This document shows positions 1 through 64,000 of a stretch of DNA of 64,000 nucleotides, one piece after another; position 1 is the first letter of the stretch; every line of letters starts with the position of its first letter. The notes below the pieces were generated by a model. That model ran no database searches, was not told the origin of the DNA, and saw only the letters and a list, made by a program, of their open reading frames with translations. The translations under genes and the position numbers were made by a program. The DNA is from Clostridia bacterium. GTDB lineage: Bacteria; Bacillota; Clostridia; Acetivibrionales; JAFADI01. The stretch is from assembly GCA_026418695.1 (NCBI GenBank), contig JAOAAU010000147.1, positions 1-64,000 on the forward strand, written 5' to 3'.

Positions 1-49
1 TAAACTAATCTTACTTATTATGCTTATAATCTAAACACATGAAGGTTTA

Positions 50-982
50 TTAAGCAAGTTGTCCTATGCTAAGAATACCTTCACAGATATCTCGATATTC
101 TTTACTCTCATTATATAGATTAAATCCTTGACGGCAAAGTCTTGAGACACCTGAAAGCGACATATTCCCAATATATTTACATATGTCTTTATATCCGTAC
201 CCACAGAATGTTCTCTGCAAAAACACACAAAATGCCCTAATATGCATTATTTCACGTCTTGATTTGAGCCTAACATATTCTGCTGAAGGTAATCCAAACC
301 TTTTAGTCAAAAATGCAACAACATATTCTGGCTTAATATTCCGAAATACTATTTTTCTGTCATCCCTATAAACATTAGAAATATTTCTTGCAATACAATT
401 AATTATATTTTTTATGGCTCCAACATCTCGATGTCTTCCTACAAATTCAACATATCTTTTCACTGCTTGGCTCTGCGTTTTAGATTTGAAAAAGTTTAGT
501 ATAAAACTAGTATCCACAAGCTCCAAAATATCTTTACGTTTTCCTAGATATATCCCCATCGATGAAAAAGGGTATTCATACTCTCTTCCACCAAAGCCCT
601 CTACATCTTTAGGATTATTATGGATATAGGCAGATAGAGCAAGACTATACTTTTCCGAAGAAACAACCTTACTTTCATATCTTCCCTGGAACACATGACC
701 GCGACGCGTATATTTTTTATTATAATAAATTACATAAGATACATTGACACAATGCATAAACCTTGAAATATCAAATCCCTGCGGATCAAAATGCAAATGT
801 ACGTGGGTATCTAAAAGGCAATAGGCATATATTTTACATCGAAACTTATCTGTATACTTTTTTAAAAGCCCAAGATAATAGTTCTTATCGTCTTCATCTC
901 TAAATAAGTCAACCTCACTTATACTGCGGCACATGATATGATAAATGTACTCAGGCGCCTTAATGCGTGCTGTTCTTGGCAT
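50..982 (-). CDS. REP-associated-type Y1 (HUH) transposase
   Basis: This 310-residue protein has an N-terminal Y1 transposase domain (about residues 5-130). The HUH metal-binding motif is His60-Val-His62 in THVHLHF, and the likely catalytic tyrosine is Tyr119 in AYIHNNP. Such enzymes nick and join single-stranded DNA through a 5'-phosphotyrosine. The C-terminal half is unlike IS200 TnpA, which is about 150 aa, and its end (about 240-300) looks like a DnaA-type helix-turn-helix, as in REP-associated tyrosine transposases (RAYTs). The start is backed by AGGTGG just upstream, and a TATAAT lies at 1008-1013 on this strand. There is no partner tnpB. REP-like palindromes elsewhere in the window are candidate substrates, which is inference. 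The domain call is confident; the RAYT subgroup is not. Confidence 0.88.
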   Translation of the reverse strand: MPRTARIKAPEYIYHIMCRSISEVDLFRDEDDKNYYLGLLKKYTDKFRCKIYAYCLLDTHVHLHFDPQGFDISRFMHCVNVSYVIYYNKKYTRRGHVFQGRYESKVVSSEKYSLALSAYIHNNPKDVEGFGGREYEYPFSSMGIYLGKRKDILELVDTSFILNFFKSKTQSQAVKRYVEFVGRHRDVGAIKNIINCIARNISNVYRDDRKIVFRNIKPEYVVAFLTKRFGLPSAEYVRLKSRREIMHIRAFCVFLQRTFCGYGYKDICKYIGNMSLSGVSRLCRQGFNLYNESKEYRDICEGILSIGQLA

Positions 983-1057
983 TTATACCACCTCACACAT
1001 CCATTGTATTATATTTCCCACTAAAATGAAAGAACATTTGTTCGCTTGTAGCATAAA

Positions 1058-1119
1058 GTGCAGAAACGTCCCCTCTATACCACTAAAGGGTTAGTGAATG
1101 CTAACCCTTTAGTGGTATA
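1058..1119. repeat. REP-like half-site followed by a 19-bp hairpin
   Basis: GTGCAGAAACGTCCCC at 1058-1073 matches the half-site of the other REP-like elements here. It is followed directly by a perfect inverted repeat (arms 76-94 and 101-119 after 1000, loop of 6 nt). The hairpin lies just past the stop of the aldo/keto reductase gene and upstream of the transposase. On the minus strand it is not followed by a U-run, so it could stop or protect mRNA, but it is not a classic intrinsic terminator. Confidence 0.6.
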
Positions 1120-1129
1120 AAGAATGTAT

Positions 1130-2341
1130 TTACTTTTTTCTCAAACTGTTTCGCAAAGTCATATACTTTCTAAAGACCCAAAGTGCCGGTTTAAGGATTG
1201 GCATCTCCATCTCTTTTGACACTTCCTTCAATTTTTCACGGATCTCAATATGCTGAGGACAGGCTTTCTCACACTTCCCGCAATCTTTGCACAATGCGGC
1301 ATGGGAAGGCTTGCTGCCTGTTACTCCGCCGGTAAATGCCATGTACTGGAAGTTCAGATGTCTGTCATTAAAAAAATGTTTGCTGTTATAAAAACTGAAA
1401 CACAGCGGAATATCGACACCTGCCGGGCAGGGCAAACAGTATGCGCATCCGGTGCAGCCAACTTTCATAAGTTTGCCGTAGGCATCCTTCGCACTTTCAA
1501 AGAGTCTCAGTTCCTCTGCCGTTAAGGAGTTGGGGTAAGCTTCTCCGGCAATTCTTACATTCTCCTCAATATGACGCTCCTCATTCATCCCCGAAAGTAC
1601 AACGGTAGCTTCCGGATGATTCCAAATCCAGCGCAACGCCCATTCAACAGGGGTTCTTTTTATTTCTGCGGAATTCCATATCTTTTGCACCGATTCCGGA
1701 ATTCTTCCAACCAGGGATCCGCCTCGTAAAGGCTCCATAATGACAACTCCCAAGCCTTTGGAAGCAGCATATTCAAGTCCCTCTTTTCCAGCTTGAACGT
1801 TTTCATCGATGTAATTGTATTGAATCTGGCAGAAATCCCATGGGTAATCATCCACAATCCGTTTGAAGTTTTCCTTATCACCATGATACGAAAAGCCGAT
1901 GTTGATCAGCTTTCCTTCCTTTTTACGCATCTCCAGGAACTCCAGCACCCCAAGTTCCTTTAGCCTGTTCCAGCCGTTGATATCGTTAATTGCGTGGATC
2001 AGATAATAATCAATCCGGTCGGTGCATAACCTTTTTAACTGTGTTTCCAGAATTGACTCCATATCCTTGAAACTGTGAATTAAATACGGCGGAAGTTTTG
2101 TTGCAATCCTGACCTTATCCCTATATCCCTTGGCTAATATCTTCCCGAGAATGCTTTCGCTTCTTCCCCCATGATAAATATAAGCGGTATCAAAATAATT
2201 GACACCGTTTTCTATGGCCTGGATGATTTGTCTTTCCGTACGCTCTTCATCAATCTTTCCGTTCTTTTGAGGATACCGCATGCAGCCGTACCCAAGTATG
2301 GATAGCTTATCGCCCGTTTTTCCCATTTTACGATATAACAT
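1130..2341 (-). CDS. aldo/keto reductase with C-terminal 4Fe-4S domain
   Basis: This is a cytoplasmic NAD(P)H-type oxidoreductase of the COG1453-like class. The TIM barrel carries recognisable aldo/keto reductase positions: FDTAYIYHGG (Asp and Tyr), ATKLP (Lys) and YYLIHAI (His). The last 120 residues hold two cysteine clusters, CTGCAYCLPCPAG and CKDCGKCEKACP, expected to bind iron-sulfur clusters. The start was moved to the ATG at 2341 because GAGGAGG lies 5 nt upstream; a start at 2356 would put that site inside the gene. It is the second gene after the TetR regulator, with a 52-nt gap holding a GACTAGTC dyad. The substrate is unknown. Confidence 0.88.
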   Translation of the reverse strand: MLYRKMGKTGDKLSILGYGCMRYPQKNGKIDEERTERQIIQAIENGVNYFDTAYIYHGGRSESILGKILAKGYRDKVRIATKLPPYLIHSFKDMESILETQLKRLCTDRIDYYLIHAINDINGWNRLKELGVLEFLEMRKKEGKLINIGFSYHGDKENFKRIVDDYPWDFCQIQYNYIDENVQAGKEGLEYAASKGLGVVIMEPLRGGSLVGRIPESVQKIWNSAEIKRTPVEWALRWIWNHPEATVVLSGMNEERHIEENVRIAGEAYPNSLTAEELRLFESAKDAYGKLMKVGCTGCAYCLPCPAGVDIPLCFSFYNSKHFFNDRHLNFQYMAFTGGVTGSKPSHAALCKDCGKCEKACPQHIEIREKLKEVSKEMEMPILKPALWVFRKYMTLRNSLRKK

Positions 2342-2363
2342 TATAATCCTCCTCATTTATACC

Positions 2364-2371
2364 GACTAGTC
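2364..2371. promoter_or_regulatory. possible TetR operator in front of the reductase gene
   Basis: The 8-bp dyad GACTAGTC and its flanks (CGACTAGTCAATCTATTCT) resemble the dyad region over the regulator's own promoter at 2990-3010. The shared sequence suggests that the TetR protein binds both sites. There is no binding evidence. Confidence 0.4.
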
Positions 2372-2393
2372 AATCTATTCTAAGTAAAAAATT

Positions 2394-2954
2394 TTATCTT
2401 CGAATGCTGTTCCACAAAGCATTAAAGGTTTCTTCCACAAAGTTTTCATCCTCTATTTTAACCCTGTTTTGGATAAAATAATTCATGTTTGCCATCATGA
2501 TGGCAGTAGATACCGCTAGAAGATAGTCTATCGATGTATTTTTGATAAACTCTTTCTCCATTCCTTCCTTCAATAATTCCAAAAAGACTTCGAATTTATT
2601 CCTTCCTTCTTCTTTCGTTTTGTCATAAATATATACGGAATAGCCAAACTGCTGAAAGAATAAGAACTCATCCGTACAGTCCATCCCCCACTGCAGATAG
2701 TTTTTATAAATGCGCCGTATTTTGCTCAGATATGCCTTCTCCTGATCTGCCCCCTTCAGCGACCTGCTGATCATGGATTCCTTGCATCGCAAATACAGGC
2801 TGTTGATCAGCTCCTCTTTTGTCTTAAAATGATGAAAAAGAGTTCCGATCGCAACTCCGGCTTCTTTAGCAATCTGTGAAGTTGGGGTTTTATCAAAGCC
2901 ATTTTGATTGAATAGTTGAATGGCTGCCTTGCAAATCTGCTCTTTTTTATCCAT
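2394..2954 (-). CDS. TetR/AcrR family transcriptional regulator
   Basis: This is a 186-residue one-component repressor. The N-terminal helix-turn-helix (about residues 8-55) is typical: QLFNQNGFDKTPTSQIAKEA followed by GVAIGTLFHHFKTKEEL. The C-terminal ligand-binding domain (about 60-186) is variable and gives no hint of the inducer. The gene lies directly upstream of the Fe-S aldo/keto reductase on the same strand and probably controls both. A good sigma-A promoter with an overlapping 12-bp dyad lies 20-50 nt upstream, consistent with autoregulation. Confidence 0.9.
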   Translation of the reverse strand: MDKKEQICKAAIQLFNQNGFDKTPTSQIAKEAGVAIGTLFHHFKTKEELINSLYLRCKESMISRSLKGADQEKAYLSKIRRIYKNYLQWGMDCTDEFLFFQQFGYSVYIYDKTKEEGRNKFEVFLELLKEGMEKEFIKNTSIDYLLAVSTAIMMANMNYFIQNRVKIEDENFVEETFNALWNSIRR

Positions 2955-2974
2955 TGTAAATTATCACCAAGATT

Positions 2975-3003
2975 ATTCTACACCCGTTCGACTGATCAGT
3001 CAA
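2975..3003 (-). promoter_or_regulatory. sigma-A promoter with overlapping dyad operator for the tetR gene
   Basis: On the minus strand TTGACT (2998-3003) and TAGAAT (2975-2980) are 17 nt apart. The perfect palindrome GACTGATCAGTC (2990-3001) covers the -35 box, the usual place for a TetR repressor to block RNA polymerase. A related dyad precedes the downstream reductase gene. Confidence 0.65.
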
Positions 3004-3149
3004 TATATTCTTTAAATTCATCTATGCAACTTATAAATTTGTACAGCTGCGAACCGCAAAAAGTGAAAATATCATAGCAATATTTGAAATGAAAGTCATG
3101 CAGTCAACCAGTACAATTAAAATAAAACAAGCGCGATGGAGGAATTGAT

Positions 3150-5324
3150 ATGTCTGAAATACCGGCGTATAAAAATCAAGCCTTGAGCTTTGAAGAACGT
3201 GCGAAAGACCTGGTTTCGAGAATGACTCTTGAAGAAAAAGTTACACAAATGCTGCATAGCGCTCCAGCCATTCCAAGATTGGACCTTCCCTCTTACAACT
3301 GGTGGAATGAAGCTTTGCACGGAGTTGCAAGAGCCGGTGTTGCTACTGTTTTCCCGCAGGCCATCGGAATGGCGGCTACCTTTGACGAAGACCTCCTATA
3401 TAAAACAGCCGACATTATCTCCACCGAAGGAAGAGCAAAATACCATGAGAATCAGAGGAAAAGCGACCATGGTATCTATAAGGGCTTGACTTTCTGGTCT
3501 CCGAATATCAATATATTCAGAGACCCTCGCTGGGGCCGAGGACACGAAACTTACGGTGAAGACCCCTATCTTACAGGCCGTCTTGGCGTTGCATTTATCA
3601 AAGGAATTCAAGGGAATGACAAAAAGTATTTGAAAGCTGCAGCTTGTGCAAAACACTTTGCTGTACACAGCGGTCCCGAAAGTGAAAGACACAGCTTTAA
3701 TGCTGTCGTATCTAAGAAAGACCTGCGTGAGACATACCTGCCTGCATTCAAGGAAGCTGTTCAGGAAGCAGATGTTGAGGCAGTCATGGGTGCTTATAAC
3801 AGGACAAATGATGAACCCTGCTGCGGAAGCAGAATGCTGTTAAAAGAGATCCTTCGGGAAGAATGGGGTTTTAAAGGCCATGTGACCTCCGATTGTTGGG
3901 CTATCAAAGATTTTCATGAACACCACATGGTAACAAGAACCGCACCGGAGTCTGTCGCTCTGGCAGTAAACAGCGGCTGTGACTTAAATTGCGGAAACAT
4001 GTACATCAATTTGCTCATTGCCCATAAAGAGGGACTGGTGAGCGAAGAAGTCATTGATCAATCCGTAACAAGGCTGATGACCACCCGAATGAAGCTGGGG
4101 ATGTTCGATGATCCTGAAAATGTATCTTATGCTCATACGCCTTATGAGGTCAACAGCTGTAAGGAACATCTTGATTTCGCCCTCGATATGGCTAAAAAGT
4201 CACTGGTTCTTTTGAAAAATGAAAAGGGAATGCTTCCATTGGATAAGAATAAGCTTAACTCCATTGCTGTGATTGGCCCTAATGCCGATAGCAGAACCGC
4301 TTTGGAGGGCAATTACTGTGGTACTGCCAATCGTTATACAACAATTGTTGAAGGAATTCAGGATGCAGTGGGTGAAAACACCAGAGTATACTATGCACAA
4401 GGATGTCATTTATATAAGGATAGGGTTCAAGGGTTGGGTGAATCCAAGGATCGATTTGCTGAAGCCATTGCTGTTGCAGAACGTGCGGATGTCGTTGTTA
4501 TGTGTCTTGGTCTTGATGCAACGATCGAAGGTGAAGAAGGAGATGTTTCCAACGAATATGCCAGCGGAGACAAACTTCACTTGAATCTTCCCGGGAATCA
4601 ACAAGAGCTTCTTGAAGCCGTGCACAAAACAGGTAAGCCGATCATCCTGGTACTTCTTTCCGGCAGTGCCCTGGCTGTCACCTGGGCTGACCAGAACATT
4701 CCCTCCATCATCCAAGCCTGGTATCCGGGCGCTCAAGGCGGGAAAGCCGTTGCTTCACTAATCTTTGGAGAATATAGTCCATCCGGAAGATTACCGGTGA
4801 CTTTTTACAAATCAACAGAAGAACTTCCTGATTTCTGTGATTACTCCATGAAGAACAGGACCTACAGATACATGGAAACTGAAGCCCTTTATCCCTTTGG
4901 CTATGGCTTGAGCTATACGAAGTTTGAATATGGTGAAATACAAATCGGCAAGGATCAGATAAGTATCGGAGAAAATCTGGAATGCAGCATAGAAATTAAA
5001 AATATCGGGAATTGGGCCTCCGATGAAATCGTTCAGCTCTATATGAAAGATATCGAAGCCAGTGTTGAAGTTCCCAGATGGCAGTTGCGAGGCATCAAGC
5101 GGATTCATCTGGCACCGGGCAAAGAAACTGAAGTATGTTTTACACTTACCCCAAGAATGATGGCATTGATCGATAATGACGGGAAAACTGTTCTTGAGCC
5201 GGGCATGTTTGAGGTCTATATCGGAGGCAGCCAACCGGATGAAAGAAGCCTGAAACTTACCGGAAACGATGTTTCAAAAGCCGCGTTTGAATTGATCGGA
5301 AATGCAGCTGAACTTGAATATTAA
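3150..5324 (+). CDS. glycoside hydrolase family 3, probable beta-xylosidase
   Basis: This 724-residue exo-glycosidase has the GH3 N-terminal barrel (about 20-330), the GH3 C-terminal domain (about 355-580) and a fibronectin-III-like domain (about 615-710). The catalytic nucleophile is expected at Asp248 in VTSDCWAI; Lys168-His169 (AKHF) and the NIFRDPRWGRGHETYGEDP block are family signatures. SDCWAI and the overall layout resemble the beta-xylosidase/arabinosidase branch rather than beta-glucosidases, but substrate is inferred. It has no signal peptide, so it acts inside the cell on imported oligosaccharides. GGAGG lies 7 nt before the ATG. It faces away from the tetR gene and is followed by a REP-like palindrome and an AraC regulator. 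Confidence 0.9.
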   Translation: MSEIPAYKNQALSFEERAKDLVSRMTLEEKVTQMLHSAPAIPRLDLPSYNWWNEALHGVARAGVATVFPQAIGMAATFDEDLLYKTADIISTEGRAKYHENQRKSDHGIYKGLTFWSPNINIFRDPRWGRGHETYGEDPYLTGRLGVAFIKGIQGNDKKYLKAAACAKHFAVHSGPESERHSFNAVVSKKDLRETYLPAFKEAVQEADVEAVMGAYNRTNDEPCCGSRMLLKEILREEWGFKGHVTSDCWAIKDFHEHHMVTRTAPESVALAVNSGCDLNCGNMYINLLIAHKEGLVSEEVIDQSVTRLMTTRMKLGMFDDPENVSYAHTPYEVNSCKEHLDFALDMAKKSLVLLKNEKGMLPLDKNKLNSIAVIGPNADSRTALEGNYCGTANRYTTIVEGIQDAVGENTRVYYAQGCHLYKDRVQGLGESKDRFAEAIAVAERADVVVMCLGLDATIEGEEGDVSNEYASGDKLHLNLPGNQQELLEAVHKTGKPIILVLLSGSALAVTWADQNIPSIIQAWYPGAQGGKAVASLIFGEYSPSGRLPVTFYKSTEELPDFCDYSMKNRTYRYMETEALYPFGYGLSYTKFEYGEIQIGKDQISIGENLECSIEIKNIGNWASDEIVQLYMKDIEASVEVPRWQLRGIKRIHLAPGKETEVCFTLTPRMMALIDNDGKTVLEPGMFEVYIGGSQPDERSLKLTGNDVSKAAFELIGNAAELEY

Positions 5325-5344
5325 GGTCTAATTCTTGAATTTCA

Positions 5345-5398
5345 GGGGACGGTTCTGCACAAATTGCTGATACCAGCAATTTGTGCAGAACCGTCCCC
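5345..5398. repeat. REP-like palindrome
   Basis: This is a 25-bp perfect inverted repeat around a 4-nt centre (arms 5345-5369 and 5374-5398) beginning GGGGACGGTTCTGCAC. It lies 20 nt past the GH3 stop codon and before the AraC gene. It matches the elements at 25459 and 61471 nearly base for base in the outer 20 positions. Confidence 0.85.
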
Positions 5399-5453
5399 AT
5401 TTATATTTGCCTCCACCCTATTTTTACGTTAAAATTTAGGTGGAGGTATTTTT

Positions 5454-6302
5454 ATGATCCTAGTAGGCTTACATGAAAAAGAAATCTTTTCGGAAAACTA
5501 TCCCTTTCGTCTGGAAGCAAATACTTCCGGGGATTTTCGCTACCCTCTGCACTGGCATAATGCAGTTGAACTGATCTACGTTTCCGAAGGCTGTAGCAGA
5601 ATTACTGTCAATGGAGTTGAATACCTTCTTGAAAACACAGAAATACTGGTGATCCCTTCCGGGGAGATACATGACATCCACAGTATCGGGAAACAATTCT
5701 TCATACAATTTGACATCTCCATGCTGGATGGTTTCGGCGGCATTCACAATATAAAGCCATTTTTAACACAAGCAAAAAAAATATCCACTAAAGATGATAA
5801 ATATTTACATAAAGCAATTGAAAATAAAATATTTGAAATGGTTCATGAATATGAAAAAAAAGAGTTTGCCTATGCGCTGTCTCTTAATGCCAGAGTTTAT
5901 GACATTCTAGTTTTACTTTCCAGAAGCCTGGTTGAAAAAATCAGCTTTGAAAGCTTAAATAACAGCAGCAAACGAGTATTTGGCCTGGAGAAAATCAACA
6001 GCGCGTTTAAATATATTGAAGAGCATTACCAGGATGAAATCACTTTAAAAGACATATCCAGTGCTGTAGGATTCAGTGAGTATCATTTTTCAAGACTCTT
6101 TAAAGAGATTACGGAAAAGAACTTTCACCATTATCTGAACGAATTTAGAATCAAGAAAGCCGAGAAACTGCTGATGAACAGCAGTTTGACTATTGCTCAG
6201 ATTGCTCACGAAGTCGGGTTTAACAGCTTCGTAACCTTCAACAGGATGTTTAAAAAGGTAAAAGGATGTTCCCCTACCTTTTATAAAAAAGCAGGAGTTT
6301 AA
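5454..6302 (+). CDS. AraC family transcriptional regulator with cupin sensor domain
   Basis: This 282-residue protein has an N-terminal cupin-like sugar-sensing domain (about 10-110; HWHNAVELIYVSEG, VIPSGEIHDIHS) and a C-terminal AraC DNA-binding domain (about 185-280) with two helix-turn-helix units, ending GFNSFVTFNRMFKKVKGCSP. Such proteins usually activate nearby sugar genes when the ligand binds. The start at 5454 has GGTGGAGG about 7 nt upstream. It follows the GH3 gene on the same strand, with a REP palindrome between, so GH3 is a natural target, but that is inference. Confidence 0.9.
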   Translation: MILVGLHEKEIFSENYPFRLEANTSGDFRYPLHWHNAVELIYVSEGCSRITVNGVEYLLENTEILVIPSGEIHDIHSIGKQFFIQFDISMLDGFGGIHNIKPFLTQAKKISTKDDKYLHKAIENKIFEMVHEYEKKEFAYALSLNARVYDILVLLSRSLVEKISFESLNNSSKRVFGLEKINSAFKYIEEHYQDEITLKDISSAVGFSEYHFSRLFKEITEKNFHHYLNEFRIKKAEKLLMNSSLTIAQIAHEVGFNSFVTFNRMFKKVKGCSPTFYKKAGV

Positions 6303-6434
6303 CTCCTATTATTATTCATTAAGGTCTTTGATTAAAACTCTCACTCCATTAGTTATTACTATGCACAACGATTTATACGCTAGATATATTAACCGCTCTC
6401 CAATAATCTTAAAAAATTACCAACTTGGATATAA

Positions 6435-6567
6435 GTGCAGAAACGTCCCCTCTTAAGTGTTGCCTGCAAAAGTATCATTAATAATAACTACCGTACAAGA
6501 TCAAAAAATGCAGAACTGTCCCCCTCTTCACTTACATCATTTGAACAAAAGTGCAGAAACGTCCCCC
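6435..6567. repeat. three direct REP-like half-sites in a gene-free gap
   Basis: The gap from 6303 to 6580 holds no gene. It contains three same-direction copies of the half-site: GTGCAGAAACGTCCCC (6435-6450), TGCAGAACTGTCCCC (6509-6523) and GTGCAGAAACGTCCCCC (6551-6567). Unlike the palindromes at 5345, 25459 and 61471 they are single arms. Confidence 0.7.
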
Positions 6568-6580
6568 TTTATTCATCTGC

Positions 6581-6615
6581 AAAAAAAGAACCGCAGTATC
6601 ATCTCTACGGTTCTT
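6581..6615 (-). terminator. intrinsic terminator of importer 0 operon
   Basis: Arms 6586-6593 and 6608-6615 pair (AAGAACCG/CGGTTCTT, with a partly paired extension). On the minus strand the stem is followed by seven T. It lies 24 nt past the last permease gene. Confidence 0.75.
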
Positions 6616-6639
6616 CCTTTTCTGGCTGTAGCACGGTCA

Positions 6640-7488
6640 TCATCCTTTTACAGCCCCTACGGTCATACTTTCAATAATCTTATCATTCAAAAACATATAT
6701 ACCAGGATGCTTGGTAAAACCATGATCATAATCGCAGCCAACTGGACTGTCCAGTCCGTTGAATACTGCCCCCTAAAGCGTGTAAGGCTCACTGGTAGCG
6801 TCATCTTGAGTGGATCCGACATGAATATCATCGCAAACATCAATTCATTCCACATGCTGACAAAGTTAAAAATTGTGATGGTTGCAATTGCTGATTTGGA
6901 TAATGGCACAATCATTCTCCAAAATACTCCCGCCATACTGCAGCCATCCATAACGGCCGCTTCTTCGATTTCTCTGGGGAAGGTGCCCATAAAACCCGTA
7001 AGGATGAATACGGATGTAGGAAGGGCAAATGCAACGTAAGGTAGAATGAGAGCTATATATTTGTCGGTAAAGCCAATGTTTTTAAAAAGTATGAAAAGCG
7101 GAATCAATGTTGAGTGTATCGGTATCATAACGCCTAAAAGGAATACAGCTAGTACCAAGCCAGACAGCTTCCATTTGAGTCTCTTGATGGCAAAAGCCGC
7201 CATACTTCCCACAAGGATTGTAATCACAACTGAAATAATTGAAACAAATACTGAATTTAAAAACCCTGTTCCTATTTTACCTGCTACCCAGGCTTTTGAG
7301 TAGTTAGCAAACTGTAATGTCGATCCAAGGGTCCATGGATTATCAAACAACTCTCCATTGCTCTTGACTGAATTTATAAGCAGCCATATCAAAGGATACA
7401 GACAGGTGATGGAAAAAACAATAAGCAAGATGTACATGATGACCTTTGAAATGGACAATTTATTTCTTTTTAATAGACTATATTCCAT
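6640..7488 (-). CDS. CUT1 sugar ABC importer permease, MalG/UgpE-like
   Basis: This 282-residue inner-membrane protein has six predicted membrane segments. The EAA loop that docks the ATPase reads EEAAVMDGCSMAGVFWRMIV followed by PLSK, and the C-terminus ESMTVGAVKG is typical of the MalG-like partner. It would form the channel with the permease encoded just upstream, fed by the lipoprotein at 8575-9924. AAGGAGAAG lies 9 nt before the start. It is last in the importer 0 operon and a strong terminator follows. The transported sugar is unknown. Confidence 0.93.
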   Translation of the reverse strand: MEYSLLKRNKLSISKVIMYILLIVFSITCLYPLIWLLINSVKSNGELFDNPWTLGSTLQFANYSKAWVAGKIGTGFLNSVFVSIISVVITILVGSMAAFAIKRLKWKLSGLVLAVFLLGVMIPIHSTLIPLFILFKNIGFTDKYIALILPYVAFALPTSVFILTGFMGTFPREIEEAAVMDGCSMAGVFWRMIVPLSKSAIATITIFNFVSMWNELMFAMIFMSDPLKMTLPVSLTRFRGQYSTDWTVQLAAIMIMVLPSILVYMFLNDKIIESMTVGAVKG

Positions 7489-7608
7489 ATGAATTCACTT
7501 CTCCTTATGATCATTAATGAACTGAAAAGAAAATTAAGATTCGCTCAGCTGTGTTGGATGCCAACGGACTGGCTTATCCAATTTATCTAAACTTACTGTT
7601 CATTATCA

Positions 7609-8493
7609 CTAATACTGAATTTCCTCTGACTTGAAGGCTTTGTTGAGGATGAAAGCTACTCCAAGGCAAAGAACCAGTAATACCAGGGAAATTGCACTTC
7701 CATAGCCGTACTGCATATCCCTGAAGGATTTGTAGTACATATAGGACGCGATAACCTCACTCGCGTGATTGGGGCCGCCATTTGACATGATATAGATCAA
7801 GTCAAAGTAGCGGAGAGCACCTGTAGCCATTAGGACTGCATCAATTCCGATGATTGGCTTGATCAAGGGAAGCGTAATATATCTAATGGTTCTCCATGAA
7901 TCCGCTCCATCTATGACTGCGGCTTCATTCATGCTTGATGGAATATTCTCGATGGCAGCAAGGTACAGGATCATATGATAGCCTACAAACTGCCAGCAAA
8001 TCGTGATGATGATTGAAGGAAGTACGGTTTGTTCTTCTGCAAGCCAAAGCCTCGTAAGACTTTCAAGACCCACAGCAGACAGCACCTTGTTGATTATACC
8101 AAATTCCGGATTATAAATGAATGTCCATAAGAGTCCAACCGCAACGCTGGAAAGAATATTCGGGAAAAAGATTACGTTCTTGAAATACTTCTTTCCTTTG
8201 ATTTTACCGCTTAGTGCGATTGCCAGCATTATCGCCAGCGGAATCTGTATAACCAGGGATAAACCCATAAGTAAGAAAGTATTCTTCAACCCGGTTCTAA
8301 AAACGTCATCCTGCGTAAAGAGCTGGATGTAATTCTCCAAACCTAAAAACTTCTTGGCACCCAATACATTCCACTTGAATACGCTTAGATATGCGGTGTT
8401 AACAATCGGTACAATGACAACTCCAAGATAGATCAGTAACCCCGGCAGTAAAAAAGCAAGTATTGTTTTTTTGTTTCTAAGCATTAGTTCCAT
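7609..8493 (-). CDS. CUT1 sugar ABC importer permease, MalF/UgpA-like
   Basis: This permease of about 294 residues has six membrane segments and an EAA loop NEAAVIDGADSWRTIRYITL followed by PLIKP. It is the heterodimer partner of the downstream permease. I chose the ATG at 8493 over the upstream GTG at 8508 because GGGAGA then sits at ribosome-binding distance. A 120-nt gap separates it from the partner gene and an 81-nt gap from the binding-protein gene. Confidence 0.92.
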   Translation of the reverse strand: MELMLRNKKTILAFLLPGLLIYLGVVIVPIVNTAYLSVFKWNVLGAKKFLGLENYIQLFTQDDVFRTGLKNTFLLMGLSLVIQIPLAIMLAIALSGKIKGKKYFKNVIFFPNILSSVAVGLLWTFIYNPEFGIINKVLSAVGLESLTRLWLAEEQTVLPSIIITICWQFVGYHMILYLAAIENIPSSMNEAAVIDGADSWRTIRYITLPLIKPIIGIDAVLMATGALRYFDLIYIMSNGGPNHASEVIASYMYYKSFRDMQYGYGSAISLVLLVLCLGVAFILNKAFKSEEIQY

Positions 8494-8574
8494 ATCTGAT
8501 TCTCCCACTTTATCATTTATGATTAACGGCCAGGAGAATGATCCTCCTGACCGTTAAAACCACAAACTGATTAA

Positions 8575-9924
8575 TTATTTATCCTTATTCTGCTTAGTGA
8601 ACTCCTGCAGTTTCTTAAAGGCTTCTTCCGGTGCTTTTCCAGCAGTGATTGCCTGGATTGTGTTGTTATATTCGTTTCCGACTGTAGCGCCAAGTCCAAC
8701 ATCATAGAATACGAAGAGTTCTTTCATATCTTTCTGAAGTTCAGCAGCTTTTACTGCAAGAGGATTCAGCTTTGCTGTATCTACTTTTGTAGTTGTAGCA
8801 ATGAGGTTACCCGCTTCAGCAAACTTAGTCTGAGTTGCAGGATCAGATAAGAACTTGAGGAATTCAACCGCACCTTCCTTGTTCTTGCAGGTGGAGCTGA
8901 TTACGAAGCACTGGTCAGGCTGACCGAGCCAGTTATCCACACTTCCCTTACCGTTTTCCATTGCTGGGAACTTTGCAACATCCAGCTTTCCTACGTTCGG
9001 GTTATTGTTGCTAACCTGTTGGATAGCCCAGCTTCCCATCACGTGCATAGCCGCTTTACCCTGAATGAACAATTCTCTTGAAGGGTCATTATCCAATGCG
9101 TTGAAGCCCTTCGGGAACGCATTCATCTTTGCGAGCTCAGCCATAATCTTGCCGGCTTCAATAAAGGAAGGATCTTCCCAAGTTCCTGAACCGTCAGCAA
9201 CCTTGTTGTATGGTTCGCTTCCGCCGATACGGTTAGCAACAAGCTCACTGAACATAGCTCCTACCCAAGGTCCTTTGTTGCCGAGAGCAAAAGGAGTAAC
9301 ACCATTCTTGTTAAGAGTTTCAATGACAGTCTTAAGTTCTGCATATGTTTGAGGTGCCTTCAAGCCATACTTTTCAAAGATTTCTTTGTTGTAGTACAAC
9401 AATACAACAGTCTGAGTTGTTGGAGCACCATAAATTTTTCCATCAAAAGTAAGAGGAGCAAATATACCGCCTACATAACGATTCTTCCAATCAGCATCCT
9501 TATTCAGTTCATCGCTGATGCTGGCAATTTTACCTGCAGTTACAAAAGGTTTCATGAATCCTGCGGACCAAACATTGAACATGTCTGGCATTTCATTTGC
9601 AGCAATCTGTGCTGTGATCTTTGTTTTGTACTGTTCCTGTTCTGTGAACTCGATGGTTGCAACAGAATTTGTAGTGTTCTTTTCATTAAAGAGTTGTACT
9701 GTTTCCTTAATGATTTTTGAGTTCGGGTCATTTTCCAAGCCCCATGCAGAGATCTTTATCGGCTTCTTTTCAGCGCTTTTTGGTTCTTCCTTCTTGGCCT
9801 CTTGTTTTGCCGGTTCGCTCTTTGTTTCAGCCGCCGGAGCCGTCTCAGTCTTGCTACCACAACCTGCCAGTACTACTGTTAAGCACAGGCATAGACAAAG
9901 CAGTAAACTAACAACCTTCTTCAT
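8575..9924 (-). CDS. lipoprotein sugar-binding protein, family 1 (importer 0)
   Basis: This is the extracellular receptor of importer 0, anchored by a lipid on Cys22 of the lipobox LAGC. A low-complexity Ala/Glu/Lys linker follows (about 25-55), then a two-lobed family 1 solute-binding fold (PITAQIAANEMPD-type region, QGKAAMHVMGSWAIQQ). I set the start at the ATG at 9924: AAAGGAGG lies 11 nt upstream, the signal peptide then begins MKKVVSLLL, and a TATAAT at 9976-9981 would put the transcript start near 9968. An ATG at 9969 would lie at the transcript start. The family often binds malto- or xylo-oligosaccharides; the ligand here is not known. Confidence 0.92.
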   Translation of the reverse strand: MKKVVSLLLCLCLCLTVVLAGCGSKTETAPAAETKSEPAKQEAKKEEPKSAEKKPIKISAWGLENDPNSKIIKETVQLFNEKNTTNSVATIEFTEQEQYKTKITAQIAANEMPDMFNVWSAGFMKPFVTAGKIASISDELNKDADWKNRYVGGIFAPLTFDGKIYGAPTTQTVVLLYYNKEIFEKYGLKAPQTYAELKTVIETLNKNGVTPFALGNKGPWVGAMFSELVANRIGGSEPYNKVADGSGTWEDPSFIEAGKIMAELAKMNAFPKGFNALDNDPSRELFIQGKAAMHVMGSWAIQQVSNNNPNVGKLDVAKFPAMENGKGSVDNWLGQPDQCFVISSTCKNKEGAVEFLKFLSDPATQTKFAEAGNLIATTTKVDTAKLNPLAVKAAELQKDMKELFVFYDVGLGATVGNEYNNTIQAITAGKAPEEAFKKLQEFTKQNKDK

Positions 9925-9975
9925 ATGGATTTCGTCCTCCTTTAAATTAGATGATGTTTTGTCTTTCATGATTTA

Positions 9976-9981
9976 ATTATA
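9976..9981 (-). promoter_or_regulatory. candidate -10 box for importer 0 structural genes
   Basis: TATAAT on the minus strand lies 52 nt before the binding-protein start. No good -35 box is seen 17 nt upstream, which would fit a promoter that needs the YesN-type activator encoded upstream. Confidence 0.4.
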
Positions 9982-10042
9982 TAGCGCTTCGCAGAGGAAC
10001 ACATTAGACAGAATAAACCACATTCTTTAAAATATTAACTTT

Positions 10043-11833
10043 TCAACTTGCATTGAAAGAGATGTCTTGAGATAAAAGAATTTTGACATTGGCTCCGCAG
10101 CCCGGGCTGCTTTCTATGAAAAGCCCGTAGTCTTGACCGTAATACATCTTGACCCTGCGGTCTACATTGCGAAGGCCGATATGGGTATGCCCTTCGGTCT
10201 GCCGGGCATTATCCTTTTGCGAAAGCAATTCCAGGATTTGGCTTTCGTCCATCCCAATTCCGTTGTCCTTTACCTGAAGAACGACTTTTTGATTTTCTAA
10301 AGCTCCTTTGATCTCTATTCTCCCGTTCCCAACCATCTCTTCGATTCCATGAACGATGGCATTCTCTACAATCGGTTGTAAAATCAGCTTAGGAATCTTG
10401 ATCATCGCGATCTCGGGATCAATGTCAGTCACCACATCAAATCGGTCTCCATATCTGAATTTTTGAATTGTGAGATAATTGTTGATATTCTTCATTTCCT
10501 CCTCAATGGATACAAAATCATCTCCACTGATGCTAGACCGCATGAGATCCCCTAAAGCCTTTACCATTTTTCCGATATCCGGAACACCTTTGGTTCTGGC
10601 CATCCAATTAATAGATTCCAGCGTATTGTACAAGAAATGTGGGTTGATCTGCATTCTTAAGGATTTCAATTCGGCTTTCTGCTTCAGTAGTTGTTCCTGG
10701 TACACCTCCTGGATCAGCTGCTGTACCTGAGAAACCATCTTATTGAAGTGACTGCTCAATATCCCGATCTCATCCTTGGATTCATAACTGCTAAGTACGC
10801 TGAAATCACCTCCTCCGACCTTCAACATCATTTTTGAAAGCCTTCTTACAGGCTTTGATATACTATCTGAAATTGCAACAGATACAATCAGCGCCAATAG
10901 GCAGGTGGAAGCGCAGATTAAGATTGTCCAGTTACGAAGCCAGATGATATCCTTTTCAACTTCCACTGCTGGGATGAAGCTGATTATTCTCCAATTCGTT
11001 CCCTCAATCGCTCTGAAGGTGATATAATAATTCTTCCGGTCCACTTTCGCAGTAACAAAGTTTTCCTCGAGAGTGTACAGATTCAGCCCCGTTTTGGGCA
11101 TGCCTTTCATTGTACCAAGAATTTCCTTATCCTTACTGGAAACAACCCTGCCTGTTCTGCTGATCAGAAACAGCTCTCCGCTTTTAAACAGCTCTGTTTT
11201 TTTATAGATATCGTATAAGCTGCTTTCTCTCAAATAAATAAATACATATCCTATTCTAGCTAGATTCTCATGACTGTTGATGGCTCTTCCAACGACCATT
11301 GTCTGTGTTTCATGATCCGTATCAAACCAAACCGCACTTCCCTCGCCTTGATCCAGTATCGTTTTATCTTCCTCCTTGGCAGTAAAAGCGATTGAAGCCG
11401 GATTTACGGAATAAGGTACACCTGAATTGGATACGACCTGAATCGCTGCAACATCTGCGGACGAAGATATGAGACCGCTTAACAGCATGTTGATAATTCT
11501 CTCTGTTGCAATTTTCTCGTATTCGTCATTGATTCCGCCATGATTGGCTGCTTTCAAAGCTCTCTGTATGTCTTGATTGTAAACCACTTGAAAGGAAAGC
11601 CTTTCAATCTCTCTCAATTTTACCTCAATATTGTTGCTTGTTTCCATCAGTACATCCTTGGTGTACTGTTCAGTTTTGTGTTTCAAAAGCTCACTCGATC
11701 TTTGAAAAGAAAATAACCCTATCAACATCACAGGGAAAATGATCAGAAGCAGAAATGACAAGGTAAGCTTACTTCGTATAGGAATATCACGGATGATTCT
11801 GATAAAATAATTGACAGCACCAAACCTGCTCAT
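10043..11833 (-). CDS. YesM-type sensor histidine kinase (importer 0)
   Basis: This 596-residue membrane kinase has a transmembrane helix near residues 20-42, an extracellular Cache-like sensor (about 45-290), a second helix (about 295-318), a HAMP linker (about 320-370), the His_kinase domain with phospho-acceptor His399 in INPHFLYNT, and a HATPase domain with NAIVHG and DNGIGM. It should phosphorylate the response regulator whose stop codon overlaps its start (ATGA). The pair probably senses an extracellular sugar or loaded binding protein and switches on the importer 0 genes downstream. Confidence 0.93.
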   Translation of the reverse strand: MSRFGAVNYFIRIIRDIPIRSKLTLSFLLLIIFPVMLIGLFSFQRSSELLKHKTEQYTKDVLMETSNNIEVKLREIERLSFQVVYNQDIQRALKAANHGGINDEYEKIATERIINMLLSGLISSSADVAAIQVVSNSGVPYSVNPASIAFTAKEEDKTILDQGEGSAVWFDTDHETQTMVVGRAINSHENLARIGYVFIYLRESSLYDIYKKTELFKSGELFLISRTGRVVSSKDKEILGTMKGMPKTGLNLYTLEENFVTAKVDRKNYYITFRAIEGTNWRIISFIPAVEVEKDIIWLRNWTILICASTCLLALIVSVAISDSISKPVRRLSKMMLKVGGGDFSVLSSYESKDEIGILSSHFNKMVSQVQQLIQEVYQEQLLKQKAELKSLRMQINPHFLYNTLESINWMARTKGVPDIGKMVKALGDLMRSSISGDDFVSIEEEMKNINNYLTIQKFRYGDRFDVVTDIDPEIAMIKIPKLILQPIVENAIVHGIEEMVGNGRIEIKGALENQKVVLQVKDNGIGMDESQILELLSQKDNARQTEGHTHIGLRNVDRRVKMYYGQDYGLFIESSPGCGANVKILLSQDISFNAS

Positions 11834-13446
11834 AGTTTTGCCTCGTTGGTATTTCTAGCTCTTTCTAATAGATCTTCTCTGTATTCCGAGGGAGTCCGGC
11901 CATAGAACTTTTTAAAAACCTGACTGAAGTAACCGGAGTCTTTAATCCCTACCATAAATGCAATTTCATAAGTCTTATGGTCGCTTTTGGAAAGTAGTTC
12001 GCAAGCTTTCTTCATTCTTGTCTTTGTAAGAATATCCAAAAAAGTCTCCCCTGTTTCTCTTTTGATGAGACGACTGATATAGATATGATTCATATGAACA
12101 TGTTCCGACAGGGTAAACAGTGATATTTCCTCCATATAGTACTTTTCAATATATTCGATTATATCCGTAATCACTTTGTTCCTTGCAGCAGGTACTTTTG
12201 AACAAATCAGGTCCAGTATATTCATCAGCATATTGATCATACATTCCTCAAGTTCTTCTACATCCGTACAGGCTACAAGCTTTGATAGCAGCAGTTGTTC
12301 ATTGATGGCACCATGATCCGCTGTTTTGTCTTCCTTCAGGATTCTGTATGCGGATACCAGTATGTCAAAGCAAACACTTTTCAGTGTCTGCTCATCGGCA
12401 TTCTGTTCGCGGGATAACCTGAACAGCAGTTCCCTGGACATTTTTTCAACCAACCTGTAATTTCCATTCTTAATATTCTCAAGAATCTCGTCTGTCACTT
12501 TTAGAGTTTCTAAGTTGTGCCTTTTCAGGCTGTCCTTCAGATCCTCCACATGGATGATGGCGCCCTTGCCAAGAGAAAATCTCATTTTCAGGCAGTTGAC
12601 AGTCTGGTTGAACAATGCATGCATGTCCGCAGGGTATGTACTGTTCTTGCTGATTCCAACAGATATGTATATATCAAACTTGCTTTTTATCCGGTTTCTT
12701 ATCTCCATCGCTTCAGACAACAATTGTTCCTTCACTGATACCGCATCTTTGGGCATTTCATAAATGACACAGCAGGTGGACGGATTAATCTGCAGCACTA
12801 CGCTCTCGTGGTTCACTGACATCATATTGCTGATTTCTTCAACAATTTTGCATGCCAGCTCGCTGTTTGGCAGGTTGCTGCCCGCATCAAACTCAGCCAG
12901 CAGGATGGCATAGTTCTCCAAGGGATGGTTGTACTCCAGGCAATTGCGTGAAATCTGCTCCGTATCTGTGATTCTTCCGTAGAGCAAGTCCAGCATAAAT
13001 GAATTCACGAGCGCTGATTTTGCTGTATCGGCTTGTTGTCTGAACCACTCATTCTCAAGCTTCTCCCGCATTTCTTCTTCAATCTGCGTTTTAGCTTTTA
13101 GAACAATTTCAGTGATCTCATCGGGATCCGATGGCTTTAAGACATACCCCATGGCACCCAGTTGAAGGGCTGTACGCGCATAGTTGAAATCTTGATATCC
13201 GGTAAGAAGAATGGTCTTGATCTCAGGAATCACCTTTTTGACAGCTTCAATTAACGCTAAACCGTCCAAGCCCGGCATCCGGATATCGGTGAGAAGAATC
13301 TGCGGATGGATGGACTGAACCATGGACAGCGCTTCCTCCCCATTGGAGGCAGCACCAAGGACCTCAATACCATATTCATTCCAAGGTATTGACATCAACC
13401 CCTGTCTGATAATTAGCTCATCATCCGCGATTATCATGCCTATCAT
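11830..13446 (-). CDS. YesN-type AraC response regulator (importer 0)
   Basis: This 538-residue protein has a receiver domain (1-120, phospho-acceptor Asp54 in LLTDIRMPG), a long central region (about 150-420) and a C-terminal AraC DNA-binding domain (about 435-530; MNHIYISRLIKRETGETF and GYFSQVFKKFYGRTPSEYR). It is the first gene of the operon, overlaps the kinase gene by 4 nt, and probably activates the binding-protein promoter. GGGGGG serves as ribosome binding site. About 550 nt of A+T-rich non-coding DNA lie upstream. Confidence 0.93.
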   Translation of the reverse strand: MIGMIIADDELIIRQGLMSIPWNEYGIEVLGAASNGEEALSMVQSIHPQILLTDIRMPGLDGLALIEAVKKVIPEIKTILLTGYQDFNYARTALQLGAMGYVLKPSDPDEITEIVLKAKTQIEEEMREKLENEWFRQQADTAKSALVNSFMLDLLYGRITDTEQISRNCLEYNHPLENYAILLAEFDAGSNLPNSELACKIVEEISNMMSVNHESVVLQINPSTCCVIYEMPKDAVSVKEQLLSEAMEIRNRIKSKFDIYISVGISKNSTYPADMHALFNQTVNCLKMRFSLGKGAIIHVEDLKDSLKRHNLETLKVTDEILENIKNGNYRLVEKMSRELLFRLSREQNADEQTLKSVCFDILVSAYRILKEDKTADHGAINEQLLLSKLVACTDVEELEECMINMLMNILDLICSKVPAARNKVITDIIEYIEKYYMEEISLFTLSEHVHMNHIYISRLIKRETGETFLDILTKTRMKKACELLSKSDHKTYEIAFMVGIKDSGYFSQVFKKFYGRTPSEYREDLLERARNTNEAKL

Positions 13447-13999
13447 GTTTGGCCCCCCATTTGACTTTCAGTGGAATCTGCATCTATTTTGACAAAGGAC
13501 TGGATGTGTCACAGGTACGTTCAGATCGTCCTTCATTTTCTGTATGTACAAGGTTCTTTATAATATCATATTACTAAGCATACTCTCATTTTAATTTTTT
13601 TGCAATAGAATGACGAGTCTTTTAAACAACTTATTAATATCAAATTATATTACATCTTGTAGTTTACAGGGAAAATAATGCTTGCCAAAGATTTCTCTTG
13701 ATTCACTCAAACTCAGAATTTGTTTAATATGTGATTTTTCTTGTAAAAATTTAAGAACAACTTTGATTAACTATACATCTTGAACTGTTATAGATTGAAA
13801 AGCACAGAATGAATTTGACGATTCTGCAATATCATTATAAATCAAATGCTATAATTATACAAGCTTACTTTGTAGAACTTTACATGGTAACCGTGAATAC
13901 CATTCAATAGTCCAAATATAACTTTACATAATTTCATTGTTCTCTCAACGTCTATAAACGCCCTATCCTATCCAACCATTTTTTTGACTGAACTACAAC
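13447..13999. other. A+T-rich gene-free gap
   Basis: I see no credible gene here. The gap should hold the promoter of the YesN/YesM genes; a TATTAT/TATAAA-like tract near 13560 on the minus strand is a weak candidate. A small dyad ATGGTA-N8-TACCAT lies at about 13884-13903. Confidence 0.5.
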
Positions 14000-14000
14000 A

Positions 14001-14035
14001 AAAAATCCCTCCGTTTTGCTACGGAAGGAATTTTT
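14001..14035 (-). terminator. intrinsic terminator after the GH39 gene
   Basis: Arms 14001-14014 and 14021-14035 pair with a short loop. On the minus strand the stem ends in ATTTTTTG. The flanking A and T runs could also make it work on the plus strand. Confidence 0.75.
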
Positions 14036-14151
14036 CAACCTGCAATGAATGCGATAAAAGAATTATTTGCATCGAGATTCAGTTTCCTTGATTCTTTTTG
14101 TCAAAATTCATTTAAATGAAAACCTTTTGGATATTAATATAGCTTCACCAA

Positions 14152-15657
14152 CTAATAGCTTGTAACCTTACTATCGTCCAATCCTATATATGTATGGGAT
14201 TCATCTCTTACCTCTGAAATCTGAAATAGTGAGACTTCATTTTTAGTAAGCTTTATTTTTAACTTGATATATCCATTTTCACTTTCCAGCCTGCTCGTTT
14301 TAACCAGCGGTTTAGCAACTTCTTTTAAGGTATCTACCGCCTGTCTCGACGGAAATCTCGGCCTGCCCATCTGAATCCACGTTTTCCAAGGGTTCCCGTA
14401 TTCCTCGCTGATCGTATTCCTTTGAATAAAAGCGGAAGCATAATCGACAGGCAGCTCAATCTCAAGCTCCTTTTCAAAGCCTTCTCCCTTTTCCATGTCC
14501 TCATTCCAAACCAATAGTGCGATTGAACCATCTTCATTTCTGGTTGCAAGTGTATGCTGATCCCTGTAAAGGATTTCTCCCTCCATGCTTTTGAAGAACT
14601 TAAAGATATGGAAAGTCGGTTTGAGTATTCCATTTAAGGCAATCAGTCCAAAGCCCCCATGAAATTGTGATCTTGGAACATCGTTTTCTTCAAATACGTC
14701 ACTAAACGTCCAATAGGAAAATGAATCGACATAATCCCCGCCCTCACTCAAAATCCGTGCAATATAAGCTGCATTGAACACTGTATCATGTACGGGGCAT
14801 AGCGGATTCCATGAGGTATTATATTCTGTAATATGAAAAGAAAGGTTTGGCATCGGAGATTGGTTGATCAATTCTCTGACCTGTTTGAATTCCTCCAGCA
14901 TATAGGTATTATTGTGCAGTTCCTGATAATAAAAATGTGGAGTCACCTCAGGTGATTTAGCTGTATAAGCATGTCTGGATACAAAATCCAAAGGCACTTT
15001 CTCATCGTGACAAAATTTAAGAAAGTCGACAATCCAGTGGTCTGCACCTCCGCAGATCGCCGGTCCGCCAACCTTCAGATTTGGGTTGATTTCTTTAATC
15101 GCTTTCGCTGTAATCTTATAAAGTTTAAAGTATTCATCCTTGTCAGCATTCTTCCAGAAGTTCACAAGATTTGGTTCGTTCCACACCTCAAAAGGCCATT
15201 GTAAAACTTCCTCTTTGCCGTATCGGGAGATAAAATGTGTTACAACAGCTTTTATAAGATCAGTCCATCGATCATAGTCCTTTGGAGGTGTGATGTTGCC
15301 CTTCCAATAAAAAACCGTATCCTCTCCGGAAGCGAGTTTGGAAGGCATAAACCCCAATTCAACCAATGGGCGAAGTCCTCTTTCCAGGAAGGAATCAAAG
15401 ATTCTGTCTATGTATGTAAAATTGTAAAATGGTCTAATTTCGCCATCAATCATATCCTCACGGTAAATCCCTACATCATCATGCAGGAGCCCATGCCCTC
15501 GTATATATTTGAAACCTATTTCTCTTTGAACCAGAGAAAGATGATCCAGATACTCCTTTTGCAGTGCAAGTGCCAATCTTCCTGTCCCCACACAGAAGTT
15601 CCAGCTTCCCGGAAACTTAATACCTTTAGATTCTTTGGAAATTTTAATTTTTTGCAT
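14152..15657 (-). CDS. glycoside hydrolase family 39, probable beta-xylosidase
   Basis: This enzyme of about 501 residues splits xylo-oligosaccharides with retention. Counting from a start at 15663, the acid/base is Glu163 in EVWNEPNL and the nucleophile Glu280 in HITEYNTSW, both classic GH39 motifs; subtract 2 for the chosen ATG at 15657. The (beta/alpha)8 barrel covers about 10-345 and a beta-sandwich about 350-490. It has no signal peptide, so substrates must be imported. GAGG lies 9 nt before the ATG at 15657. It is downstream of the LplABC importer but separated by a terminator, so it may be transcribed by read-through or from its own promoter. Confidence 0.92.
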
Positions 15658-15740
15658 GATCACTTTCCTCTCATATTAAAGCATTTTTGGAGTTTTCATC
15701 ATCCACTTTTATCACACATAATAATATTCTCTATCAATGA

Positions 15741-15782
15741 AAAATCTGTATCTGTATATCAAAATACACAGATACAGATTTT
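15741..15782 (-). terminator. intrinsic terminator between lplA-type gene and GH39 gene
   Basis: 15-bp perfect arms (15741-15755 and 15768-15782) with a 12-nt loop. On the minus strand the stem runs into GATTTTTC. It would cut or reduce transcription from the importer 1 genes into the GH39 gene. Confidence 0.75.
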
Positions 15783-15812
15783 GGATTTTATTTCAGGATT
15801 AACACAAACTCA

Positions 15813-17438
15813 TTACTTCTTCATTTCCTTGTAGGCTGCCTTTTTCTCGTCAATGACTTCCTGTCCGCCGTTCTTCAGGTATTCCGCGAGAAGCGCATCA
15901 TAGGTTTTATCAAAGTCTGCAGGTTTTGCCATGATACACTTTGCCATGCCATCTATATACATTTTGGTAAGATTGCCTTGGTATTTGGTAGATGCTGCTA
16001 TCGCTCTTTCAAAAGGAGGACTAACAGCAAAATCAATGAATCCATCCTTTTCTGACATTTTTAGAGACTTAACAACCTCTTCTCCCCAATTCCTGTAATT
16101 TGCTGTTTGTGCGGCAAGGATCTTATAGAACTGCTCTTTCTCTGGAGCAAAAGGACCATTATACATTAATGCAAGGTCACCAAAGTTCCATAATTCTTTC
16201 TTCACTTTATCCGGGTTAATGGTTACCGGGATTCCGTTTTCGATCTTGTAATGCTCATTTTCAATACCCCAGTTCAGCACCTTCCCTACTTCAGGATCAC
16301 ACATCCAGTCAAGGTACTCGATTGCAACTGCCGCATTCTTGCTTGTTTTAGGTATCAACAGATACAATCCGTTAGCGCCGTTAACATATTTCGGATACTT
16401 GCCTTCACTGTTCTTAAATATTTCAACTGCTTCGACCTTTGCATCGGGAACATTCTTAATCAATGCATCGATCAGTTCACCCTTATTCTTGGAGTAAATA
16501 AAGTCATAACCATCTGTCAAAACGCCTAACTTACCGGTTGTAAACTGAGCTTTCAGCTTTGTCTGATTCTGATCCAATGCAAATTCCTTGTCAATCAAGC
16601 CCTCATTATATAATTTATTCACGAATCTGACGCCATCCTTCCAACCTGGAAGCATAAGATGCGGAAGCGTCTTCAGATCTTCATCGCTGGCGCCTTTTAC
16701 AAAGGACCATATCAGCTGAATTGCACCAAACTGGTTGATATAGTCACCAGGAGTTGCCTGGGACAGACCAAAGGGAACTACAGTATCAACCTTCCCTGGA
16801 TTCTTTTCCTTGAAGGCCTTCAGAGTCTGATAGAATTCATCCACATTGGTTGGTACCGGCATATTCAACTTTTCAAGCCAGTCTTTTCTGATGAAGGTGG
16901 TATTAGCGCCTGTCATAGAACGTTTTGCTGCAACCGCCAGATATTTTCCCTCATACTTGCAGGAATCATTGACATTTCCCAGGAAGTCCTTTAAATATTT
17001 GGTCTTGTTGTACAGTTCAGTCACATCTGTTAATCCACCCTGTTTGGAATAAGTTAAAAACAGGTCTCTCTGATAGGTAAAGCAAATATCCGGAGCGTTG
17101 CCTGAAGCCAATAGGACATTCAGTTTCTCTACTTCTTGAGCCCTTGGTACCGGTACATATTTCACTGTAACATTTCTTGGGGCGCCAAACTTATCATTAA
17201 TCCATTTGGTCATGAAGTTGTTGTCACAAGTTCCTCCGTCCTTTGGTGCATTCGCCCTGTCGAATACCTCAACCGTCAAAGTCACAGGATCCTTTTTCTT
17301 TTCAACTTTTTGCTCACTTTTAGTCTCTTGAGCCTTTGGGTCACTTTGAGCCTTTTTGTCGCCGGAACCACACCCTGCCAAAGCTGATGTGGACATAGCA
17401 ATTGCCAATGCAACGCTCAGAATTTTCAGCTTTTTCAT
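15813..17438 (-). CDS. lplA: LplA-type lipoprotein binding protein (importer 1, probable aldouronate)
   Basis: This large solute-binding lipoprotein (about 541 residues) has signal MKKLKILSVALAIAM and lipobox Cys23 (LAGC). A Lys/Gln/Glu linker follows, then a two-lobed binding fold with LplA-family features (MTKWINDKFGAP-type N-lobe; NWGIENEHYKIENG near residue 400). I chose the ATG at 17438 because AAAGGAGA lies about 9 nt upstream. It is third after LplB and LplC. Clusters of LplA/LplB/YtcP with GH67 are known in Paenibacillus for aldouronate uptake, and GH67 lies 5 kb upstream here, so methylglucuronoxylo-oligosaccharide is the best guess. Confidence 0.88.
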   Translation of the reverse strand: MKKLKILSVALAIAMSTSALAGCGSGDKKAQSDPKAQETKSEQKVEKKKDPVTLTVEVFDRANAPKDGGTCDNNFMTKWINDKFGAPRNVTVKYVPVPRAQEVEKLNVLLASGNAPDICFTYQRDLFLTYSKQGGLTDVTELYNKTKYLKDFLGNVNDSCKYEGKYLAVAAKRSMTGANTTFIRKDWLEKLNMPVPTNVDEFYQTLKAFKEKNPGKVDTVVPFGLSQATPGDYINQFGAIQLIWSFVKGASDEDLKTLPHLMLPGWKDGVRFVNKLYNEGLIDKEFALDQNQTKLKAQFTTGKLGVLTDGYDFIYSKNKGELIDALIKNVPDAKVEAVEIFKNSEGKYPKYVNGANGLYLLIPKTSKNAAVAIEYLDWMCDPEVGKVLNWGIENEHYKIENGIPVTINPDKVKKELWNFGDLALMYNGPFAPEKEQFYKILAAQTANYRNWGEEVVKSLKMSEKDGFIDFAVSPPFERAIAASTKYQGNLTKMYIDGMAKCIMAKPADFDKTYDALLAEYLKNGGQEVIDEKKAAYKEMKK

Positions 17439-17527
17439 AATTGACCTCTCCTTTGATTTATTTTCAACAGCCAAGGGCTGTCAAATTCGTTGAACAATCT
17501 TTCTTCAAACTCCATCCACAGTGCTTC

Positions 17528-18391
17528 TTATCCTTTCACTGCACCAATGGTCATTCCTTTGACAAAGTATTTCTGAAGCCAGGGGTATACCACCAGAATC
17601 GGCGCGGTAGCAACCATAAGACTGGCCGCTCTGATTCCTTCCGAGACAAAGGTTTCAGAATCCGTCTGAATATCCTGGTTGATTTGATTCTGTAAAATCA
17701 ACTCTCTCAATCTTAATTGAATCGGAAATTTATCCGGATCGGATATATAGAATACAGCATCCTGGAATGCATTCCATCGATAAACTGCATAAAACAAAGC
17801 CATCGTCGCAATAACAGGAAGAGAAAGAGGCAGAACGATTTTAATGAGAATCATGAACTCATTGCAGCCGTCCAATACGGCTGACTCTATTAAACTTTCC
17901 GGAATGGATGAGAAAAAGGTTTTCATGATAATCATGTAGTAGGTGTTGATGGCTACCGGAAGAACCAATGACCATATGGAATCCAGCAGGCCCAGCTTCT
18001 GAACCACCAGGAAAGTTGGAATGATCCCGCCGTTGAAGTACATGGTGAAGGTCACAAAAAGCAGTATGAAGTTTCGTCCTCTCAGCTTCTTTCTTGACAA
18101 GCCGTAAGCCAGCATAATGGTTAGAATCAGTGCACAAGCAACATACAGAATAGTAAGCACGGCAGAAAAACCGATGGACTTGAGAATAATTCTGTCTGTA
18201 AGAACTTTGATGTAGGCTTTATAGTTGAGTTCTATCGGATAAACTGTCACCATGCCCGAGACAATGGCTCTATTTGAGCTTAAGGATACCGCAAGAACAT
18301 TAATAAAAGGCAATATACAGATAGCTGCAAACAGGCTCAACAGCATGGCGTTGATATATCCTACGATTTTATCTCCCATTTTAAATTTCAT
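17528..18391 (-). CDS. ytcP: LplC/YtcP-type ABC importer permease (importer 1)
   Basis: This 287-residue six-helix membrane protein has the EAA loop IESAVLDGCNEFMILIKIVL followed by PLSLP, and ends FVKGMTIGAVKG, a tail shared by all LplC-type proteins in the window. I set the start at the ATG at 18391, where AAGGAGG is 9 nt upstream. The gene begins 16 nt after the LplB-type gene and is followed after 89 nt by the binding-protein gene. It would pair with LplB to form the channel. Confidence 0.92.
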   Translation of the reverse strand: MKFKMGDKIVGYINAMLLSLFAAICILPFINVLAVSLSSNRAIVSGMVTVYPIELNYKAYIKVLTDRIILKSIGFSAVLTILYVACALILTIMLAYGLSRKKLRGRNFILLFVTFTMYFNGGIIPTFLVVQKLGLLDSIWSLVLPVAINTYYMIIMKTFFSSIPESLIESAVLDGCNEFMILIKIVLPLSLPVIATMALFYAVYRWNAFQDAVFYISDPDKFPIQLRLRELILQNQINQDIQTDSETFVSEGIRAASLMVATAPILVVYPWLQKYFVKGMTIGAVKG

Positions 18392-18407
18392 TTGTTGGTT
18401 TCCTCCC

Positions 18408-19364
18408 TTACCATATTCCTTCCTCACCGGTCTTTTTTGCAATGAAGTTGGCTAAAACAAGCATTACGATGGCGATGGTGGACTGGAACAGTCCAACTGC
18501 TGTAGCCACGCTGTATTGTCCATTTTCAATACCGATTCTGAAAACAAAGGTAGATATTACATCCGCATATTTTGCAACCACAGGATTTTGCAGTGCAAAG
18601 GCTCTTTCAAACCCGATATTCATAAGATTTCCGATATTCAAAATCAACATGATCACAATGGTCGGTTTAAGACTGGGAAGGGTGATATGCCAGATGGCGC
18701 GAAGCCTGCCGCATCCATCCACCGCTGCTGCTTCGAACAATTCAGGGTTGATCCCTGTAATCGCAGCCAGATAAATAATGGCATTGTAACCGGAGCTCTG
18801 CCACACGAGAGCCCCCAGGAAGGTTCCGACCCACAGTTTTTCATCTAACAGGAAAGGCACACTGGGTAAACCTAAAGCTTTAATTGCGATATTGACGATC
18901 CCATAGTTTTCGGAAAGAATTTGCGTTAATAGCCCTCCGATGATCATCCAAGACATAAAGTAAGGTAAATATACGACGGATTGAAGGAATCTTTTTGCTA
19001 AGTTATTCCTTATTTCATTGAGCATGATGGCCAACAGAATAGGACCTGGAAATGCAATTATCAGCGAAAGCAGGTTCAGCATCAGTGTATTCCGGACTGC
19101 ATACCAGAACTGCTGCATTTTAAAAACTTCTTTAAATACATCAAAGCCGATCCATTCCCCTCCAAGAAAGCCCGAAAACATGTTGTAATCTTTAAACGCG
19201 ATTGAAAGTCCATACATCGGCATATATAAGAATATCGCATAGAATGCCAAAGGTAATGCAATCATCAAATACAAGTAGATATCCTGCTTTAGAAAATACA
19301 GCTTGTATCCTTTTAGACTTTGAGTGTTGAATTTTGTCCCAAAGCTTATTATTTCTTTTGCCAC
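18408..19364 (-). CDS. lplB: LplB-type ABC importer permease (importer 1)
   Basis: This protein of about 318 residues has six membrane segments and the EAA loop FEAAAVDGCGRLRAIWHITL followed by PSLKP. The best start is the GTG at 19364, since AAAGGAGC lies 6 nt upstream and the protein then starts like its relatives just before KLYFLKQDIYLYLM. It is the first gene of importer 1. Its regulator is probably the membrane-bound AraC protein encoded about 550 nt upstream. No ATPase gene is nearby. Confidence 0.92.
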   Translation of the reverse strand: MAKEIISFGTKFNTQSLKGYKLYFLKQDIYLYLMIALPLAFYAIFLYMPMYGLSIAFKDYNMFSGFLGGEWIGFDVFKEVFKMQQFWYAVRNTLMLNLLSLIIAFPGPILLAIMLNEIRNNLAKRFLQSVVYLPYFMSWMIIGGLLTQILSENYGIVNIAIKALGLPSVPFLLDEKLWVGTFLGALVWQSSGYNAIIYLAAITGINPELFEAAAVDGCGRLRAIWHITLPSLKPTIVIMLILNIGNLMNIGFERAFALQNPVVAKYADVISTFVFRIGIENGQYSVATAVGLFQSTIAIVMLVLANFIAKKTGEEGIW

Positions 19365-19702
19365 TGAAAAGCTCCTTTCTGTTCGTAGAATCTCATAGAA
19401 AACCCCTCCGGTTGAAATGCCGTTTGAAATCTTCGTGTGTTTACTATAGCATCCCATTTTTCTCTTTTCCAGAACAACATTCTTTCATGAGCGCCATTTT
19501 CTTGCATGGCTCAAGCCTGCTATTATCAAGCATTTCCAACCTCAAACCTAATTCCCGTTTCCTTTATTGACCTGGCTTTGAGAAGAGCAAGACAATTCAT
19601 CCAACTGGATGGAATTCTTTTGCCTCTATGCACTTTTTTTACTGATTGCAAATACATCGATAGATAGGCTGTCGTTAAGGTAAAATTTTCCACAAACAAA
19701 TA
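19365..19702. other. gene-free region upstream of importer 1
   Basis: I see no credible gene between the lplB-type start and the inverted-repeat element at 19703. The importer 1 promoter should lie here, but I find no convincing -35/-10 pair. A small hairpin (ATTC-ATCCA/TGGATGGAAT) lies around 19590-19610. Confidence 0.4.
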
Positions 19703-19861
19703 CAGTGAAGTATTTGGCTAAAAAACCAATGGAATAAACTTAGAAAAATCGTAAACAAGACGCGATATCTTGTTAGTTTCCTTGGTTACAGAGATGTAGT
19801 CCTTGGAAATGCTAGATTTTTTCTTACTGAGATTCATTGGTTTTCTCCAAATACTTCACTG
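19703..19861. repeat. MITE-like element with 15-bp terminal inverted repeats
   Basis: The ends CAGTGAAGTATTTGG (19703-19717) and its exact reverse complement (19847-19861) enclose 159 bp. Pairing continues inward with AAAACCAATG arms, and a central hairpin (AACAAGA 19754-19760 with TCTTGTT 19768-19774) sits in the middle. A 39-codon frame (19837 to 19718, minus strand) fills the interior but has no ribosome binding site. No target-site duplication is visible. The size and structure suggest a small non-autonomous mobile element or its remnant; a second copy would be needed to prove it. Confidence 0.5.
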
Positions 19862-19910
19862 CGGTAGAGCTGGTAATTCTCGTACTTACATAGTCTTATT
19901 GACCCCCAGC

Positions 19911-22250
19911 TTATTTAAATGCTTTCCTGAATTCGCCCGGTGTAATTCCCTCATATTTCTTGAAGAATCTGTTGAACGTACGGTCACTGTTATATCCTAG
20001 GTTGATGGCAAGATCCATGATGGTTTCTCCGGAATGCAGCAAAAGTCTTTTCGCTTCTTCAATTCTGAGTTTGTTGATGTAATCGACCAGGTTGTCCCCC
20101 TTCTCTCTTAAAAAAGCCCTTCTTAGCTGGGAATAGCTGACTCCAATGCTTTCAGCCAAAGCATTAATATCTATATCAGACTTGTAATTCTGATGGATAT
20201 AATCAACGGCTTGCTCAATATACTTTTTATTGTCAGCCTTCTGGGTAGAGGAGAAGTCGATAATGCTTACATATACTTTCCCAAGCCATAACCCGATGTC
20301 ATCCAGGGTTTCATTGTCCAGCAGCTGCTGATAAATATTAAAACTGTTTCCGAACACCTGGGTCATGGAAATATTGGTGTCCAACAAATATCGGACGGTA
20401 CTTCCCAACAGCTGGTTCAGCATCAGGATGGCATTGTCATAAGATAGCCCGTCATTAGACTTTATTTGCGCAATAAACGCTTCTACCGAAGACAAAATTC
20501 CGCTTTTTGAATTTGTGCTTAAGTGATTCAGAATATGCTTTTCATGATTGAAAGGATATTGATATTTTCTTTCATCCTGGGGTGCCTGGTTCAGGGTAAT
20601 AATACTCCCATGCCCGGAGACCAGCCTGAGCTTCAATAAATCTAATGCTCCAGAATAGGAGTCTTTGATTCCCGATAAGTTCTCCTGAATACTTCCGATG
20701 CTAATGGTCACTGTGTTATCTAGGACTTTGGCAATTTCCCTTTGTACAAGTACAAGATCTTTTTTCAAAATCCGCAGGTTGTTCTCATAGCCCGGTATAT
20801 CCGTGTTAATAATGAAACCCAGTTTGTCCTTTTCTATTTGCAGTCCTTCGCAGATAAACTTTGAACCCAAAACCTCTTTGAAAATTCCAATCATCAACGT
20901 TTTCAAATAGTATTGCTGCTCACCTGAGAAGTCAGCCGTAAAGTTCTTATACCTGTCAATCGCAGCAACGAAACAGCAGTAATAGGGGTGTTTAAAATCA
21001 AAAATACTCAGGTCCATATTCTGGTTCTGATTTTGATTACTGCTGAACATTATCATCAGATAACTATTGCGAATCTCTTTCTTATTCTCCTCCAGAAGGC
21101 TATACAGTTGGTTATCCTGCTTGATGATCGCATCTAGCGCCTTGGACAGAATGGTGACTTCATTCTTTTCTTCGTGGAAATCGATTCCCTTAAGGATTTG
21201 GATATCCTGAATGAGTTTTCTTACCGGTGAAAACAGTCTTCTAGACAGGAGATAAGCAGCAGCTCCTCCTACCACTAGAATCAGGAGCAGCACCAGCAGA
21301 ATATCCATCCTCAGATTCTCCACCTTGTACATCAGAGCATCGAGGGAGAAGGCACCGATATATATCCATCCGTTAAGATTCGACTTATAGTAGGTAATCA
21401 GCTGTCTTTTGTTCTCAGCATCGGTTACGATATAGCCATCTTCACTTTTGTCCTCTAGGATCCTCTGAATGTACATTTCCTCAGATAAGTTTTTACCTAG
21501 TATCTGTTTATCTGTATGCGATACAACTTCACCTTTGGAGTTGATGATGTAGATGAGACCTTCCTGGCTCAAATCCTTACTGTTAATCAGGTTGCACAAC
21601 CGGTCTTCATACAGGTTGATGATTACAGCCCCCTGCAGCTGGGTCGTATAGCAGGTGAGAGAATAGATATATGTAATCACTGGGGAATAGTCGGGTGCAG
21701 TGACCGCAACCCCGTCATTGCTTTTCAGTTGATCAAAATTATACGGTATTCTGCTTGGCAGCCAGAAGGACCAAAGCCCTTTTGCATTATTCTCGCTGTA
21801 TAGCTTCAGCCATTGGGTATCCTGAAAGCTCTCCATGGAATCAAGGCCTGTCTTTGAAGAAAAGACAAACCTTTGATCCTCCAGGTACAAATAAACAGAA
21901 TGGATACCATTGTGGGTTCTTTCCACCTCAGACAAGGAATCGAGGACATCCTTTAGCATCTCCTGATCCTCTACGGTTCTTGCATCCTTGTTTTTGCCCA
22001 GCACCTCCAGAAGTTCCGTATTCATATAAGGGCTGAGTGATACCTTTACTGCATCTTGAATCACAGAATTCGCCAGTAGTTCATGATTGTTTTTTGCCAC
22101 CTTGAGCTTCCCAATGCCTGATTTGCTGATTTCTCCTTCCAGATATCCAATGACGCTGTAATTAAAAATCAAGCCGATGATAAACACCGTAAGAATCAGG
22201 AAAACAATAAATGAGATAAATGTTTTTGTAAAAAGAGGCAACTGTTTCAT
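19911..22250 (-). CDS. membrane-bound AraC regulator, YesS/RhgR-like
   Basis: This 779-residue one-component regulator has a transmembrane helix at about 10-32, an extracellular Cache-like sensor (about 35-295; GLIYIINSKGEVVSHTDKQI), a second helix (about 310-332), a cytoplasmic linker (about 340-670) and a C-terminal AraC DNA-binding domain (about 680-779; NSDRTFNRFFKKYEGITPGE). It has no kinase or receiver domain and resembles YesS/RhgR of Bacillus subtilis in size and layout. It lies between the aguA gene and importer 1 on the same strand, so it is the likely sensor-activator for aldouronate uptake. Confidence 0.88.
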   Translation of the reverse strand: MKQLPLFTKTFISFIVFLILTVFIIGLIFNYSVIGYLEGEISKSGIGKLKVAKNNHELLANSVIQDAVKVSLSPYMNTELLEVLGKNKDARTVEDQEMLKDVLDSLSEVERTHNGIHSVYLYLEDQRFVFSSKTGLDSMESFQDTQWLKLYSENNAKGLWSFWLPSRIPYNFDQLKSNDGVAVTAPDYSPVITYIYSLTCYTTQLQGAVIINLYEDRLCNLINSKDLSQEGLIYIINSKGEVVSHTDKQILGKNLSEEMYIQRILEDKSEDGYIVTDAENKRQLITYYKSNLNGWIYIGAFSLDALMYKVENLRMDILLVLLLILVVGGAAAYLLSRRLFSPVRKLIQDIQILKGIDFHEEKNEVTILSKALDAIIKQDNQLYSLLEENKKEIRNSYLMIMFSSNQNQNQNMDLSIFDFKHPYYCCFVAAIDRYKNFTADFSGEQQYYLKTLMIGIFKEVLGSKFICEGLQIEKDKLGFIINTDIPGYENNLRILKKDLVLVQREIAKVLDNTVTISIGSIQENLSGIKDSYSGALDLLKLRLVSGHGSIITLNQAPQDERKYQYPFNHEKHILNHLSTNSKSGILSSVEAFIAQIKSNDGLSYDNAILMLNQLLGSTVRYLLDTNISMTQVFGNSFNIYQQLLDNETLDDIGLWLGKVYVSIIDFSSTQKADNKKYIEQAVDYIHQNYKSDIDINALAESIGVSYSQLRRAFLREKGDNLVDYINKLRIEEAKRLLLHSGETIMDLAINLGYNSDRTFNRFFKKYEGITPGEFRKAFK

Positions 22251-22349
22251 ACCATCCTCAATCCGTTCATACTTTATTTGAATTAATATGCATTGGACTC
22301 AACTGTTTACTTAAGTATACCATAAGCCACACACTCGGCATGAATGAAA

Positions 22350-22364
22350 AAGAGTTTAACTCTT
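22350..22364 (-). terminator. weak terminator after the GH67 gene
   Basis: AAGAGT and ACTCTT pair around a 3-nt loop and are followed on the minus strand by TTTTTC. The stem is only 6 bp, so termination may be partial. Confidence 0.35.
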
Positions 22365-22407
22365 ACTGTTTTCAAGCTTTATAGATTCAGTTTCAATTCC
22401 TGCATCA

Positions 22408-24504
22408 TTAATAAATCGATCTGCCCTTCTCATCAGCAATCCCGGTTTTCCTATAGAAATAGGTGTTGATGACATCCCGCCATTCCTTCGCATGTTCAAT
22501 CTGCCCTTCCAGCCGCTCCAAAACATGTTCAAATACTTCGCTTTGTAACTTATCTTTCAGCAGCAACCACTGTGTTTTGAGTTCTATTGCCTGCTCCACG
22601 CCTTCAAAATGAGTATTATAAATGTGTTGAATGAGCGTTTCCCCAGACTTGAGTTTATATTGATAAGGAATCCGATGAAAGAACAGCAGCAGTTCTTCAG
22701 GACAAGTGTCCGGGTTTTCATACAACTCAGCCACTTCATTGTGATACTGCCCGGTATAGCCGGTTCCCGACTTTACAGTTCTATCAACTCCAATGGCAGC
22801 AAAATCTGCCCTGTGATACGTTCCCCATTTCTGATACTCATATCCGTCCACACTCGGACCAAAGTGATGATTGGGATTCACCATCCACCCAATACCTAAA
22901 GGAGAAGTATAATTCTCATAAATCCTCCATGAGTCAAGCAGCATCTTAGAGATGATATCTACAACCAGTCGGTCGTTGGAATAAGTCATCCTCACCCACT
23001 CTTCCGTGATTGCTTGTGAAGATAGATCGGGGTCCCATGCAAGCCGCCCAAATCCGTAAAGATTGGATTGTGCCAGCTGAAATCCGGTCCAGTTCGCATC
23101 ATCTCCGATGTTTGAAATCCCGGAAATACCACTATATTTATTTTTGAACAGGGAACCGCTTACGATCCTTTTGACCGTGGAACCTTTGCCCCTTGCATAG
23201 GTGTCAAAGTCCAGGATTTCCTTCCACATCGGAATCAGATAGCACAAGTGTTTCTGTTGGCCTGTATATTCCTGTGTAATCTGGAGTTCAAGGGTGTGAT
23301 TTGTTTTTTCAAGGCCCCCGAAGAGCGGTGAAACCGGTTCTCTCACTTGAAAATCCATGGGCCCGTTTTTGATCTGTAATACCACATTTTCATGAAAGCT
23401 CCCGTCCAGGGGTTTGAAGTGATCATAGGCCGCCTTTGCTCTATCCGTGGAATAATCCCTCCAGTCTTGAAGGCAGTTATATACAAAGCACCTCCAGATA
23501 ACGATACCTCCAAAGGGCCTTAATGCTTCCGCCAGCATATTGGCTCCATCCGCATGCGTACGTCCATAGGTAAAAGGTCCGGGTCTGAATTCGGAATCCG
23601 CCTTCACCATATAACCTCCGAAGTCAGGAATATAACTGTAGATTTCTTCTGTTTTATTCTTCCACCATTCCAGAACAGAGGGCTCCAGAGGGTCTGCAGT
23701 TTCCATGTTTCCCAGTTCGATGGGGCTTGCAAAATTGATACTCAGGAACAGTCTGATTCCATATTTTCCAAATATATCTGCCAGTTTCGCAACCGAGGAC
23801 AAATATTCTTTTGTCTTCAGTCTGGTTTCATACTGATGTACATTTACATTATTGATTACGACGCCATTGATTCCGACGGATGCAAGCAGTCTTGCATATT
23901 CTTTGATTCTTCCAAGGCTCCTGGTAACTTTATTGTTTTTGAAGAAAATTGATCGGCCGGCATATCCCCTCTCGACACTGCCATCCAGATTATCCCAATG
24001 ATTAATGATTCTCAGCGGATTTTTCGGATTCTCAAGTACATCCAGCTGACGGATATCCGCCTGCATTTGCATGAATCTCAATAAGGAGAAAACCCCATAA
24101 AGGACCCCTTTGCCATCCTTTCCTGCGATCACGATACAATTTTCCTTCCTTGCTTCTATGCTCTTAATCCGAAAGCCTTCCTTTTGAATCTGATCCCGGT
24201 CAGATTGTTTCAGCAGCGCATCAAATTTCTCGGATTTTCCAAGAATTCCGAGAATAACACACGGCAATTCTTCAATAGGTCCTAGTGTAAGATGGACAGC
24301 CGGATTGATTCCCAATAAACCTTTGATCCCCCGTGTCAACTCTGTACATGCAGTACTGACAACAGGAGCTGCTTCAACCATGGCGATATTGGTTCCCCAT
24401 TTTATGTACTGCATTCTTCGTTCCAAGTCTTGTATCAGGCCATATTTAAGCCAGCATGCATCTATCTTTTTCTCCTTGAGTGTGGATTGCTTTTTTGCTT
24501 GCAT
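22408..24504 (-). CDS. aguA: alpha-glucuronidase, glycoside hydrolase family 67
   Basis: This 698-residue enzyme removes (4-O-methyl-)glucuronic acid from the non-reducing end of xylo-oligosaccharides. GH67 hallmarks are clear: [20 protein letters not shown] with [10 protein letters not shown] following (the Glu of ADSE is the expected general acid), and [20 protein letters not shown] followed by SPLFGG with the Asp and Glu of the active site. It has an N-terminal GH67 domain (about 15-160), a central barrel (about 165-480) and a C-terminal helical domain. It has no signal peptide. GGAGG lies 9 nt before the ATG. It is divergent from the AraC gene at 24664 and upstream of the YesS-like regulator. 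Confidence 0.95.
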
Positions 24505-24547
24505 CTTTTGAGTCCTCCATAGAAATGATCTTAGGTTTCGATGTTTT

Positions 24548-24653
24548 TGATTTGTAAAATATAAATAATACTTGAGATCATCTTATGCTTGAGATATGAT
24601 ATATTCAATAGAATTCGTAAAGCCGATTTGCAAAAATTAAAGATTAATTTTGT
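24548..24653. repeat. copy A of a duplicated promoter-region segment
   Basis: This 106-bp stretch aligns without gaps to 28640-28745, with about three quarters of positions identical by eye. The best-kept blocks are GATCATCTTATGCTTGA and TTCAATAGA. Copy A lies between the divergent aguA and AraC genes and contains the promoter for the latter. Confidence 0.65.
24572..24600 (+). promoter_or_regulatory. sigma-A promoter for the AraC gene
   Basis: TTGAGA (24572-24577) and TATGAT (24595-24600) are separated by 17 nt. A TTG at 24589 opens the reading frame but lies inside this promoter, which supports the downstream ATG at 24664 as the real start. Confidence 0.65.
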
Positions 24654-24663
24654 TGAGGATTCC

Positions 24664-25452
24664 ATGATGTCCATTGCAGAGCTGGAACAGCTTATTCCGA
24701 CAGTGAATTATTTTGTCCACAGAATCGCCGCTCCCTCCTGGAGCATCGTCAGGGATATGATTAGTTTTCATGACTTAACCTATATTGACAAAGGAAAAGC
24801 AACTTACTTGATCAACGATGTTCCGTACCATGTCCGGGCCGGTGACGTCATTTACATTCCCAAGGGGAACATTCGTGAAGCCTATACGTATGAAGATACG
24901 CTCATGCAAAGTTATGCCTTTAATTTTGACTTTTTCGTTCCGGGGAATGAAGAGGTTGTACTGCCTTTCCCGACAATCCTTCAAATCGGCAGATTTAACG
25001 AATTGACGGACCTCTGTCAGGACTTCAACCGCACCTGGGTGGAGAAGAACCCGGGATACCAGCTGAAAGCCCGGGCACTCTTCATGCAGATACTTCACAA
25101 GCTTTTGACCTTTACGCTTTTCAGCAATTCCAACCGGAATCTGGATCCCCGGATCGGAACTATCAAGGAGTACATTATCAACCATTACTTTGAACCGCTG
25201 GAAATTGAGCAGCTTGCTGAAATGTTCCATCTTCATCCGGTTTATCTCGGCGCACTGTTTAAAAAATGTACCGGGTCCTCCATCAAGGAATTTATTACAA
25301 AGATCCGCATTAATTCTGCAGAAAGCCTGCTTTCCATGGGGGGCTATACGGTGGGAGAGGCAGCCGTACGCTGTGGTTTTGAAGATATTTATTATTTCAG
25401 CAAGGTGTATAAAAAGTATAAAGGGGTACCACCCTCCCATGCACTGCGATAG
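24664..25452 (+). CDS. AraC family transcriptional regulator
   Basis: This protein of about 263 residues has a cupin-like N-terminal domain (RAGDVIYIPKGNIREAYTYE) and a C-terminal AraC domain (HPVYLGALFKKCTGSSIKEF; CGFEDIYYFSKVYKKYKGVP). I start it at the ATG at 24664 because GAGGA lies 4 nt upstream and the promoter ends at 24600. It is transcribed away from aguA and towards uxuA, with a REP palindrome at the convergent end. It probably controls glucuronate or glucuronoxylan genes on either side; the ligand is not known. Confidence 0.88.
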   Translation: MMSIAELEQLIPTVNYFVHRIAAPSWSIVRDMISFHDLTYIDKGKATYLINDVPYHVRAGDVIYIPKGNIREAYTYEDTLMQSYAFNFDFFVPGNEEVVLPFPTILQIGRFNELTDLCQDFNRTWVEKNPGYQLKARALFMQILHKLLTFTLFSNSNRNLDPRIGTIKEYIINHYFEPLEIEQLAEMFHLHPVYLGALFKKCTGSSIKEFITKIRINSAESLLSMGGYTVGEAAVRCGFEDIYYFSKVYKKYKGVPPSHALR

Positions 25453-25458
25453 AAAATG

Positions 25459-25516
25459 AAGGGGACAGTTCTGCACAAATTGCGGATATCCGCAATTTGT
25501 GCAGAACTGTCCCCTT
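25459..25516. repeat. REP-like perfect palindrome
   Basis: This is a 58-bp perfect palindrome with no spacer (25459-25487 against 25488-25516), built on GGGGACAGTTCTGCAC. It fills most of the gap between the convergent AraC and uxuA genes, the usual site for REP elements, and may also act as a two-way terminator. Confidence 0.88.
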
Positions 25517-25535
25517 TCTTGATTGGTTCCATTTT

Positions 25536-26615
25536 TTATGGTGTCTGTTTCATTTTCCTGATCGCTTCCCACAAACCGTTTAAGTATGTGATTCCCAAGG
25601 CTCTGTCATAGAGACCGTATCCCGGTCTTGCCTTCTCTCCCCAGATCATCCTTCCGTGATCCGGCCGGATATAGCCGGCAAAGCCTATATCATGATACGC
25701 TTTCATGATCTCGAACATATCAAAGGACCCATCAGAGGAAAGATGAGACGACTCGTGGAAAGTCCTGTCGGATGTAAATTTGATATTCCGCACGTGACCG
25801 AAATGGATCCTTCCCATGCTTCCAAATTGTCTTATGAGCGCAGGAATGTCATTTTCCCGGTTGGCGCCCAGGGATCCGCTGCAGAGGGTCAAGCCATTAT
25901 AGGGACTGTCCACCAGCTTGACAAGTCTTTCAAGGTTTTTCCTGGATGTAACAATTCTCGGCAGTCCAAAAAGAGACCATGGCGGATCATCCGGGTGAAT
26001 TGCCATTTTTACGTCCGTTTCTTCACAAACCGGGATGATCTGTTCAAGGAAATATTTCAAGTTGTCAAACAGCTTGTCTTCATCCACACGCTTATATTTC
26101 TCCAGAGTATCCTTTAGTTCCTTAAGCCGGTAAGGTTCCCAACCGGGTAAAGAGAAACCGTTTGAATTGGTGGCCATATCCTCCACCAGTTTCACAGGAT
26201 TCAAATCCTTGATGATCCCGTGATCATAGGCCATTGCTTCTGAGCCATCCGCTAGCTTCATTGCCAGATCCGACCTCATCCAGTCGAAGACAGGCATAAA
26301 ATTGTAACAGATGACTTTGACCCCAGCTTTGCCCAGACGACGAATGGTCTCTTTGTAATTCTTAATGTAAACTTCCCTGGAGGATAATCCAAGCTTGATA
26401 TCCTCATGAATATTCACACTTTCTATAACTTCAAGCTCCAGGCCGGCCTTCTGCACCTTGCTCTTCAATTCGAGGATTTTCTCCATGGGCCAGACTTCAC
26501 CCACAGGGACATCAAACAAAGCCCCGACCACGCCCGTAATACCGGGTATTTGTCGAATCTGCCAAAGCTCAACGCTGTCATCCTTTTCGCCAAACCAGCG
26601 GAATGTCATTTTCAT
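25536..26615 (-). CDS. uxuA: mannonate dehydratase
   Basis: This 359-residue enzyme dehydrates D-mannonate to 2-keto-3-deoxygluconate in glucuronate breakdown. Length and sequence fit UxuA throughout. Residues matching the metal site of characterised UxuA are present with the right spacing: His207 (KMAIHPDDPP), Cys245 (TLCSGSLGANREND), His274 (IHFGHVRN) and Asp319 (RPDHGRMIWG), numbered from the ATG at 26615. That start has AAAGGAGA at good distance; the ATG at 26624 would overlap it. It follows uxuB on the same strand, with a hairpin between them. Confidence 0.95.
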   Translation of the reverse strand: MKMTFRWFGEKDDSVELWQIRQIPGITGVVGALFDVPVGEVWPMEKILELKSKVQKAGLELEVIESVNIHEDIKLGLSSREVYIKNYKETIRRLGKAGVKVICYNFMPVFDWMRSDLAMKLADGSEAMAYDHGIIKDLNPVKLVEDMATNSNGFSLPGWEPYRLKELKDTLEKYKRVDEDKLFDNLKYFLEQIIPVCEETDVKMAIHPDDPPWSLFGLPRIVTSRKNLERLVKLVDSPYNGLTLCSGSLGANRENDIPALIRQFGSMGRIHFGHVRNIKFTSDRTFHESSHLSSDGSFDMFEIMKAYHDIGFAGYIRPDHGRMIWGEKARPGYGLYDRALGITYLNGLWEAIRKMKQTP

Positions 26616-26713
26616 CAAAACCATCTCCTTTCAGATGTAGATCAAGCACCTTATCAGTAAAGCATATCGCTGGAAATTTCCCCAACGCATGATTGAAGTA
26701 TTTTGAATCGAAA

Positions 26714-26767
26714 ACTTATAGATCAACTCTTTTGCGTTGATAATTTTCGGCTACGTTATCTATAAGT
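26714..26767 (-). promoter_or_regulatory. intercistronic hairpin between uxuB and uxuA
   Basis: ACTTATAGAT (26714-26723) pairs with ATCTATAAGT (26758-26767), which includes the uxuB stop codon. A competing small stem (ATCAAC/GTTGAT) lies inside. No U-run follows, so it is more likely an mRNA-stability or processing element than a terminator. Confidence 0.4.
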
Positions 26768-28370
26768 ATTTTCTTAGCACATTTCTGACCGCATGCTTTC
26801 CCGCAAGCATTTCCTTGAAATAGCCTTCAACCTTTTCTCCCAGTCCAGCTTCATAAAGGTTCAGTCCAAACAGTTTTGGATTGGAAAGTATGGGATTCAA
26901 ATCATTGCCCAGGGAATCAGGGTTCCCGAATTCGATCTTCTGAAGGTACCCCTGCAGTTCATCCAGCATGGGATCGGGACTCAATTCCATTTTTTCTCCC
27001 AGGTCATTCAGGCCAAGCAAATATCTGCACCAACCGGCAATAACCAGCGGGATATATTGAAGGCTTTTAAGGTCAAAGCCTTTCTTTCTTTGATAAGCCT
27101 TGAGAGTCTCTCCGAATCTTACAGGCATTTTTTGAGAAGTATCGGTAGCAATTCTCTGAGGCATATCCGGGATATTCGGGTTAGGAAGTCTTACCTCCAG
27201 CACTTCTCTGATAAAATCCGCAGGGTCAAGGATTCCCGGATGAACCACTACAGGCATTCCTTCTTCATATCCTATTTTCTCAACAAGCTTCTTCAGTTCC
27301 GGATCTTTCATCTCATCCGCAATCAGCTTGTAGCCAAACAGGCATCCATAGACAGCCAGGGCTGTATGTAAAGGGTTCAAGCAAGTACAGACCTTCATTT
27401 TTTCCACTCTGTCTACGGTTTGCCGGTCCGTAAAATAGACTCCCGCCAATTCTAGGGGTATGCGTCCGTTTGGGAAACTGTCCTCAACGACAAGGTACTG
27501 TGGACCTTCCGCATTCACAAATGGAGCAATATAGGTTTTCTTATCCGTACAGACAATCTCGGTACTATCAAAACCACTGGCGTTTAATGCATCCTTCACC
27601 GTATCGGATGGTCTTGGGGTGATTTTATCGATCATGGTCCATGGGAATGCTACCTTGGCCGGGTCATCGATGTATTCTAAAAATCCTGCTTCCATAAAGC
27701 CTTGATCTACCCAGCTTTTTGCAATGGTCTGAACGGAATTTTGCAGTATCTCTCCGTTATGAGAGCAGTTATCCATACTCACAAAGGCTACAGGCAGTTC
27801 TCCGCACAAAAAACGCTCATACGCCAATGCAACAATTTTTGAAATCAGGTGTCTTGGTTGTTTCGGGCCGTCCTCCAGATCCTTCCGCACATCCGCCAGG
27901 AAAGCACCGCTTGCATTGTTCAAAGCATAGCCCTTTTCAGTAATTGTAAAGCTTACAATTTGAAGAGATTTCTGTTTAAAAATGCTTTTCAGCCGATTCC
28001 AGTCATTTTCCCTTGTCACATCACCCGCAAGACTTTCGGCAATACTTGCAATCACTTTTTTATTCAAACTTCCATCCGGATTCATGAGCACCAGCAGCGA
28101 CAAATTATCATAGGGCTTATAAATCCTGTCGATGATCTCAAAATCAAAAGTTTCTACGGCAATGATTCCGGACTCAGTCTTGTTCAAATCCAGCAGTGCC
28201 TGCTGAACAGCAGCGATAAAGCCTCTAAAGATGTTTCCAGCCCCGAAATGCACCCAGGTCGGTTTTTCCCGGGTTTTGGAAACCATTTGCTCAAAATTGA
28301 ATTTGGGAAGCTCAATCCCTGCCTCTTCCCAAACTCCAAATTCTTTAATGGAATACTGATTTAACTTCAT
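26760..28370 (-). CDS. uxuB: fructuronate reductase / mannitol dehydrogenase family
   Basis: This 536-residue NAD-dependent long-chain polyol dehydrogenase has an N-terminal Rossmann domain (HFGAGNIFRGFIAAVQQ near the start) and a C-terminal catalytic domain with the Lys-Asn-His set in KMKVCTCLNPLHTALAVYGC. The family includes fructuronate, tagaturonate and mannitol dehydrogenases. Adjacency to uxuA supports conversion of D-fructuronate to D-mannonate. The ATG at 28370 follows AAAGGTGG; an upstream ATG at 28388 would bury that site. It is first in the uxuBA operon. Upstream lies a 500-nt gap with copy B of the duplicated segment. Confidence 0.9.
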   Translation of the reverse strand: MKLNQYSIKEFGVWEEAGIELPKFNFEQMVSKTREKPTWVHFGAGNIFRGFIAAVQQALLDLNKTESGIIAVETFDFEIIDRIYKPYDNLSLLVLMNPDGSLNKKVIASIAESLAGDVTRENDWNRLKSIFKQKSLQIVSFTITEKGYALNNASGAFLADVRKDLEDGPKQPRHLISKIVALAYERFLCGELPVAFVSMDNCSHNGEILQNSVQTIAKSWVDQGFMEAGFLEYIDDPAKVAFPWTMIDKITPRPSDTVKDALNASGFDSTEIVCTDKKTYIAPFVNAEGPQYLVVEDSFPNGRIPLELAGVYFTDRQTVDRVEKMKVCTCLNPLHTALAVYGCLFGYKLIADEMKDPELKKLVEKIGYEEGMPVVVHPGILDPADFIREVLEVRLPNPNIPDMPQRIATDTSQKMPVRFGETLKAYQRKKGFDLKSLQYIPLVIAGWCRYLLGLNDLGEKMELSPDPMLDELQGYLQKIEFGNPDSLGNDLNPILSNPKLFGLNLYEAGLGEKVEGYFKEMLAGKHAVRNVLRKYL

Positions 28371-28639
28371 GATGAAACCACCTTTCATTCAACAACGATG
28401 CACCTGCAGTCGGCATTTGGCTTTTGCACAGATGATCTTGAAAATTCAAAAAACCATTCGTGATTCAGGAGAAACGGATATATCCTCCATCATAAACGAT
28501 CACGGATAACCCTAAAAGGACGTAAAATTGATTAAATGGTATGTTTTTTTACATTGTAAGATTTTCAGGGTGTGGTGATGATTCAGGCTCCGATTTCCCC
28601 GTTTGTCTCAGCGACATTGGCCTTATCGTCTCCGCTTCA
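28371..28639. other. gene-free region upstream of uxuB
   Basis: No credible gene is visible. The uxuB promoter should be here. The stretch lies between uxuB and copy B of the duplicated segment. Confidence 0.4.
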
Positions 28640-28745
28640 TGATTTATAAAAAATAAACCATTCTGTAGATGATCTTATGCTTGAAACGTTCTATTTTCAA
28701 TAGACTATATAAAGTTCATTTGTAAAAACTAAATATAATTCTTGA
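28640..28745. repeat. copy B of a duplicated promoter-region segment
   Basis: This aligns gap-free with 24548-24653. The -35/-10 boxes of copy A have changed here (TTGAGA to TGTAGA, TATGAT to TTCTAT), and no coding sequence for an AraC protein follows. It is either a decayed duplicate or a retained regulator-binding region. Confidence 0.6.
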
Positions 28746-28794
28746 AACCTGCAAATAAATGAATCATGAAGCCAGGTTGATCAGTACTGTAATA

Positions 28795-28839
28795 AAAAGA
28801 GTATCCTGGGTTAAAGATTTCTAACCTGGATACTCTTTT
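28795..28839 (-). terminator. intrinsic terminator of the MFS-MATE-deacetylase-ABC operon
   Basis: Arms starting AAAAGAGTATCC (28795) and ending GGATACTCTTTT (28839) form an almost perfect 18-bp stem. On the minus strand a CTCTTTTTATT tract follows. A-rich flanks may make it bidirectional. Confidence 0.8.
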
Positions 28840-28895
28840 GCAATTAGATTTTATTATCAGTCAAGTCGTTATTCGCGGCATCGTCATGGATATCT

Positions 28896-29708
28896 CTAAC
28901 TGCTGGCACTGGTATAATTTCTAACAGCAAAATTCCAAAACACTCGGACCAGCGTTAAGAAAACCACAGGTGCGATCACCATCCACACAGCATAAACATG
29001 ATTGAGCTTATCCACTAAAAACATCGATGGCAGATTCGTTATAAAGAATACCGGAATAATAAACACCCCTATTCTCTGCATCCATTTGTTGTAGATGGTC
29101 ATAGGCATATTGTTGAAATCCCAGCACCTGTCGGCAATTTCCGTAATGGCACCGGATTTGACAGTCCAGAAGGATAAAATCTGCGGAATAAGAAAAACTG
29201 CATATACAATGCAGGTTGAACTGAGCAAGGTAAGCAAATATCCAGCAGCATTCATAAAGCAGATTGAAATTTGAAGCCTTTGACAGGCCAACACCACCAT
29301 CGTAATGCCCGCAATCAGGTTTGGAACCGGGAGAATGAAATTGACATGGCGCATGGTTGCGATAAATTGAAGTGAAAGAGGTTTTGTAATGTAGATATCC
29401 AAAGTTCCATTCCGGATATGTTCCGGCAGTTGATAGAAATTGTCCATAAACAACCCGGTATATATTGCAGTCATGATAATATATGTACCGATAAAGAGCA
29501 TGATCTCATCCGGAGAAACCCCATTGATGTCAATTCCCGTCTGATAAATGGCAATAACATAAAGGATTTTTGAAAACAGGTAAACCAGTTCCATGGTAAG
29601 AGCAGCAAAAAGGTTGGCCCTATATTCCATATAGCCGATTAAGCTGTTCTTCATAAACAATACGTAAATCTTCATATGCTTGTTCACTGCCTGATAAAGC
29701 CTAAACAT
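28896..29708 (-). CDS. ABC-2 type exporter permease (COG3694-like)
   Basis: This protein of about 270 residues has six hydrophobic segments and no soluble domain. It is the third member of the ATPase/permease/permease trio whose closest general match is the poorly known COG4586-COG4587-COG3694 exporter family. I chose the ATG at 29708 because GGAGG lies 8 nt upstream; an alternative start at 29732 would overlap the preceding gene by 20 nt. It is the last gene of the operon and a strong terminator follows. The transported molecule is unknown. Confidence 0.8.
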   Translation of the reverse strand: MFRLYQAVNKHMKIYVLFMKNSLIGYMEYRANLFAALTMELVYLFSKILYVIAIYQTGIDINGVSPDEIMLFIGTYIIMTAIYTGLFMDNFYQLPEHIRNGTLDIYITKPLSLQFIATMRHVNFILPVPNLIAGITMVVLACQRLQISICFMNAAGYLLTLLSSTCIVYAVFLIPQILSFWTVKSGAITEIADRCWDFNNMPMTIYNKWMQRIGVFIIPVFFITNLPSMFLVDKLNHVYAVWMVIAPVVFLTLVRVFWNFAVRNYTSASS

Positions 29709-29712
29709 CCTG

Positions 29713-30522
29713 CTAACCTCCAACAGCCACATATTTCTTCATCCCTGACCTCCAGCAAGCGTTAGAAACAAAGAGCATGATCACAATCCATAGGATTTGG
29801 TTGATCGCCCCATATAAGATCTCATCAGGATAAAACCGGCCATTGATGATATTTGCCGGGAAGAACACCAAATATTTGAACGGTAGCAGACTCAATACTT
29901 TCAATATACCTTCACCAAAGATATCCAAAGGAAATATTCCGCCGCTCAGCATTAGAACCCCCTGCCCAGCTGCAATAAACACTCCCCATACTTCCGTCAT
30001 CACAAATGCAAGTGAACTGATACAGTAATAAATGAGGAAATTAAGAACCATCGCCAGAACAACAAAAGGAAGGAAGATCAGCACTCTTTTGAGTTGCAAA
30101 TCAAATCCAAGATAGATCTTGCAAAGGACTAATGCGAACAGTGAAATGATCATCAGAATCCCCAGCTGCAATACCTTTCTTCCCAAAAAACAGCATATTC
30201 GGTAGTAAAAGTAGCCGATGGGCTGAACGATAAATTTATTGAGGCCTCCGTTCTTGATATCCTCGGCAATCTCCCATTCAAACCCTGTGGATGTCATCTT
30301 TGCAACAAGGCCAGCCATAATGGAATATGAAATCATCTGCGGCAGTGTATATCCATAAACCACAGGGTTTTGTGTGCTTGCAAAAACCGCGGTCCACAGG
30401 AAGCACTGAATAAGAATGATAAAGCCGCCGCTAAGAATGCTCAGGAAAAAGTCCGCCCGATATTCCATTGCACTCTGCAGTCCCATTTGAAAAGCTCTGA
30501 AATACTTTTTGGGGATGCTCAT
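29713..30522 (-). CDS. ABC-2 type exporter permease (COG4587-like)
   Basis: This 269-residue membrane protein has about six hydrophobic helices, beginning after a short cytoplasmic N-terminus (IPKKYFRAFQMGLQSAMEYR). That YR motif before helix 1 also occurs in the second permease (MEYRANLFAAL), so the two are distant paralogues forming a heterodimer. Its ATG overlaps the ATPase stop codon (ATGA), showing tight translational coupling. Confidence 0.82.
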   Translation of the reverse strand: MSIPKKYFRAFQMGLQSAMEYRADFFLSILSGGFIILIQCFLWTAVFASTQNPVVYGYTLPQMISYSIMAGLVAKMTSTGFEWEIAEDIKNGGLNKFIVQPIGYFYYRICCFLGRKVLQLGILMIISLFALVLCKIYLGFDLQLKRVLIFLPFVVLAMVLNFLIYYCISSLAFVMTEVWGVFIAAGQGVLMLSGGIFPLDIFGEGILKVLSLLPFKYLVFFPANIINGRFYPDEILYGAINQILWIVIMLFVSNACWRSGMKKYVAVGG

Positions 30523-31505
30523 CCTTCTGACCCCCTTTTTTGATACAGCAATGAAATGCCTTCTTCAATGGGGATGTCTTCAATATTAAAATCCTGCACC
30601 GGAATCCTTTCGAGAATAATTCTGGAATGCTCCTTAAGCTTCGTTTTATCAACTTCCAATGTAGCACTTAAACCGGTGTACTCTTTTATCTCACCGAATT
30701 CCTTGAGGAGTTTCTCCTCAACCCACTCCGTCAACTGCAGACGGATGATTTTCTTTTTGGTGAAGACCTCGTTTACTTTTGACAACTCTCCGTCATAAAC
30801 CACCTGGCCTTGATTTATAATCACCGTTCTCCTGCACATGTCTTCAATATCGTTCATATAATGGCTGGTTAACAGAATGGTGGTCTTCGTTTTTTGGTTA
30901 TAGTACTTTAGAAACTCTCTGATCTTTTTCTGTGAAATGATATCTAGACCTATGGTTGGCTCGTCCAGGAACATTACTTTCGGTTTGTGAATCAAAGCCG
31001 CAATAAGTTCCATCTTCATTCTTTCCCCGAGAGACAGTCTCCTGACCTGAACCTTTAATAAATCCTTAACATCCAGCAATTCAGATAGCTCACCCAGGGT
31101 ATGGTTAAACTCATAATCGTTGATTTCATAGATATATTTATTCAAATGTAAAGATTCATTGGCGGGCAAGTCCCACCACAACTGACTTTTTTGGCCCATT
31201 ACAATGGAAAAGTTCATTTTGAAGTCCTTCTTCCTCTCCCATGGAACATACCCTAATACCGTAGCAATGCCGCTTGTGGGAAAAAGGATTCCGGACAGCA
31301 TTTTCAGCGTAGTGGTTTTCCCTGCCCCATTCGGTCCCAAAAATCCCACAATCTCTCCCTCGTCAATATCAAAAGAGACACCGCTTACTGCCTCCTTAAC
31401 CAGCTTTTCTCTGTGAAACAGGTTTTTTAGTGAGCTTTTGAACCCTACATCTTTTTTATAATACGAAAAACTTTTGGATAGCTGATCCACTTTTATGACT
31501 TTCAT
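30519..31505 (-). CDS. ABC-2 exporter ATP-binding protein (COG4586-like)
   Basis: This 328-residue ATPase has Walker A GPNGAGKTT near residue 56, the signature LSLGERMK near 159, Walker B VMFLDEPTIGLD near 177 and the switch His in LLTSHYMNDIED. A 70-residue C-terminal extension follows. This is an exporter-type ATPase and would energise the two permeases downstream; it is not the missing MsmX-type subunit for the sugar importers. It follows the deacetylase gene by 45 nt. Confidence 0.9.
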   Translation of the reverse strand: MKVIKVDQLSKSFSYYKKDVGFKSSLKNLFHREKLVKEAVSGVSFDIDEGEIVGFLGPNGAGKTTTLKMLSGILFPTSGIATVLGYVPWERKKDFKMNFSIVMGQKSQLWWDLPANESLHLNKYIYEINDYEFNHTLGELSELLDVKDLLKVQVRRLSLGERMKMELIAALIHKPKVMFLDEPTIGLDIISQKKIREFLKYYNQKTKTTILLTSHYMNDIEDMCRRTVIINQGQVVYDGELSKVNEVFTKKKIIRLQLTEWVEEKLLKEFGEIKEYTGLSATLEVDKTKLKEHSRIILERIPVQDFNIEDIPIEEGISLLYQKRGSEG

Positions 31506-31550
31506 AGGTTGATCCTCACAACAATGTTATCCTGATTGTATATATTTTTA

Positions 31551-32348
31551 TTACAGGGCTATTCTTTGTCCGGACTCTATTTTTACCGGCTGTCCGTCTA
31601 CAGCAATCCATACGGGAATGGAGGACGGGTTGAAGATCATCTTTCGATCCACACTGAACCTCAGATTTTTCATTGCCTTGATATAATCCATAATTTCTAT
31701 ATTGGTGGCGTACCAAACGTTTTCATCCAATGAAACCATTTTGCAGAATTCTTCAATTAACTCCCAATTGTTATTCCTCTCAAATTCAAAGCTGTGTCCC
31801 CAAACATAGAATAGCGGCATTTGATCCCACTCAGATGTATTCTTAAATTTCTTACACTGGTCCAGCAGGTTCTGATCATGGTGGCAGGTAGGATGCCAGG
31901 TCAGGAAATTGTCCGGCAGTCTAAATCCCCCGTGGGACTGGACTGTCCTGGAATACTCAACTCCAAGGAAAGGCAGCGCTTTTACCAAATCTTCATTGTA
32001 ATTCCCAAAAGGGTAAGACATGCCGCGTACAGGATAACCCGCCAGGTCCTCCAGCCTTCTCCTGTCTTCCAGGATCTCCTCGATCATTACATCACTCGGT
32101 ACCATCGTGAGAAACGGATGATTTAATGAATGGGCAGAAATTTCATGTCCTTTAAATAAATCGCCGATTTCAGAGGAATTCAAAAAGGGTTCCGTATCAA
32201 ATTTCCCGGAATTCAGATGAAAGGTTCCCTTGATTCCATACTTGTTAAAAACATCTACCAGCCTTCGATCATGAATCTGTCCATCATCGTAACTCATGGT
32301 CAACGCTTTTCTTTTCCCTTCAGGATAGTAATTGAAAGTGATGTACAT
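31551..32348 (-). CDS. NodB-type polysaccharide deacetylase domain protein
   Basis: This cytoplasmic-looking protein of about 265 residues (no signal peptide) carries the NodB homology fold of carbohydrate esterase family 4. The Asp-Asp of TMSYDDG and the HSLNHP motif (His-X3-His) are the expected metal and base residues. MSYPFGNYNEDLVKAL matches motif 3. Family members remove N- or O-acetyl groups from glycans; an acetyl-xylan or acetyl-sugar role would suit this window but is inference. AAAGGAG lies 10 nt before the ATG at 32348. It sits in the middle of a transporter operon. Confidence 0.82.
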   Translation of the reverse strand: MYITFNYYPEGKRKALTMSYDDGQIHDRRLVDVFNKYGIKGTFHLNSGKFDTEPFLNSSEIGDLFKGHEISAHSLNHPFLTMVPSDVMIEEILEDRRRLEDLAGYPVRGMSYPFGNYNEDLVKALPFLGVEYSRTVQSHGGFRLPDNFLTWHPTCHHDQNLLDQCKKFKNTSEWDQMPLFYVWGHSFEFERNNNWELIEEFCKMVSLDENVWYATNIEIMDYIKAMKNLRFSVDRKMIFNPSSIPVWIAVDGQPVKIESGQRIAL

Positions 32349-32384
32349 CTGCCTCAATCTCCTTTGCATATTTAATACAATATT

Positions 32385-33761
32385 TTAGCTGCTTGCTGAA
32401 CTTTCCTCCAAATTGCGCACGATCAGGGACTTATTCTCCCATACACGAGAGCGCCATCGTACTGAAAAGATAATGGCTCTCAGCCATTCATCGGATGTGA
32501 AGGCAATCCAAACTCCGATCAGGCCCATTCCATAATGAATTCCCAGCACATAGGCAATAGGCACGGCGATCCCCCAGGGAGACAGCATCCCCATGAGTAC
32601 TGGAAACTTCACATCTCCGGATGCTTTCAGGGAACTGATGATTACCAGATTTAGTACCCGACCGGGTTCCAGCAGAATGGCAATGGCCAGTAATATACTC
32701 CCTGTCCTGATAATATTTGGATTTTGAGTAAATATTCCGAGGAGTGGTTTGGCAAATGCAAAAAGAACAACCGCAATCGCCACTGCAATGACTACCCCGA
32801 TTTTCGAACTTCGCAAACAGGTTTTGTAAGCCTGTTTCGAATCCCCCGCACCAATCAAATGCCCCACCAATATCTGCGTACCCTGGCCCAAAGACAAACC
32901 TGAGATCATAATGAACCACATGATGTTAAAGGTCATCACTCTGGTGGTCAATGCTTCCGTCCCCATTAAAGTGATAATATAGGTAATGGTCAGCGATGAT
33001 ATCTGGTATGCAAACACTTCTCCTGCCGATGGTGCGCCGATCTTGAGAATGGACCCGATCGTTTCCTTATCAAATGCCAAGAGTGTTTTCCGGGATATTT
33101 TGATTCCCATTTTCTTTATGAGAAGAACAAGCATTGCAATTACGGCAACTGCCTGGCTGATGGAGGTAGAAATCGCAACGCCGGCTACGCCCATCACAGG
33201 AACTCCAAAAAGTCCATAAAGAAAAATACAGTTTCCCAAGGCATTGAGGATGTTCATTCCCAGCACAACAAACATTGCAGCCCTGGTGCTTCCATGACTT
33301 CTCAATATGGCTGAATTCGTTGCAATCAGGGCCTGCAGGAATGAAAATCCTCCGGCGATTCTTAAAAACTGCATTCCATATTCCATCAATTCTTCAGGGA
33401 GGTTGATCATTGTCAGGATTGGTCTGGCAAAAATGATTAATACCAAGCTAAGGAACAGACCAAAAAAGAAATTCAAAATCATAGCAGATACTGCGGTTGC
33501 ATTTGCTTTATCCTTCTGTCCTGCGCCCAGATACTGCGAAATGACGATGGTTGTCCCTGTAGACACTACAGAATAAATCACCAATACCATGGCAATGATC
33601 TGGTTGGTTGCTCCGACAGCAGCTACGGCCTTTTCGGAATAATGGCTCAGCATGAACGTGTCAACGTTCCCCAGGAGCATTCTCAGCAGCGTCTCAATAA
33701 AAATAGGCCATGTCAGCATGAATAAATTGAGTTTTCTTTCTTTTGTGTGTTGAATTTCCAT
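32385..33761 (-). CDS. MATE family efflux transporter
   Basis: This 458-residue protein has twelve hydrophobic segments in two homologous halves. MATE hallmarks include the N-terminal LTWPIFIETLLRMLLGNVDT and SVVSTGTTIVISQYLGAGQK. Such proteins export cationic or glycosidic compounds using Na+ or H+. The ATG at 33761 follows AAAGGA. It is second in the six-gene operon; the start lies 27 nt after the MFS stop codon. The substrate is unknown. Confidence 0.92.
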   Translation of the reverse strand: MEIQHTKERKLNLFMLTWPIFIETLLRMLLGNVDTFMLSHYSEKAVAAVGATNQIIAMVLVIYSVVSTGTTIVISQYLGAGQKDKANATAVSAMILNFFFGLFLSLVLIIFARPILTMINLPEELMEYGMQFLRIAGGFSFLQALIATNSAILRSHGSTRAAMFVVLGMNILNALGNCIFLYGLFGVPVMGVAGVAISTSISQAVAVIAMLVLLIKKMGIKISRKTLLAFDKETIGSILKIGAPSAGEVFAYQISSLTITYIITLMGTEALTTRVMTFNIMWFIMISGLSLGQGTQILVGHLIGAGDSKQAYKTCLRSSKIGVVIAVAIAVVLFAFAKPLLGIFTQNPNIIRTGSILLAIAILLEPGRVLNLVIISSLKASGDVKFPVLMGMLSPWGIAVPIAYVLGIHYGMGLIGVWIAFTSDEWLRAIIFSVRWRSRVWENKSLIVRNLEESSASS

Positions 33762-33788
33762 TACATTTCCTTTCATAGATATAACTGT

Positions 33789-35105
33789 TTATTTGGGTTC
33801 GTTTCGAAGCAACCACCAACGCAGTGTCCATAACCCTGTAGACACAATTCTGAATGCAAAGATAATTAAAAAAGTGGTCTGTAATGCCGACTTTGTTGAG
33901 CCTAAAGCGGAGTAGACCTGAACTCCTATCATGGGCATGACTGCGTTGGAAAATGTCACAAGTACCGTATAAATCGCTATGCTCAGAGTTTTATTTTTCT
34001 CAGGAATGACCTGAAGAAGACACTGCAGGATGTTCAACATGACCGCGGCAAAAGCAAAGTTTGAAAGTGTATTCAGTAAAAGAAACACCACCGGCCCGGT
34101 TTCAGCAGAACAGCTGGTGGCTATAATCATGCTGGCAGGGCAGAAAGCCAATCCCAGATTTCCAAGGATTATTGGGAATCTTACACCATACTTTTCATTC
34201 ATTTGACTCCAAAAGCCAATGGTTAAAAATTGTACTACAGCTCCCCCTATACTGACATAGCTGAGCCAAACCTCATTCAGTTTGAGATAGGTAACCTGTC
34301 CGATATAATACAAGGTCCAGTCTACCTGCCATGTCAGGTAAAAGAACAACGCCACGCCTACAAAACCAAGAAATCTTTTATTATGTGCCAAGTCTGTTAC
34401 AGCTGTTTTCAAATCATGTAAGCGGGTCTTCACCGGGGAATGAACATTTCCTCCGGATATCCTCTTCAATACAAGCGCTTGCAGGATCAACAGCAAGGAG
34501 GCTGCCCAGAAAAAGGTCTGGTGGAACATGATTTTCGTATCGTTTGAATCCGTTGATGAGAGCAGAACCCCCGTCACGATGGGAGCCAGGATGCTGATCA
34601 GAAAGGTTCCCTGAGTACGAAGTGAGAAAGTTCTATTCATGGATTCCTCAGGCACAACATCAGAAAAATAAGCCTGCCAGGAAGCATTATACATTGTCAT
34701 CGGAGCAACGGACAAGGCAAGAAGACACAGGAAAGCTATCAAACTGTATTCCTTCATGAACGGTACAAAGCCCAATACAGCATAAAAAGCCGCCAGCATA
34801 AAAAGGGACAGGGTCACCATGCGCCTTTTATTACTCATGGAATCGGTCAGGATCCCTCCGGGAATCAGCACCAGCATTCCGACAAACTGAGGTAGTGCAA
34901 TGACAAGGCTCAACTGAAAGTCACTGGCATTCATCCTGGATGCAAACAGATTGTTGTTGTTGTTCACCAGGTTGTTTACAAGGGTAATGAGGATTCCTTC
35001 GATGGCAAACAGCAGCATGTTCCGCTCAGTTGTCCCAGTCTCTGTGAGTTTTTCTGTCAATTTGGCAGGTATATTTGATAAAATTCCGTTTTTATTCAGT
35101 ATCAT
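33789..35105 (-). CDS. major facilitator superfamily transporter
   Basis: This 438-residue protein has about twelve membrane helices. The loop between helices 2 and 3 reads PGGILTDSMSNKRRMVTLSL, a variant of the MFS motif A (G-D-x-x-R-R). It has long hydrophobic stretches throughout and no other domain. It is the first gene of the operon continuing through MATE, deacetylase and ABC-2 genes. AAAGGAG lies 11 nt before the ATG. I cannot say whether it is an importer or exporter. Confidence 0.9.
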   Translation of the reverse strand: MILNKNGILSNIPAKLTEKLTETGTTERNMLLFAIEGILITLVNNLVNNNNNLFASRMNASDFQLSLVIALPQFVGMLVLIPGGILTDSMSNKRRMVTLSLFMLAAFYAVLGFVPFMKEYSLIAFLCLLALSVAPMTMYNASWQAYFSDVVPEESMNRTFSLRTQGTFLISILAPIVTGVLLSSTDSNDTKIMFHQTFFWAASLLLILQALVLKRISGGNVHSPVKTRLHDLKTAVTDLAHNKRFLGFVGVALFFYLTWQVDWTLYYIGQVTYLKLNEVWLSYVSIGGAVVQFLTIGFWSQMNEKYGVRFPIILGNLGLAFCPASMIIATSCSAETGPVVFLLLNTLSNFAFAAVMLNILQCLLQVIPEKNKTLSIAIYTVLVTFSNAVMPMIGVQVYSALGSTKSALQTTFLIIFAFRIVSTGLWTLRWWLLRNEPK

Positions 35106-35452
35106 TTGCCCCGAATCTCCTTTGTCTCCATCCTGTAAAAGTAACGAACATTTCTGAATCCATCATACCATTTGACAGCAAGTCTGTTCATTGTTGGAAT
35201 TTTAGAAAAACACCCCGGAAATTTGTATTTTTATACAAAAATAAACCTTTCAAGCCAAACAAACATGAATACTAACCCATAGAGATACAAATCTGAACCC
35301 CCTGGGAGGATAAACAAACATCCATCCGGAGCTCGGATGGATGCAATAAAAGCAGTTCCAAATACTATTTTAAGTTAATTTCATTGTTCTTTCATTTCAG
35401 TTTTTGCTGTATGTATTACACATTTTGCTATCCGTTTCAAAAACAATACTTT
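35106..35452. other. gene-free region upstream of the MFS gene
   Basis: This should hold the promoter of the six-gene operon. No coding sequence is visible; the chemoreceptor remnant begins at 35453. Confidence 0.4.
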
Positions 35453-35610
35453 TTAATCCACTATAAAGGCATCAATAGACTCATTGAGTTCCTTTGCCGT
35501 TTCTTCCAACCTGGCTGCAAGATTGGATAGGATTTCCGCTTCTATGATCTGTTCCTCCGTATTGGCGGACACCTCCTGTGTCATCGCAGCAGTCTCCTGG
35601 GATATAGATA
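35453..35610 (-). pseudogene. 3' remnant of a methyl-accepting chemotaxis protein gene
   Basis: The minus strand encodes about 51 codons ending at a TAA (35453-35455). The peptide includes SISQETAAMTQEVSANTEEQ, then AARLEETAKELNESIDAFIVD, the usual tail of a chemoreceptor signalling domain. There is no start codon, signalling hairpin tip, HAMP or sensor upstream. Similarity stops at the perfect palindrome 35611-35644. This looks like the stump of a receptor gene left by a rearrangement that placed importer 2 against it. Confidence 0.75.
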
Positions 35611-35644
35611 GAGGGTGCAATAAGGAATTCCTTATTGCACCCTC
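35611..35644 (-). terminator. perfect 34-bp palindrome after importer 2, probable terminator
   Basis: 17-bp arms with no spacer (GAGGGTGCAATAAGGAA and its reverse complement). It lies 14 nt past the LplA-type stop codon. The following U-rich tract is poor, so termination strength is uncertain. It also marks the exact junction with the chemoreceptor remnant. Confidence 0.6.
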
Positions 35645-35658
35645 CGTTGATGATATTT

Positions 35659-37221
35659 TTACTTATTTTTTGCTATGAAGTCATTTGCTTGCTTCTGTGC
35701 TTCATCAATAACCTTTTTAATACCTGCTTTTTCAAGCGCTGCCTTCACCTTGGGATAATGAGTATCATAGTCAACAACGCCTCTTGCCAAAGGTTCGCCA
35801 AGGTTTTTACCTACCGTATTCAATGCTGCTACCTCTGTCTTAACCGGATCCTGGTTGAAGATCCAACCTACAGTTTTGGAGATGACGGCAGAATCATTGA
35901 ATTCTTTCATCTTCTTCCATTTATCAGGACTTTCATTTGCCCAGAGATAATCAAGGAACTGGTTACCACCCATGGACCACTGAGCCATTCCTGTATAACC
36001 GGAATTCTGAGCGTTTACGCCATCTGCAAAGTCAATCTGATTTTCACCGATCTTCTTATAGTGCTTACCTTCAATACCCCATGACATGAGGTTCTTCAGC
36101 TTCTTGTTTACGAAAAGCTCATTGATAAACGCCATTGCCTTGTCAGGATTCTTTGCTGTTCTTGGAATTGCCAGCATTGAGTTTGTGAGGTCGTTGGTGT
36201 TTGCAAAAGGTTTAACATCTGCATAGGCATTAAACTGAAGTACTTTGTATCCCAACTGAGCTTCCATTTCTTCCGCTTTACCAGGCTTCAACTGTTCAGC
36301 CCACATAAATGCCTTCTGAGCTTTCTTGATTGGCATACCGTCCTGGATCGTAGCTGAATCCTTATTAATATAACCCTTATTGTACCATTCCCTGGACATT
36401 TTTACCGCTTCTATGAATTCAGGTTGTTCATATACGTTTACAACTTCCACTTTATCAGCAGATTTCCTCATAGAAACAGGAACCTCAACGGAGCAGAGGA
36501 TTTCATAGAAATTCTGCATGAAATAAACCATCTGGTCGCCTTTTGTGGATAAGAAAGGTACCACGCCTGGTTCCTTCTCTTTGATCACCTTGAACATCGG
36601 TTCAAAATCTTTAGGTGTTTTTACTGTAGAAAAATCAAAGTTATACTTTTCTGCCAAAGCCTTGTTCACCAGAACGCCGCCTACACCGGTCATGTCTTTT
36701 GCGGTTGGAATTCCGTAAAGAACGCCGTCAAACTTCGGCGCTTTCAAATATGCGGGATGGATATTGGCAACGATGTCCTTACCGTGTTTAGCCAAAAGGT
36801 CATCCAATGGCTGGAATGCTTTTTGCGCTACATAGTTGGAAAATCCCCACCAGCTTGGTGCAAACATAACATCAATCGGTTCTCCGGAAGCGATAACAAG
36901 TCTTTGTTTGTCTTGGTAGCTGTCCCAGAAGAAATAGTTCAATTTTACAGTTGCGTTGATTTTTGCCTTCAACTCTTTGTTGATTTCCTCCTGTACCAAA
37001 GGTAAATCTTTTACCTGAGGTGCAAGGAAATAAGCGTTCAACTCTACAGCCTTACCTGCATCTGCAGTATCGGCTTTCTTTTCAGCTGCAGGTGCTGCAG
37101 TTTCTGCTTTCTTTTCTTCAGAAGCAGCTTGTTGTTTTGATCCTCCGCAACCTGCCAGCACAAGTGTGAATACCAGCATCACTGCCAGAACCAGACTTCC
37201 AGTTCTTTTCATTTTGGACAT
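35659..37221 (-). CDS. LplA-type lipoprotein binding protein (importer 2)
   Basis: This 520-residue protein has signal peptide and lipobox Cys25 (LVLAGC), an Ala/Glu/Lys-rich linker and a large two-lobed binding domain (NYVAQKAFQPLDDLLAKHG; MSWGIEGKHYKKIG near 395, a motif shared with the LplA of importer 1). AAAGGAGG precedes the ATG. It follows the LplB/LplC permeases, from which a 148-nt gap with a small CCTGCA/TGCAGG stem divides it. It is the natural partner of that permease pair. The ligand is unknown. Confidence 0.88.
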   Translation of the reverse strand: MSKMKRTGSLVLAVMLVFTLVLAGCGGSKQQAASEEKKAETAAPAAEKKADTADAGKAVELNAYFLAPQVKDLPLVQEEINKELKAKINATVKLNYFFWDSYQDKQRLVIASGEPIDVMFAPSWWGFSNYVAQKAFQPLDDLLAKHGKDIVANIHPAYLKAPKFDGVLYGIPTAKDMTGVGGVLVNKALAEKYNFDFSTVKTPKDFEPMFKVIKEKEPGVVPFLSTKGDQMVYFMQNFYEILCSVEVPVSMRKSADKVEVVNVYEQPEFIEAVKMSREWYNKGYINKDSATIQDGMPIKKAQKAFMWAEQLKPGKAEEMEAQLGYKVLQFNAYADVKPFANTNDLTNSMLAIPRTAKNPDKAMAFINELFVNKKLKNLMSWGIEGKHYKKIGENQIDFADGVNAQNSGYTGMAQWSMGGNQFLDYLWANESPDKWKKMKEFNDSAVISKTVGWIFNQDPVKTEVAALNTVGKNLGEPLARGVVDYDTHYPKVKAALEKAGIKKVIDEAQKQANDFIAKNK

Positions 37222-37369
37222 AGTAGATCCTCCTTTTAATATTTGTTGTTTTATATTGACCGGTAAAATGGGTGACTTTAACTAAACCTGCAGTTCTTCT
37301 TTCAAAATGCAGGCCATTTTCACTTTTTAGACTTCAGTCCTTGGGTGAGTCACCGCATCGATACCGATA

Positions 37370-38293
37370 TCAACCTTTAACAGCCCCGATGGTAAGACCT
37401 TTGATAAAATATTTCTGGAAGAAGGGGTAGGCAAACACGATCGGCCCAACCCCAAGAATAGCCATGGCCATTCGGAGTGTTTCTCCAGGGATCTTCATCA
37501 GCTCAGCCGACGCATTTCCCATGGAAGCAGCCTGCGAAGATGTCAGGTATTCAATAGATCGCAGCGCCTGGTACATTGAAAACTGAATGTTGTAATATTT
37601 TGTACTGTTGATGAACAAAAGGCAAAGATACCAATCATTCCAATATGCCAGGACAGAGAACAAGCCAATGGTGGCAATAACCGGTTTGGACAGAGGGATT
37701 ACGATCTTGATAAATGTGGCAAATTCGCTTGCGCCGTCTATCTTTGCGGATTCCAGAATGGAATCGGGTAAATTTAAACTGAAGAAAGTCCTCACGATCA
37801 GTACGTTAAATGCGGTTATCAATGCAGGAATAACCAGCATGGCCGGATTGTCCTTCATTTGAAGATATTTGGTATATAAGATATACCAAGGCACAAGGCC
37901 TCCCTGAAACAGCATGGTAAAGAACATGAAAAAGGCGAAGAAGTTACGGTACTTAAAGCTTTTTCTGGAAATAGGGTACGCATACATCATCGTCAGCAAT
38001 ACACTGAGGATAGTACCAATTACGCATACCGCAATCGTAACACCGTAGGCCGTCAGAATTTTTTCAGGATCATAGAACAGATATTTATAAGTGCTAAAAT
38101 TAATTTCACTTGGAAAGAAGGAATACCCATTTTCAATCAATGAAATCTCGCTTGTAATGGAGACCATAAATATCAAAACCAGCGGTGCGATACATGCAAT
38201 ACAATAAATAGAAAACAGTATATTGAATATTAAATTGGATGTCTTGGATATTGAATTTGATTCAAAAGTTGATTCTAATGCTTTGGTGGTCAT
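37370..38293 (-). CDS. LplC-type ABC importer permease (importer 2)
   Basis: This 307-residue six-helix permease has EAA loop LESAKIDGASEFATFIKIVI followed by PLSKP, and ends FIKGLTIGAVKG. It is about the length and layout of the LplC-type proteins of importers 1 and 3. It begins 29 nt after the LplB-type gene. No ATPase is encoded nearby. Confidence 0.92.
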   Translation of the reverse strand: MTTKALESTFESNSISKTSNLIFNILFSIYCIACIAPLVLIFMVSITSEISLIENGYSFFPSEINFSTYKYLFYDPEKILTAYGVTIAVCVIGTILSVLLTMMYAYPISRKSFKYRNFFAFFMFFTMLFQGGLVPWYILYTKYLQMKDNPAMLVIPALITAFNVLIVRTFFSLNLPDSILESAKIDGASEFATFIKIVIPLSKPVIATIGLFSVLAYWNDWYLCLLFINSTKYYNIQFSMYQALRSIEYLTSSQAASMGNASAELMKIPGETLRMAMAILGVGPIVFAYPFFQKYFIKGLTIGAVKG

Positions 38294-38322
38294 AAAATCC
38301 TCCCATCTTCGAACGATGCTTT

Positions 38323-39282
38323 TTAAAATATTTTATGCTCTTCACTAATTTTCCCAACGCCCCAGTTTGCCAGCAATACAAGTATGAAACCGACAACAGA
38401 CTGATAAAAACCGGCTGCTGAGGACATTCCAAGGTCTCCGCTGGAAATCAGTGCGTTATAGATGTAGGTGTCAAGAACCCCAGTAGTCGGCTGTAAAAGT
38501 CCCTGCTGCATCGGTACCTGGTAGAACAGGCCGAAATCAGACCTGAAAATATTACCTAATGCCATGAGGGTCGTTACAATCATTAGTGGAACTAAAAACG
38601 GAATGGTAATCGCTTTTATTTGTTGAATTTTATTTGCACCATCCAGTACCGCCGCTTCATAATATTCCGGATCGATTCCTGTGATTCCGGCAAGGTAAAG
38701 TACAATTCCATATCCGATATTCTTCCATATATTTACGACAGGGAGAATGAAAGGCCAGTATTCCGGTGCTGTATACCAGTCAATCGGCATTAGGTTTAAC
38801 ATTGGCGCAATGGACATATTGTACAATCCATTAGGACTGAGGACGGAATATACCAGGTAGGCTACGACAACCCACGAAAGAAAATATGGAAGGAAGATGA
38901 CGGATTGAAAGAACTTGGCCAGGAATTTGCTTCTTAATTCATTTAGGATCAAAGCTACAGTTACAGCGATTACAAGGTTAAGCACAATAAAAGCCAGATT
39001 GTATCCAATCGTGTTTCGGGTGATCTCCCATGCATCTTTCGTTTTAAAGAGAAATTCAAAGTTCTGAAGACCGGACCATGGGCTCTTTAAAAAACCATCC
39101 TCATAATTGAAGTTTTTAAATGCGATGATCGCACCAAACATTGGCAGATAATAATTGATAAACACCAGGATAAAAGGCGGCAAAATCATTAAAAATAATG
39201 CCTTGTTGGTAGATAGTTCTTTTAGAAATCCTGACTTGAATTTTATTGGTTTCTTTTCCAATACGGTGTTCATGTTTGACAT
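38323..39282 (-). CDS. LplB-type ABC importer permease (importer 2)
   Basis: This 319-residue permease has a short cytoplasmic N-terminus, six membrane segments and EAA loop YEAAVLDGANKIQQIKAITI followed by PFLVP. It is the heterodimer partner of the LplC-type protein downstream. Upstream lies a 250-nt gap with a two-armed palindrome and then a family 1 binding-protein gene that does not normally go with this permease type. Confidence 0.92.
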   Translation of the reverse strand: MSNMNTVLEKKPIKFKSGFLKELSTNKALFLMILPPFILVFINYYLPMFGAIIAFKNFNYEDGFLKSPWSGLQNFEFLFKTKDAWEITRNTIGYNLAFIVLNLVIAVTVALILNELRSKFLAKFFQSVIFLPYFLSWVVVAYLVYSVLSPNGLYNMSIAPMLNLMPIDWYTAPEYWPFILPVVNIWKNIGYGIVLYLAGITGIDPEYYEAAVLDGANKIQQIKAITIPFLVPLMIVTTLMALGNIFRSDFGLFYQVPMQQGLLQPTTGVLDTYIYNALISSGDLGMSSAAGFYQSVVGFILVLLANWGVGKISEEHKIF

Positions 39283-39420
39283 CCTTATTCCTTCCCTTTC
39301 AATATAAAATCAAATCAATAGACATAAATCTATTGTTAGATGAAGAGATTTCATCATTTTAGTCCTTGATGCTTGTATACACCATAAGATTTTTATACGG
39401 TTTATTTCATTTTTTCTTGA

Positions 39421-39511
39421 AAGCAATAAAGAATATACGCATGTTATAGCCCCACTATATGCACGGGTGAAGCTATAACCCTCCCCCACTGCAATACATT
39501 CTTTATTGCTT
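39421..39511. repeat. nested palindromic element between two importer 2 genes
   Basis: Outer arms AAGCAATAAAGAAT (39421-39434) and its reverse complement (39498-39511) enclose inner arms GTTATAGC (39443-39450) and GCTATAAC (39472-39479). The centre is G+C-rich. No U-run follows on the minus strand. It resembles a small mobile palindromic element or a strong RNA structure. Confidence 0.5.
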
Positions 39512-39532
39512 CCAATTGGTTTCAATTTTAAT

Positions 39533-40837
39533 CTAGTTGGAAGTACCCTTCAGTTTTGCCATATCCTTTACAAATTCATCCGGGGTCTTTTTTCCGGCAA
39601 ACAGTTCAGCTACAAGGCTTTTATGTGTTTCAGCCTCGGCAGCCGGTAAAATGGTATCCCACCACCCTACAAAGGAAGTACCTGTATTCATCAGTTTTCC
39701 AGCTTCTTTTGTCAGCGGAGTTATTTTTATGCTGTCTGCTCCATCCGTTTTCCAACAGGGAAGCCCGGCTCCTCGTAAATACCCTTCCTTCCCGGCTTTT
39801 TCACAAATGAATTTTAATGCTGCTACCGCTTCTTCCACATGTTGTGTATTTACATTCACACAGAACCCGTCCACATTCCCCCCGTAAAATTCTGTTGCAA
39901 TCCCTTTGCCTCCTTCTATGACCGGAAATGGAACCACAACAATCTGATCCTTTGTTGTGGTTTTTGATTTATCGATGGTAATCCCTACCCAATTTCCTTG
40001 ATAAATCATTGCTGCTTTTCCTTCGGTAAACTCGTTGACCATCTCATTGAACCCCAAGCCAAAAGCGTTATCATTGAATGCCTTTTCCTTGACAAGTTCG
40101 GTAAGCTTTTCTGCAGCCTCCCTGAACTGCGGCTGGTCAAATTGGCTTGGCTTCTTCATAGCGTCCATGCAAGCCTGGTTACCTGCTTGTCTCATCGCCA
40201 GAATGTCATACCAATACATCCCCGGCCATCGATCCTTTTCGCCAACGGAAATTGGCGTAATTCCCTTAGCTCTAAGTTTTTTTACTGCGTCCAAAAGTTC
40301 GTCATAGGTCTCGGGGATCTTTGCTCCAGCCTTTTCAAACAATTCTTTATTACAGTATAAATTCGCTATGAATGTAAGCATCGGAAGACTGTAAACCCGG
40401 CCGTCAAAAGTACACGCCTCGAGGATACCTGGAATCAGTCTGTCTCTTGTACCATCATTCAAATAGGAATCCAGCGGGAGAATGTTCCCCTCACTGATAT
40501 ACGGACTTACAAAACTGCCGCCCCACATGTAGAATAAATCCGGAGCTTCCCCTGCGGCTAAAGCCGTCTTGATCTTGGTTTTATACGGTTCACCGCTGAC
40601 ACCATCTGCCAAGACCTTAACTTTCGGATTTCTGTCGTTCCAATCCTTGATTGCATTTTTCACTGAATTTGTTGTGGAATCCGCCTCATTCACCCAATGA
40701 TGCCACATGGTCAACGTAATTGATTGGGTATCCGTTTTTGTCTTTGAAGGCTTTGTGGTGCTGCCGCAGGCAGCAAGGCTGAATACCAAAGCCACAACAA
40801 TTCCCATTCTCAGGACATTGAAAATGGACTTCTTCAT
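39533..40837 (-). CDS. family 1 sugar-binding lipoprotein (importer 2 locus)
   Basis: This 434-residue protein has lipobox Cys24 (SLAACG) and family 1 features (KIKTALAAGEAPDLFYMWGG; EFTEGKAAMIYQGNWVGI). It resembles the binding protein of importer 0 rather than the LplA group. It has no UgpA/UgpE-type permeases of its own: downstream are LplB/LplC-type genes with their own LplA. It may feed that channel, serve as a signalling partner for the kinase upstream, or be the survivor of a deleted importer. GGAGGAGG precedes the ATG. Confidence 0.9.
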   Translation of the reverse strand: MKKSIFNVLRMGIVVALVFSLAACGSTTKPSKTKTDTQSITLTMWHHWVNEADSTTNSVKNAIKDWNDRNPKVKVLADGVSGEPYKTKIKTALAAGEAPDLFYMWGGSFVSPYISEGNILPLDSYLNDGTRDRLIPGILEACTFDGRVYSLPMLTFIANLYCNKELFEKAGAKIPETYDELLDAVKKLRAKGITPISVGEKDRWPGMYWYDILAMRQAGNQACMDAMKKPSQFDQPQFREAAEKLTELVKEKAFNDNAFGLGFNEMVNEFTEGKAAMIYQGNWVGITIDKSKTTTKDQIVVVPFPVIEGGKGIATEFYGGNVDGFCVNVNTQHVEEAVAALKFICEKAGKEGYLRGAGLPCWKTDGADSIKITPLTKEAGKLMNTGTSFVGWWDTILPAAEAETHKSLVAELFAGKKTPDEFVKDMAKLKGTSN

Positions 40838-40971
40838 TGTTCTGACCTCCTCCGTTTTTTCAGCTTATTCTAATTTTATCAACAGTCTGGTTTTTTCTCG
40901 ATTCATTTTTATTGCATCATCATTCAAAAATTTATCATGAATTATATTGATCTGATTACTTGAAGAAAAAA

Positions 40972-40985
40972 GAAAAGCGCTTCCC
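40972..40985. promoter_or_regulatory. candidate catabolite-responsive element (CcpA site)
   Basis: GAAAAGCGCTTCCC has the AAGCGCTT core of CcpA operators. On the minus strand a TATAAT follows (40942-40947) and the family 1 binding-protein gene starts about 100 nt later, so glucose repression of this gene is plausible. Confidence 0.45.
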
Positions 40986-41108
40986 TAAAATACGGATGTT
41001 TGATTTATGTGTCGCTTAAACTGTATTTATGTACTGAATCGCCCTATGTACCACACATAGGGCGTCTATTCTGACAGGATACCATGAAAAGCATCTGGCT
41101 TCAAAGTT

Positions 41109-42713
41109 TTATATCTTCCTAAAATCATTCACACTGACTCCGGTAAACTTTTTAAAAAGAATGCTGAAGTAGTGAGGGTCAGCAATTCCAACCATTTCTC
41201 CCACCTGGTACACCTTCATATCCGTTTCCTTCAGCAGTCTTACAGCCTTTTCCATTCTCATCTTGGTGATATACTCCACAAAGGTTTGCTGGGTTTCCTG
41301 CTTAAAGAGCCGGCTCAGGTGACTCGGGCTGATGAAGAACTCCTTGGCCACACCGGATAATGACAGTTCGGATTCATGGATATTCTTTTGAATATGTTCA
41401 AGGATTTGATTGATCAACTTGTTCGCCTTTTTTTCGTTGGAACTGTGAATTTTATCTATGATATTGGAAACCAGGCTTCTCAAGTAATCTTTTAATTCAG
41501 GCAGATTATCTATTTTGGAGATTTCACTATACGGCTGTGTGTTATCGCCCCATAGTTCCGCGGTACTGATATTCAATTCTAAAACTGCGTGCTGGCAGGC
41601 CAGCAGGATATCAAAAGCTTCAAGCCGAATCTTATCGACGGCATTATTCCGGCAGTAAAAGAATTCCGGAAGCGTTTCGTCGATAAATTCGGAAGCCTTG
41701 TCCTTGATTCCTGTCTTGATATAAAAGTTCAGCTTTTCAATTTTATTGGGATTCACCCGCCATTGACTGTCCGTGTTGAAATTAATGTCGTTATAGTTTA
41801 CCACCTGGTTTTTCCCGACGACAACTTTATAGTTTAAAGCATCGCAGGCCTCACTGTAAGAAAGTTTGATATTGCTGAGGCCATTGACCTTATTTCCGAT
41901 CCCTATGGATATAAAGCACTTGCATTTATTGATGATGCATATTTTCACCATTTCACAGCAATCCGTAAGATCAAGTTCCTCATTGTTACTCAGTATTACG
42001 ATCTTTCCGGCGTAATCGTAAAACACGGTAACATACTCATCTTCCCGGAAGGTTTGCCGGATAATATCCGCACATTGGATGTCCAGCAGAATCTTTTGCT
42101 CTTCTCCTTCAACAACGTCTTTAAAGGAACTGCTTACTTCAACAACAGCGATTTGAAAAACATCAGTTCCAGGATTCAAACCGATCTTAAAATAATTCAG
42201 CCTTTTTGATATCTCATCTTGATTCAGTTCACTTTGCAGTAATTCATTCAGAACCTTCTCCCTGATATAAGGCAGACTTTCCTCCAACTGAAGCTTCAGC
42301 TTATCATACTCATGTTTATGAGTTCTTTGGGATTCAATTTTCTCTTTCAGGTCCAGAGCTACCTTTTTAATTTCCACCTTGTTGATTGGCTTCAACAGGA
42401 AATCAGAAATCCCCAGCTTTATGCTCCTTTTGGCATATTCAAATTCGTCATGGCCGGTAACAATGACAATTTTTATGTGAGGATATTTCTCTATCACGAT
42501 TTTGCTGAATTCGATTCCATCCATGAAAGGCATGCAGATATCCGTAAATATAATATCCGGGATGATGCTATCTACCAGTTCCAGGGCTTCCTTGGCACTG
42601 GCAGCCTCTCCGGCGATCTCCATTCCGATCTCTTCCCAGTCGATCCGCATTTTCAACAGATTTCTGATAAGGTGTTCGTCATCTACAATGAGTACTTTGA
42701 GTTGATCAGTCAT
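41109..42713 (-). CDS. YesN-type AraC response regulator (importer 2)
   Basis: This 534-residue protein has a receiver domain (1-125; Asp58 in IIFTDICMPFMDG), a central region of unknown fold (about 150-420) and a C-terminal AraC domain (about 430-534; ISPSHLSRLFKQETQQTFVE and HYFSILFKKFTGVSVND). Its start overlaps the kinase gene by 8 nt. It probably activates the transporter genes that follow on the same strand. Confidence 0.93.
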   Translation of the reverse strand: MTDQLKVLIVDDEHLIRNLLKMRIDWEEIGMEIAGEAASAKEALELVDSIIPDIIFTDICMPFMDGIEFSKIVIEKYPHIKIVIVTGHDEFEYAKRSIKLGISDFLLKPINKVEIKKVALDLKEKIESQRTHKHEYDKLKLQLEESLPYIREKVLNELLQSELNQDEISKRLNYFKIGLNPGTDVFQIAVVEVSSSFKDVVEGEEQKILLDIQCADIIRQTFREDEYVTVFYDYAGKIVILSNNEELDLTDCCEMVKICIINKCKCFISIGIGNKVNGLSNIKLSYSEACDALNYKVVVGKNQVVNYNDINFNTDSQWRVNPNKIEKLNFYIKTGIKDKASEFIDETLPEFFYCRNNAVDKIRLEAFDILLACQHAVLELNISTAELWGDNTQPYSEISKIDNLPELKDYLRSLVSNIIDKIHSSNEKKANKLINQILEHIQKNIHESELSLSGVAKEFFISPSHLSRLFKQETQQTFVEYITKMRMEKAVRLLKETDMKVYQVGEMVGIADPHYFSILFKKFTGVSVNDFRKI

Positions 42714-44529
42714 GATTTGCCTCCTTTATCACCTTTACCGGAATCGAAATGATAATTTTTGTTCCTTCTCCCGGCTTGCTATTCATCTGGAAACAATCTT
42801 CCACCCCGTAGAATATTCTTAATCGTTCGATCGTACCCCTCAATCCGAAGCTAGCTGCATCGACACCGAGATCGCTCTCCATGATTTTTCGGATATCTTC
42901 TTCACTCATTCCTGCACCATCATCCTCAACCGAGATGTAAATGTGATCCTCAGAATACTTTGTTGATATTCGGATAATTCCATTTCCGCCTTTGGCTCTA
43001 ATTCCATGGTACAGTGCGTTTTCTACAAGAGGCTGCAAAACAAGCTTGAGAATTTTAAATTGGTTGCATCTTTCATCTGTATCAAATTCAACAGTGAACA
43101 TATTTTCATAACGTACCTGCTGTATTTTCAAGTAGCTTTTCACCATTTCAATCTCCTCGGCGATGGTGATTACTTCTTTCCCCTTGCTTAAACTGAGCCG
43201 GTAATAACTTCCCAGTGCATCTACAACGTCGCAAACTTCCTCTGTCTTTCCCGATAACGCCAGAGAGTTGATGGAATCCAAGGTGTTGTAAAGAAAATGA
43301 GGCTTTATTTGCGCCTGAAGCACATTCAGCTCCGCTTTTCGCTTTACGCGCTGTTCTTCAATAACACGCCTGATCAGTTCCCGGATCTGTCCAATCATAA
43401 TATTGTATCCGTCTCTCAGCTTCCCGATTTCATCATCCCCCGCCTGGATATCCACCGTATTAAACTCACCCTTTTCCACGCCTTTCATGGACTTGAGCAG
43501 CTTCTTAATGGGAATGGTGATCATTCTGGAGATAAATATGGAGCCTAAAAACAGGATAAAGCTGTTAATTACGATAATTGCAAAACCCACCAGGCTGGAT
43601 GCGGTTGTCTCATTGGACAACTCCTTGATCGGTATGATGCTGATAATTTTCCAGTTGTATTTTTTCTCTACAAGATAGGAAACCAGTACCTCCCTGCCGT
43701 TTAGCTTCTCCTTCCGGAAGCCGTGCTCGTTATTTCCGAAGCCCTTGACCAGGCTGCTGATCTCTTCCTTGCTGAAATCACTTAACTTAATGATGCTGTC
43801 ATTGTTTTCATCCAGAATGGTAATACTTGTGGCATAGTTGTTGACGATATTGGCATAGGATTCTTTAAACGCCGCTTCCGGAATATTAATGACCAGGATC
43901 CCGATAGGTGCTGTGGTATTGATGTCCCTGATCATTCTGATCATAGAAATGAAATTGTCATCCAGCGTCCTTTCAAAGGCTCCTCCTCCATTCAAGCGAA
44001 GGATATAAGCGCCCCTTCCGCTGGCAACCGGACCATACCATCCTGTTTCCATGACTTTGATGGGAACAAATCTATAATCATTTTGATTGCTGACGGAATA
44101 CTCCTTTCCGTTCATATCAAATACATAAATTGAAGAGATTGCGGGAGTTTCCTGGATCAGCTTGTTCAAATAAGCGCTGACCCTTTCCTGGGCATTCAAG
44201 TCATAATAGATATCCCCGTTCCTCAGCAGGTATTGGATATCATTATCGGATAAAATCATCTTGGAATAGCTGTTGATATTATTGATCATCAAATTGAGAT
44301 TGGCCTTGATGGAATACAGCGTCTGAACGGAAACATCACTGACCTTATTCAGCGCAATATTGGAGTATATTTTCTGATAAAGAAAGTTACTTAACGTAAT
44401 AGAAGCAATCAGCAGCAAAAAATAGAAGAGTGTAAATTTAATACTGATTTTAAGATCCGCAAACCTCTTCTCAACGCTTTTATAGCAAGCACTTAGTTTT
44501 TGCTCCAGCACCTCATACATAATATTCAT
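42706..44529 (-). CDS. YesM-type sensor histidine kinase (importer 2)
   Basis: This 607-residue protein has a membrane helix at about 30-50, an extracellular sensor (about 52-290), a second helix (about 300-322), HAMP (about 325-375), His411 in IKPHFLYNT and a HATPase domain (ENALYHG, EDDGAGM). It is encoded first in its operon, unlike importers 0 and 3 where a YesN gene leads. A good promoter lies about 30-55 nt upstream. Confidence 0.93.
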   Translation of the reverse strand: MNIMYEVLEQKLSACYKSVEKRFADLKISIKFTLFYFLLLIASITLSNFLYQKIYSNIALNKVSDVSVQTLYSIKANLNLMINNINSYSKMILSDNDIQYLLRNGDIYYDLNAQERVSAYLNKLIQETPAISSIYVFDMNGKEYSVSNQNDYRFVPIKVMETGWYGPVASGRGAYILRLNGGGAFERTLDDNFISMIRMIRDINTTAPIGILVINIPEAAFKESYANIVNNYATSITILDENNDSIIKLSDFSKEEISSLVKGFGNNEHGFRKEKLNGREVLVSYLVEKKYNWKIISIIPIKELSNETTASSLVGFAIIVINSFILFLGSIFISRMITIPIKKLLKSMKGVEKGEFNTVDIQAGDDEIGKLRDGYNIMIGQIRELIRRVIEEQRVKRKAELNVLQAQIKPHFLYNTLDSINSLALSGKTEEVCDVVDALGSYYRLSLSKGKEVITIAEEIEMVKSYLKIQQVRYENMFTVEFDTDERCNQFKILKLVLQPLVENALYHGIRAKGGNGIIRISTKYSEDHIYISVEDDGAGMSEEDIRKIMESDLGVDAASFGLRGTIERLRIFYGVEDCFQMNSKPGEGTKIIISIPVKVIKEANHD

Positions 44530-44557
44530 TTCCTATTCATTAAGTAAACTTATTTCC

Positions 44558-44586
44558 ATTATAATGTAAATACTACTGGTAGTAAA
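44558..44586 (-). promoter_or_regulatory. sigma-A promoter for the importer 2 kinase gene
   Basis: TTTACT (44581-44586) and TATAAT (44558-44563) are 17 nt apart on the minus strand. A dyad TACTAC-TG-GTAGTA (44570-44583) overlaps the spacer and -35 box and could be an operator. Confidence 0.6.
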
Positions 44587-44593
44587 GAAAACA

Positions 44594-44628
44594 AACGACT
44601 CCTTCGATTCGCTTTCGAAGAAGCCGTT
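44594..44628 (-). terminator. intrinsic terminator of importer 3 operon
   Basis: Arms 44594-44607 and 44615-44628 pair over 14 positions with wobble, loop of 7 nt. On the minus strand TGTTTTCTTT follows. It separates importer 3 from the importer 2 regulatory genes. Confidence 0.75.
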
Positions 44629-44663
44629 CTCTTTTTGAGATGCTTGTTAATGCTTCTCTCCGG

Positions 44664-45578
44664 CTATTCTTTCACACTTCCCACACTCAACCCAACGACA
44701 AAATGCTTCTGTAGGAACGGGTATACCAACAGGATGGGTGTGGAAGCAACAATGGTGATTGCTGCGCGAATAGAGATCGGGGTCACCAGGTTCCTTGCAG
44801 TTTGCGCATCAACCCCCACAGCATTGGCCATTGCAGGATTATTGTTTGTCTGCGTTGCCGAAGCCAGGAGCTTCATCAGCTCATACTGAAGCGTGCTTAA
44901 TTCTTGCCGTCCTGAGCAGTATAAAAATGTATCAAACCAGGAATTCCAGGAACCGACAGCGACAAACAGAGCAACAGTGGCCAAGACCGGCATGCAAAGC
45001 GGAAATATGATCTGCATGAAAATTCTGAAATCACCGGCACCATCAATCTTTGCCGACTCAGCCAGGCTGTCGGGAAGAGTTCGGATATAGGTCCTGATTA
45101 CAATAAGATTGAACGCAGCTACCAGTGAAGGGACAACATAGACAAGGAAGTTGTTCATAAGGTGTAAATCCCTGATCAGCAGGTAGTTGGGGATGATCCC
45201 GGCGTTGAAGTACATGGTCATCACAAATACGACTGTAATAAACTTCCGGAAAACATATTCCCTCCTGCTTAAAGTGTATGCCAACATGGTAGTAAAGAAA
45301 ATGTTCAATACCGTTGCAAGCACAGTTCTTGCTACGGATATGAAAAACGCGTTGAAGACAGTCCCTGTGATAAATACCGCTTTATAGTTCTGAAGTGAAA
45401 AGACTCTCGGCCAAAGGTATATCCCTCCGCGTATGGTGTCCATCCCGTCATTGAAGGATACTGCAATGGTGTTTATGAAAGGGTAAAGCGTTACAACCGC
45501 AAGCAGCAGCATAAAAACAGTATTGAATAGATTAAAAGCCATGTCCCCAATATTGATCCTTTTTATACTCTTTATCAT
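44664..45578 (-). CDS. LplC-type ABC importer permease (importer 3)
   Basis: This 304-residue six-helix permease has EAA loop AESAKIDGAGDFRIFMQIIF followed by PLCMP and C-terminus FVVGLSVGSVKE. It starts 11 nt after the LplB-type gene. It is last in the operon, before a terminator. The substrate is unknown. Confidence 0.92.
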   Translation of the reverse strand: MIKSIKRINIGDMAFNLFNTVFMLLLAVVTLYPFINTIAVSFNDGMDTIRGGIYLWPRVFSLQNYKAVFITGTVFNAFFISVARTVLATVLNIFFTTMLAYTLSRREYVFRKFITVVFVMTMYFNAGIIPNYLLIRDLHLMNNFLVYVVPSLVAAFNLIVIRTYIRTLPDSLAESAKIDGAGDFRIFMQIIFPLCMPVLATVALFVAVGSWNSWFDTFLYCSGRQELSTLQYELMKLLASATQTNNNPAMANAVGVDAQTARNLVTPISIRAAITIVASTPILLVYPFLQKHFVVGLSVGSVKE

Positions 45579-45589
45579 GCTTCCGCCCC

Positions 45590-46555
45590 CTATATCAATC
45601 TTTCTTCCCCGATTTTTTTTGCCGTATAGTTCGCCATTAGCAACAGGATAATGTTTGCGATACTTTTAAAGATGCCGGCTGCCGTACCCAGCGAATAATT
45701 TCCGTTTCCAATTCCATATCGTAGAACGAATATATCGATCGTATCCGACCAATCCAAAACCATGCCGTTTCTCAGCAGGTACTGTGCTTCAAAGCCGGAA
45801 TTCAGGATATTTCCGATGCTCATGATCAAAAGGACCATAATGGTAGGCCTGATTCCCTGAAGTGTGATATACCTCATTTTATGAAACCGATTGGCACCGT
45901 CTATTTCGGCAGCTTCGTACAAGGCAGGATCAATTGCGGCAATTGCTGCTAAATAGATGATCGTATTCCAGCCTACTTCCTTCCAAACATTGGCTGCTCC
46001 AATGACACCCCAGAAATACTCCCCTTTGCTCAGCCACAGAATGGGTGCATCAATGATATGCAGCTTCATCAGGACCTCATTTACAATTCCTCCTTCTGTT
46101 GAAAGGCAGGTCTGAACAATACTCGCTACGATAACCCAGGAGAGGAAGTGGGGCAGGTAGGATATGGTCTGTATGGTTCTTTTAAACAACATGTTTTTTA
46201 ATTCATTCAGCAGCAAGGCCAGGATGATGGCTGTTACAAAGCTTAGCACAAGATTGATTACGCTCATTGCGATGGTATTCCTGAGCATTCTGATAAACCG
46301 CTCATCTGTAAATAAAAATTCAAACTGCTTGAATCCAACCCACTGCTGCTCAAAAATCCCTTTGGCAGGCGTATAGCTCTGAAAAGCGGTAAGCCAGCCC
46401 CAAAGCGGAGCGTATGAAAACAAAAGGATATATAATAAAAACGGAAACGACATGAATATCAGCTGCTTCTGATGCACGATCGTCTTCCAGCTTATTCTCA
46501 TTTTTGGATTGGATACTTCAAGGATATTTTCAGTTCTTAACTTGATGTTTGGCAT
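45590..46555 (-). CDS. LplB-type ABC importer permease (importer 3)
   Basis: This 321-residue six-helix permease has EAA loop YEAAEIDGANRFHKMRYITL followed by QGIRP. The usual Leu-Pro at the end of that motif is Leu-Gln here, which is unusual but in a tolerant position. GGGGGAG precedes the ATG. A 332-nt gap with several palindromes separates it from the binding-protein gene upstream. Confidence 0.92.
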   Translation of the reverse strand: MPNIKLRTENILEVSNPKMRISWKTIVHQKQLIFMSFPFLLYILLFSYAPLWGWLTAFQSYTPAKGIFEQQWVGFKQFEFLFTDERFIRMLRNTIAMSVINLVLSFVTAIILALLLNELKNMLFKRTIQTISYLPHFLSWVIVASIVQTCLSTEGGIVNEVLMKLHIIDAPILWLSKGEYFWGVIGAANVWKEVGWNTIIYLAAIAAIDPALYEAAEIDGANRFHKMRYITLQGIRPTIMVLLIMSIGNILNSGFEAQYLLRNGMVLDWSDTIDIFVLRYGIGNGNYSLGTAAGIFKSIANIILLLMANYTAKKIGEERLI

Positions 46556-46591
46556 AGGATCTCCCCCATTAAGCTACAAATCTTTGTATAA

Positions 46592-46625
46592 ACGGAAGGT
46601 ACGCTCTCTTGAGCATACCTTCCGT
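46592..46625 (-). promoter_or_regulatory. 15-bp hairpin between binding-protein and permease genes
   Basis: ACGGAAGGTACGCTC (46592-46606) pairs with GAGCATACCTTCCGT (46611-46625) through a 4-nt loop with one G-U-type mismatch. No proper U-run follows. Such stems often protect the abundant binding-protein mRNA while lowering permease expression; that role is inferred. Confidence 0.5.
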
Positions 46626-46663
46626 AAAATCCCTTACAAATTATGTATGATAAATATCTTATC

Positions 46664-46875
46664 TGAGAAGAGTTATTGGTGAGGGAAATCTTCACTTGAC
46701 CCAAAAGGAATACCTCTGAAAAAAGTGCAACCAAGGTCAGGGGACACTCCTCTCTGAATATTTTGTATTCCTTTTGCGTTGAGGAATGTCCCCAATAGAA
46801 TTCTATGGAGACGTTTCCCCCGTACAGCAGCTTTTCGATGCAATTGAAGATTTCATGAGGCAATAGCTCTTCTCA
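46664..46875. repeat. composite inverted-repeat element containing a REP-like palindrome
   Basis: Ends matching TGAGAAGAG(T/C)TATTG (46664-46678 and, inverted, 46861-46875) enclose 212 bp. Inside are an inverted pair CAAAAGGAATAC (46702-46713 and 46765-46776) and a palindrome GGGGACACTCCTC/GAGGAATGTCCCC (46740-46752 and 46781-46793, one mismatch). There is no convincing gene; the open frame on the minus strand only spans the repeats. Confidence 0.5.
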
Positions 46876-46887
46876 AACCTTTAGATG

Positions 46888-48597
46888 TTATTTGACCGAC
46901 CAGTTCTTAATCCTCCACTGGATTTGCTCATTGATCCTGTCTTCATAGGATTTGACATCTGATTTCCTGATCTCTCCGACATATTCGTTCCAAGCCTTTT
47001 CAAAGTCTGCAGGCTTTGCCAGGATTACCTTCGGCAGATACTTCAAAGCCAAGTCATCCAGTTTTTTGTCCTGAACCTTCGCTGGTGAACCGTCCGGGAG
47101 AAGGATTTGCCATGCCGGATAGAATACCGGATTTTCCGGTGCCGGTGCGAAGAAATCCGCCCAAGTCTTATATCCGTATGCTCCCAAAAACTCTTTGTCG
47201 TACGGTTCCAAATTGTTGTAGAAATCCTCCGGCTGGTTTCCTGGATTTGCTGCATTTCCGTCACTTAGAACGTCGGTAACTTCGATCTTGGGAGAGATAT
47301 CCCACAAGTCGAAGGCCATGTTTGCCAATCTCCAGGCATTATCTAGATACTGAGCCTTTTGTTCTTTTGATTTGTGGAATCGGCCTTTATCATCCACGGT
47401 ATAATCGATATCCTTTTCTCCCCACTGTAAAAGGATCTGCCACTCTTCAGTCACCAATGCATCCAGAACCTTAAGTACTCTGACAGGATCTTTACATTTG
47501 GTGCTGATTCCCCAACCGTTCATCAGGTTCGGAAGCGGCCGGTCCATATACCATTCCTGGATGCTTGAATCAAATACAACCGGGCATGCTACATACATTC
47601 TTTCAAACTTTTTCTGAGTATGTAAGGACTCCTGTGCAAGACCGAAATTCCATCTCTGGTCAAACATCCCCAATACCCTTCCGGTCGAAAGCTTCTGAAT
47701 GTATTGGTCATACGTTAATACAAAGGTTTCTCTGTCGATCAGCCCCTGTGCATTCATTTCATTGAGTTTTTGATAATATCTTTTAGCATAGTCCTTGTCG
47801 GCAAAAATCTCAGCTTTGCCTGTCTTTGGATCTACGACGACATTACCGTCGTTCGGGTGTCCGATCAAATGCTGCGGAGCATTCTTCAGGCAGAAATCTC
47901 TCCACTCATGGCTGAGAATTTCAAACCCGATGGTTGGCTGTCCGTCAATGGTTGGGTATTTCTCCTTGTACTTCTTGATCAAATCAAAATATTCATCCAG
48001 GGTTTTTACTTTTGGATATCCAAATTCCTTGAGGACAGCTTTCTGGATATAGAATGCAGGTCCCATGAATTCAGTAAGCTGCTGTTTGGTTTTAACAATT
48101 CCGTAATTGGGCAGTAAGTAAATGTGACCATCATCCGGATCCTTTATCTTGTTCCAATCTTTTTCATAATGCTTCTTGAGGTTGGGAGCATGTTTCTCAA
48201 TAAGGTCTTCCAAAGGTATGTAGGTTTTTGCCGAAACAAACTTCTGATGTCCGGAAACCAAATCCGGATAATCTCCTCCGGCAACCATTACACCAATCTT
48301 TTGTTCCAGATCTCCAACAAGAAAATCGAATTTAAAGGTAGCACCCAGTTTGTCCTTAATCTTTTTATAGATTCGGTTGTCCGCTGTCGGTGCCTGGCCG
48401 GGCCTTCCTATAAATGCAGCAATCTCAATGGGTTTCGAGCTGTTATCCGTTGAGGTATCCGTGGTTTTGGTTTCAGTGCTTGCTGTCTCCTTTTTCTCCT
48501 GGGTGTTGTTGCTTCCGCCACATCCCGTTAAGACCATGCAAACTGCCAGCATAAGTGCCATGCCTGTTAAGAACAGCCTTCTTACTCTCTTTGTCAT
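46888..48597 (-). CDS. LplA-type lipoprotein binding protein (importer 3)
   Basis: This 569-residue protein has a signal peptide with lipobox Cys26 (MVLTGC), a Thr/Glu/Ser linker and a large two-lobed domain (AFIGRPGQAPTADNRIYKKI; LLQWGEKDIDYTVDDKGRFH near 430). It is longer than the LplA proteins of importers 1 and 2. It is the first structural gene after the regulators, with its own 136-nt leader region upstream. The ligand is unknown. Confidence 0.88.
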   Translation of the reverse strand: MTKRVRRLFLTGMALMLAVCMVLTGCGGSNNTQEKKETASTETKTTDTSTDNSSKPIEIAAFIGRPGQAPTADNRIYKKIKDKLGATFKFDFLVGDLEQKIGVMVAGGDYPDLVSGHQKFVSAKTYIPLEDLIEKHAPNLKKHYEKDWNKIKDPDDGHIYLLPNYGIVKTKQQLTEFMGPAFYIQKAVLKEFGYPKVKTLDEYFDLIKKYKEKYPTIDGQPTIGFEILSHEWRDFCLKNAPQHLIGHPNDGNVVVDPKTGKAEIFADKDYAKRYYQKLNEMNAQGLIDRETFVLTYDQYIQKLSTGRVLGMFDQRWNFGLAQESLHTQKKFERMYVACPVVFDSSIQEWYMDRPLPNLMNGWGISTKCKDPVRVLKVLDALVTEEWQILLQWGEKDIDYTVDDKGRFHKSKEQKAQYLDNAWRLANMAFDLWDISPKIEVTDVLSDGNAANPGNQPEDFYNNLEPYDKEFLGAYGYKTWADFFAPAPENPVFYPAWQILLPDGSPAKVQDKKLDDLALKYLPKVILAKPADFEKAWNEYVGEIRKSDVKSYEDRINEQIQWRIKNWSVK

Positions 48598-48733
48598 TCT
48601 GTAATCCCCCCATTATTATTTGGAACTATCCAAGTGGAACTATCTATATTGTAAATTCCATACAGGGTTTTTCAATTTCTCAAACTAAAGGTATACCCCC
48701 CAAAAATTTAAGTTGTTGTTAAAAACCCAAGTC

Positions 48734-50332
48734 TTAGGATTTAAGTCTTTGCTTATAATCCACCGGCTTCATCCCAGTGTATTTCTCAAAATGCTGGAGA
48801 AAACCCAGATATGTGTTATAGCCCAATGCTGCAGCGACCTCATGAGATTTCAGCGTGGTGGTGGCTAAAAGCTTTTTAGCCTCTTCTATCCGCAATTGAT
48901 GAATATACTCATTCAGCCGGACTCCAAATTTCCGGCTGAACAGCTGTCCGAGATATACAGGGTGCATATAGAGTTTTTTGGATATTTCCACAATGGTGAG
49001 GTTTCTTTTAAAGTTTTCCTTTACATATTCCTGAATTTTATAGACAGTATCGTTCAGGTTTCTTTGGTTCAAGCGCTGTATATATTCGCAGCAGTCCATG
49101 CAATAATCCGTAAGTAAGTCCTTGAATTCTTCAATCGTTATTTTTCTCTCCCACTGAGAAACCGGGTGCTTTTTGAGCACTTCCAAAGGACTGCCATTTG
49201 TTTTTCTGATGATGGCAAAGCTATGGTAAACAATCTGCACAACAAGCATTCGGACAACCTCCGGAGCAAGCCATACGGATTTAAAATATGAAAACATGGA
49301 GTTCAGAGAATCGATTAACCTTGAAACATTCATCTCCTCCAGCGCCTCTATTACATGGTTGACTTCATCGAGTTTTTCAAGCATTCTGCTAAGAGACTTT
49401 TCCTTGATATAATCGTAAAAAATCACACTATTGCGTTGATTAAAGAATTTATAATACAAAGCTTGCTGTGCGGTCCGGTAAGAATGCCGAATTGAGGCAA
49501 TATTTCCAACTGCCTCACCGACTCCTATATAAAATTCAATCCCCATCGCTTTTGCAATTTCGGTCCTTAGCTTCAAGAGCAAGCACTCAATTTCCTTACA
49601 GTCCTGGGAAGACTCTCGGATATCCATCACGATTCCACAGGAGTAAAAGCTGCATTCAATCATATAAGCCCGGAAGTAGTCTCGCAGCACCTGATCCATG
49701 ATATTTTTTAAGCTTTCATCCTCACCCTGCTGCTCCTGAATATGGATTGCTTCATGTTTTAGGTGGTGGCTGATGAAAGAGCAACAGTTTTCAAGGCGGA
49801 CATATCGCCATACCGATACCGTTCTGAGGTCATCCGCAAATGCTTCCATCTGATCTGACTCATCCGGACTATATGTTCCCAGTAACAGTTCATGTATTAT
49901 AGCGCAACAATCTTCCTTTGCTTTCCCATATCTTGACCTTTGCAGTTTCTCTTCCTCCTCAAATTTCCGGGATATTTTGTGTAGGATTTCTGACAGTTCA
50001 TCCCCAAAAACAGGCTTTAGAAGATAGTAATTGACGCCATACTGCAAAGCCCTTTTCGCATATTCAAATTCACTGTAGCCGCTCATAATCACAAATTCGA
50101 CTTTGTGCTCTGTATGCTTCCACACATGTTCTATCAGGTCCAAACCGTTGATAACAGGCATCATGATATCCGTGATCACCAGATGGGGCTGAAGCTTTTC
50201 GATTTGCCGGATCGCTTCTTCTCCATCCTGACAAATACCACAGATTTCATAACCAAGCTTTTCCCATTCTACCGCAAGCTTTAACCCCTCAATGGAAAGC
50301 ACCTCATCATCTACCAGCAATACCTTATACAT
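48734..50332 (-). CDS. YesN-type AraC response regulator, second of two (importer 3)
   Basis: This 532-residue protein has a receiver domain with Asp55 (LVITDIMMPVINGLDL), a central region (about 140-415) and an AraC domain (about 430-530; MHPVYLGQLFSRKFGVRLNE, YLGFLQHFEKYTGMKPVDY). Its start codon directly follows the kinase stop codon. It is clearly a paralogue of the regulator at 52163-53776: both begin M-x-KVLL-x-DDE, carry LEGLK- or IEGLK-type helices, and share Asp55 and the HPHLVITD-type strand. The two sit either side of one kinase gene. Confidence 0.93.
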   Translation of the reverse strand: MYKVLLVDDEVLSIEGLKLAVEWEKLGYEICGICQDGEEAIRQIEKLQPHLVITDIMMPVINGLDLIEHVWKHTEHKVEFVIMSGYSEFEYAKRALQYGVNYYLLKPVFGDELSEILHKISRKFEEEEKLQRSRYGKAKEDCCAIIHELLLGTYSPDESDQMEAFADDLRTVSVWRYVRLENCCSFISHHLKHEAIHIQEQQGEDESLKNIMDQVLRDYFRAYMIECSFYSCGIVMDIRESSQDCKEIECLLLKLRTEIAKAMGIEFYIGVGEAVGNIASIRHSYRTAQQALYYKFFNQRNSVIFYDYIKEKSLSRMLEKLDEVNHVIEALEEMNVSRLIDSLNSMFSYFKSVWLAPEVVRMLVVQIVYHSFAIIRKTNGSPLEVLKKHPVSQWERKITIEEFKDLLTDYCMDCCEYIQRLNQRNLNDTVYKIQEYVKENFKRNLTIVEISKKLYMHPVYLGQLFSRKFGVRLNEYIHQLRIEEAKKLLATTTLKSHEVAAALGYNTYLGFLQHFEKYTGMKPVDYKQRLKS

Positions 50333-52159
50333 CTAAACCAGCAGCTCCTCATTTTCAGATTGATCACTTGCTAACGGTATGCGAATCCAAATGCTAGTCC
50401 CTTGGTTTTCTGCACTTTTTATATCAAAAGATATCTTATCTCCGTAATACAACTTAAGTCGCCTGTAAATATTCCTTAAACCAATGCTTTCAGCGGTTTT
50501 TTCGGGTTTCGAAATATCAGCTAGAATCCCATTGACCCTTTCCTCAGTAATTCCGATTCCATTATCTTCGACCCTTACAACAACGTGCTTAGCTTCAAGG
50601 CAGACTTGAACCTGAATCCGCCCAATCCCTTTGATGGTTTGAATTCCGTGTTTACAGGCATTTTCCACCAAAGGCTGGATGGTCATTTTGGGGATGATCT
50701 GCTGTGAAACCTCTCTGTCCATGTTGATCACATAGTCAAATTTCTCACCAAACCGGAACTTCTCAATCTTCAGATACATTTCTGTAAAGGTCAATTCCTC
50801 CTCTACGGTTACCAGATCATCCTTCCAGCTTAGAAGCCTTCTGAGCGTTTTGGACAGGTATTTGATCACTTCGGTAATTTCCGTATAACCATTCTTCACC
50901 GAAGTCACAAGTAGAGCATTCAGAGTATTAAACAAGAAATGCGGGTTCATCTGGCTTTGCAGGAAATTCAGTTCCGCGCGGACTCTTTCAAGCTCAAGAT
51001 CTTTTTTCTGAATTTCCAACTTGTACACATTATTGATTAAGGTATTGATTTTCGAGGCCATCCGGTTGAAACTGCGGATCAATCCCCCGATTTCGTCCTT
51101 TCCTTCCGTCATGCTGATGAGATCAAACTGCTGGTTCTTCGCCTTTTCCATATGCTTCAACAGCTTTTTAATCCTGTAATTATAGGACCTCAGCATGATA
51201 ATCACCAGAAACGATGAAATCACGGTACTGATGATGGCTAGAAATACTACGTAGCTTCTTGCCCTGTTCATTGCCCTGACAATGGATGTTTTATCAGCGA
51301 TCCCCACCAATCTCCATCCTTTGATATATTCCGCATTTCCGAGGGCACGATCAAATAACATCTCTTTTTCCTGCTTATCACTTCGCCGTTTTAGCTCAAT
51401 GTCTTTAAAAAGACCGTTTTCCAAACTTCGATTTGTAGCACAGGCAATCCGGCCTTCCGAATCCAGAAGAAACAGCTCCAGGTAAGAAGATTCCCTGTTG
51501 AATATCCAATACAGCGGTGTCAGGTTAATATCAATTTTTACAATCATATCCGTTGAATTTTCCGTTGGATAGTCATTCAGTTTCTTCAGAACGCTGATAT
51601 GCTGAACATATGTGTTGACAGAATTCTCCCATGCTTCCTGGTAAGTATTCAGTATAATCTTGTTTTGATTCATCATAGCGTCTTTATACCATTGACTGCT
51701 CCGAACAGAATCATCAATATTGAAGTAACACCCTCCATTCAGTATGGTTGGGTTATTGGCGTATATTCGGAGATTTCCGATCTGACTGTATATAGGGATA
51801 AATTTTGCAAACTTTTCCCGGAGTATCCGGTCGTAGACTTCATAAAACTCACTTTCGTCCGCATATCTTCTGTCCAGCGCTTCATACACTATCCGATCAG
51901 TAGAGATGGAATAGCTCGCGTATACGCATCCGTCGATCAATGCAATGATGTCCGATCTAGCCCGGTCCATGGAGATCCTGAGGTTTTCTTCCTCCCTTTC
52001 CCTGGCCGTATTGGACAGATTATCAAGGAATATCAGATTGATTGTAATAATCGGGACCAAAACACATAAAAGGTAAATCAAAAGAAATTTGTAATTCAAT
52101 GCGATATCATTAATTCTATTTATAAATGCTCCTCGTACTTTCATTCCTTTTTCCCCCAA
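50333..52159 (-). CDS. YesM-type sensor histidine kinase (importer 3)
   Basis: This 608-residue protein has a membrane helix at about 25-45, an extracellular sensor (about 48-300), a second helix (about 302-325), HAMP (about 328-380), His407 in MNPHFLFNT and a HATPase domain (ENACKHG, EDNGIGI). It is the only kinase in an operon with two YesN-type regulators, with gaps of 3 nt and 0 nt to them, so it must serve both or one of them has another partner. Confidence 0.93.
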   Translation of the reverse strand: MGEKGMKVRGAFINRINDIALNYKFLLIYLLCVLVPIITINLIFLDNLSNTAREREEENLRISMDRARSDIIALIDGCVYASYSISTDRIVYEALDRRYADESEFYEVYDRILREKFAKFIPIYSQIGNLRIYANNPTILNGGCYFNIDDSVRSSQWYKDAMMNQNKIILNTYQEAWENSVNTYVQHISVLKKLNDYPTENSTDMIVKIDINLTPLYWIFNRESSYLELFLLDSEGRIACATNRSLENGLFKDIELKRRSDKQEKEMLFDRALGNAEYIKGWRLVGIADKTSIVRAMNRARSYVVFLAIISTVISSFLVIIMLRSYNYRIKKLLKHMEKAKNQQFDLISMTEGKDEIGGLIRSFNRMASKINTLINNVYKLEIQKKDLELERVRAELNFLQSQMNPHFLFNTLNALLVTSVKNGYTEITEVIKYLSKTLRRLLSWKDDLVTVEEELTFTEMYLKIEKFRFGEKFDYVINMDREVSQQIIPKMTIQPLVENACKHGIQTIKGIGRIQVQVCLEAKHVVVRVEDNGIGITEERVNGILADISKPEKTAESIGLRNIYRRLKLYYGDKISFDIKSAENQGTSIWIRIPLASDQSENEELLV

Positions 52160-52162
52160 GCT

Positions 52163-53776
52163 TTATATAGATTTATCCTTTATCACCGGGGTTGCCTTTT
52201 GGCCAGCCCAATTCCTTTTATAGTCTGAAGGCAGGCATTTGGTGATGGCTTTAAACTTGGCTGTGAAGTACTCGGCATCATGATAACCGACCGTCTGTGC
52301 TATTTCATTCATTTTCATAGGGGTTCTTTGAAGCAGCTTCTTTGCTTCACCGATTCGGACAAAATGCAGATACTCATTGAACGACATCCCTGTATTTTTC
52401 TTAAACAGCTGTCCAAGATAGACCGGGTTCAAATAAAACTGTTTTGCCAGTTCTTGAAGCTTCAAATCCTCTGAGTAATGAAGGAGAATATACTGTTTTA
52501 TCTCTGAAATAACATCTTTCGTTGTTTCTTGAGGAGATTGTTCAAATTTTTCTATGAGTCGCTTGCAAAATTGCAAACATCCTTTTTTTAATTTTGCCAG
52601 GGTTGTACTTTCCATGTCCTGATTGAATTCCAGAAGTTCCTCAGATAGGCCCTCCATACTTCCATTTCTGCTTCGTACAAGCTGAATCCCTTCAAACTGC
52701 AGGTTGTTTACAAACATTTTTACTGTTTCCGGAGCAGTGAAACTCTTTGAAAAGCTGCTGAATACCTGATCAATTTTTCTGTGGAGTCCTTCCATATTTC
52801 CATTTCTGATATCTTCCCGCATTCCACTGGCATCTATGTCACAAAGGTCATAACATAGAGGTGTACCCCGAACTTCTTTATAGTTGATAGTACTGTCTTC
52901 TCCTTTAAAAAATTTGTACTTTAGTGCCAAGGAAGCTTGTTCATATACTTTTTGTAAAGATTCTATTCCCTTCACCTCATCACTGATGGCTACAGATATG
53001 CTGCTTCGAAATTCATTCATGATCTTTTCTCGAATTTGCTGAATGCAGGTTTCCAGTGAAAAAGCTCCTTTCATTCCTTTATTCGCAAGGATGAAAAACC
53101 TTCCTTCATTGTCTTCAAACAAATGCAAGACATTCCTTAGCCCCAAAACATCTTTAATTGCAGATGAAATCCTCTTTTTCCGCTCCAAGACCTCGACTCT
53201 CTCTGCATCTCTGGAGTCTCGAGCCGGATGATCCAATTCTATAAGCACACATTGAATTGCTTCTTCATCTCCGATATCCAGTATGAATTTGATTCTCTTA
53301 TACAGGGATTGTTTTTTTTCTCCATGAATTATTCGATATACATCATTGTTGATAATAAAAGCCAGCTGCTGATTGGTTGCTTCTTCTGACAAATATGCCT
53401 CACGAAGTTGTTTTGCAACTCTGTTGATAACAGTATTCAGTTCTTCATCATCCAGGGGCTTAAGAATATAATCGCTTACACTATACCGCATGGCGGCTTG
53501 TATATAGGAAAACTCATCATATCCGCTCAGGATGATGAACTTTGAACAGATCATGGCGGACTGGGAAACAGTTTTTATCAACTGCAGGCCATCCATGGCC
53601 GGCATTCTGATGTCTGTGATGACTAAATGGGGATTGCATGCTTTTATAATCTCTAACGCATCTTCTCCATTGGTTGCCTCACCACAAATGGAGAAGCCAT
53701 AACGTCCCCAATCCACCATGATTTTCAATCCTTCAAGGACAGAGGGTTCATCATCTATCAGAAGCACCTTAAACAA
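52163..53776 (-). CDS. YesN-type AraC response regulator, first of two (importer 3)
   Basis: This 537-residue protein has a receiver with Asp55 (LVITDIRMPAMDGLQL), a central region (about 140-415) and an AraC domain (about 425-525; LNPVYLGQLFKKNTGMSFNE, EYFTAKFKAITKCLPSDY). The start is a TTG with AAGGTG 8 nt upstream and leads directly into the conserved receiver start FKVLLIDDEPS. It leads the operon RR-HK-RR-binding protein-LplB-LplC. Confidence 0.92.
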   Translation of the reverse strand: MFKVLLIDDEPSVLEGLKIMVDWGRYGFSICGEATNGEDALEIIKACNPHLVITDIRMPAMDGLQLIKTVSQSAMICSKFIILSGYDEFSYIQAAMRYSVSDYILKPLDDEELNTVINRVAKQLREAYLSEEATNQQLAFIINNDVYRIIHGEKKQSLYKRIKFILDIGDEEAIQCVLIELDHPARDSRDAERVEVLERKKRISSAIKDVLGLRNVLHLFEDNEGRFFILANKGMKGAFSLETCIQQIREKIMNEFRSSISVAISDEVKGIESLQKVYEQASLALKYKFFKGEDSTINYKEVRGTPLCYDLCDIDASGMREDIRNGNMEGLHRKIDQVFSSFSKSFTAPETVKMFVNNLQFEGIQLVRSRNGSMEGLSEELLEFNQDMESTTLAKLKKGCLQFCKRLIEKFEQSPQETTKDVISEIKQYILLHYSEDLKLQELAKQFYLNPVYLGQLFKKNTGMSFNEYLHFVRIGEAKKLLQRTPMKMNEIAQTVGYHDAEYFTAKFKAITKCLPSDYKRNWAGQKATPVIKDKSI

Positions 53777-53987
53777 TACCGTTCACCTTCCTAAACCGTC
53801 CAACGCAATCCAATGTAAAAAAGTTCTGTACGTAAGGCATAACGAAGATTGCATTAAATTCTGCTTTGTAATCTATCTTCAAAGGCTATATTGTAAATAA
53901 TTTACATTTATTATACAGGATGTCTACAGAAAGTTTGTGTATTTTTTTGACGTCTTGAGAGTATTTTTTTGCAGCAATAATAAAGAA

Positions 53988-54018
53988 AAGCCCGTAGGTT
54001 TAAAAACCTTACGGGCTT
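53988..54018 (-). terminator. intrinsic terminator of the sigma/anti-sigma operon
   Basis: AAGCCCGTAGGTT (53988-54000) pairs with AACCTTACGGGCTT (54005-54018) with one bulge. On the minus strand TTTTCTTTATT follows. It lies 67 nt past the DUF4367 gene. Confidence 0.8.
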
Positions 54019-54084
54019 CATTCAACAACACTTATTTAAGTGTTATCCTTTCAGATGCTGGGTATAATACACCTGCAATTAATG

Positions 54085-54930
54085 CTATTTGCTGGATTCT
54101 ATCATTGATTTAGCAGCCACCTCAAGTGTATCTAGATTTAGGTCTCCCAAATCGGATAGAATGTAATACAATCCACCCTGTTCCCATACAATGGCGTGCA
54201 TGGTTTTAATCTCTTTGGGCGGCCTGGTCACGTCATTTTCAAAAGCGCCTTCCCCTTTGGCGATATTCTCGTAGATGGGCATCGGCTGTTCACAATAAAC
54301 CAATGTTTTGTTTCCTAGCTTTATTTCCTGTCTGTTATCCCCTTTATCCTTCAGGTTCATATACTCAGGGCTTGGGTAATCTATTTCCTGAAGGAATATC
54401 AAGGATTTATCCTTCTTAAAAATAGCATTGATCCCCTTTTTACTGGAATCATCCCAGGTGATAACCCCTTTTCCATCCAGGACAAACCCACCTTTCAGAC
54501 TGGATGGTATTTTATCCGCAAAACCCACTTCCTTGGTCATATCCTTGTTTTCAGGATTTTTTGACATTAACGTAGTCGTAGTATGCATCTCCGCCCTGTC
54601 ATCCGGAATTTGAACCGCTTTATACTTCCCGTCCTCCCCTTTTACTACGGTATAAATCATGGAAACGGCCTGCTGAGCCATGGCTCTTACCGGCTGAACA
54701 AATGCCACAACGAGCGCGAGAGCAATAATTGCACAGGATGCTGTTGCAATTGTTCTCCCAACAACTGAATGCTTGAATAATTTATAATTTGAATTCATCC
54801 TATACCCCTCACTTTTTGCTTTTAATCTGGATTTTGCTCCGACCAGCGGCCCATTGCCAAGTTCAAAACCGCTTTCCCCTTCTGTCAGGGCATTCTTGAT
54901 CAACTTCTCAAACTGCATCTCATTATTCAT
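54085..54930 (-). CDS. probable anti-sigma factor with DUF4367-like domain
   Basis: This protein of about 281 residues has a cytoplasmic N-terminus (about 1-55, MNNEMQFEKLIKNALTEGE), a single membrane helix (about 58-80, TIATASCAIIALALVVAF) and an extracellular part ending in a DUF4367-like domain (WEQGGLYYILSDLGDLNLDT). I set the start at the ATG at 54930, which overlaps the sigma-factor stop region and has AAGGAG upstream. This gene order and topology are typical of membrane anti-sigma factors that hold their ECF sigma factor until an envelope signal arrives. Function is inferred from context. Confidence 0.78.
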   Translation of the reverse strand: MNNEMQFEKLIKNALTEGESGFELGNGPLVGAKSRLKAKSEGYRMNSNYKLFKHSVVGRTIATASCAIIALALVVAFVQPVRAMAQQAVSMIYTVVKGEDGKYKAVQIPDDRAEMHTTTTLMSKNPENKDMTKEVGFADKIPSSLKGGFVLDGKGVITWDDSSKKGINAIFKKDKSLIFLQEIDYPSPEYMNLKDKGDNRQEIKLGNKTLVYCEQPMPIYENIAKGEGAFENDVTRPPKEIKTMHAIVWEQGGLYYILSDLGDLNLDTLEVAAKSMIESSK

Positions 54931-55519
54931 GGATTGCACACTCCTTTCCAAGGTATCGTACTCTCTCAAACGAACCACTTCCAAAGCTTCCTTTGAGTTC
55001 CTTCTCCAATTCTTTTTTTGCATAATGCAACCGGGATTTTACCGTCCCTTGGAAACATTTCATTACCTCTGCAATTTCTTTAATCGACAGCCCATTATAG
55101 TAATAAAGAATGATGACTGTACGCATCTCCGGCTTCAACCTGCCGATGGCATTTCTTACGAATCGGCTTGCTTCATTGGCTTCTACGACTTCGGTGATAT
55201 CGATCCCGGAATCAACTTGTTCCTTCATACTATCAGACAGGCTGTCTGCTGCTGTTTTCTTTTCTTTTCCTACCATATGCCAGCATTTTCTGATGAGGAT
55301 GCGGTTGAACCAAACCGGAAACACTTCTGGCCTCCGAAGCTTTTTAATATCCCTAAAGCATTCAAAAAAAGCTTCCTGTAGGATATCCTCGGCAACATCC
55401 CTGCGTCCTGAAATAAGATATGCCGTCCAAAGCGCCTTTTTCCCCAGCACTTTGTAGAGCTCGTCAAAAGCATCCTCCTCTTCTTTCTGGCAACGCTGTA
55501 TTAAATCTGCATCAATCAT
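54923..55519 (-). CDS. ECF-type RNA polymerase sigma factor
   Basis: This 198-residue sigma factor has region 2 (about 10-80; AFDELYKVLGKKALWTAYLI and DVAEDILQEAFFECFRDIKK) and region 4 (about 115-170; LKPEMRTVIILYYYNGLSIK, EIAEVMKCFQGTVKSRLHYA). I chose the ATG at 55519 because AAAGGAG lies 8 nt upstream. The 3' end overlaps the anti-sigma gene by 8 nt, so they are coupled. Upstream there is a TGAACC box and a palindrome GGAGTACTCC (55567-55576), perhaps an autoregulated ECF promoter, but the -10 is unclear. Confidence 0.9.
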   Translation of the reverse strand: MIDADLIQRCQKEEEDAFDELYKVLGKKALWTAYLISGRRDVAEDILQEAFFECFRDIKKLRRPEVFPVWFNRILIRKCWHMVGKEKKTAADSLSDSMKEQVDSGIDITEVVEANEASRFVRNAIGRLKPEMRTVIILYYYNGLSIKEIAEVMKCFQGTVKSRLHYAKKELEKELKGSFGSGSFERVRYLGKECAIHE

Positions 55520-55585
55520 CCTCTGACTCCTTTCAAAAGGTGCACCTTTCATAGATATAAGTGGCAGGAGTACTCCAAAAGGTTC

Positions 55586-55622
55586 AAAAAAAGAGAAAAC
55601 GCAGGATTTCTCTTTCCTGCGT
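55586..55622 (-). terminator. intrinsic terminator of the BlaI/GH18-LRR operon
   Basis: ACGCAGGA (55599-55606) pairs with TCCTGCGT (55615-55622) around 8 nt. On the minus strand TTTTCTCTTTTTTT follows. It lies 58 nt past the GH18-LRR stop codon. Confidence 0.8.
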
Positions 55623-55679
55623 ACTCATCGCATGCTATTCTTCAACTTTTACTAAGCCCTCGGTTTTGCACACTTCTTG

Positions 55680-57902
55680 TTATTTTATCGTAAAATCACA
55701 ATCTTTGATCGTGCTGTAAAAACTCTTTACCGGGCTGTAATCGCTGATATTGTTGCCGCCCAAATAAAGTGTTTCCAGTCCCTTCATATCCCGAAGACTT
55801 GAAATATCCTTGATTTTATTATCCGTCATATAAAGTTTTTTCATCTTGGTAAGCTTGCTTAATGCTTTGATATCCTCTATCTGATTCCCGTTCAAAGAAA
55901 GTTCCTTCAATTCTTTGAATCCTTCTATCGTACTGATCTCTCTGATAGAATTTCTCTGCAAATATAAAGTCTCCAGCTTGTTTAAAGCTTTTAAAGAATT
56001 AACCTCTGTGACTTTATTATTGGCCAGACTCAGATACTTCAAGTTGTTCAGCTGACTCAGCGGCTTGATGTCCCCGATCTTGTTTCCTTCCAGACACAGC
56101 TCCTGTAAACTGTTCAAATTGCTTAGGCTCGAGATATCCTGGATTCTATTCAGGCTCAGGTATAACTTGCTCAGTTTTGTCAGGCTGTTCAGCGTACTGA
56201 TACCGGTGATCTGATTCTCCCTCAGATACAGTTCTCTTAGGTCTTTAAGTCCGGATAAAGCGTCTACCTTGGAAACTGCATTCCCGTTTAATGAAAGAAC
56301 CTGCAGCTTTGTTAACCCCTTCAATGGAGCAATGTCGGAAATCTGATTCCTCTGCAGATATAAAGCTTTCAGATTCACCAGGGAGCTTAGCGGACTGATA
56401 TTTGTGATGCCGCTGCTTTGGGCATCCAGGTATTCCAAATTCACAAGATACTTTAAATCGCTAATGTCTGAAACTCCTGCTGGTAGCTTGAACCGGTAGA
56501 TACTTTCCAGTTCGCTCCTATTAATGCTTCCAGAATCCTTGGAAAGCTTGCTTCTTATTGCTTCCTCCAGCTTTTTATCTTTAAACTGCACCATATCACC
56601 CTGTTTTATTCCTGAAGCGCCTTTACTCTTAACTTCCTTCAGAATGTTTTCCCACACATCCAGGTGATAGCTCTTCCCGTTTGTATCATTATAGTCAGGA
56701 ATATTTCCTATACCCCACAAGGAGATTCCACCCAGTTGATAGGTTTTGGCAAGATTGATTTTTGAAGCGATGCTGATGCTGTCTTCATAAACGAGAATAT
56801 TGTATGTCTTATCCTGTTTGTTAAAATACTCAATAAACGGGCTTTGAAGTTCGTTATTGAACCCGCGTCCGATACCAATTCCATTTCCATCCGCATTATC
56901 TATTCTTTTTTTAATCATCGCATAGGTTGGCGTCAGCTTGATATCCTTGCTGACATTTGTATCTTCCAGTTGGTTCCATGCACTCCCATCCGGCAGGTCA
57001 AATCTCCACTGGGCACTGTCAAAGGCAATCTGCAGCCAGACCTTATTCATTTCTGTACTGGAAATACTGTTTTTAACATCTTCCAAAGCCATCCGGACTT
57101 TTCCCGCAGGGGCCGGACTGTCAATTGGCTCCAATGTATTAAAGCCGGTATACATAGCTACTTCACTCTTTTTTAATGCAGTAGAAGGTTCATAATCATG
57201 GGCCATAACGATCATACGGTCAGCTATCTTAACGATTTCCTTATAATCAAAGCCATCGTAATAGATGCGGGGATTGACTGCAACATACAGCATCTTATTG
57301 ATTTTATCCAGTTCTCCGTTCAATTCCTTTAAGAATAGATTAAAGTAGCTGCTGATCGGCTGATTGTTATATAGGATCTTATTTCCCTGATCATCCGTAT
57401 TTCTTAATCCTTCAAAGTCAACCACCACGCCGTCATAATACAGGGATTGATCTTTTCCGATATCCTGTTTCAGAAGATTGATAACCGCCTGTACAGCCTT
57501 CCCTCTGCTGCTTGCATCCGGAAGAATACGCTCTGCGTTATATCCATCTGTAAAAATGTTGATTTGAATGGATTTGCCTTTACTCTTTGCGAACTTGACC
57601 GGTTTTAGATAATCCTCCGGATAGTAAAACATCGTATTGTCATTTCGACCTTTGGTGGTTGTTACCGATTCAAGGTCATTGTAGAAAAGCCTGCCCCATG
57701 CAAAAGTAACGGAATCGAGACGCTCCATATACTTTTCGAGTTCAGGCGAATAGCTTAAGCCTGTAGGATAAAACGCATGCAGTTCCGAGCCGTTTGGTGT
57801 ACCGCCTTGATCTGCACCTTGTGCAAATATGGATCCAATAGATGTGCTGCAAACAAAAATACTGATGAATATGTAAAGTAACACCCTCAATTTCTTATTC
57901 AT
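55680..57902 (-). CDS. secreted GH18-like protein fused to leucine-rich repeats
   Basis: This protein of 740 residues begins with a signal peptide (MNKKLRVLLYIFISIFVCST, ending near AQG). A glycoside hydrolase 18-type barrel (about 40-425) contains DGVVVDFEG, the DxxxDxE-type catalytic motif (Asp157, Asp162 and Glu164 from the ATG at 57902), and the family's late GGISLWGIGN strand. From about 477 to the end there are roughly eleven 22-residue leucine-rich repeats of the bacterial internalin/SDS22 type (LYLQRNQISDIAPLKGLTKL). GH18 proteins of this YdhD/SleL-like class cut peptidoglycan or chitin-like glycans. It starts 1 nt after the blaI-type gene and is surely co-transcribed. Confidence 0.88.
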   Translation of the reverse strand: MNKKLRVLLYIFISIFVCSTSIGSIFAQGADQGGTPNGSELHAFYPTGLSYSPELEKYMERLDSVTFAWGRLFYNDLESVTTTKGRNDNTMFYYPEDYLKPVKFAKSKGKSIQINIFTDGYNAERILPDASSRGKAVQAVINLLKQDIGKDQSLYYDGVVVDFEGLRNTDDQGNKILYNNQPISSYFNLFLKELNGELDKINKMLYVAVNPRIYYDGFDYKEIVKIADRMIVMAHDYEPSTALKKSEVAMYTGFNTLEPIDSPAPAGKVRMALEDVKNSISSTEMNKVWLQIAFDSAQWRFDLPDGSAWNQLEDTNVSKDIKLTPTYAMIKKRIDNADGNGIGIGRGFNNELQSPFIEYFNKQDKTYNILVYEDSISIASKINLAKTYQLGGISLWGIGNIPDYNDTNGKSYHLDVWENILKEVKSKGASGIKQGDMVQFKDKKLEEAIRSKLSKDSGSINRSELESIYRFKLPAGVSDISDLKYLVNLEYLDAQSSGITNISPLSSLVNLKALYLQRNQISDIAPLKGLTKLQVLSLNGNAVSKVDALSGLKDLRELYLRENQITGISTLNSLTKLSKLYLSLNRIQDISSLSNLNSLQELCLEGNKIGDIKPLSQLNNLKYLSLANNKVTEVNSLKALNKLETLYLQRNSIREISTIEGFKELKELSLNGNQIEDIKALSKLTKMKKLYMTDNKIKDISSLRDMKGLETLYLGGNNISDYSPVKSFYSTIKDCDFTIK

Positions 57903-57903
57903 T

Positions 57904-58290
57904 TCAATCCCCCTCTTCCTCACTCTTACTGTCTAAAATCTGTTTAAGCTCTTCGATTTCGGCTTTGGATAATTTCCGGTCTTCAATGAATTTGGCAACC
58001 ATCACATTCAAAGCGCCATCATAAATCCGATCCAGGAACGATTGACTTTCCGCTTTCACACACTCGTCTTCGGAAACAATAGGATAATATAGATAGCTGC
58101 GGCCATCCTTTTCAAAGTCCACTGCTTTTTTATTGACCAGCCTGTTAATTAAAGTCTTTACGGTTTTTGGCTTCCAGTTGGCGACACCTTCAAGTCTATC
58201 GATGACCACACTGGCTGAAATAGGAGATTGGGTCCAGAGAATTTTCATGACCTGCCACTCCGTATCTGAGATTCTTGGTACTTTCGACAT
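57904..58290 (-). CDS. BlaI/MecI family transcriptional repressor
   Basis: This 128-residue winged-helix repressor has an N-terminal DNA-binding domain (about 1-75; ISDTEWQVMKILWTQSPISA, WKPKTVKTLINRLVNKKAV) and a C-terminal dimerisation helix region. Relatives are normally inactivated by the membrane protease BlaR1/MecR1, usually encoded next door. Here no M56 peptidase gene is present; its partner is the GH18-LRR gene beginning 1 nt downstream. I chose the ATG at 58290, with GGGGGT upstream. It is divergent from a two-component system. Confidence 0.9.
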   Translation of the reverse strand: MSKVPRISDTEWQVMKILWTQSPISASVVIDRLEGVANWKPKTVKTLINRLVNKKAVDFEKDGRSYLYYPIVSEDECVKAESQSFLDRIYDGALNVMVAKFIEDRKLSKAEIEELKQILDSKSEEEGD

Positions 58291-58456
58291 CACGACCCCC
58301 ATCGATTTCACTTGTAATCTTTAGCCTATTCATAGTATAAATACCAAAAATAGGTTTGTCAAGCTCATCAATTTAAGAATTTTGTAAGAATTTCATCCAC
58401 AAATTTGTAAAAAAGCTTATATACAATAAACCTGTGTTTAGAAAGGAGGACACAAA

Positions 58457-58465
58457 ATGATATAA
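58457..58465 (+). other. minimal leader frame ATG-ATA-TAA after a strong ribosome binding site
   Basis: AAAGGAGG (58442-58449) is followed at ideal distance by ATG ATA TAA. The stop overlaps another ATG at 58465 (TAATG) in the frame of the response regulator. A second site AAAGGATGAGG then precedes the ATG at 58489. The arrangement could tune translation of the regulator, or be chance. Confidence 0.35.
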
Positions 58466-58488
58466 TGTTTCCAGAAAGGATGAGGTTA

Positions 58489-59181
58489 ATGTCAAAATAC
58501 AATGTACTGGTAGTCGATGATGAGGACGAAATCCGCGAGGCCATTGAAGTTTATCTTCGAAATGAAGACATCAAAGTAATAAAGGCTAAGGATGGCATCG
58601 ATGCTCTGAATGTTCTGGAGGAAGAGGACATCCACCTTATACTCATGGATATTATGATGCCTAGAATGGATGGAATCAAAGCTACCTTCAAAATCAGGGA
58701 AACACGGAATATCCCCATCATCATCCTTTCCGCAAAATCAGAAGATACCGACAAGATTCTAGGGCTGAATATCGGGGCCGATGACTATATTACCAAACCC
58801 TTCAACCCATTGGAACTTGCAGCCAGGGTCAAATCTCAGCTTAGGAGATATATCAGCCTCGGGAATTATAAAGCAACGGAAGATGAAATCAGCGTCAGGG
58901 GCCTGATTCTGAACAAAAGTGCGAAAACTGTTTCTGTGGATGGTGAAGAACTTAAACTAACCGCACTGGAATATAAGATTCTTGAGCTTCTCATGGAGAA
59001 CTGCGGCCGGATATTTTCTATGGAAGAGATCTATGAAAGAGTGTGGAAGGAACCCAGCTATAATGTGGAGAACACGGTAGCCGTTCATATCCGGAGGATC
59101 CGGGAAAAAATCGAGATCAACCCAAAGGAACCAAAATATCTAAAGGTGGTGTGGGGCATTGGATATAAAATTGAAAAATAA
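58489..59181 (+). CDS. OmpR-type response regulator
   Basis: This 230-residue protein has a receiver domain (1-118; Asp54 in LILMDIMMPRMDG, Lys in YITKPFNPLEL) and a winged-helix DNA-binding domain (about 130-230; ELKLTALEYKILELLMENCG, NTVAVHIRRIREKIE). The ATG at 58489 gives the standard family N-terminus MSKYNVLVVDDED and follows AAAGGA by 8 nt; in-frame ATGs at 58465 and 58480 are less likely. It overlaps the kinase gene. It is closely similar to the regulator at 62877-63566. Confidence 0.92.
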   Translation: MSKYNVLVVDDEDEIREAIEVYLRNEDIKVIKAKDGIDALNVLEEEDIHLILMDIMMPRMDGIKATFKIRETRNIPIIILSAKSEDTDKILGLNIGADDYITKPFNPLELAARVKSQLRRYISLGNYKATEDEISVRGLILNKSAKTVSVDGEELKLTALEYKILELLMENCGRIFSMEEIYERVWKEPSYNVENTVAVHIRRIREKIEINPKEPKYLKVVWGIGYKIEK

Positions 59182-61348
59182 AACAATACATAATATGGCC
59201 TTCGTATTGGCAATGTACTTGTTCAGCTTCTCCGTAATCAGTATCGGGAACATCGTTAGAAACAGCGATTATTTTACCAGCAGCTATTACTTCATAAGCG
59301 AAGGCTTTGAAGCTGAACTAAATAATTATTTTAACGATATAAGAGTCCTTTATACCGATTACCTGGACTATAATACAGCATCAGATGATGATAAAGCAAC
59401 AGAATCTGCCATTGCCGAACTAAAAAGCAAGAATGATTCTGAAGTTCAGCGTTTGGAAGATATCATCCGGGAAAATTCCGAGTACAGCATTCATCAGGCA
59501 AACGCTGCCGGCAATAAGGATCTGGCTGAGAAGCTGACTAAAGAAAGGGATCAGAAGATTGAAAAGATCAGAAAAGAATATTCCAAAACCATCGATGAAA
59601 TCAAAGCGGAGATTATTTCAATCAAAGACAACACTTATAATATGCTGAAGGATCGTATCGCTTCCCGGGAGGATATTAAGTACTATATTAAAAATAAAAA
59701 CGGAGAAGTTTTTTCAAACTTATTCGATCCTAAGAGCATTAACGAATATATAAAGAATCAAACATTATTCAGCATTGAGTTTCCGCAGCGGTACGACGAC
59801 AAAGTAAAGTATGAAACCGTCAACGAGTTTTTCTGGCAAACCATGACTATCGGTTATGTCGCCATCCCCAAAGACCTTAATAAGGCCAGCAACATCTATG
59901 TAAACTATCATCGCTTTGAGGAAATCCGATCACAATTGATCATTGAACTCATTCTGGCAATCCTTTTTTCCCTGGCTGCAGTCTTGCTATTGCTTTATTT
60001 AAGAAAAGAAAGAAATGCTGACCCAAACAACTTGCAGTATACACTTATTGAGTTCTATGGAAAGATTCCTCTGGATATTCGGGCCTTAATTCTGATCACT
60101 GCTTTACCATTTGCGTACCTGATATTTGGAGTTGAATTTTTCTTATCCCGTTCATTCGGTATCGGTCACCTTGTTATTCTAACTTTGGTTGCCCTATATA
60201 TCAGCTATCTATATCTCAGTCTTCAATGGACTTTGACTTTTATCAAGGGAAAAGGCAGTCTTCAGGATCAATGGCATGGATGTTCCTTATATTACTTGCT
60301 TAAGCTTCTCCGGGATAGCCTAGCCTTTAAGGGACTTGTTTTTAAAATGGTATTGGTACTTTTGCCCACTGTTGCTTACGGGGGATTTTTAGGACTGGCA
60401 ATGTCCGCTCACGCCAACAATGCTCAAAACGTAATCCCTCTTGTTGTCTTGGCAACAGTTATATACTTTTTTATTGCCCCTGTATATCTGCTGACCAAGC
60501 TTCGTCAATACAATCAGATCGTTATAGGAACTGCCGAAATCGTTTCAGGCAATTTCAACATGCCCATCGAAAGCAAGGGAAAAGGAAGCCTTGCACAGCT
60601 GGGAAACAACATCAACAATATGAAGGCTGGCGTAAAGAAAGCTTTAGAGGACCATATCAAAAGTGAACGGTTGAAAACTGAGCTCATCACCAATGTGTCC
60701 CATGATTTAAAAACACCTTTGACTTCCATCATCAACTATGTAGATTTTCTCAAAAGAGAAAACCTGACCAAGGAAGAATATGAGAATTATGTCTCCATTC
60801 TTGAGAAAAAGGCTCAGAGAATGAAGCTCCTCATTGAAGATCTCTTTGAGGCATCCAAGCTTTCCAGCGGCACAGTAGAGCTTAGTTTGGAGAGAATCGA
60901 TGTGGCAGCGCTCTTGTATCAGGCCTTGGGGGAGTTTGACGAGAGAATCAAAAGCTCCTCCCTGACGTTTAAGGTAAATGCCGTGAAGCAAAAGATTTAT
61001 GCTGATCTGGACGGCAGAAAGACATGGCGGGTGTTTGAGAATCTCATCGGCAATATCCTCAAATACTCCCTACCTAACACGAGAGTCTACATTGACCTTG
61101 AAGAGGTTCAGAACAAAGCCGTCCTTACCATGAAAAACATATCGGCTTATGAACTGGCCTTTGATCCGAATGAGTTATTCGAACGTTTCAAGCGGGGGGA
61201 TGAATCCAGAAACACTGAAGGTTCCGGTTTGGGGCTTACCATTGCTAAAAGTATCGTTGAACTCCAGGGTGGTAATCTCTCCATCGATATCGATGGGGAT
61301 CTTTTCAAAGTCACTGTTGAATTCACAATGGCAGACGTCAACACTTAG
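59159..61348 (+). CDS. large sensor histidine kinase
   Basis: This 729-residue protein has a membrane helix at about 13-33, then an extracellular region (about 35-255) with a charged, probably coiled-coil stretch (about 80-165, rich in Lys and Glu), then a block of five or six hydrophobic segments (about 260-455). The kinase core follows, with phospho-acceptor His515 in NVSHDLKTPLTSI and a HATPase domain ending GSGLGLTIAKSIVELQGG. The TTG start at 59159 has AAAGGTGG 9 nt upstream and overlaps the regulator gene by 23 nt. The many-helix input module is unusual compared with the kinase at 61532-62887. Confidence 0.9.
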   Translation: MDIKLKNKTIHNMAFVLAMYLFSFSVISIGNIVRNSDYFTSSYYFISEGFEAELNNYFNDIRVLYTDYLDYNTASDDDKATESAIAELKSKNDSEVQRLEDIIRENSEYSIHQANAAGNKDLAEKLTKERDQKIEKIRKEYSKTIDEIKAEIISIKDNTYNMLKDRIASREDIKYYIKNKNGEVFSNLFDPKSINEYIKNQTLFSIEFPQRYDDKVKYETVNEFFWQTMTIGYVAIPKDLNKASNIYVNYHRFEEIRSQLIIELILAILFSLAAVLLLLYLRKERNADPNNLQYTLIEFYGKIPLDIRALILITALPFAYLIFGVEFFLSRSFGIGHLVILTLVALYISYLYLSLQWTLTFIKGKGSLQDQWHGCSLYYLLKLLRDSLAFKGLVFKMVLVLLPTVAYGGFLGLAMSAHANNAQNVIPLVVLATVIYFFIAPVYLLTKLRQYNQIVIGTAEIVSGNFNMPIESKGKGSLAQLGNNINNMKAGVKKALEDHIKSERLKTELITNVSHDLKTPLTSIINYVDFLKRENLTKEEYENYVSILEKKAQRMKLLIEDLFEASKLSSGTVELSLERIDVAALLYQALGEFDERIKSSSLTFKVNAVKQKIYADLDGRKTWRVFENLIGNILKYSLPNTRVYIDLEEVQNKAVLTMKNISAYELAFDPNELFERFKRGDESRNTEGSGLGLTIAKSIVELQGGNLSIDIDGDLFKVTVEFTMADVNT

Positions 61349-61377
61349 TCATATTAGCGCTCTTCCTCATTTAAATA

Positions 61378-61431
61378 AAAACGGTTCTTTCAGCAGCATA
61401 TAAATATCGAAGCCGCCGAAAGAACCGTTTT
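61378..61431. terminator. bidirectional intrinsic terminator between convergent kinase genes
   Basis: 14-bp perfect arms AAAACGGTTCTTTC (61378-61391) and GAAAGAACCGTTTT (61418-61431) with a 26-nt loop. T-rich sequence follows on both strands. It lies 29 nt past the plus-strand kinase gene. Confidence 0.75.
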
Positions 61432-61470
61432 TATGGAGCAACAAAAATTCTCTGAATATGACTTAATCTT

Positions 61471-61533
61471 AGGGGACAGTTCTGCACAAATGTACTTTTA
61501 TCCGAAAGTAGCATTTGTGCAGAACTGTCCCCT
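61471..61533. repeat. REP-like palindrome
   Basis: Arms starting AGGGGACAGTTCTGCACAAA (61471) and ending in its reverse complement (61533) pair over 28 positions with one bulged C. The last base falls inside the TAG stop codon of the minus-strand kinase gene. It sits in the gap between convergent genes, like the copy at 25459. Confidence 0.85.
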
Positions 61534-62887
61534 ATAACGCAACTTTAAAACAGATGCCTTCCGGATCGCATTCAACCCATATCTCGCCCCCATGGAGTTC
61601 AACAATACTCTTTGCGATTGAAAGTCCAATTCCGGTCCCTCCTGTTTCTGAATTTCTTGCTTCATCCGTCCTGTAAAACCTTTCAAACACCATATCCTGC
61701 TCTTCCTGACTCAGAGTTCTTCCCTTGTTATAAATGCTCACGATTGTACGATCTCTATCACAGAAGATGCTTACATCTACATTTCCAGGCTTTTCACTGT
61801 ACTTAATCGCATTGTTTAGAATATTTTCAAACACTCTTACCAGTTTTTCCGCGTCCACTTGAACTAAAATCTCCTGATCAGGAGCGCCATAAGCTATGGA
61901 AGTATCATTCAAAGATGCGACCGGCATCAACCCTTCCACGACCTGGCGCACAAGCTCATTCATCGACACCTGTGCTTTTTGAAGGCTCACATCACAGTTA
62001 GTCAGGGCAGTATATTCAAACAGATCCTGGATCATCAGCCCCAGTCTTTGCGCTTTTTCATCAATAATACGAATATAATCCTTAATTTCATCTTCTCCTG
62101 TATATTTTTCTTTTAACAATTGAGTATATCCCATAATGGAAGTCAGCGGTGTTCTGAGATCATGCGACATATTCACGATCAACTCGGTTTTCATTTTTTC
62201 TGCCTGAGCCTCTTTTTGTTTTCTGGTATTCAATTCTCCTGTCATCAGGTTGATATTCTCTGCAAGCAGTGTCAGCTCATCTTTCCCTTTGATTTTAACC
62301 TTGTAGCTTAAATTCCCTTTGGAGATCTCTACAAGAGAGTTTGCCAAAACCTTAATATAATTCACCCTACTGTAAGTCAGTAAAAAGAAAGTAATGATAA
62401 ATACAATAATTCCTATGAACCCTAGTCGGTTTACATCTTCCTTAATGATTGTTCCCGAAAATACAACCTGGTTGCCGTCCGGAAGCGATTCGACCTTACT
62501 GTATCGGATTCTATTCCCTTGATATTCGTAATTATCCTGACCCCTTTTAATCAAATCAAGATCGAGTTTGGTTAAGGGGTTTTGATAAGGCTTTAGAAAT
62601 ACTATCCCGTTTTTGTCTGCTATAAATGTTTCAATCTGGGCATTGTTCCTTGTAAAATTATCATTGATGATTTTTTGAAGCTTTTCCTGATTGGGATAAT
62701 TCGCCGTGATTTCTTCCACAATCGGCCGGCACGCTCTTTTAAAGCCTTCAATTTCAGGGGAATAATCCGTTCTGTTGTTCCGGATAATTCCGTTGATTGT
62801 CATGAAGGCGATGAGTCCAGCCAATAGGGAGATTAAAAATGCAGCAATAAATTTCGCCCTGATCCCAAAAACAAATTTACTTTTCAA
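61532..62887 (-). CDS. sensor histidine kinase with HAMP domain
   Basis: This 451-residue protein has a membrane helix at about 10-32, an extracellular sensor (about 35-155), a second helix (about 158-180), HAMP (about 180-232; ANSLVEISKGNLSYKVKIKG), His242 in NMSHDLRTPLTSI and a HATPase domain (NNAIKYS, GTGIGLSIAKSIVELHGG). The start is a TTG that overlaps the response-regulator gene by 11 nt, the same arrangement as the convergent system at 58489-61348. The signal is unknown. Confidence 0.92.
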   Translation of the reverse strand: MKSKFVFGIRAKFIAAFLISLLAGLIAFMTINGIIRNNRTDYSPEIEGFKRACRPIVEEITANYPNQEKLQKIINDNFTRNNAQIETFIADKNGIVFLKPYQNPLTKLDLDLIKRGQDNYEYQGNRIRYSKVESLPDGNQVVFSGTIIKEDVNRLGFIGIIVFIITFFLLTYSRVNYIKVLANSLVEISKGNLSYKVKIKGKDELTLLAENINLMTGELNTRKQKEAQAEKMKTELIVNMSHDLRTPLTSIMGYTQLLKEKYTGEDEIKDYIRIIDEKAQRLGLMIQDLFEYTALTNCDVSLQKAQVSMNELVRQVVEGLMPVASLNDTSIAYGAPDQEILVQVDAEKLVRVFENILNNAIKYSEKPGNVDVSIFCDRDRTIVSIYNKGRTLSQEEQDMVFERFYRTDEARNSETGGTGIGLSIAKSIVELHGGEIWVECDPEGICFKVAL

Positions 62888-63566
62888 TTTTATACCCCAC
62901 TCCCCATATGGTTTTGATATATCTGGGGTTCTTCAAGGTATCTCCAAGTTTTTCTCTAAGGTTCTTAATGTGTGTCATGATGGTAGAATCCGATTCGAAA
63001 AACTCTTCGTTCCAAACGCTTTCATAAATCTTTCTGCTGCTGAAAACAATTCCTCTATTCTTTGCCAAAAGCCCTAATATTTCAAACTCTTTATGGGTTA
63101 ACGGGATTTCATTTCCATCCAAGGTTACCTGATGGGTCTGGGTATTGATAGTCAAACCGTTAATGACAATCTCCGAGTTTACGGAAACCACATTATTTTT
63201 AAGATACCTCTTCAGTAATGCTTTTACCCTTACAATCACTTCCAAGGGATTAAAAGGCTTGGCTACATAATCATCGGCTCCAGTCATAATGCCCTGAATT
63301 CGATCTGTAGACTCTCCTTTTGCTGAAAGCATCAGAATAGGGACATCCCAAGTCTCTCGTATTTTTGCACACACCTTAATCCCATCCATTCCCGGAAGCA
63401 TGATATCCAGGATCACCAACTGAATCGGGTGCTGCTTCAATATATCCAAAGCTTCCATTCCATCTTTGGCCTTAAGTACCTCATAGCCCTCATTTTTAAG
63501 ATAAATCTCAATCAGGTCCCGGATGTCCTTCTCATCATCTACGACCAATACGCTAATTTTCTCCAT
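62877..63566 (-). CDS. OmpR-type response regulator
   Basis: This 229-residue protein has a receiver (Asp54 in LVILDIMLPGMDG; Lys in YVAKPFNPLEV) and a winged helix (about 130-229; EIPLTHKEFEILGLLAKNRG, DSTIMTHIKNLREKLGD). It ends GVGYKIEK like its paralogue across the intergenic gap (GIGYKIEK). It overlaps the kinase gene downstream, and a membrane-protein gene ends 8 nt upstream, so all three may be co-transcribed. Confidence 0.93.
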   Translation of the reverse strand: MEKISVLVVDDEKDIRDLIEIYLKNEGYEVLKAKDGMEALDILKQHPIQLVILDIMLPGMDGIKVCAKIRETWDVPILMLSAKGESTDRIQGIMTGADDYVAKPFNPLEVIVRVKALLKRYLKNNVVSVNSEIVINGLTINTQTHQVTLDGNEIPLTHKEFEILGLLAKNRGIVFSSRKIYESVWNEEFFESDSTIMTHIKNLREKLGDTLKNPRYIKTIWGVGYKIEK

Positions 63567-63574
63567 GGTTCCCC

Positions 63575-64000
63575 CTAAATCAGTGAGTAAATAACCATTC
63601 CACCCATCATCAAAGTTGAAATCCAGCTGTCTCTCAACTTCTGCCTGTTCCTTATCAAGAAAGGTAGTTTTACCAGTTCAATTATACCTATCATTATAGC
63701 AAATATTGTCACAGGATGTACTCCTGCATTTCCTTTAATCACAGCCATGGATAGTACTGTTGATATCAGGCCAGCCAAAACATACAGTATGAATTTTAGA
63801 TACTGGAGGATCCCCTTTTTCACATAGGAACCCTTGCCTCTCAAAACCAGGAAGTAATAGCCTGTCATGAATAATATAAAAAGTATCATCGTCTTAAAAA
63901 ACAAGTGAGTTAGACTTTTGAGTAAGATTGCCGAAAAACTTAATCGCAGCTGTCCATTTCCGTCATTGAGAAGATTCTCGACTTCCTCCTGAGTCCAACC
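63575..64000 (-). CDS. partial membrane protein, 5' end outside the window
   Basis: The frame is open from the TAG at 63575 to the window edge without a stop, giving at least 141 codons. The first visible part is soluble (GWTQEEVENLLNDGNGQLRL) and is followed by three hydrophobic segments (MILFILFMTGYYFLVL; FILYVLAGLISTVLSMAVI; VTIFAIMIGIIELVKLPFLI) and a short tail. A shorter protein starting at a TTG or ATG near 63890-63904 is possible but lacks a ribosome binding site, so I favour the longer partial gene. I do not recognise the family. It precedes the response regulator by 8 nt. Confidence 0.6.
   Translation of the reverse strand, partial: GWTQEEVENLLNDGNGQLRLSFSAILLKSLTHLFFKTMILFILFMTGYYFLVLRGKGSYVKKGILQYLKFILYVLAGLISTVLSMAVIKGNAGVHPVTIFAIMIGIIELVKLPFLIRNRQKLRDSWISTLMMGGMVIYSLI

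Follow-up and report, generated by a model that had tools for sequence, protein, structure and literature searches.

A conserved YesM/YesN variant with one histidine kinase between two AraC-type response regulators, upstream of an LplA-type importer

The usual picture of two-component systems is one of insulated one-to-one pairs; when a regulator is duplicated, the copies are expected to separate so that cross-talk is avoided. The aldouronate cluster of Paenibacillus sp. JDR-2 has a YesM/N system (Chow 2007, as cited in PMC3572039), and systems of this type have been presented as pairs of one kinase and one regulator. Ccel_0147/0148 of Ruminiclostridium cellulolyticum were likened to the JDR-2 aldouronate YesM/N (PMC3572039). 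In the same organism, XydS/XydR and CuaS/CuaR likewise provide AraC-type two-component control of plant-polysaccharide genes, with a 19-nt motif before importer genes proposed for CuaR (PMC3572039, PMC3656788, PMC10384115). A precedent for regulator partnership at shared sites is Brucella EssS-EssR-CenR (PMC10592609), although the second regulator is non-cognate there, is encoded outside any regulator-kinase-regulator operon, and the regulator families and function differ from those of the module described here. This module shares the kinase family, AraC-type regulator family, importer type and xylan-related neighbours of YesM/YesN systems found beside LplA-type importers, but always contains a second full-length regulator. 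The Xyd and Cua systems, in contrast, have one regulator each, the third component of Cua being a solute-binding protein. No description of a module with one kinase and two AraC-type regulators was found in the literature searched.

The module is located on the minus strand of a 64-kb stretch of clostridial DNA, hereafter the window, where the LplA-type importer adjoins the two-component genes and is preceded by a conserved element. The genes are:

52163-53776, minus strand: R1, AraC-type response regulator, with a TTG start behind GGAAGG
50333-52159, minus strand: YesM-type histidine kinase, the likelier start being the ATG at 52144
48734-50332, minus strand: R2, response regulator of the AraC type, paralogous to R1, with an ATG that abuts the kinase stop codon
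46888-48597, minus strand: LplA-type solute-binding protein (SBP)
45590-46555, minus strand: importer permease 1
44664-45578, minus strand: importer permease 2, for which the permease profile also matches in relatives

R1, the kinase and R2 form a single operon-like run followed by the importer. The original prediction had given this order with gaps of 3 and 0 nt. Order, strand, coordinates and the gap of 0 (TAG directly followed by ATG at the kinase/R2 junction) are borne out, while the 3-nt R1-kinase gap is obtained only with a TTG start of the kinase at 52159. The likelier start is ATG 52144, located behind GGGGGAAAAAGG, and hence the R1-kinase gap would be 18 nt, as was likewise found in five relatives. 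Also as predicted, the importer (the third in the window) comes next after the triplet, with the SBP and two permeases on the same strand beyond R2, and the other two Yes systems in the window are single pairs (42706/41109 and 10043/11830). The window's own genome (4.2 Mb, 83% complete) contains 32 PF06580 (YesM-type kinase) matches, and no second regulator-kinase-regulator order was present among the kinase loci inspected there. An ECF sigma factor (window 54085-55552) is encoded directly upstream of R1 and overlaps by ~100 nt with a membrane protein, which is probably its anti-sigma factor. A GH18-like domain fused to approximately ten leucine-rich repeats is encoded at 55680-57923.

The kinase has the domains of a membrane-anchored YesM-type protein, with Pfam matches to His_kinase (PF06580, 85 bits) and HATPase_c (47 bits) and a weak HAMP match. 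Both R1 and R2 consist of Response_reg, GGDEF_2 and HTH_18 domains, the GGDEF-like region forming a linker between the receiver and the AraC domain, and both thus combine the receiver, AraC-type DNA-binding domain and phospho-Asp of a YesN-type regulator. Asp55 is the phospho-acceptor position in each; across the related loci the phospho-Asp is kept in 90/90 R1 and 91/91 R2 receivers having a residue at that position, and the receiver Lys in 91/91 of either. The Pfam HTH_AraC sub-model falls under its cut-off for R2 (21.9 vs 26.6 bits). In AlphaFold models computed with the aid of orthologues, the R1 and R2 proteins of the window both have a complete two-HTH AraC domain with high local confidence. 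The proposal that both regulators are unbroken, with Asp55 and a full AraC domain, is hence supported, and R1 and R2 look functional as judged from sequence and models. The idea that one of them has a degenerate receiver or DNA-binding domain was considered and rejected given the Asp/Lys conservation and the complete AraC models. The first HTH is similar in R1 and R2 (PVYLGQLF in the window). The second HTH of R1 (GY.D..YF..KFK) resembles that of single regulators, and that of R2 (GY..Y..FL..FEK) is conserved and R2-specific.

To determine the distribution of the triplet, loci were picked by kinase match alone, ignoring neighbours, and flanking regulators were detected by a frame-independent domain scan. 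A kinase search of 60 relatives revealed twelve orthologues at 49-52% identity, the next group being at 33-37%. Each of the twelve has flanking regulators and, where the contig is long enough, an importer of the same type after the triplet. A phylum-wide set of 399 genomes contributed eight more loci at 43-50% identity, again all triplets (8/8), and a strong kinase match was found in 210/400 genomes of one family. Among the loci examined, a same-strand regulator is present on both sides wherever the kinase is 41% identical or more (91/91), although these loci derive mostly from one family and do not represent 91 independent events. Receiver and DNA-binding domains are detected on both sides in 90/91, the remaining locus (L183, with a short flank) containing a full R1 and only the receiver of R2. 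For kinases that are 33-37% identical, same-strand regulators on both sides occur in 0/26 loci; five of these (L052-L056) have an R2-like regulator, but it is shorter and convergent. The two-regulator arrangement in place of one kinase with one regulator therefore distinguishes all 91 close loci, and the possibility raised at the outset, that the order might be absent from all relatives, is excluded. The triplet is old and has been retained in many Bacillota genomes, ranging from Clostridia to Paenibacillaceae-like families, and the extra regulator seems obligate in this YesM/YesN-type module.

In the triplet locus L046 (genome G042, ~6907-6917, minus strand), an in-frame stop splits R2 between the receiver and the DNA-binding part, with R1, kinase and element intact; this is either a natural loss or a sequencing error. 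At a separate locus of the window's own genome, L066 (G000:C28, 5547-7646, minus strand), a full YesM-type kinase ORF adjoins a 192-aa kinase fragment, possibly a broken or split kinase, and one regulator.

Phylogenetic analysis places R1 in one clade (95) and R2 in another (98), rearranged loci included, with single-regulator relatives outside both. Regulator distances track those of the kinase (r = 0.89 for R1 and 0.95 for R2), and R2 diverges faster than R1 in 56/66 comparisons. The separate clades and the distances following the kinase indicate that R2 arose early and has since been passed on together with the kinase, in line with one old duplication and subsequent joint inheritance of R1 and R2 with the kinase. 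A local or recent duplication was rejected on the basis of the 91/91 conservation and the separate old clades.

The interval between R2 and the importer contains a conserved element, the end of which is located 72-89 nt upstream of the importer start where R2-importer gaps were compared. In the window, its components are:

48669-48712, minus strand: composite element in the R2-importer interval, conserved in relatives
48704-48712, minus strand: A1 box CTTAAATTT
48696-48701, minus strand: GGGGGG box
48682-48690, minus strand: A2 box CTTTAGTTT
48673-48681, minus strand: second B box GAGAAATTG
48648-48653, minus strand: TACAAT, candidate -10 box for the importer promoter, aligned with TATAAT/GATAAT of relatives

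The constant distance to the element in relatives makes TACAAT a candidate for the importer -10 box. Using an element profile built without the window's sequence, the window's copy scored 34.6 bits, compared to 12.9 for the next best place in the 64 kb. The layout across 35 copies consists of two CTTwAATTT A boxes 21-22 bp apart, a spacing that would be dimer-sized, each followed by a B box. With box limits set after inspecting the sequences, the A boxes of these 35 copies are alike above expectation (6.23/9 vs 3.55), while the B boxes do not resemble each other beyond chance (2.60/11 vs 3.00 expected); the left B box is GGGG, which is conserved, and the right GAAATTG. Whole-genome scans of seven clostridial genomes (the window's own and six others) revealed a single strong site in each, always that of the importer, and no element upstream of R1. 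The element recurs in Paenibacillaceae-like loci, and some of these genomes have copies before GH10, GH11 or R1 itself. Weaker copies in other families are located upstream of a GH11 xylanase gene (L248, ~1500-2337) and of GH10 (L113, 10737-11732), and hence the regulon is presumably larger there. All extra copies share the GGGG-type layout, with no second class. In several Paenibacillaceae-like loci (L217, L223, L226, L227 and similar), the right half shares bases with a sequence resembling a cre site for catabolite repression, e.g. TTGCAAGCGCATACAT, which may account for part of the right-half conservation in such loci.

The unlike B boxes had been considered as proof of a heterodimer, an argument that was withdrawn since single-regulator relatives within L208-L215 and L120-L128 have unlike second boxes too. 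Like second boxes are found in the single-regulator loci L118 and L122. A GGGTA half-site is promoter-proximal in single-regulator L208, L211, L214 and L215, whereas the GGGG half-site is distal in two-regulator loci. Scanning individual promoters for direct repeats, with shuffled sequences for comparison, gave a mixed outcome and did not cleanly split one- from two-regulator systems.

In relatives, GH10, GH43, GH67 and polysaccharide deacetylase genes adjoin the module, as would be expected of an aldouronate or xylan-fragment system. The window has no xylanase beside the importer; its GH67 (22408-24504) and UxuA (mannonate dehydratase, 25536-26624) are not adjacent and lie 20-25 kb from the module. 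Given the GH10/GH11/GH43/GH67 neighbours, xylan fragments are the presumed substrate of the importer and source of the signal. One of the related loci, L041, very probably corresponds to Ccel_0147-0153 of R. cellulolyticum; by gene counting, R1 would be 0147, the kinase 0148, the second regulator 0149 and GH10 0153. The Ccel_0147/Ccel_0148 pair of PMC3572039 is thus probably the same module, presented there as a simple pair with the second regulator unmentioned, and the GH10 Ccel_0153 is recorded as xylan-specific (PMC3656788).

We consider it fairly probable, from the sequence comparisons, that the locus encodes a three-protein module in which one kinase phosphorylates R1 and R2, both acting jointly at a single composite importer site, as a heterodimer or as cooperating proteins. 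Phosphotransfer to both regulators, their joint action, heterodimer formation and the nature of the substrate are what we infer in this scheme. The kinase would respond, either itself or via a binding protein, to a sugar signal outside the cell, with (glucurono)xylo-oligosaccharides the likeliest, and would pass phosphate to both R1 and R2. At the composite site before the importer genes both regulators would be required, each occupying one half-site. Their similar first HTHs would recognize the repeated CTTwAATTT boxes, while the GGGG and GAAATTG boxes, which differ from each other, would be contacted by the divergent second HTHs. Joint action is favoured because of the strict co-retention of both regulators, the single site class and the matching similar-plus-divergent pattern of HTHs and boxes. 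The R1:R2 heterodimer put forward in the original prediction is suggested in so far as it is compatible with the composite site and the divergent second HTH; however, asymmetric sites also occur in some single-regulator relatives, and the site alone is thus no proof of a heterodimer. More tentatively, the module may possibly constitute an obligate AND-type switch, in which duplicated AraC-family regulators served by the same kinase turn on the promoter only when phosphorylated and joined as a heterodimer on composite half-sites.

Other roles for a second regulator can be envisaged. The kinase might phosphorylate both regulators with each serving its own promoter set, for example the importer and enzymes elsewhere. 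The consistently different second HTHs would suit such an arrangement, one regulator could read an unrelated sequence elsewhere, and the copies before GH10, GH11 or R1 in some Paenibacillaceae-like genomes indicate that regulons can be larger. However, only one site class was found, to which all extra GGGG-type copies belong, and the seven clostridial genomes each have a single importer copy and none before R1. The earlier suggestion that one signal is split to two promoters consequently finds no support, and we regard this arrangement as unlikely. Alternatively, one regulator, probably the faster-evolving R2, might tune the other as an A-box competitor or phosphate sink and not as a co-activator. 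This agrees with the faster divergence of R2 in 56/66 comparisons, the single-regulator-type second HTH retained by R1, and L046, where R2 is interrupted and the element intact. R2 nonetheless keeps its receiver and full DNA-binding domain throughout, and a pure sink needs no conserved second HTH of its own, rendering a modulator role unlikely. YesM/YesN pairs are abundant in the genome, as the 32 His_kinase matches illustrate, and a chance neighbour or a recent, functionless local duplication could in principle give the same gene order; the 91/91 conservation, separate old clades and intact active sites make this highly improbable. We thus retain joint action of R1 and R2 at the importer site as the preferred reading.

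The module is a conserved YesM/YesN variant with an extra regulator, and not the standard pair. In 91/91 related loci, the duplicate remains alongside the same kinase, its phosphorylation site and DNA-binding domain being intact. This provides a natural system for asking how a single kinase works with two regulators, and equally whether composite promoters are read by regulator heterodimers. In xylan-degrading bacteria, annotations treating such loci as simple pairs would need correcting.
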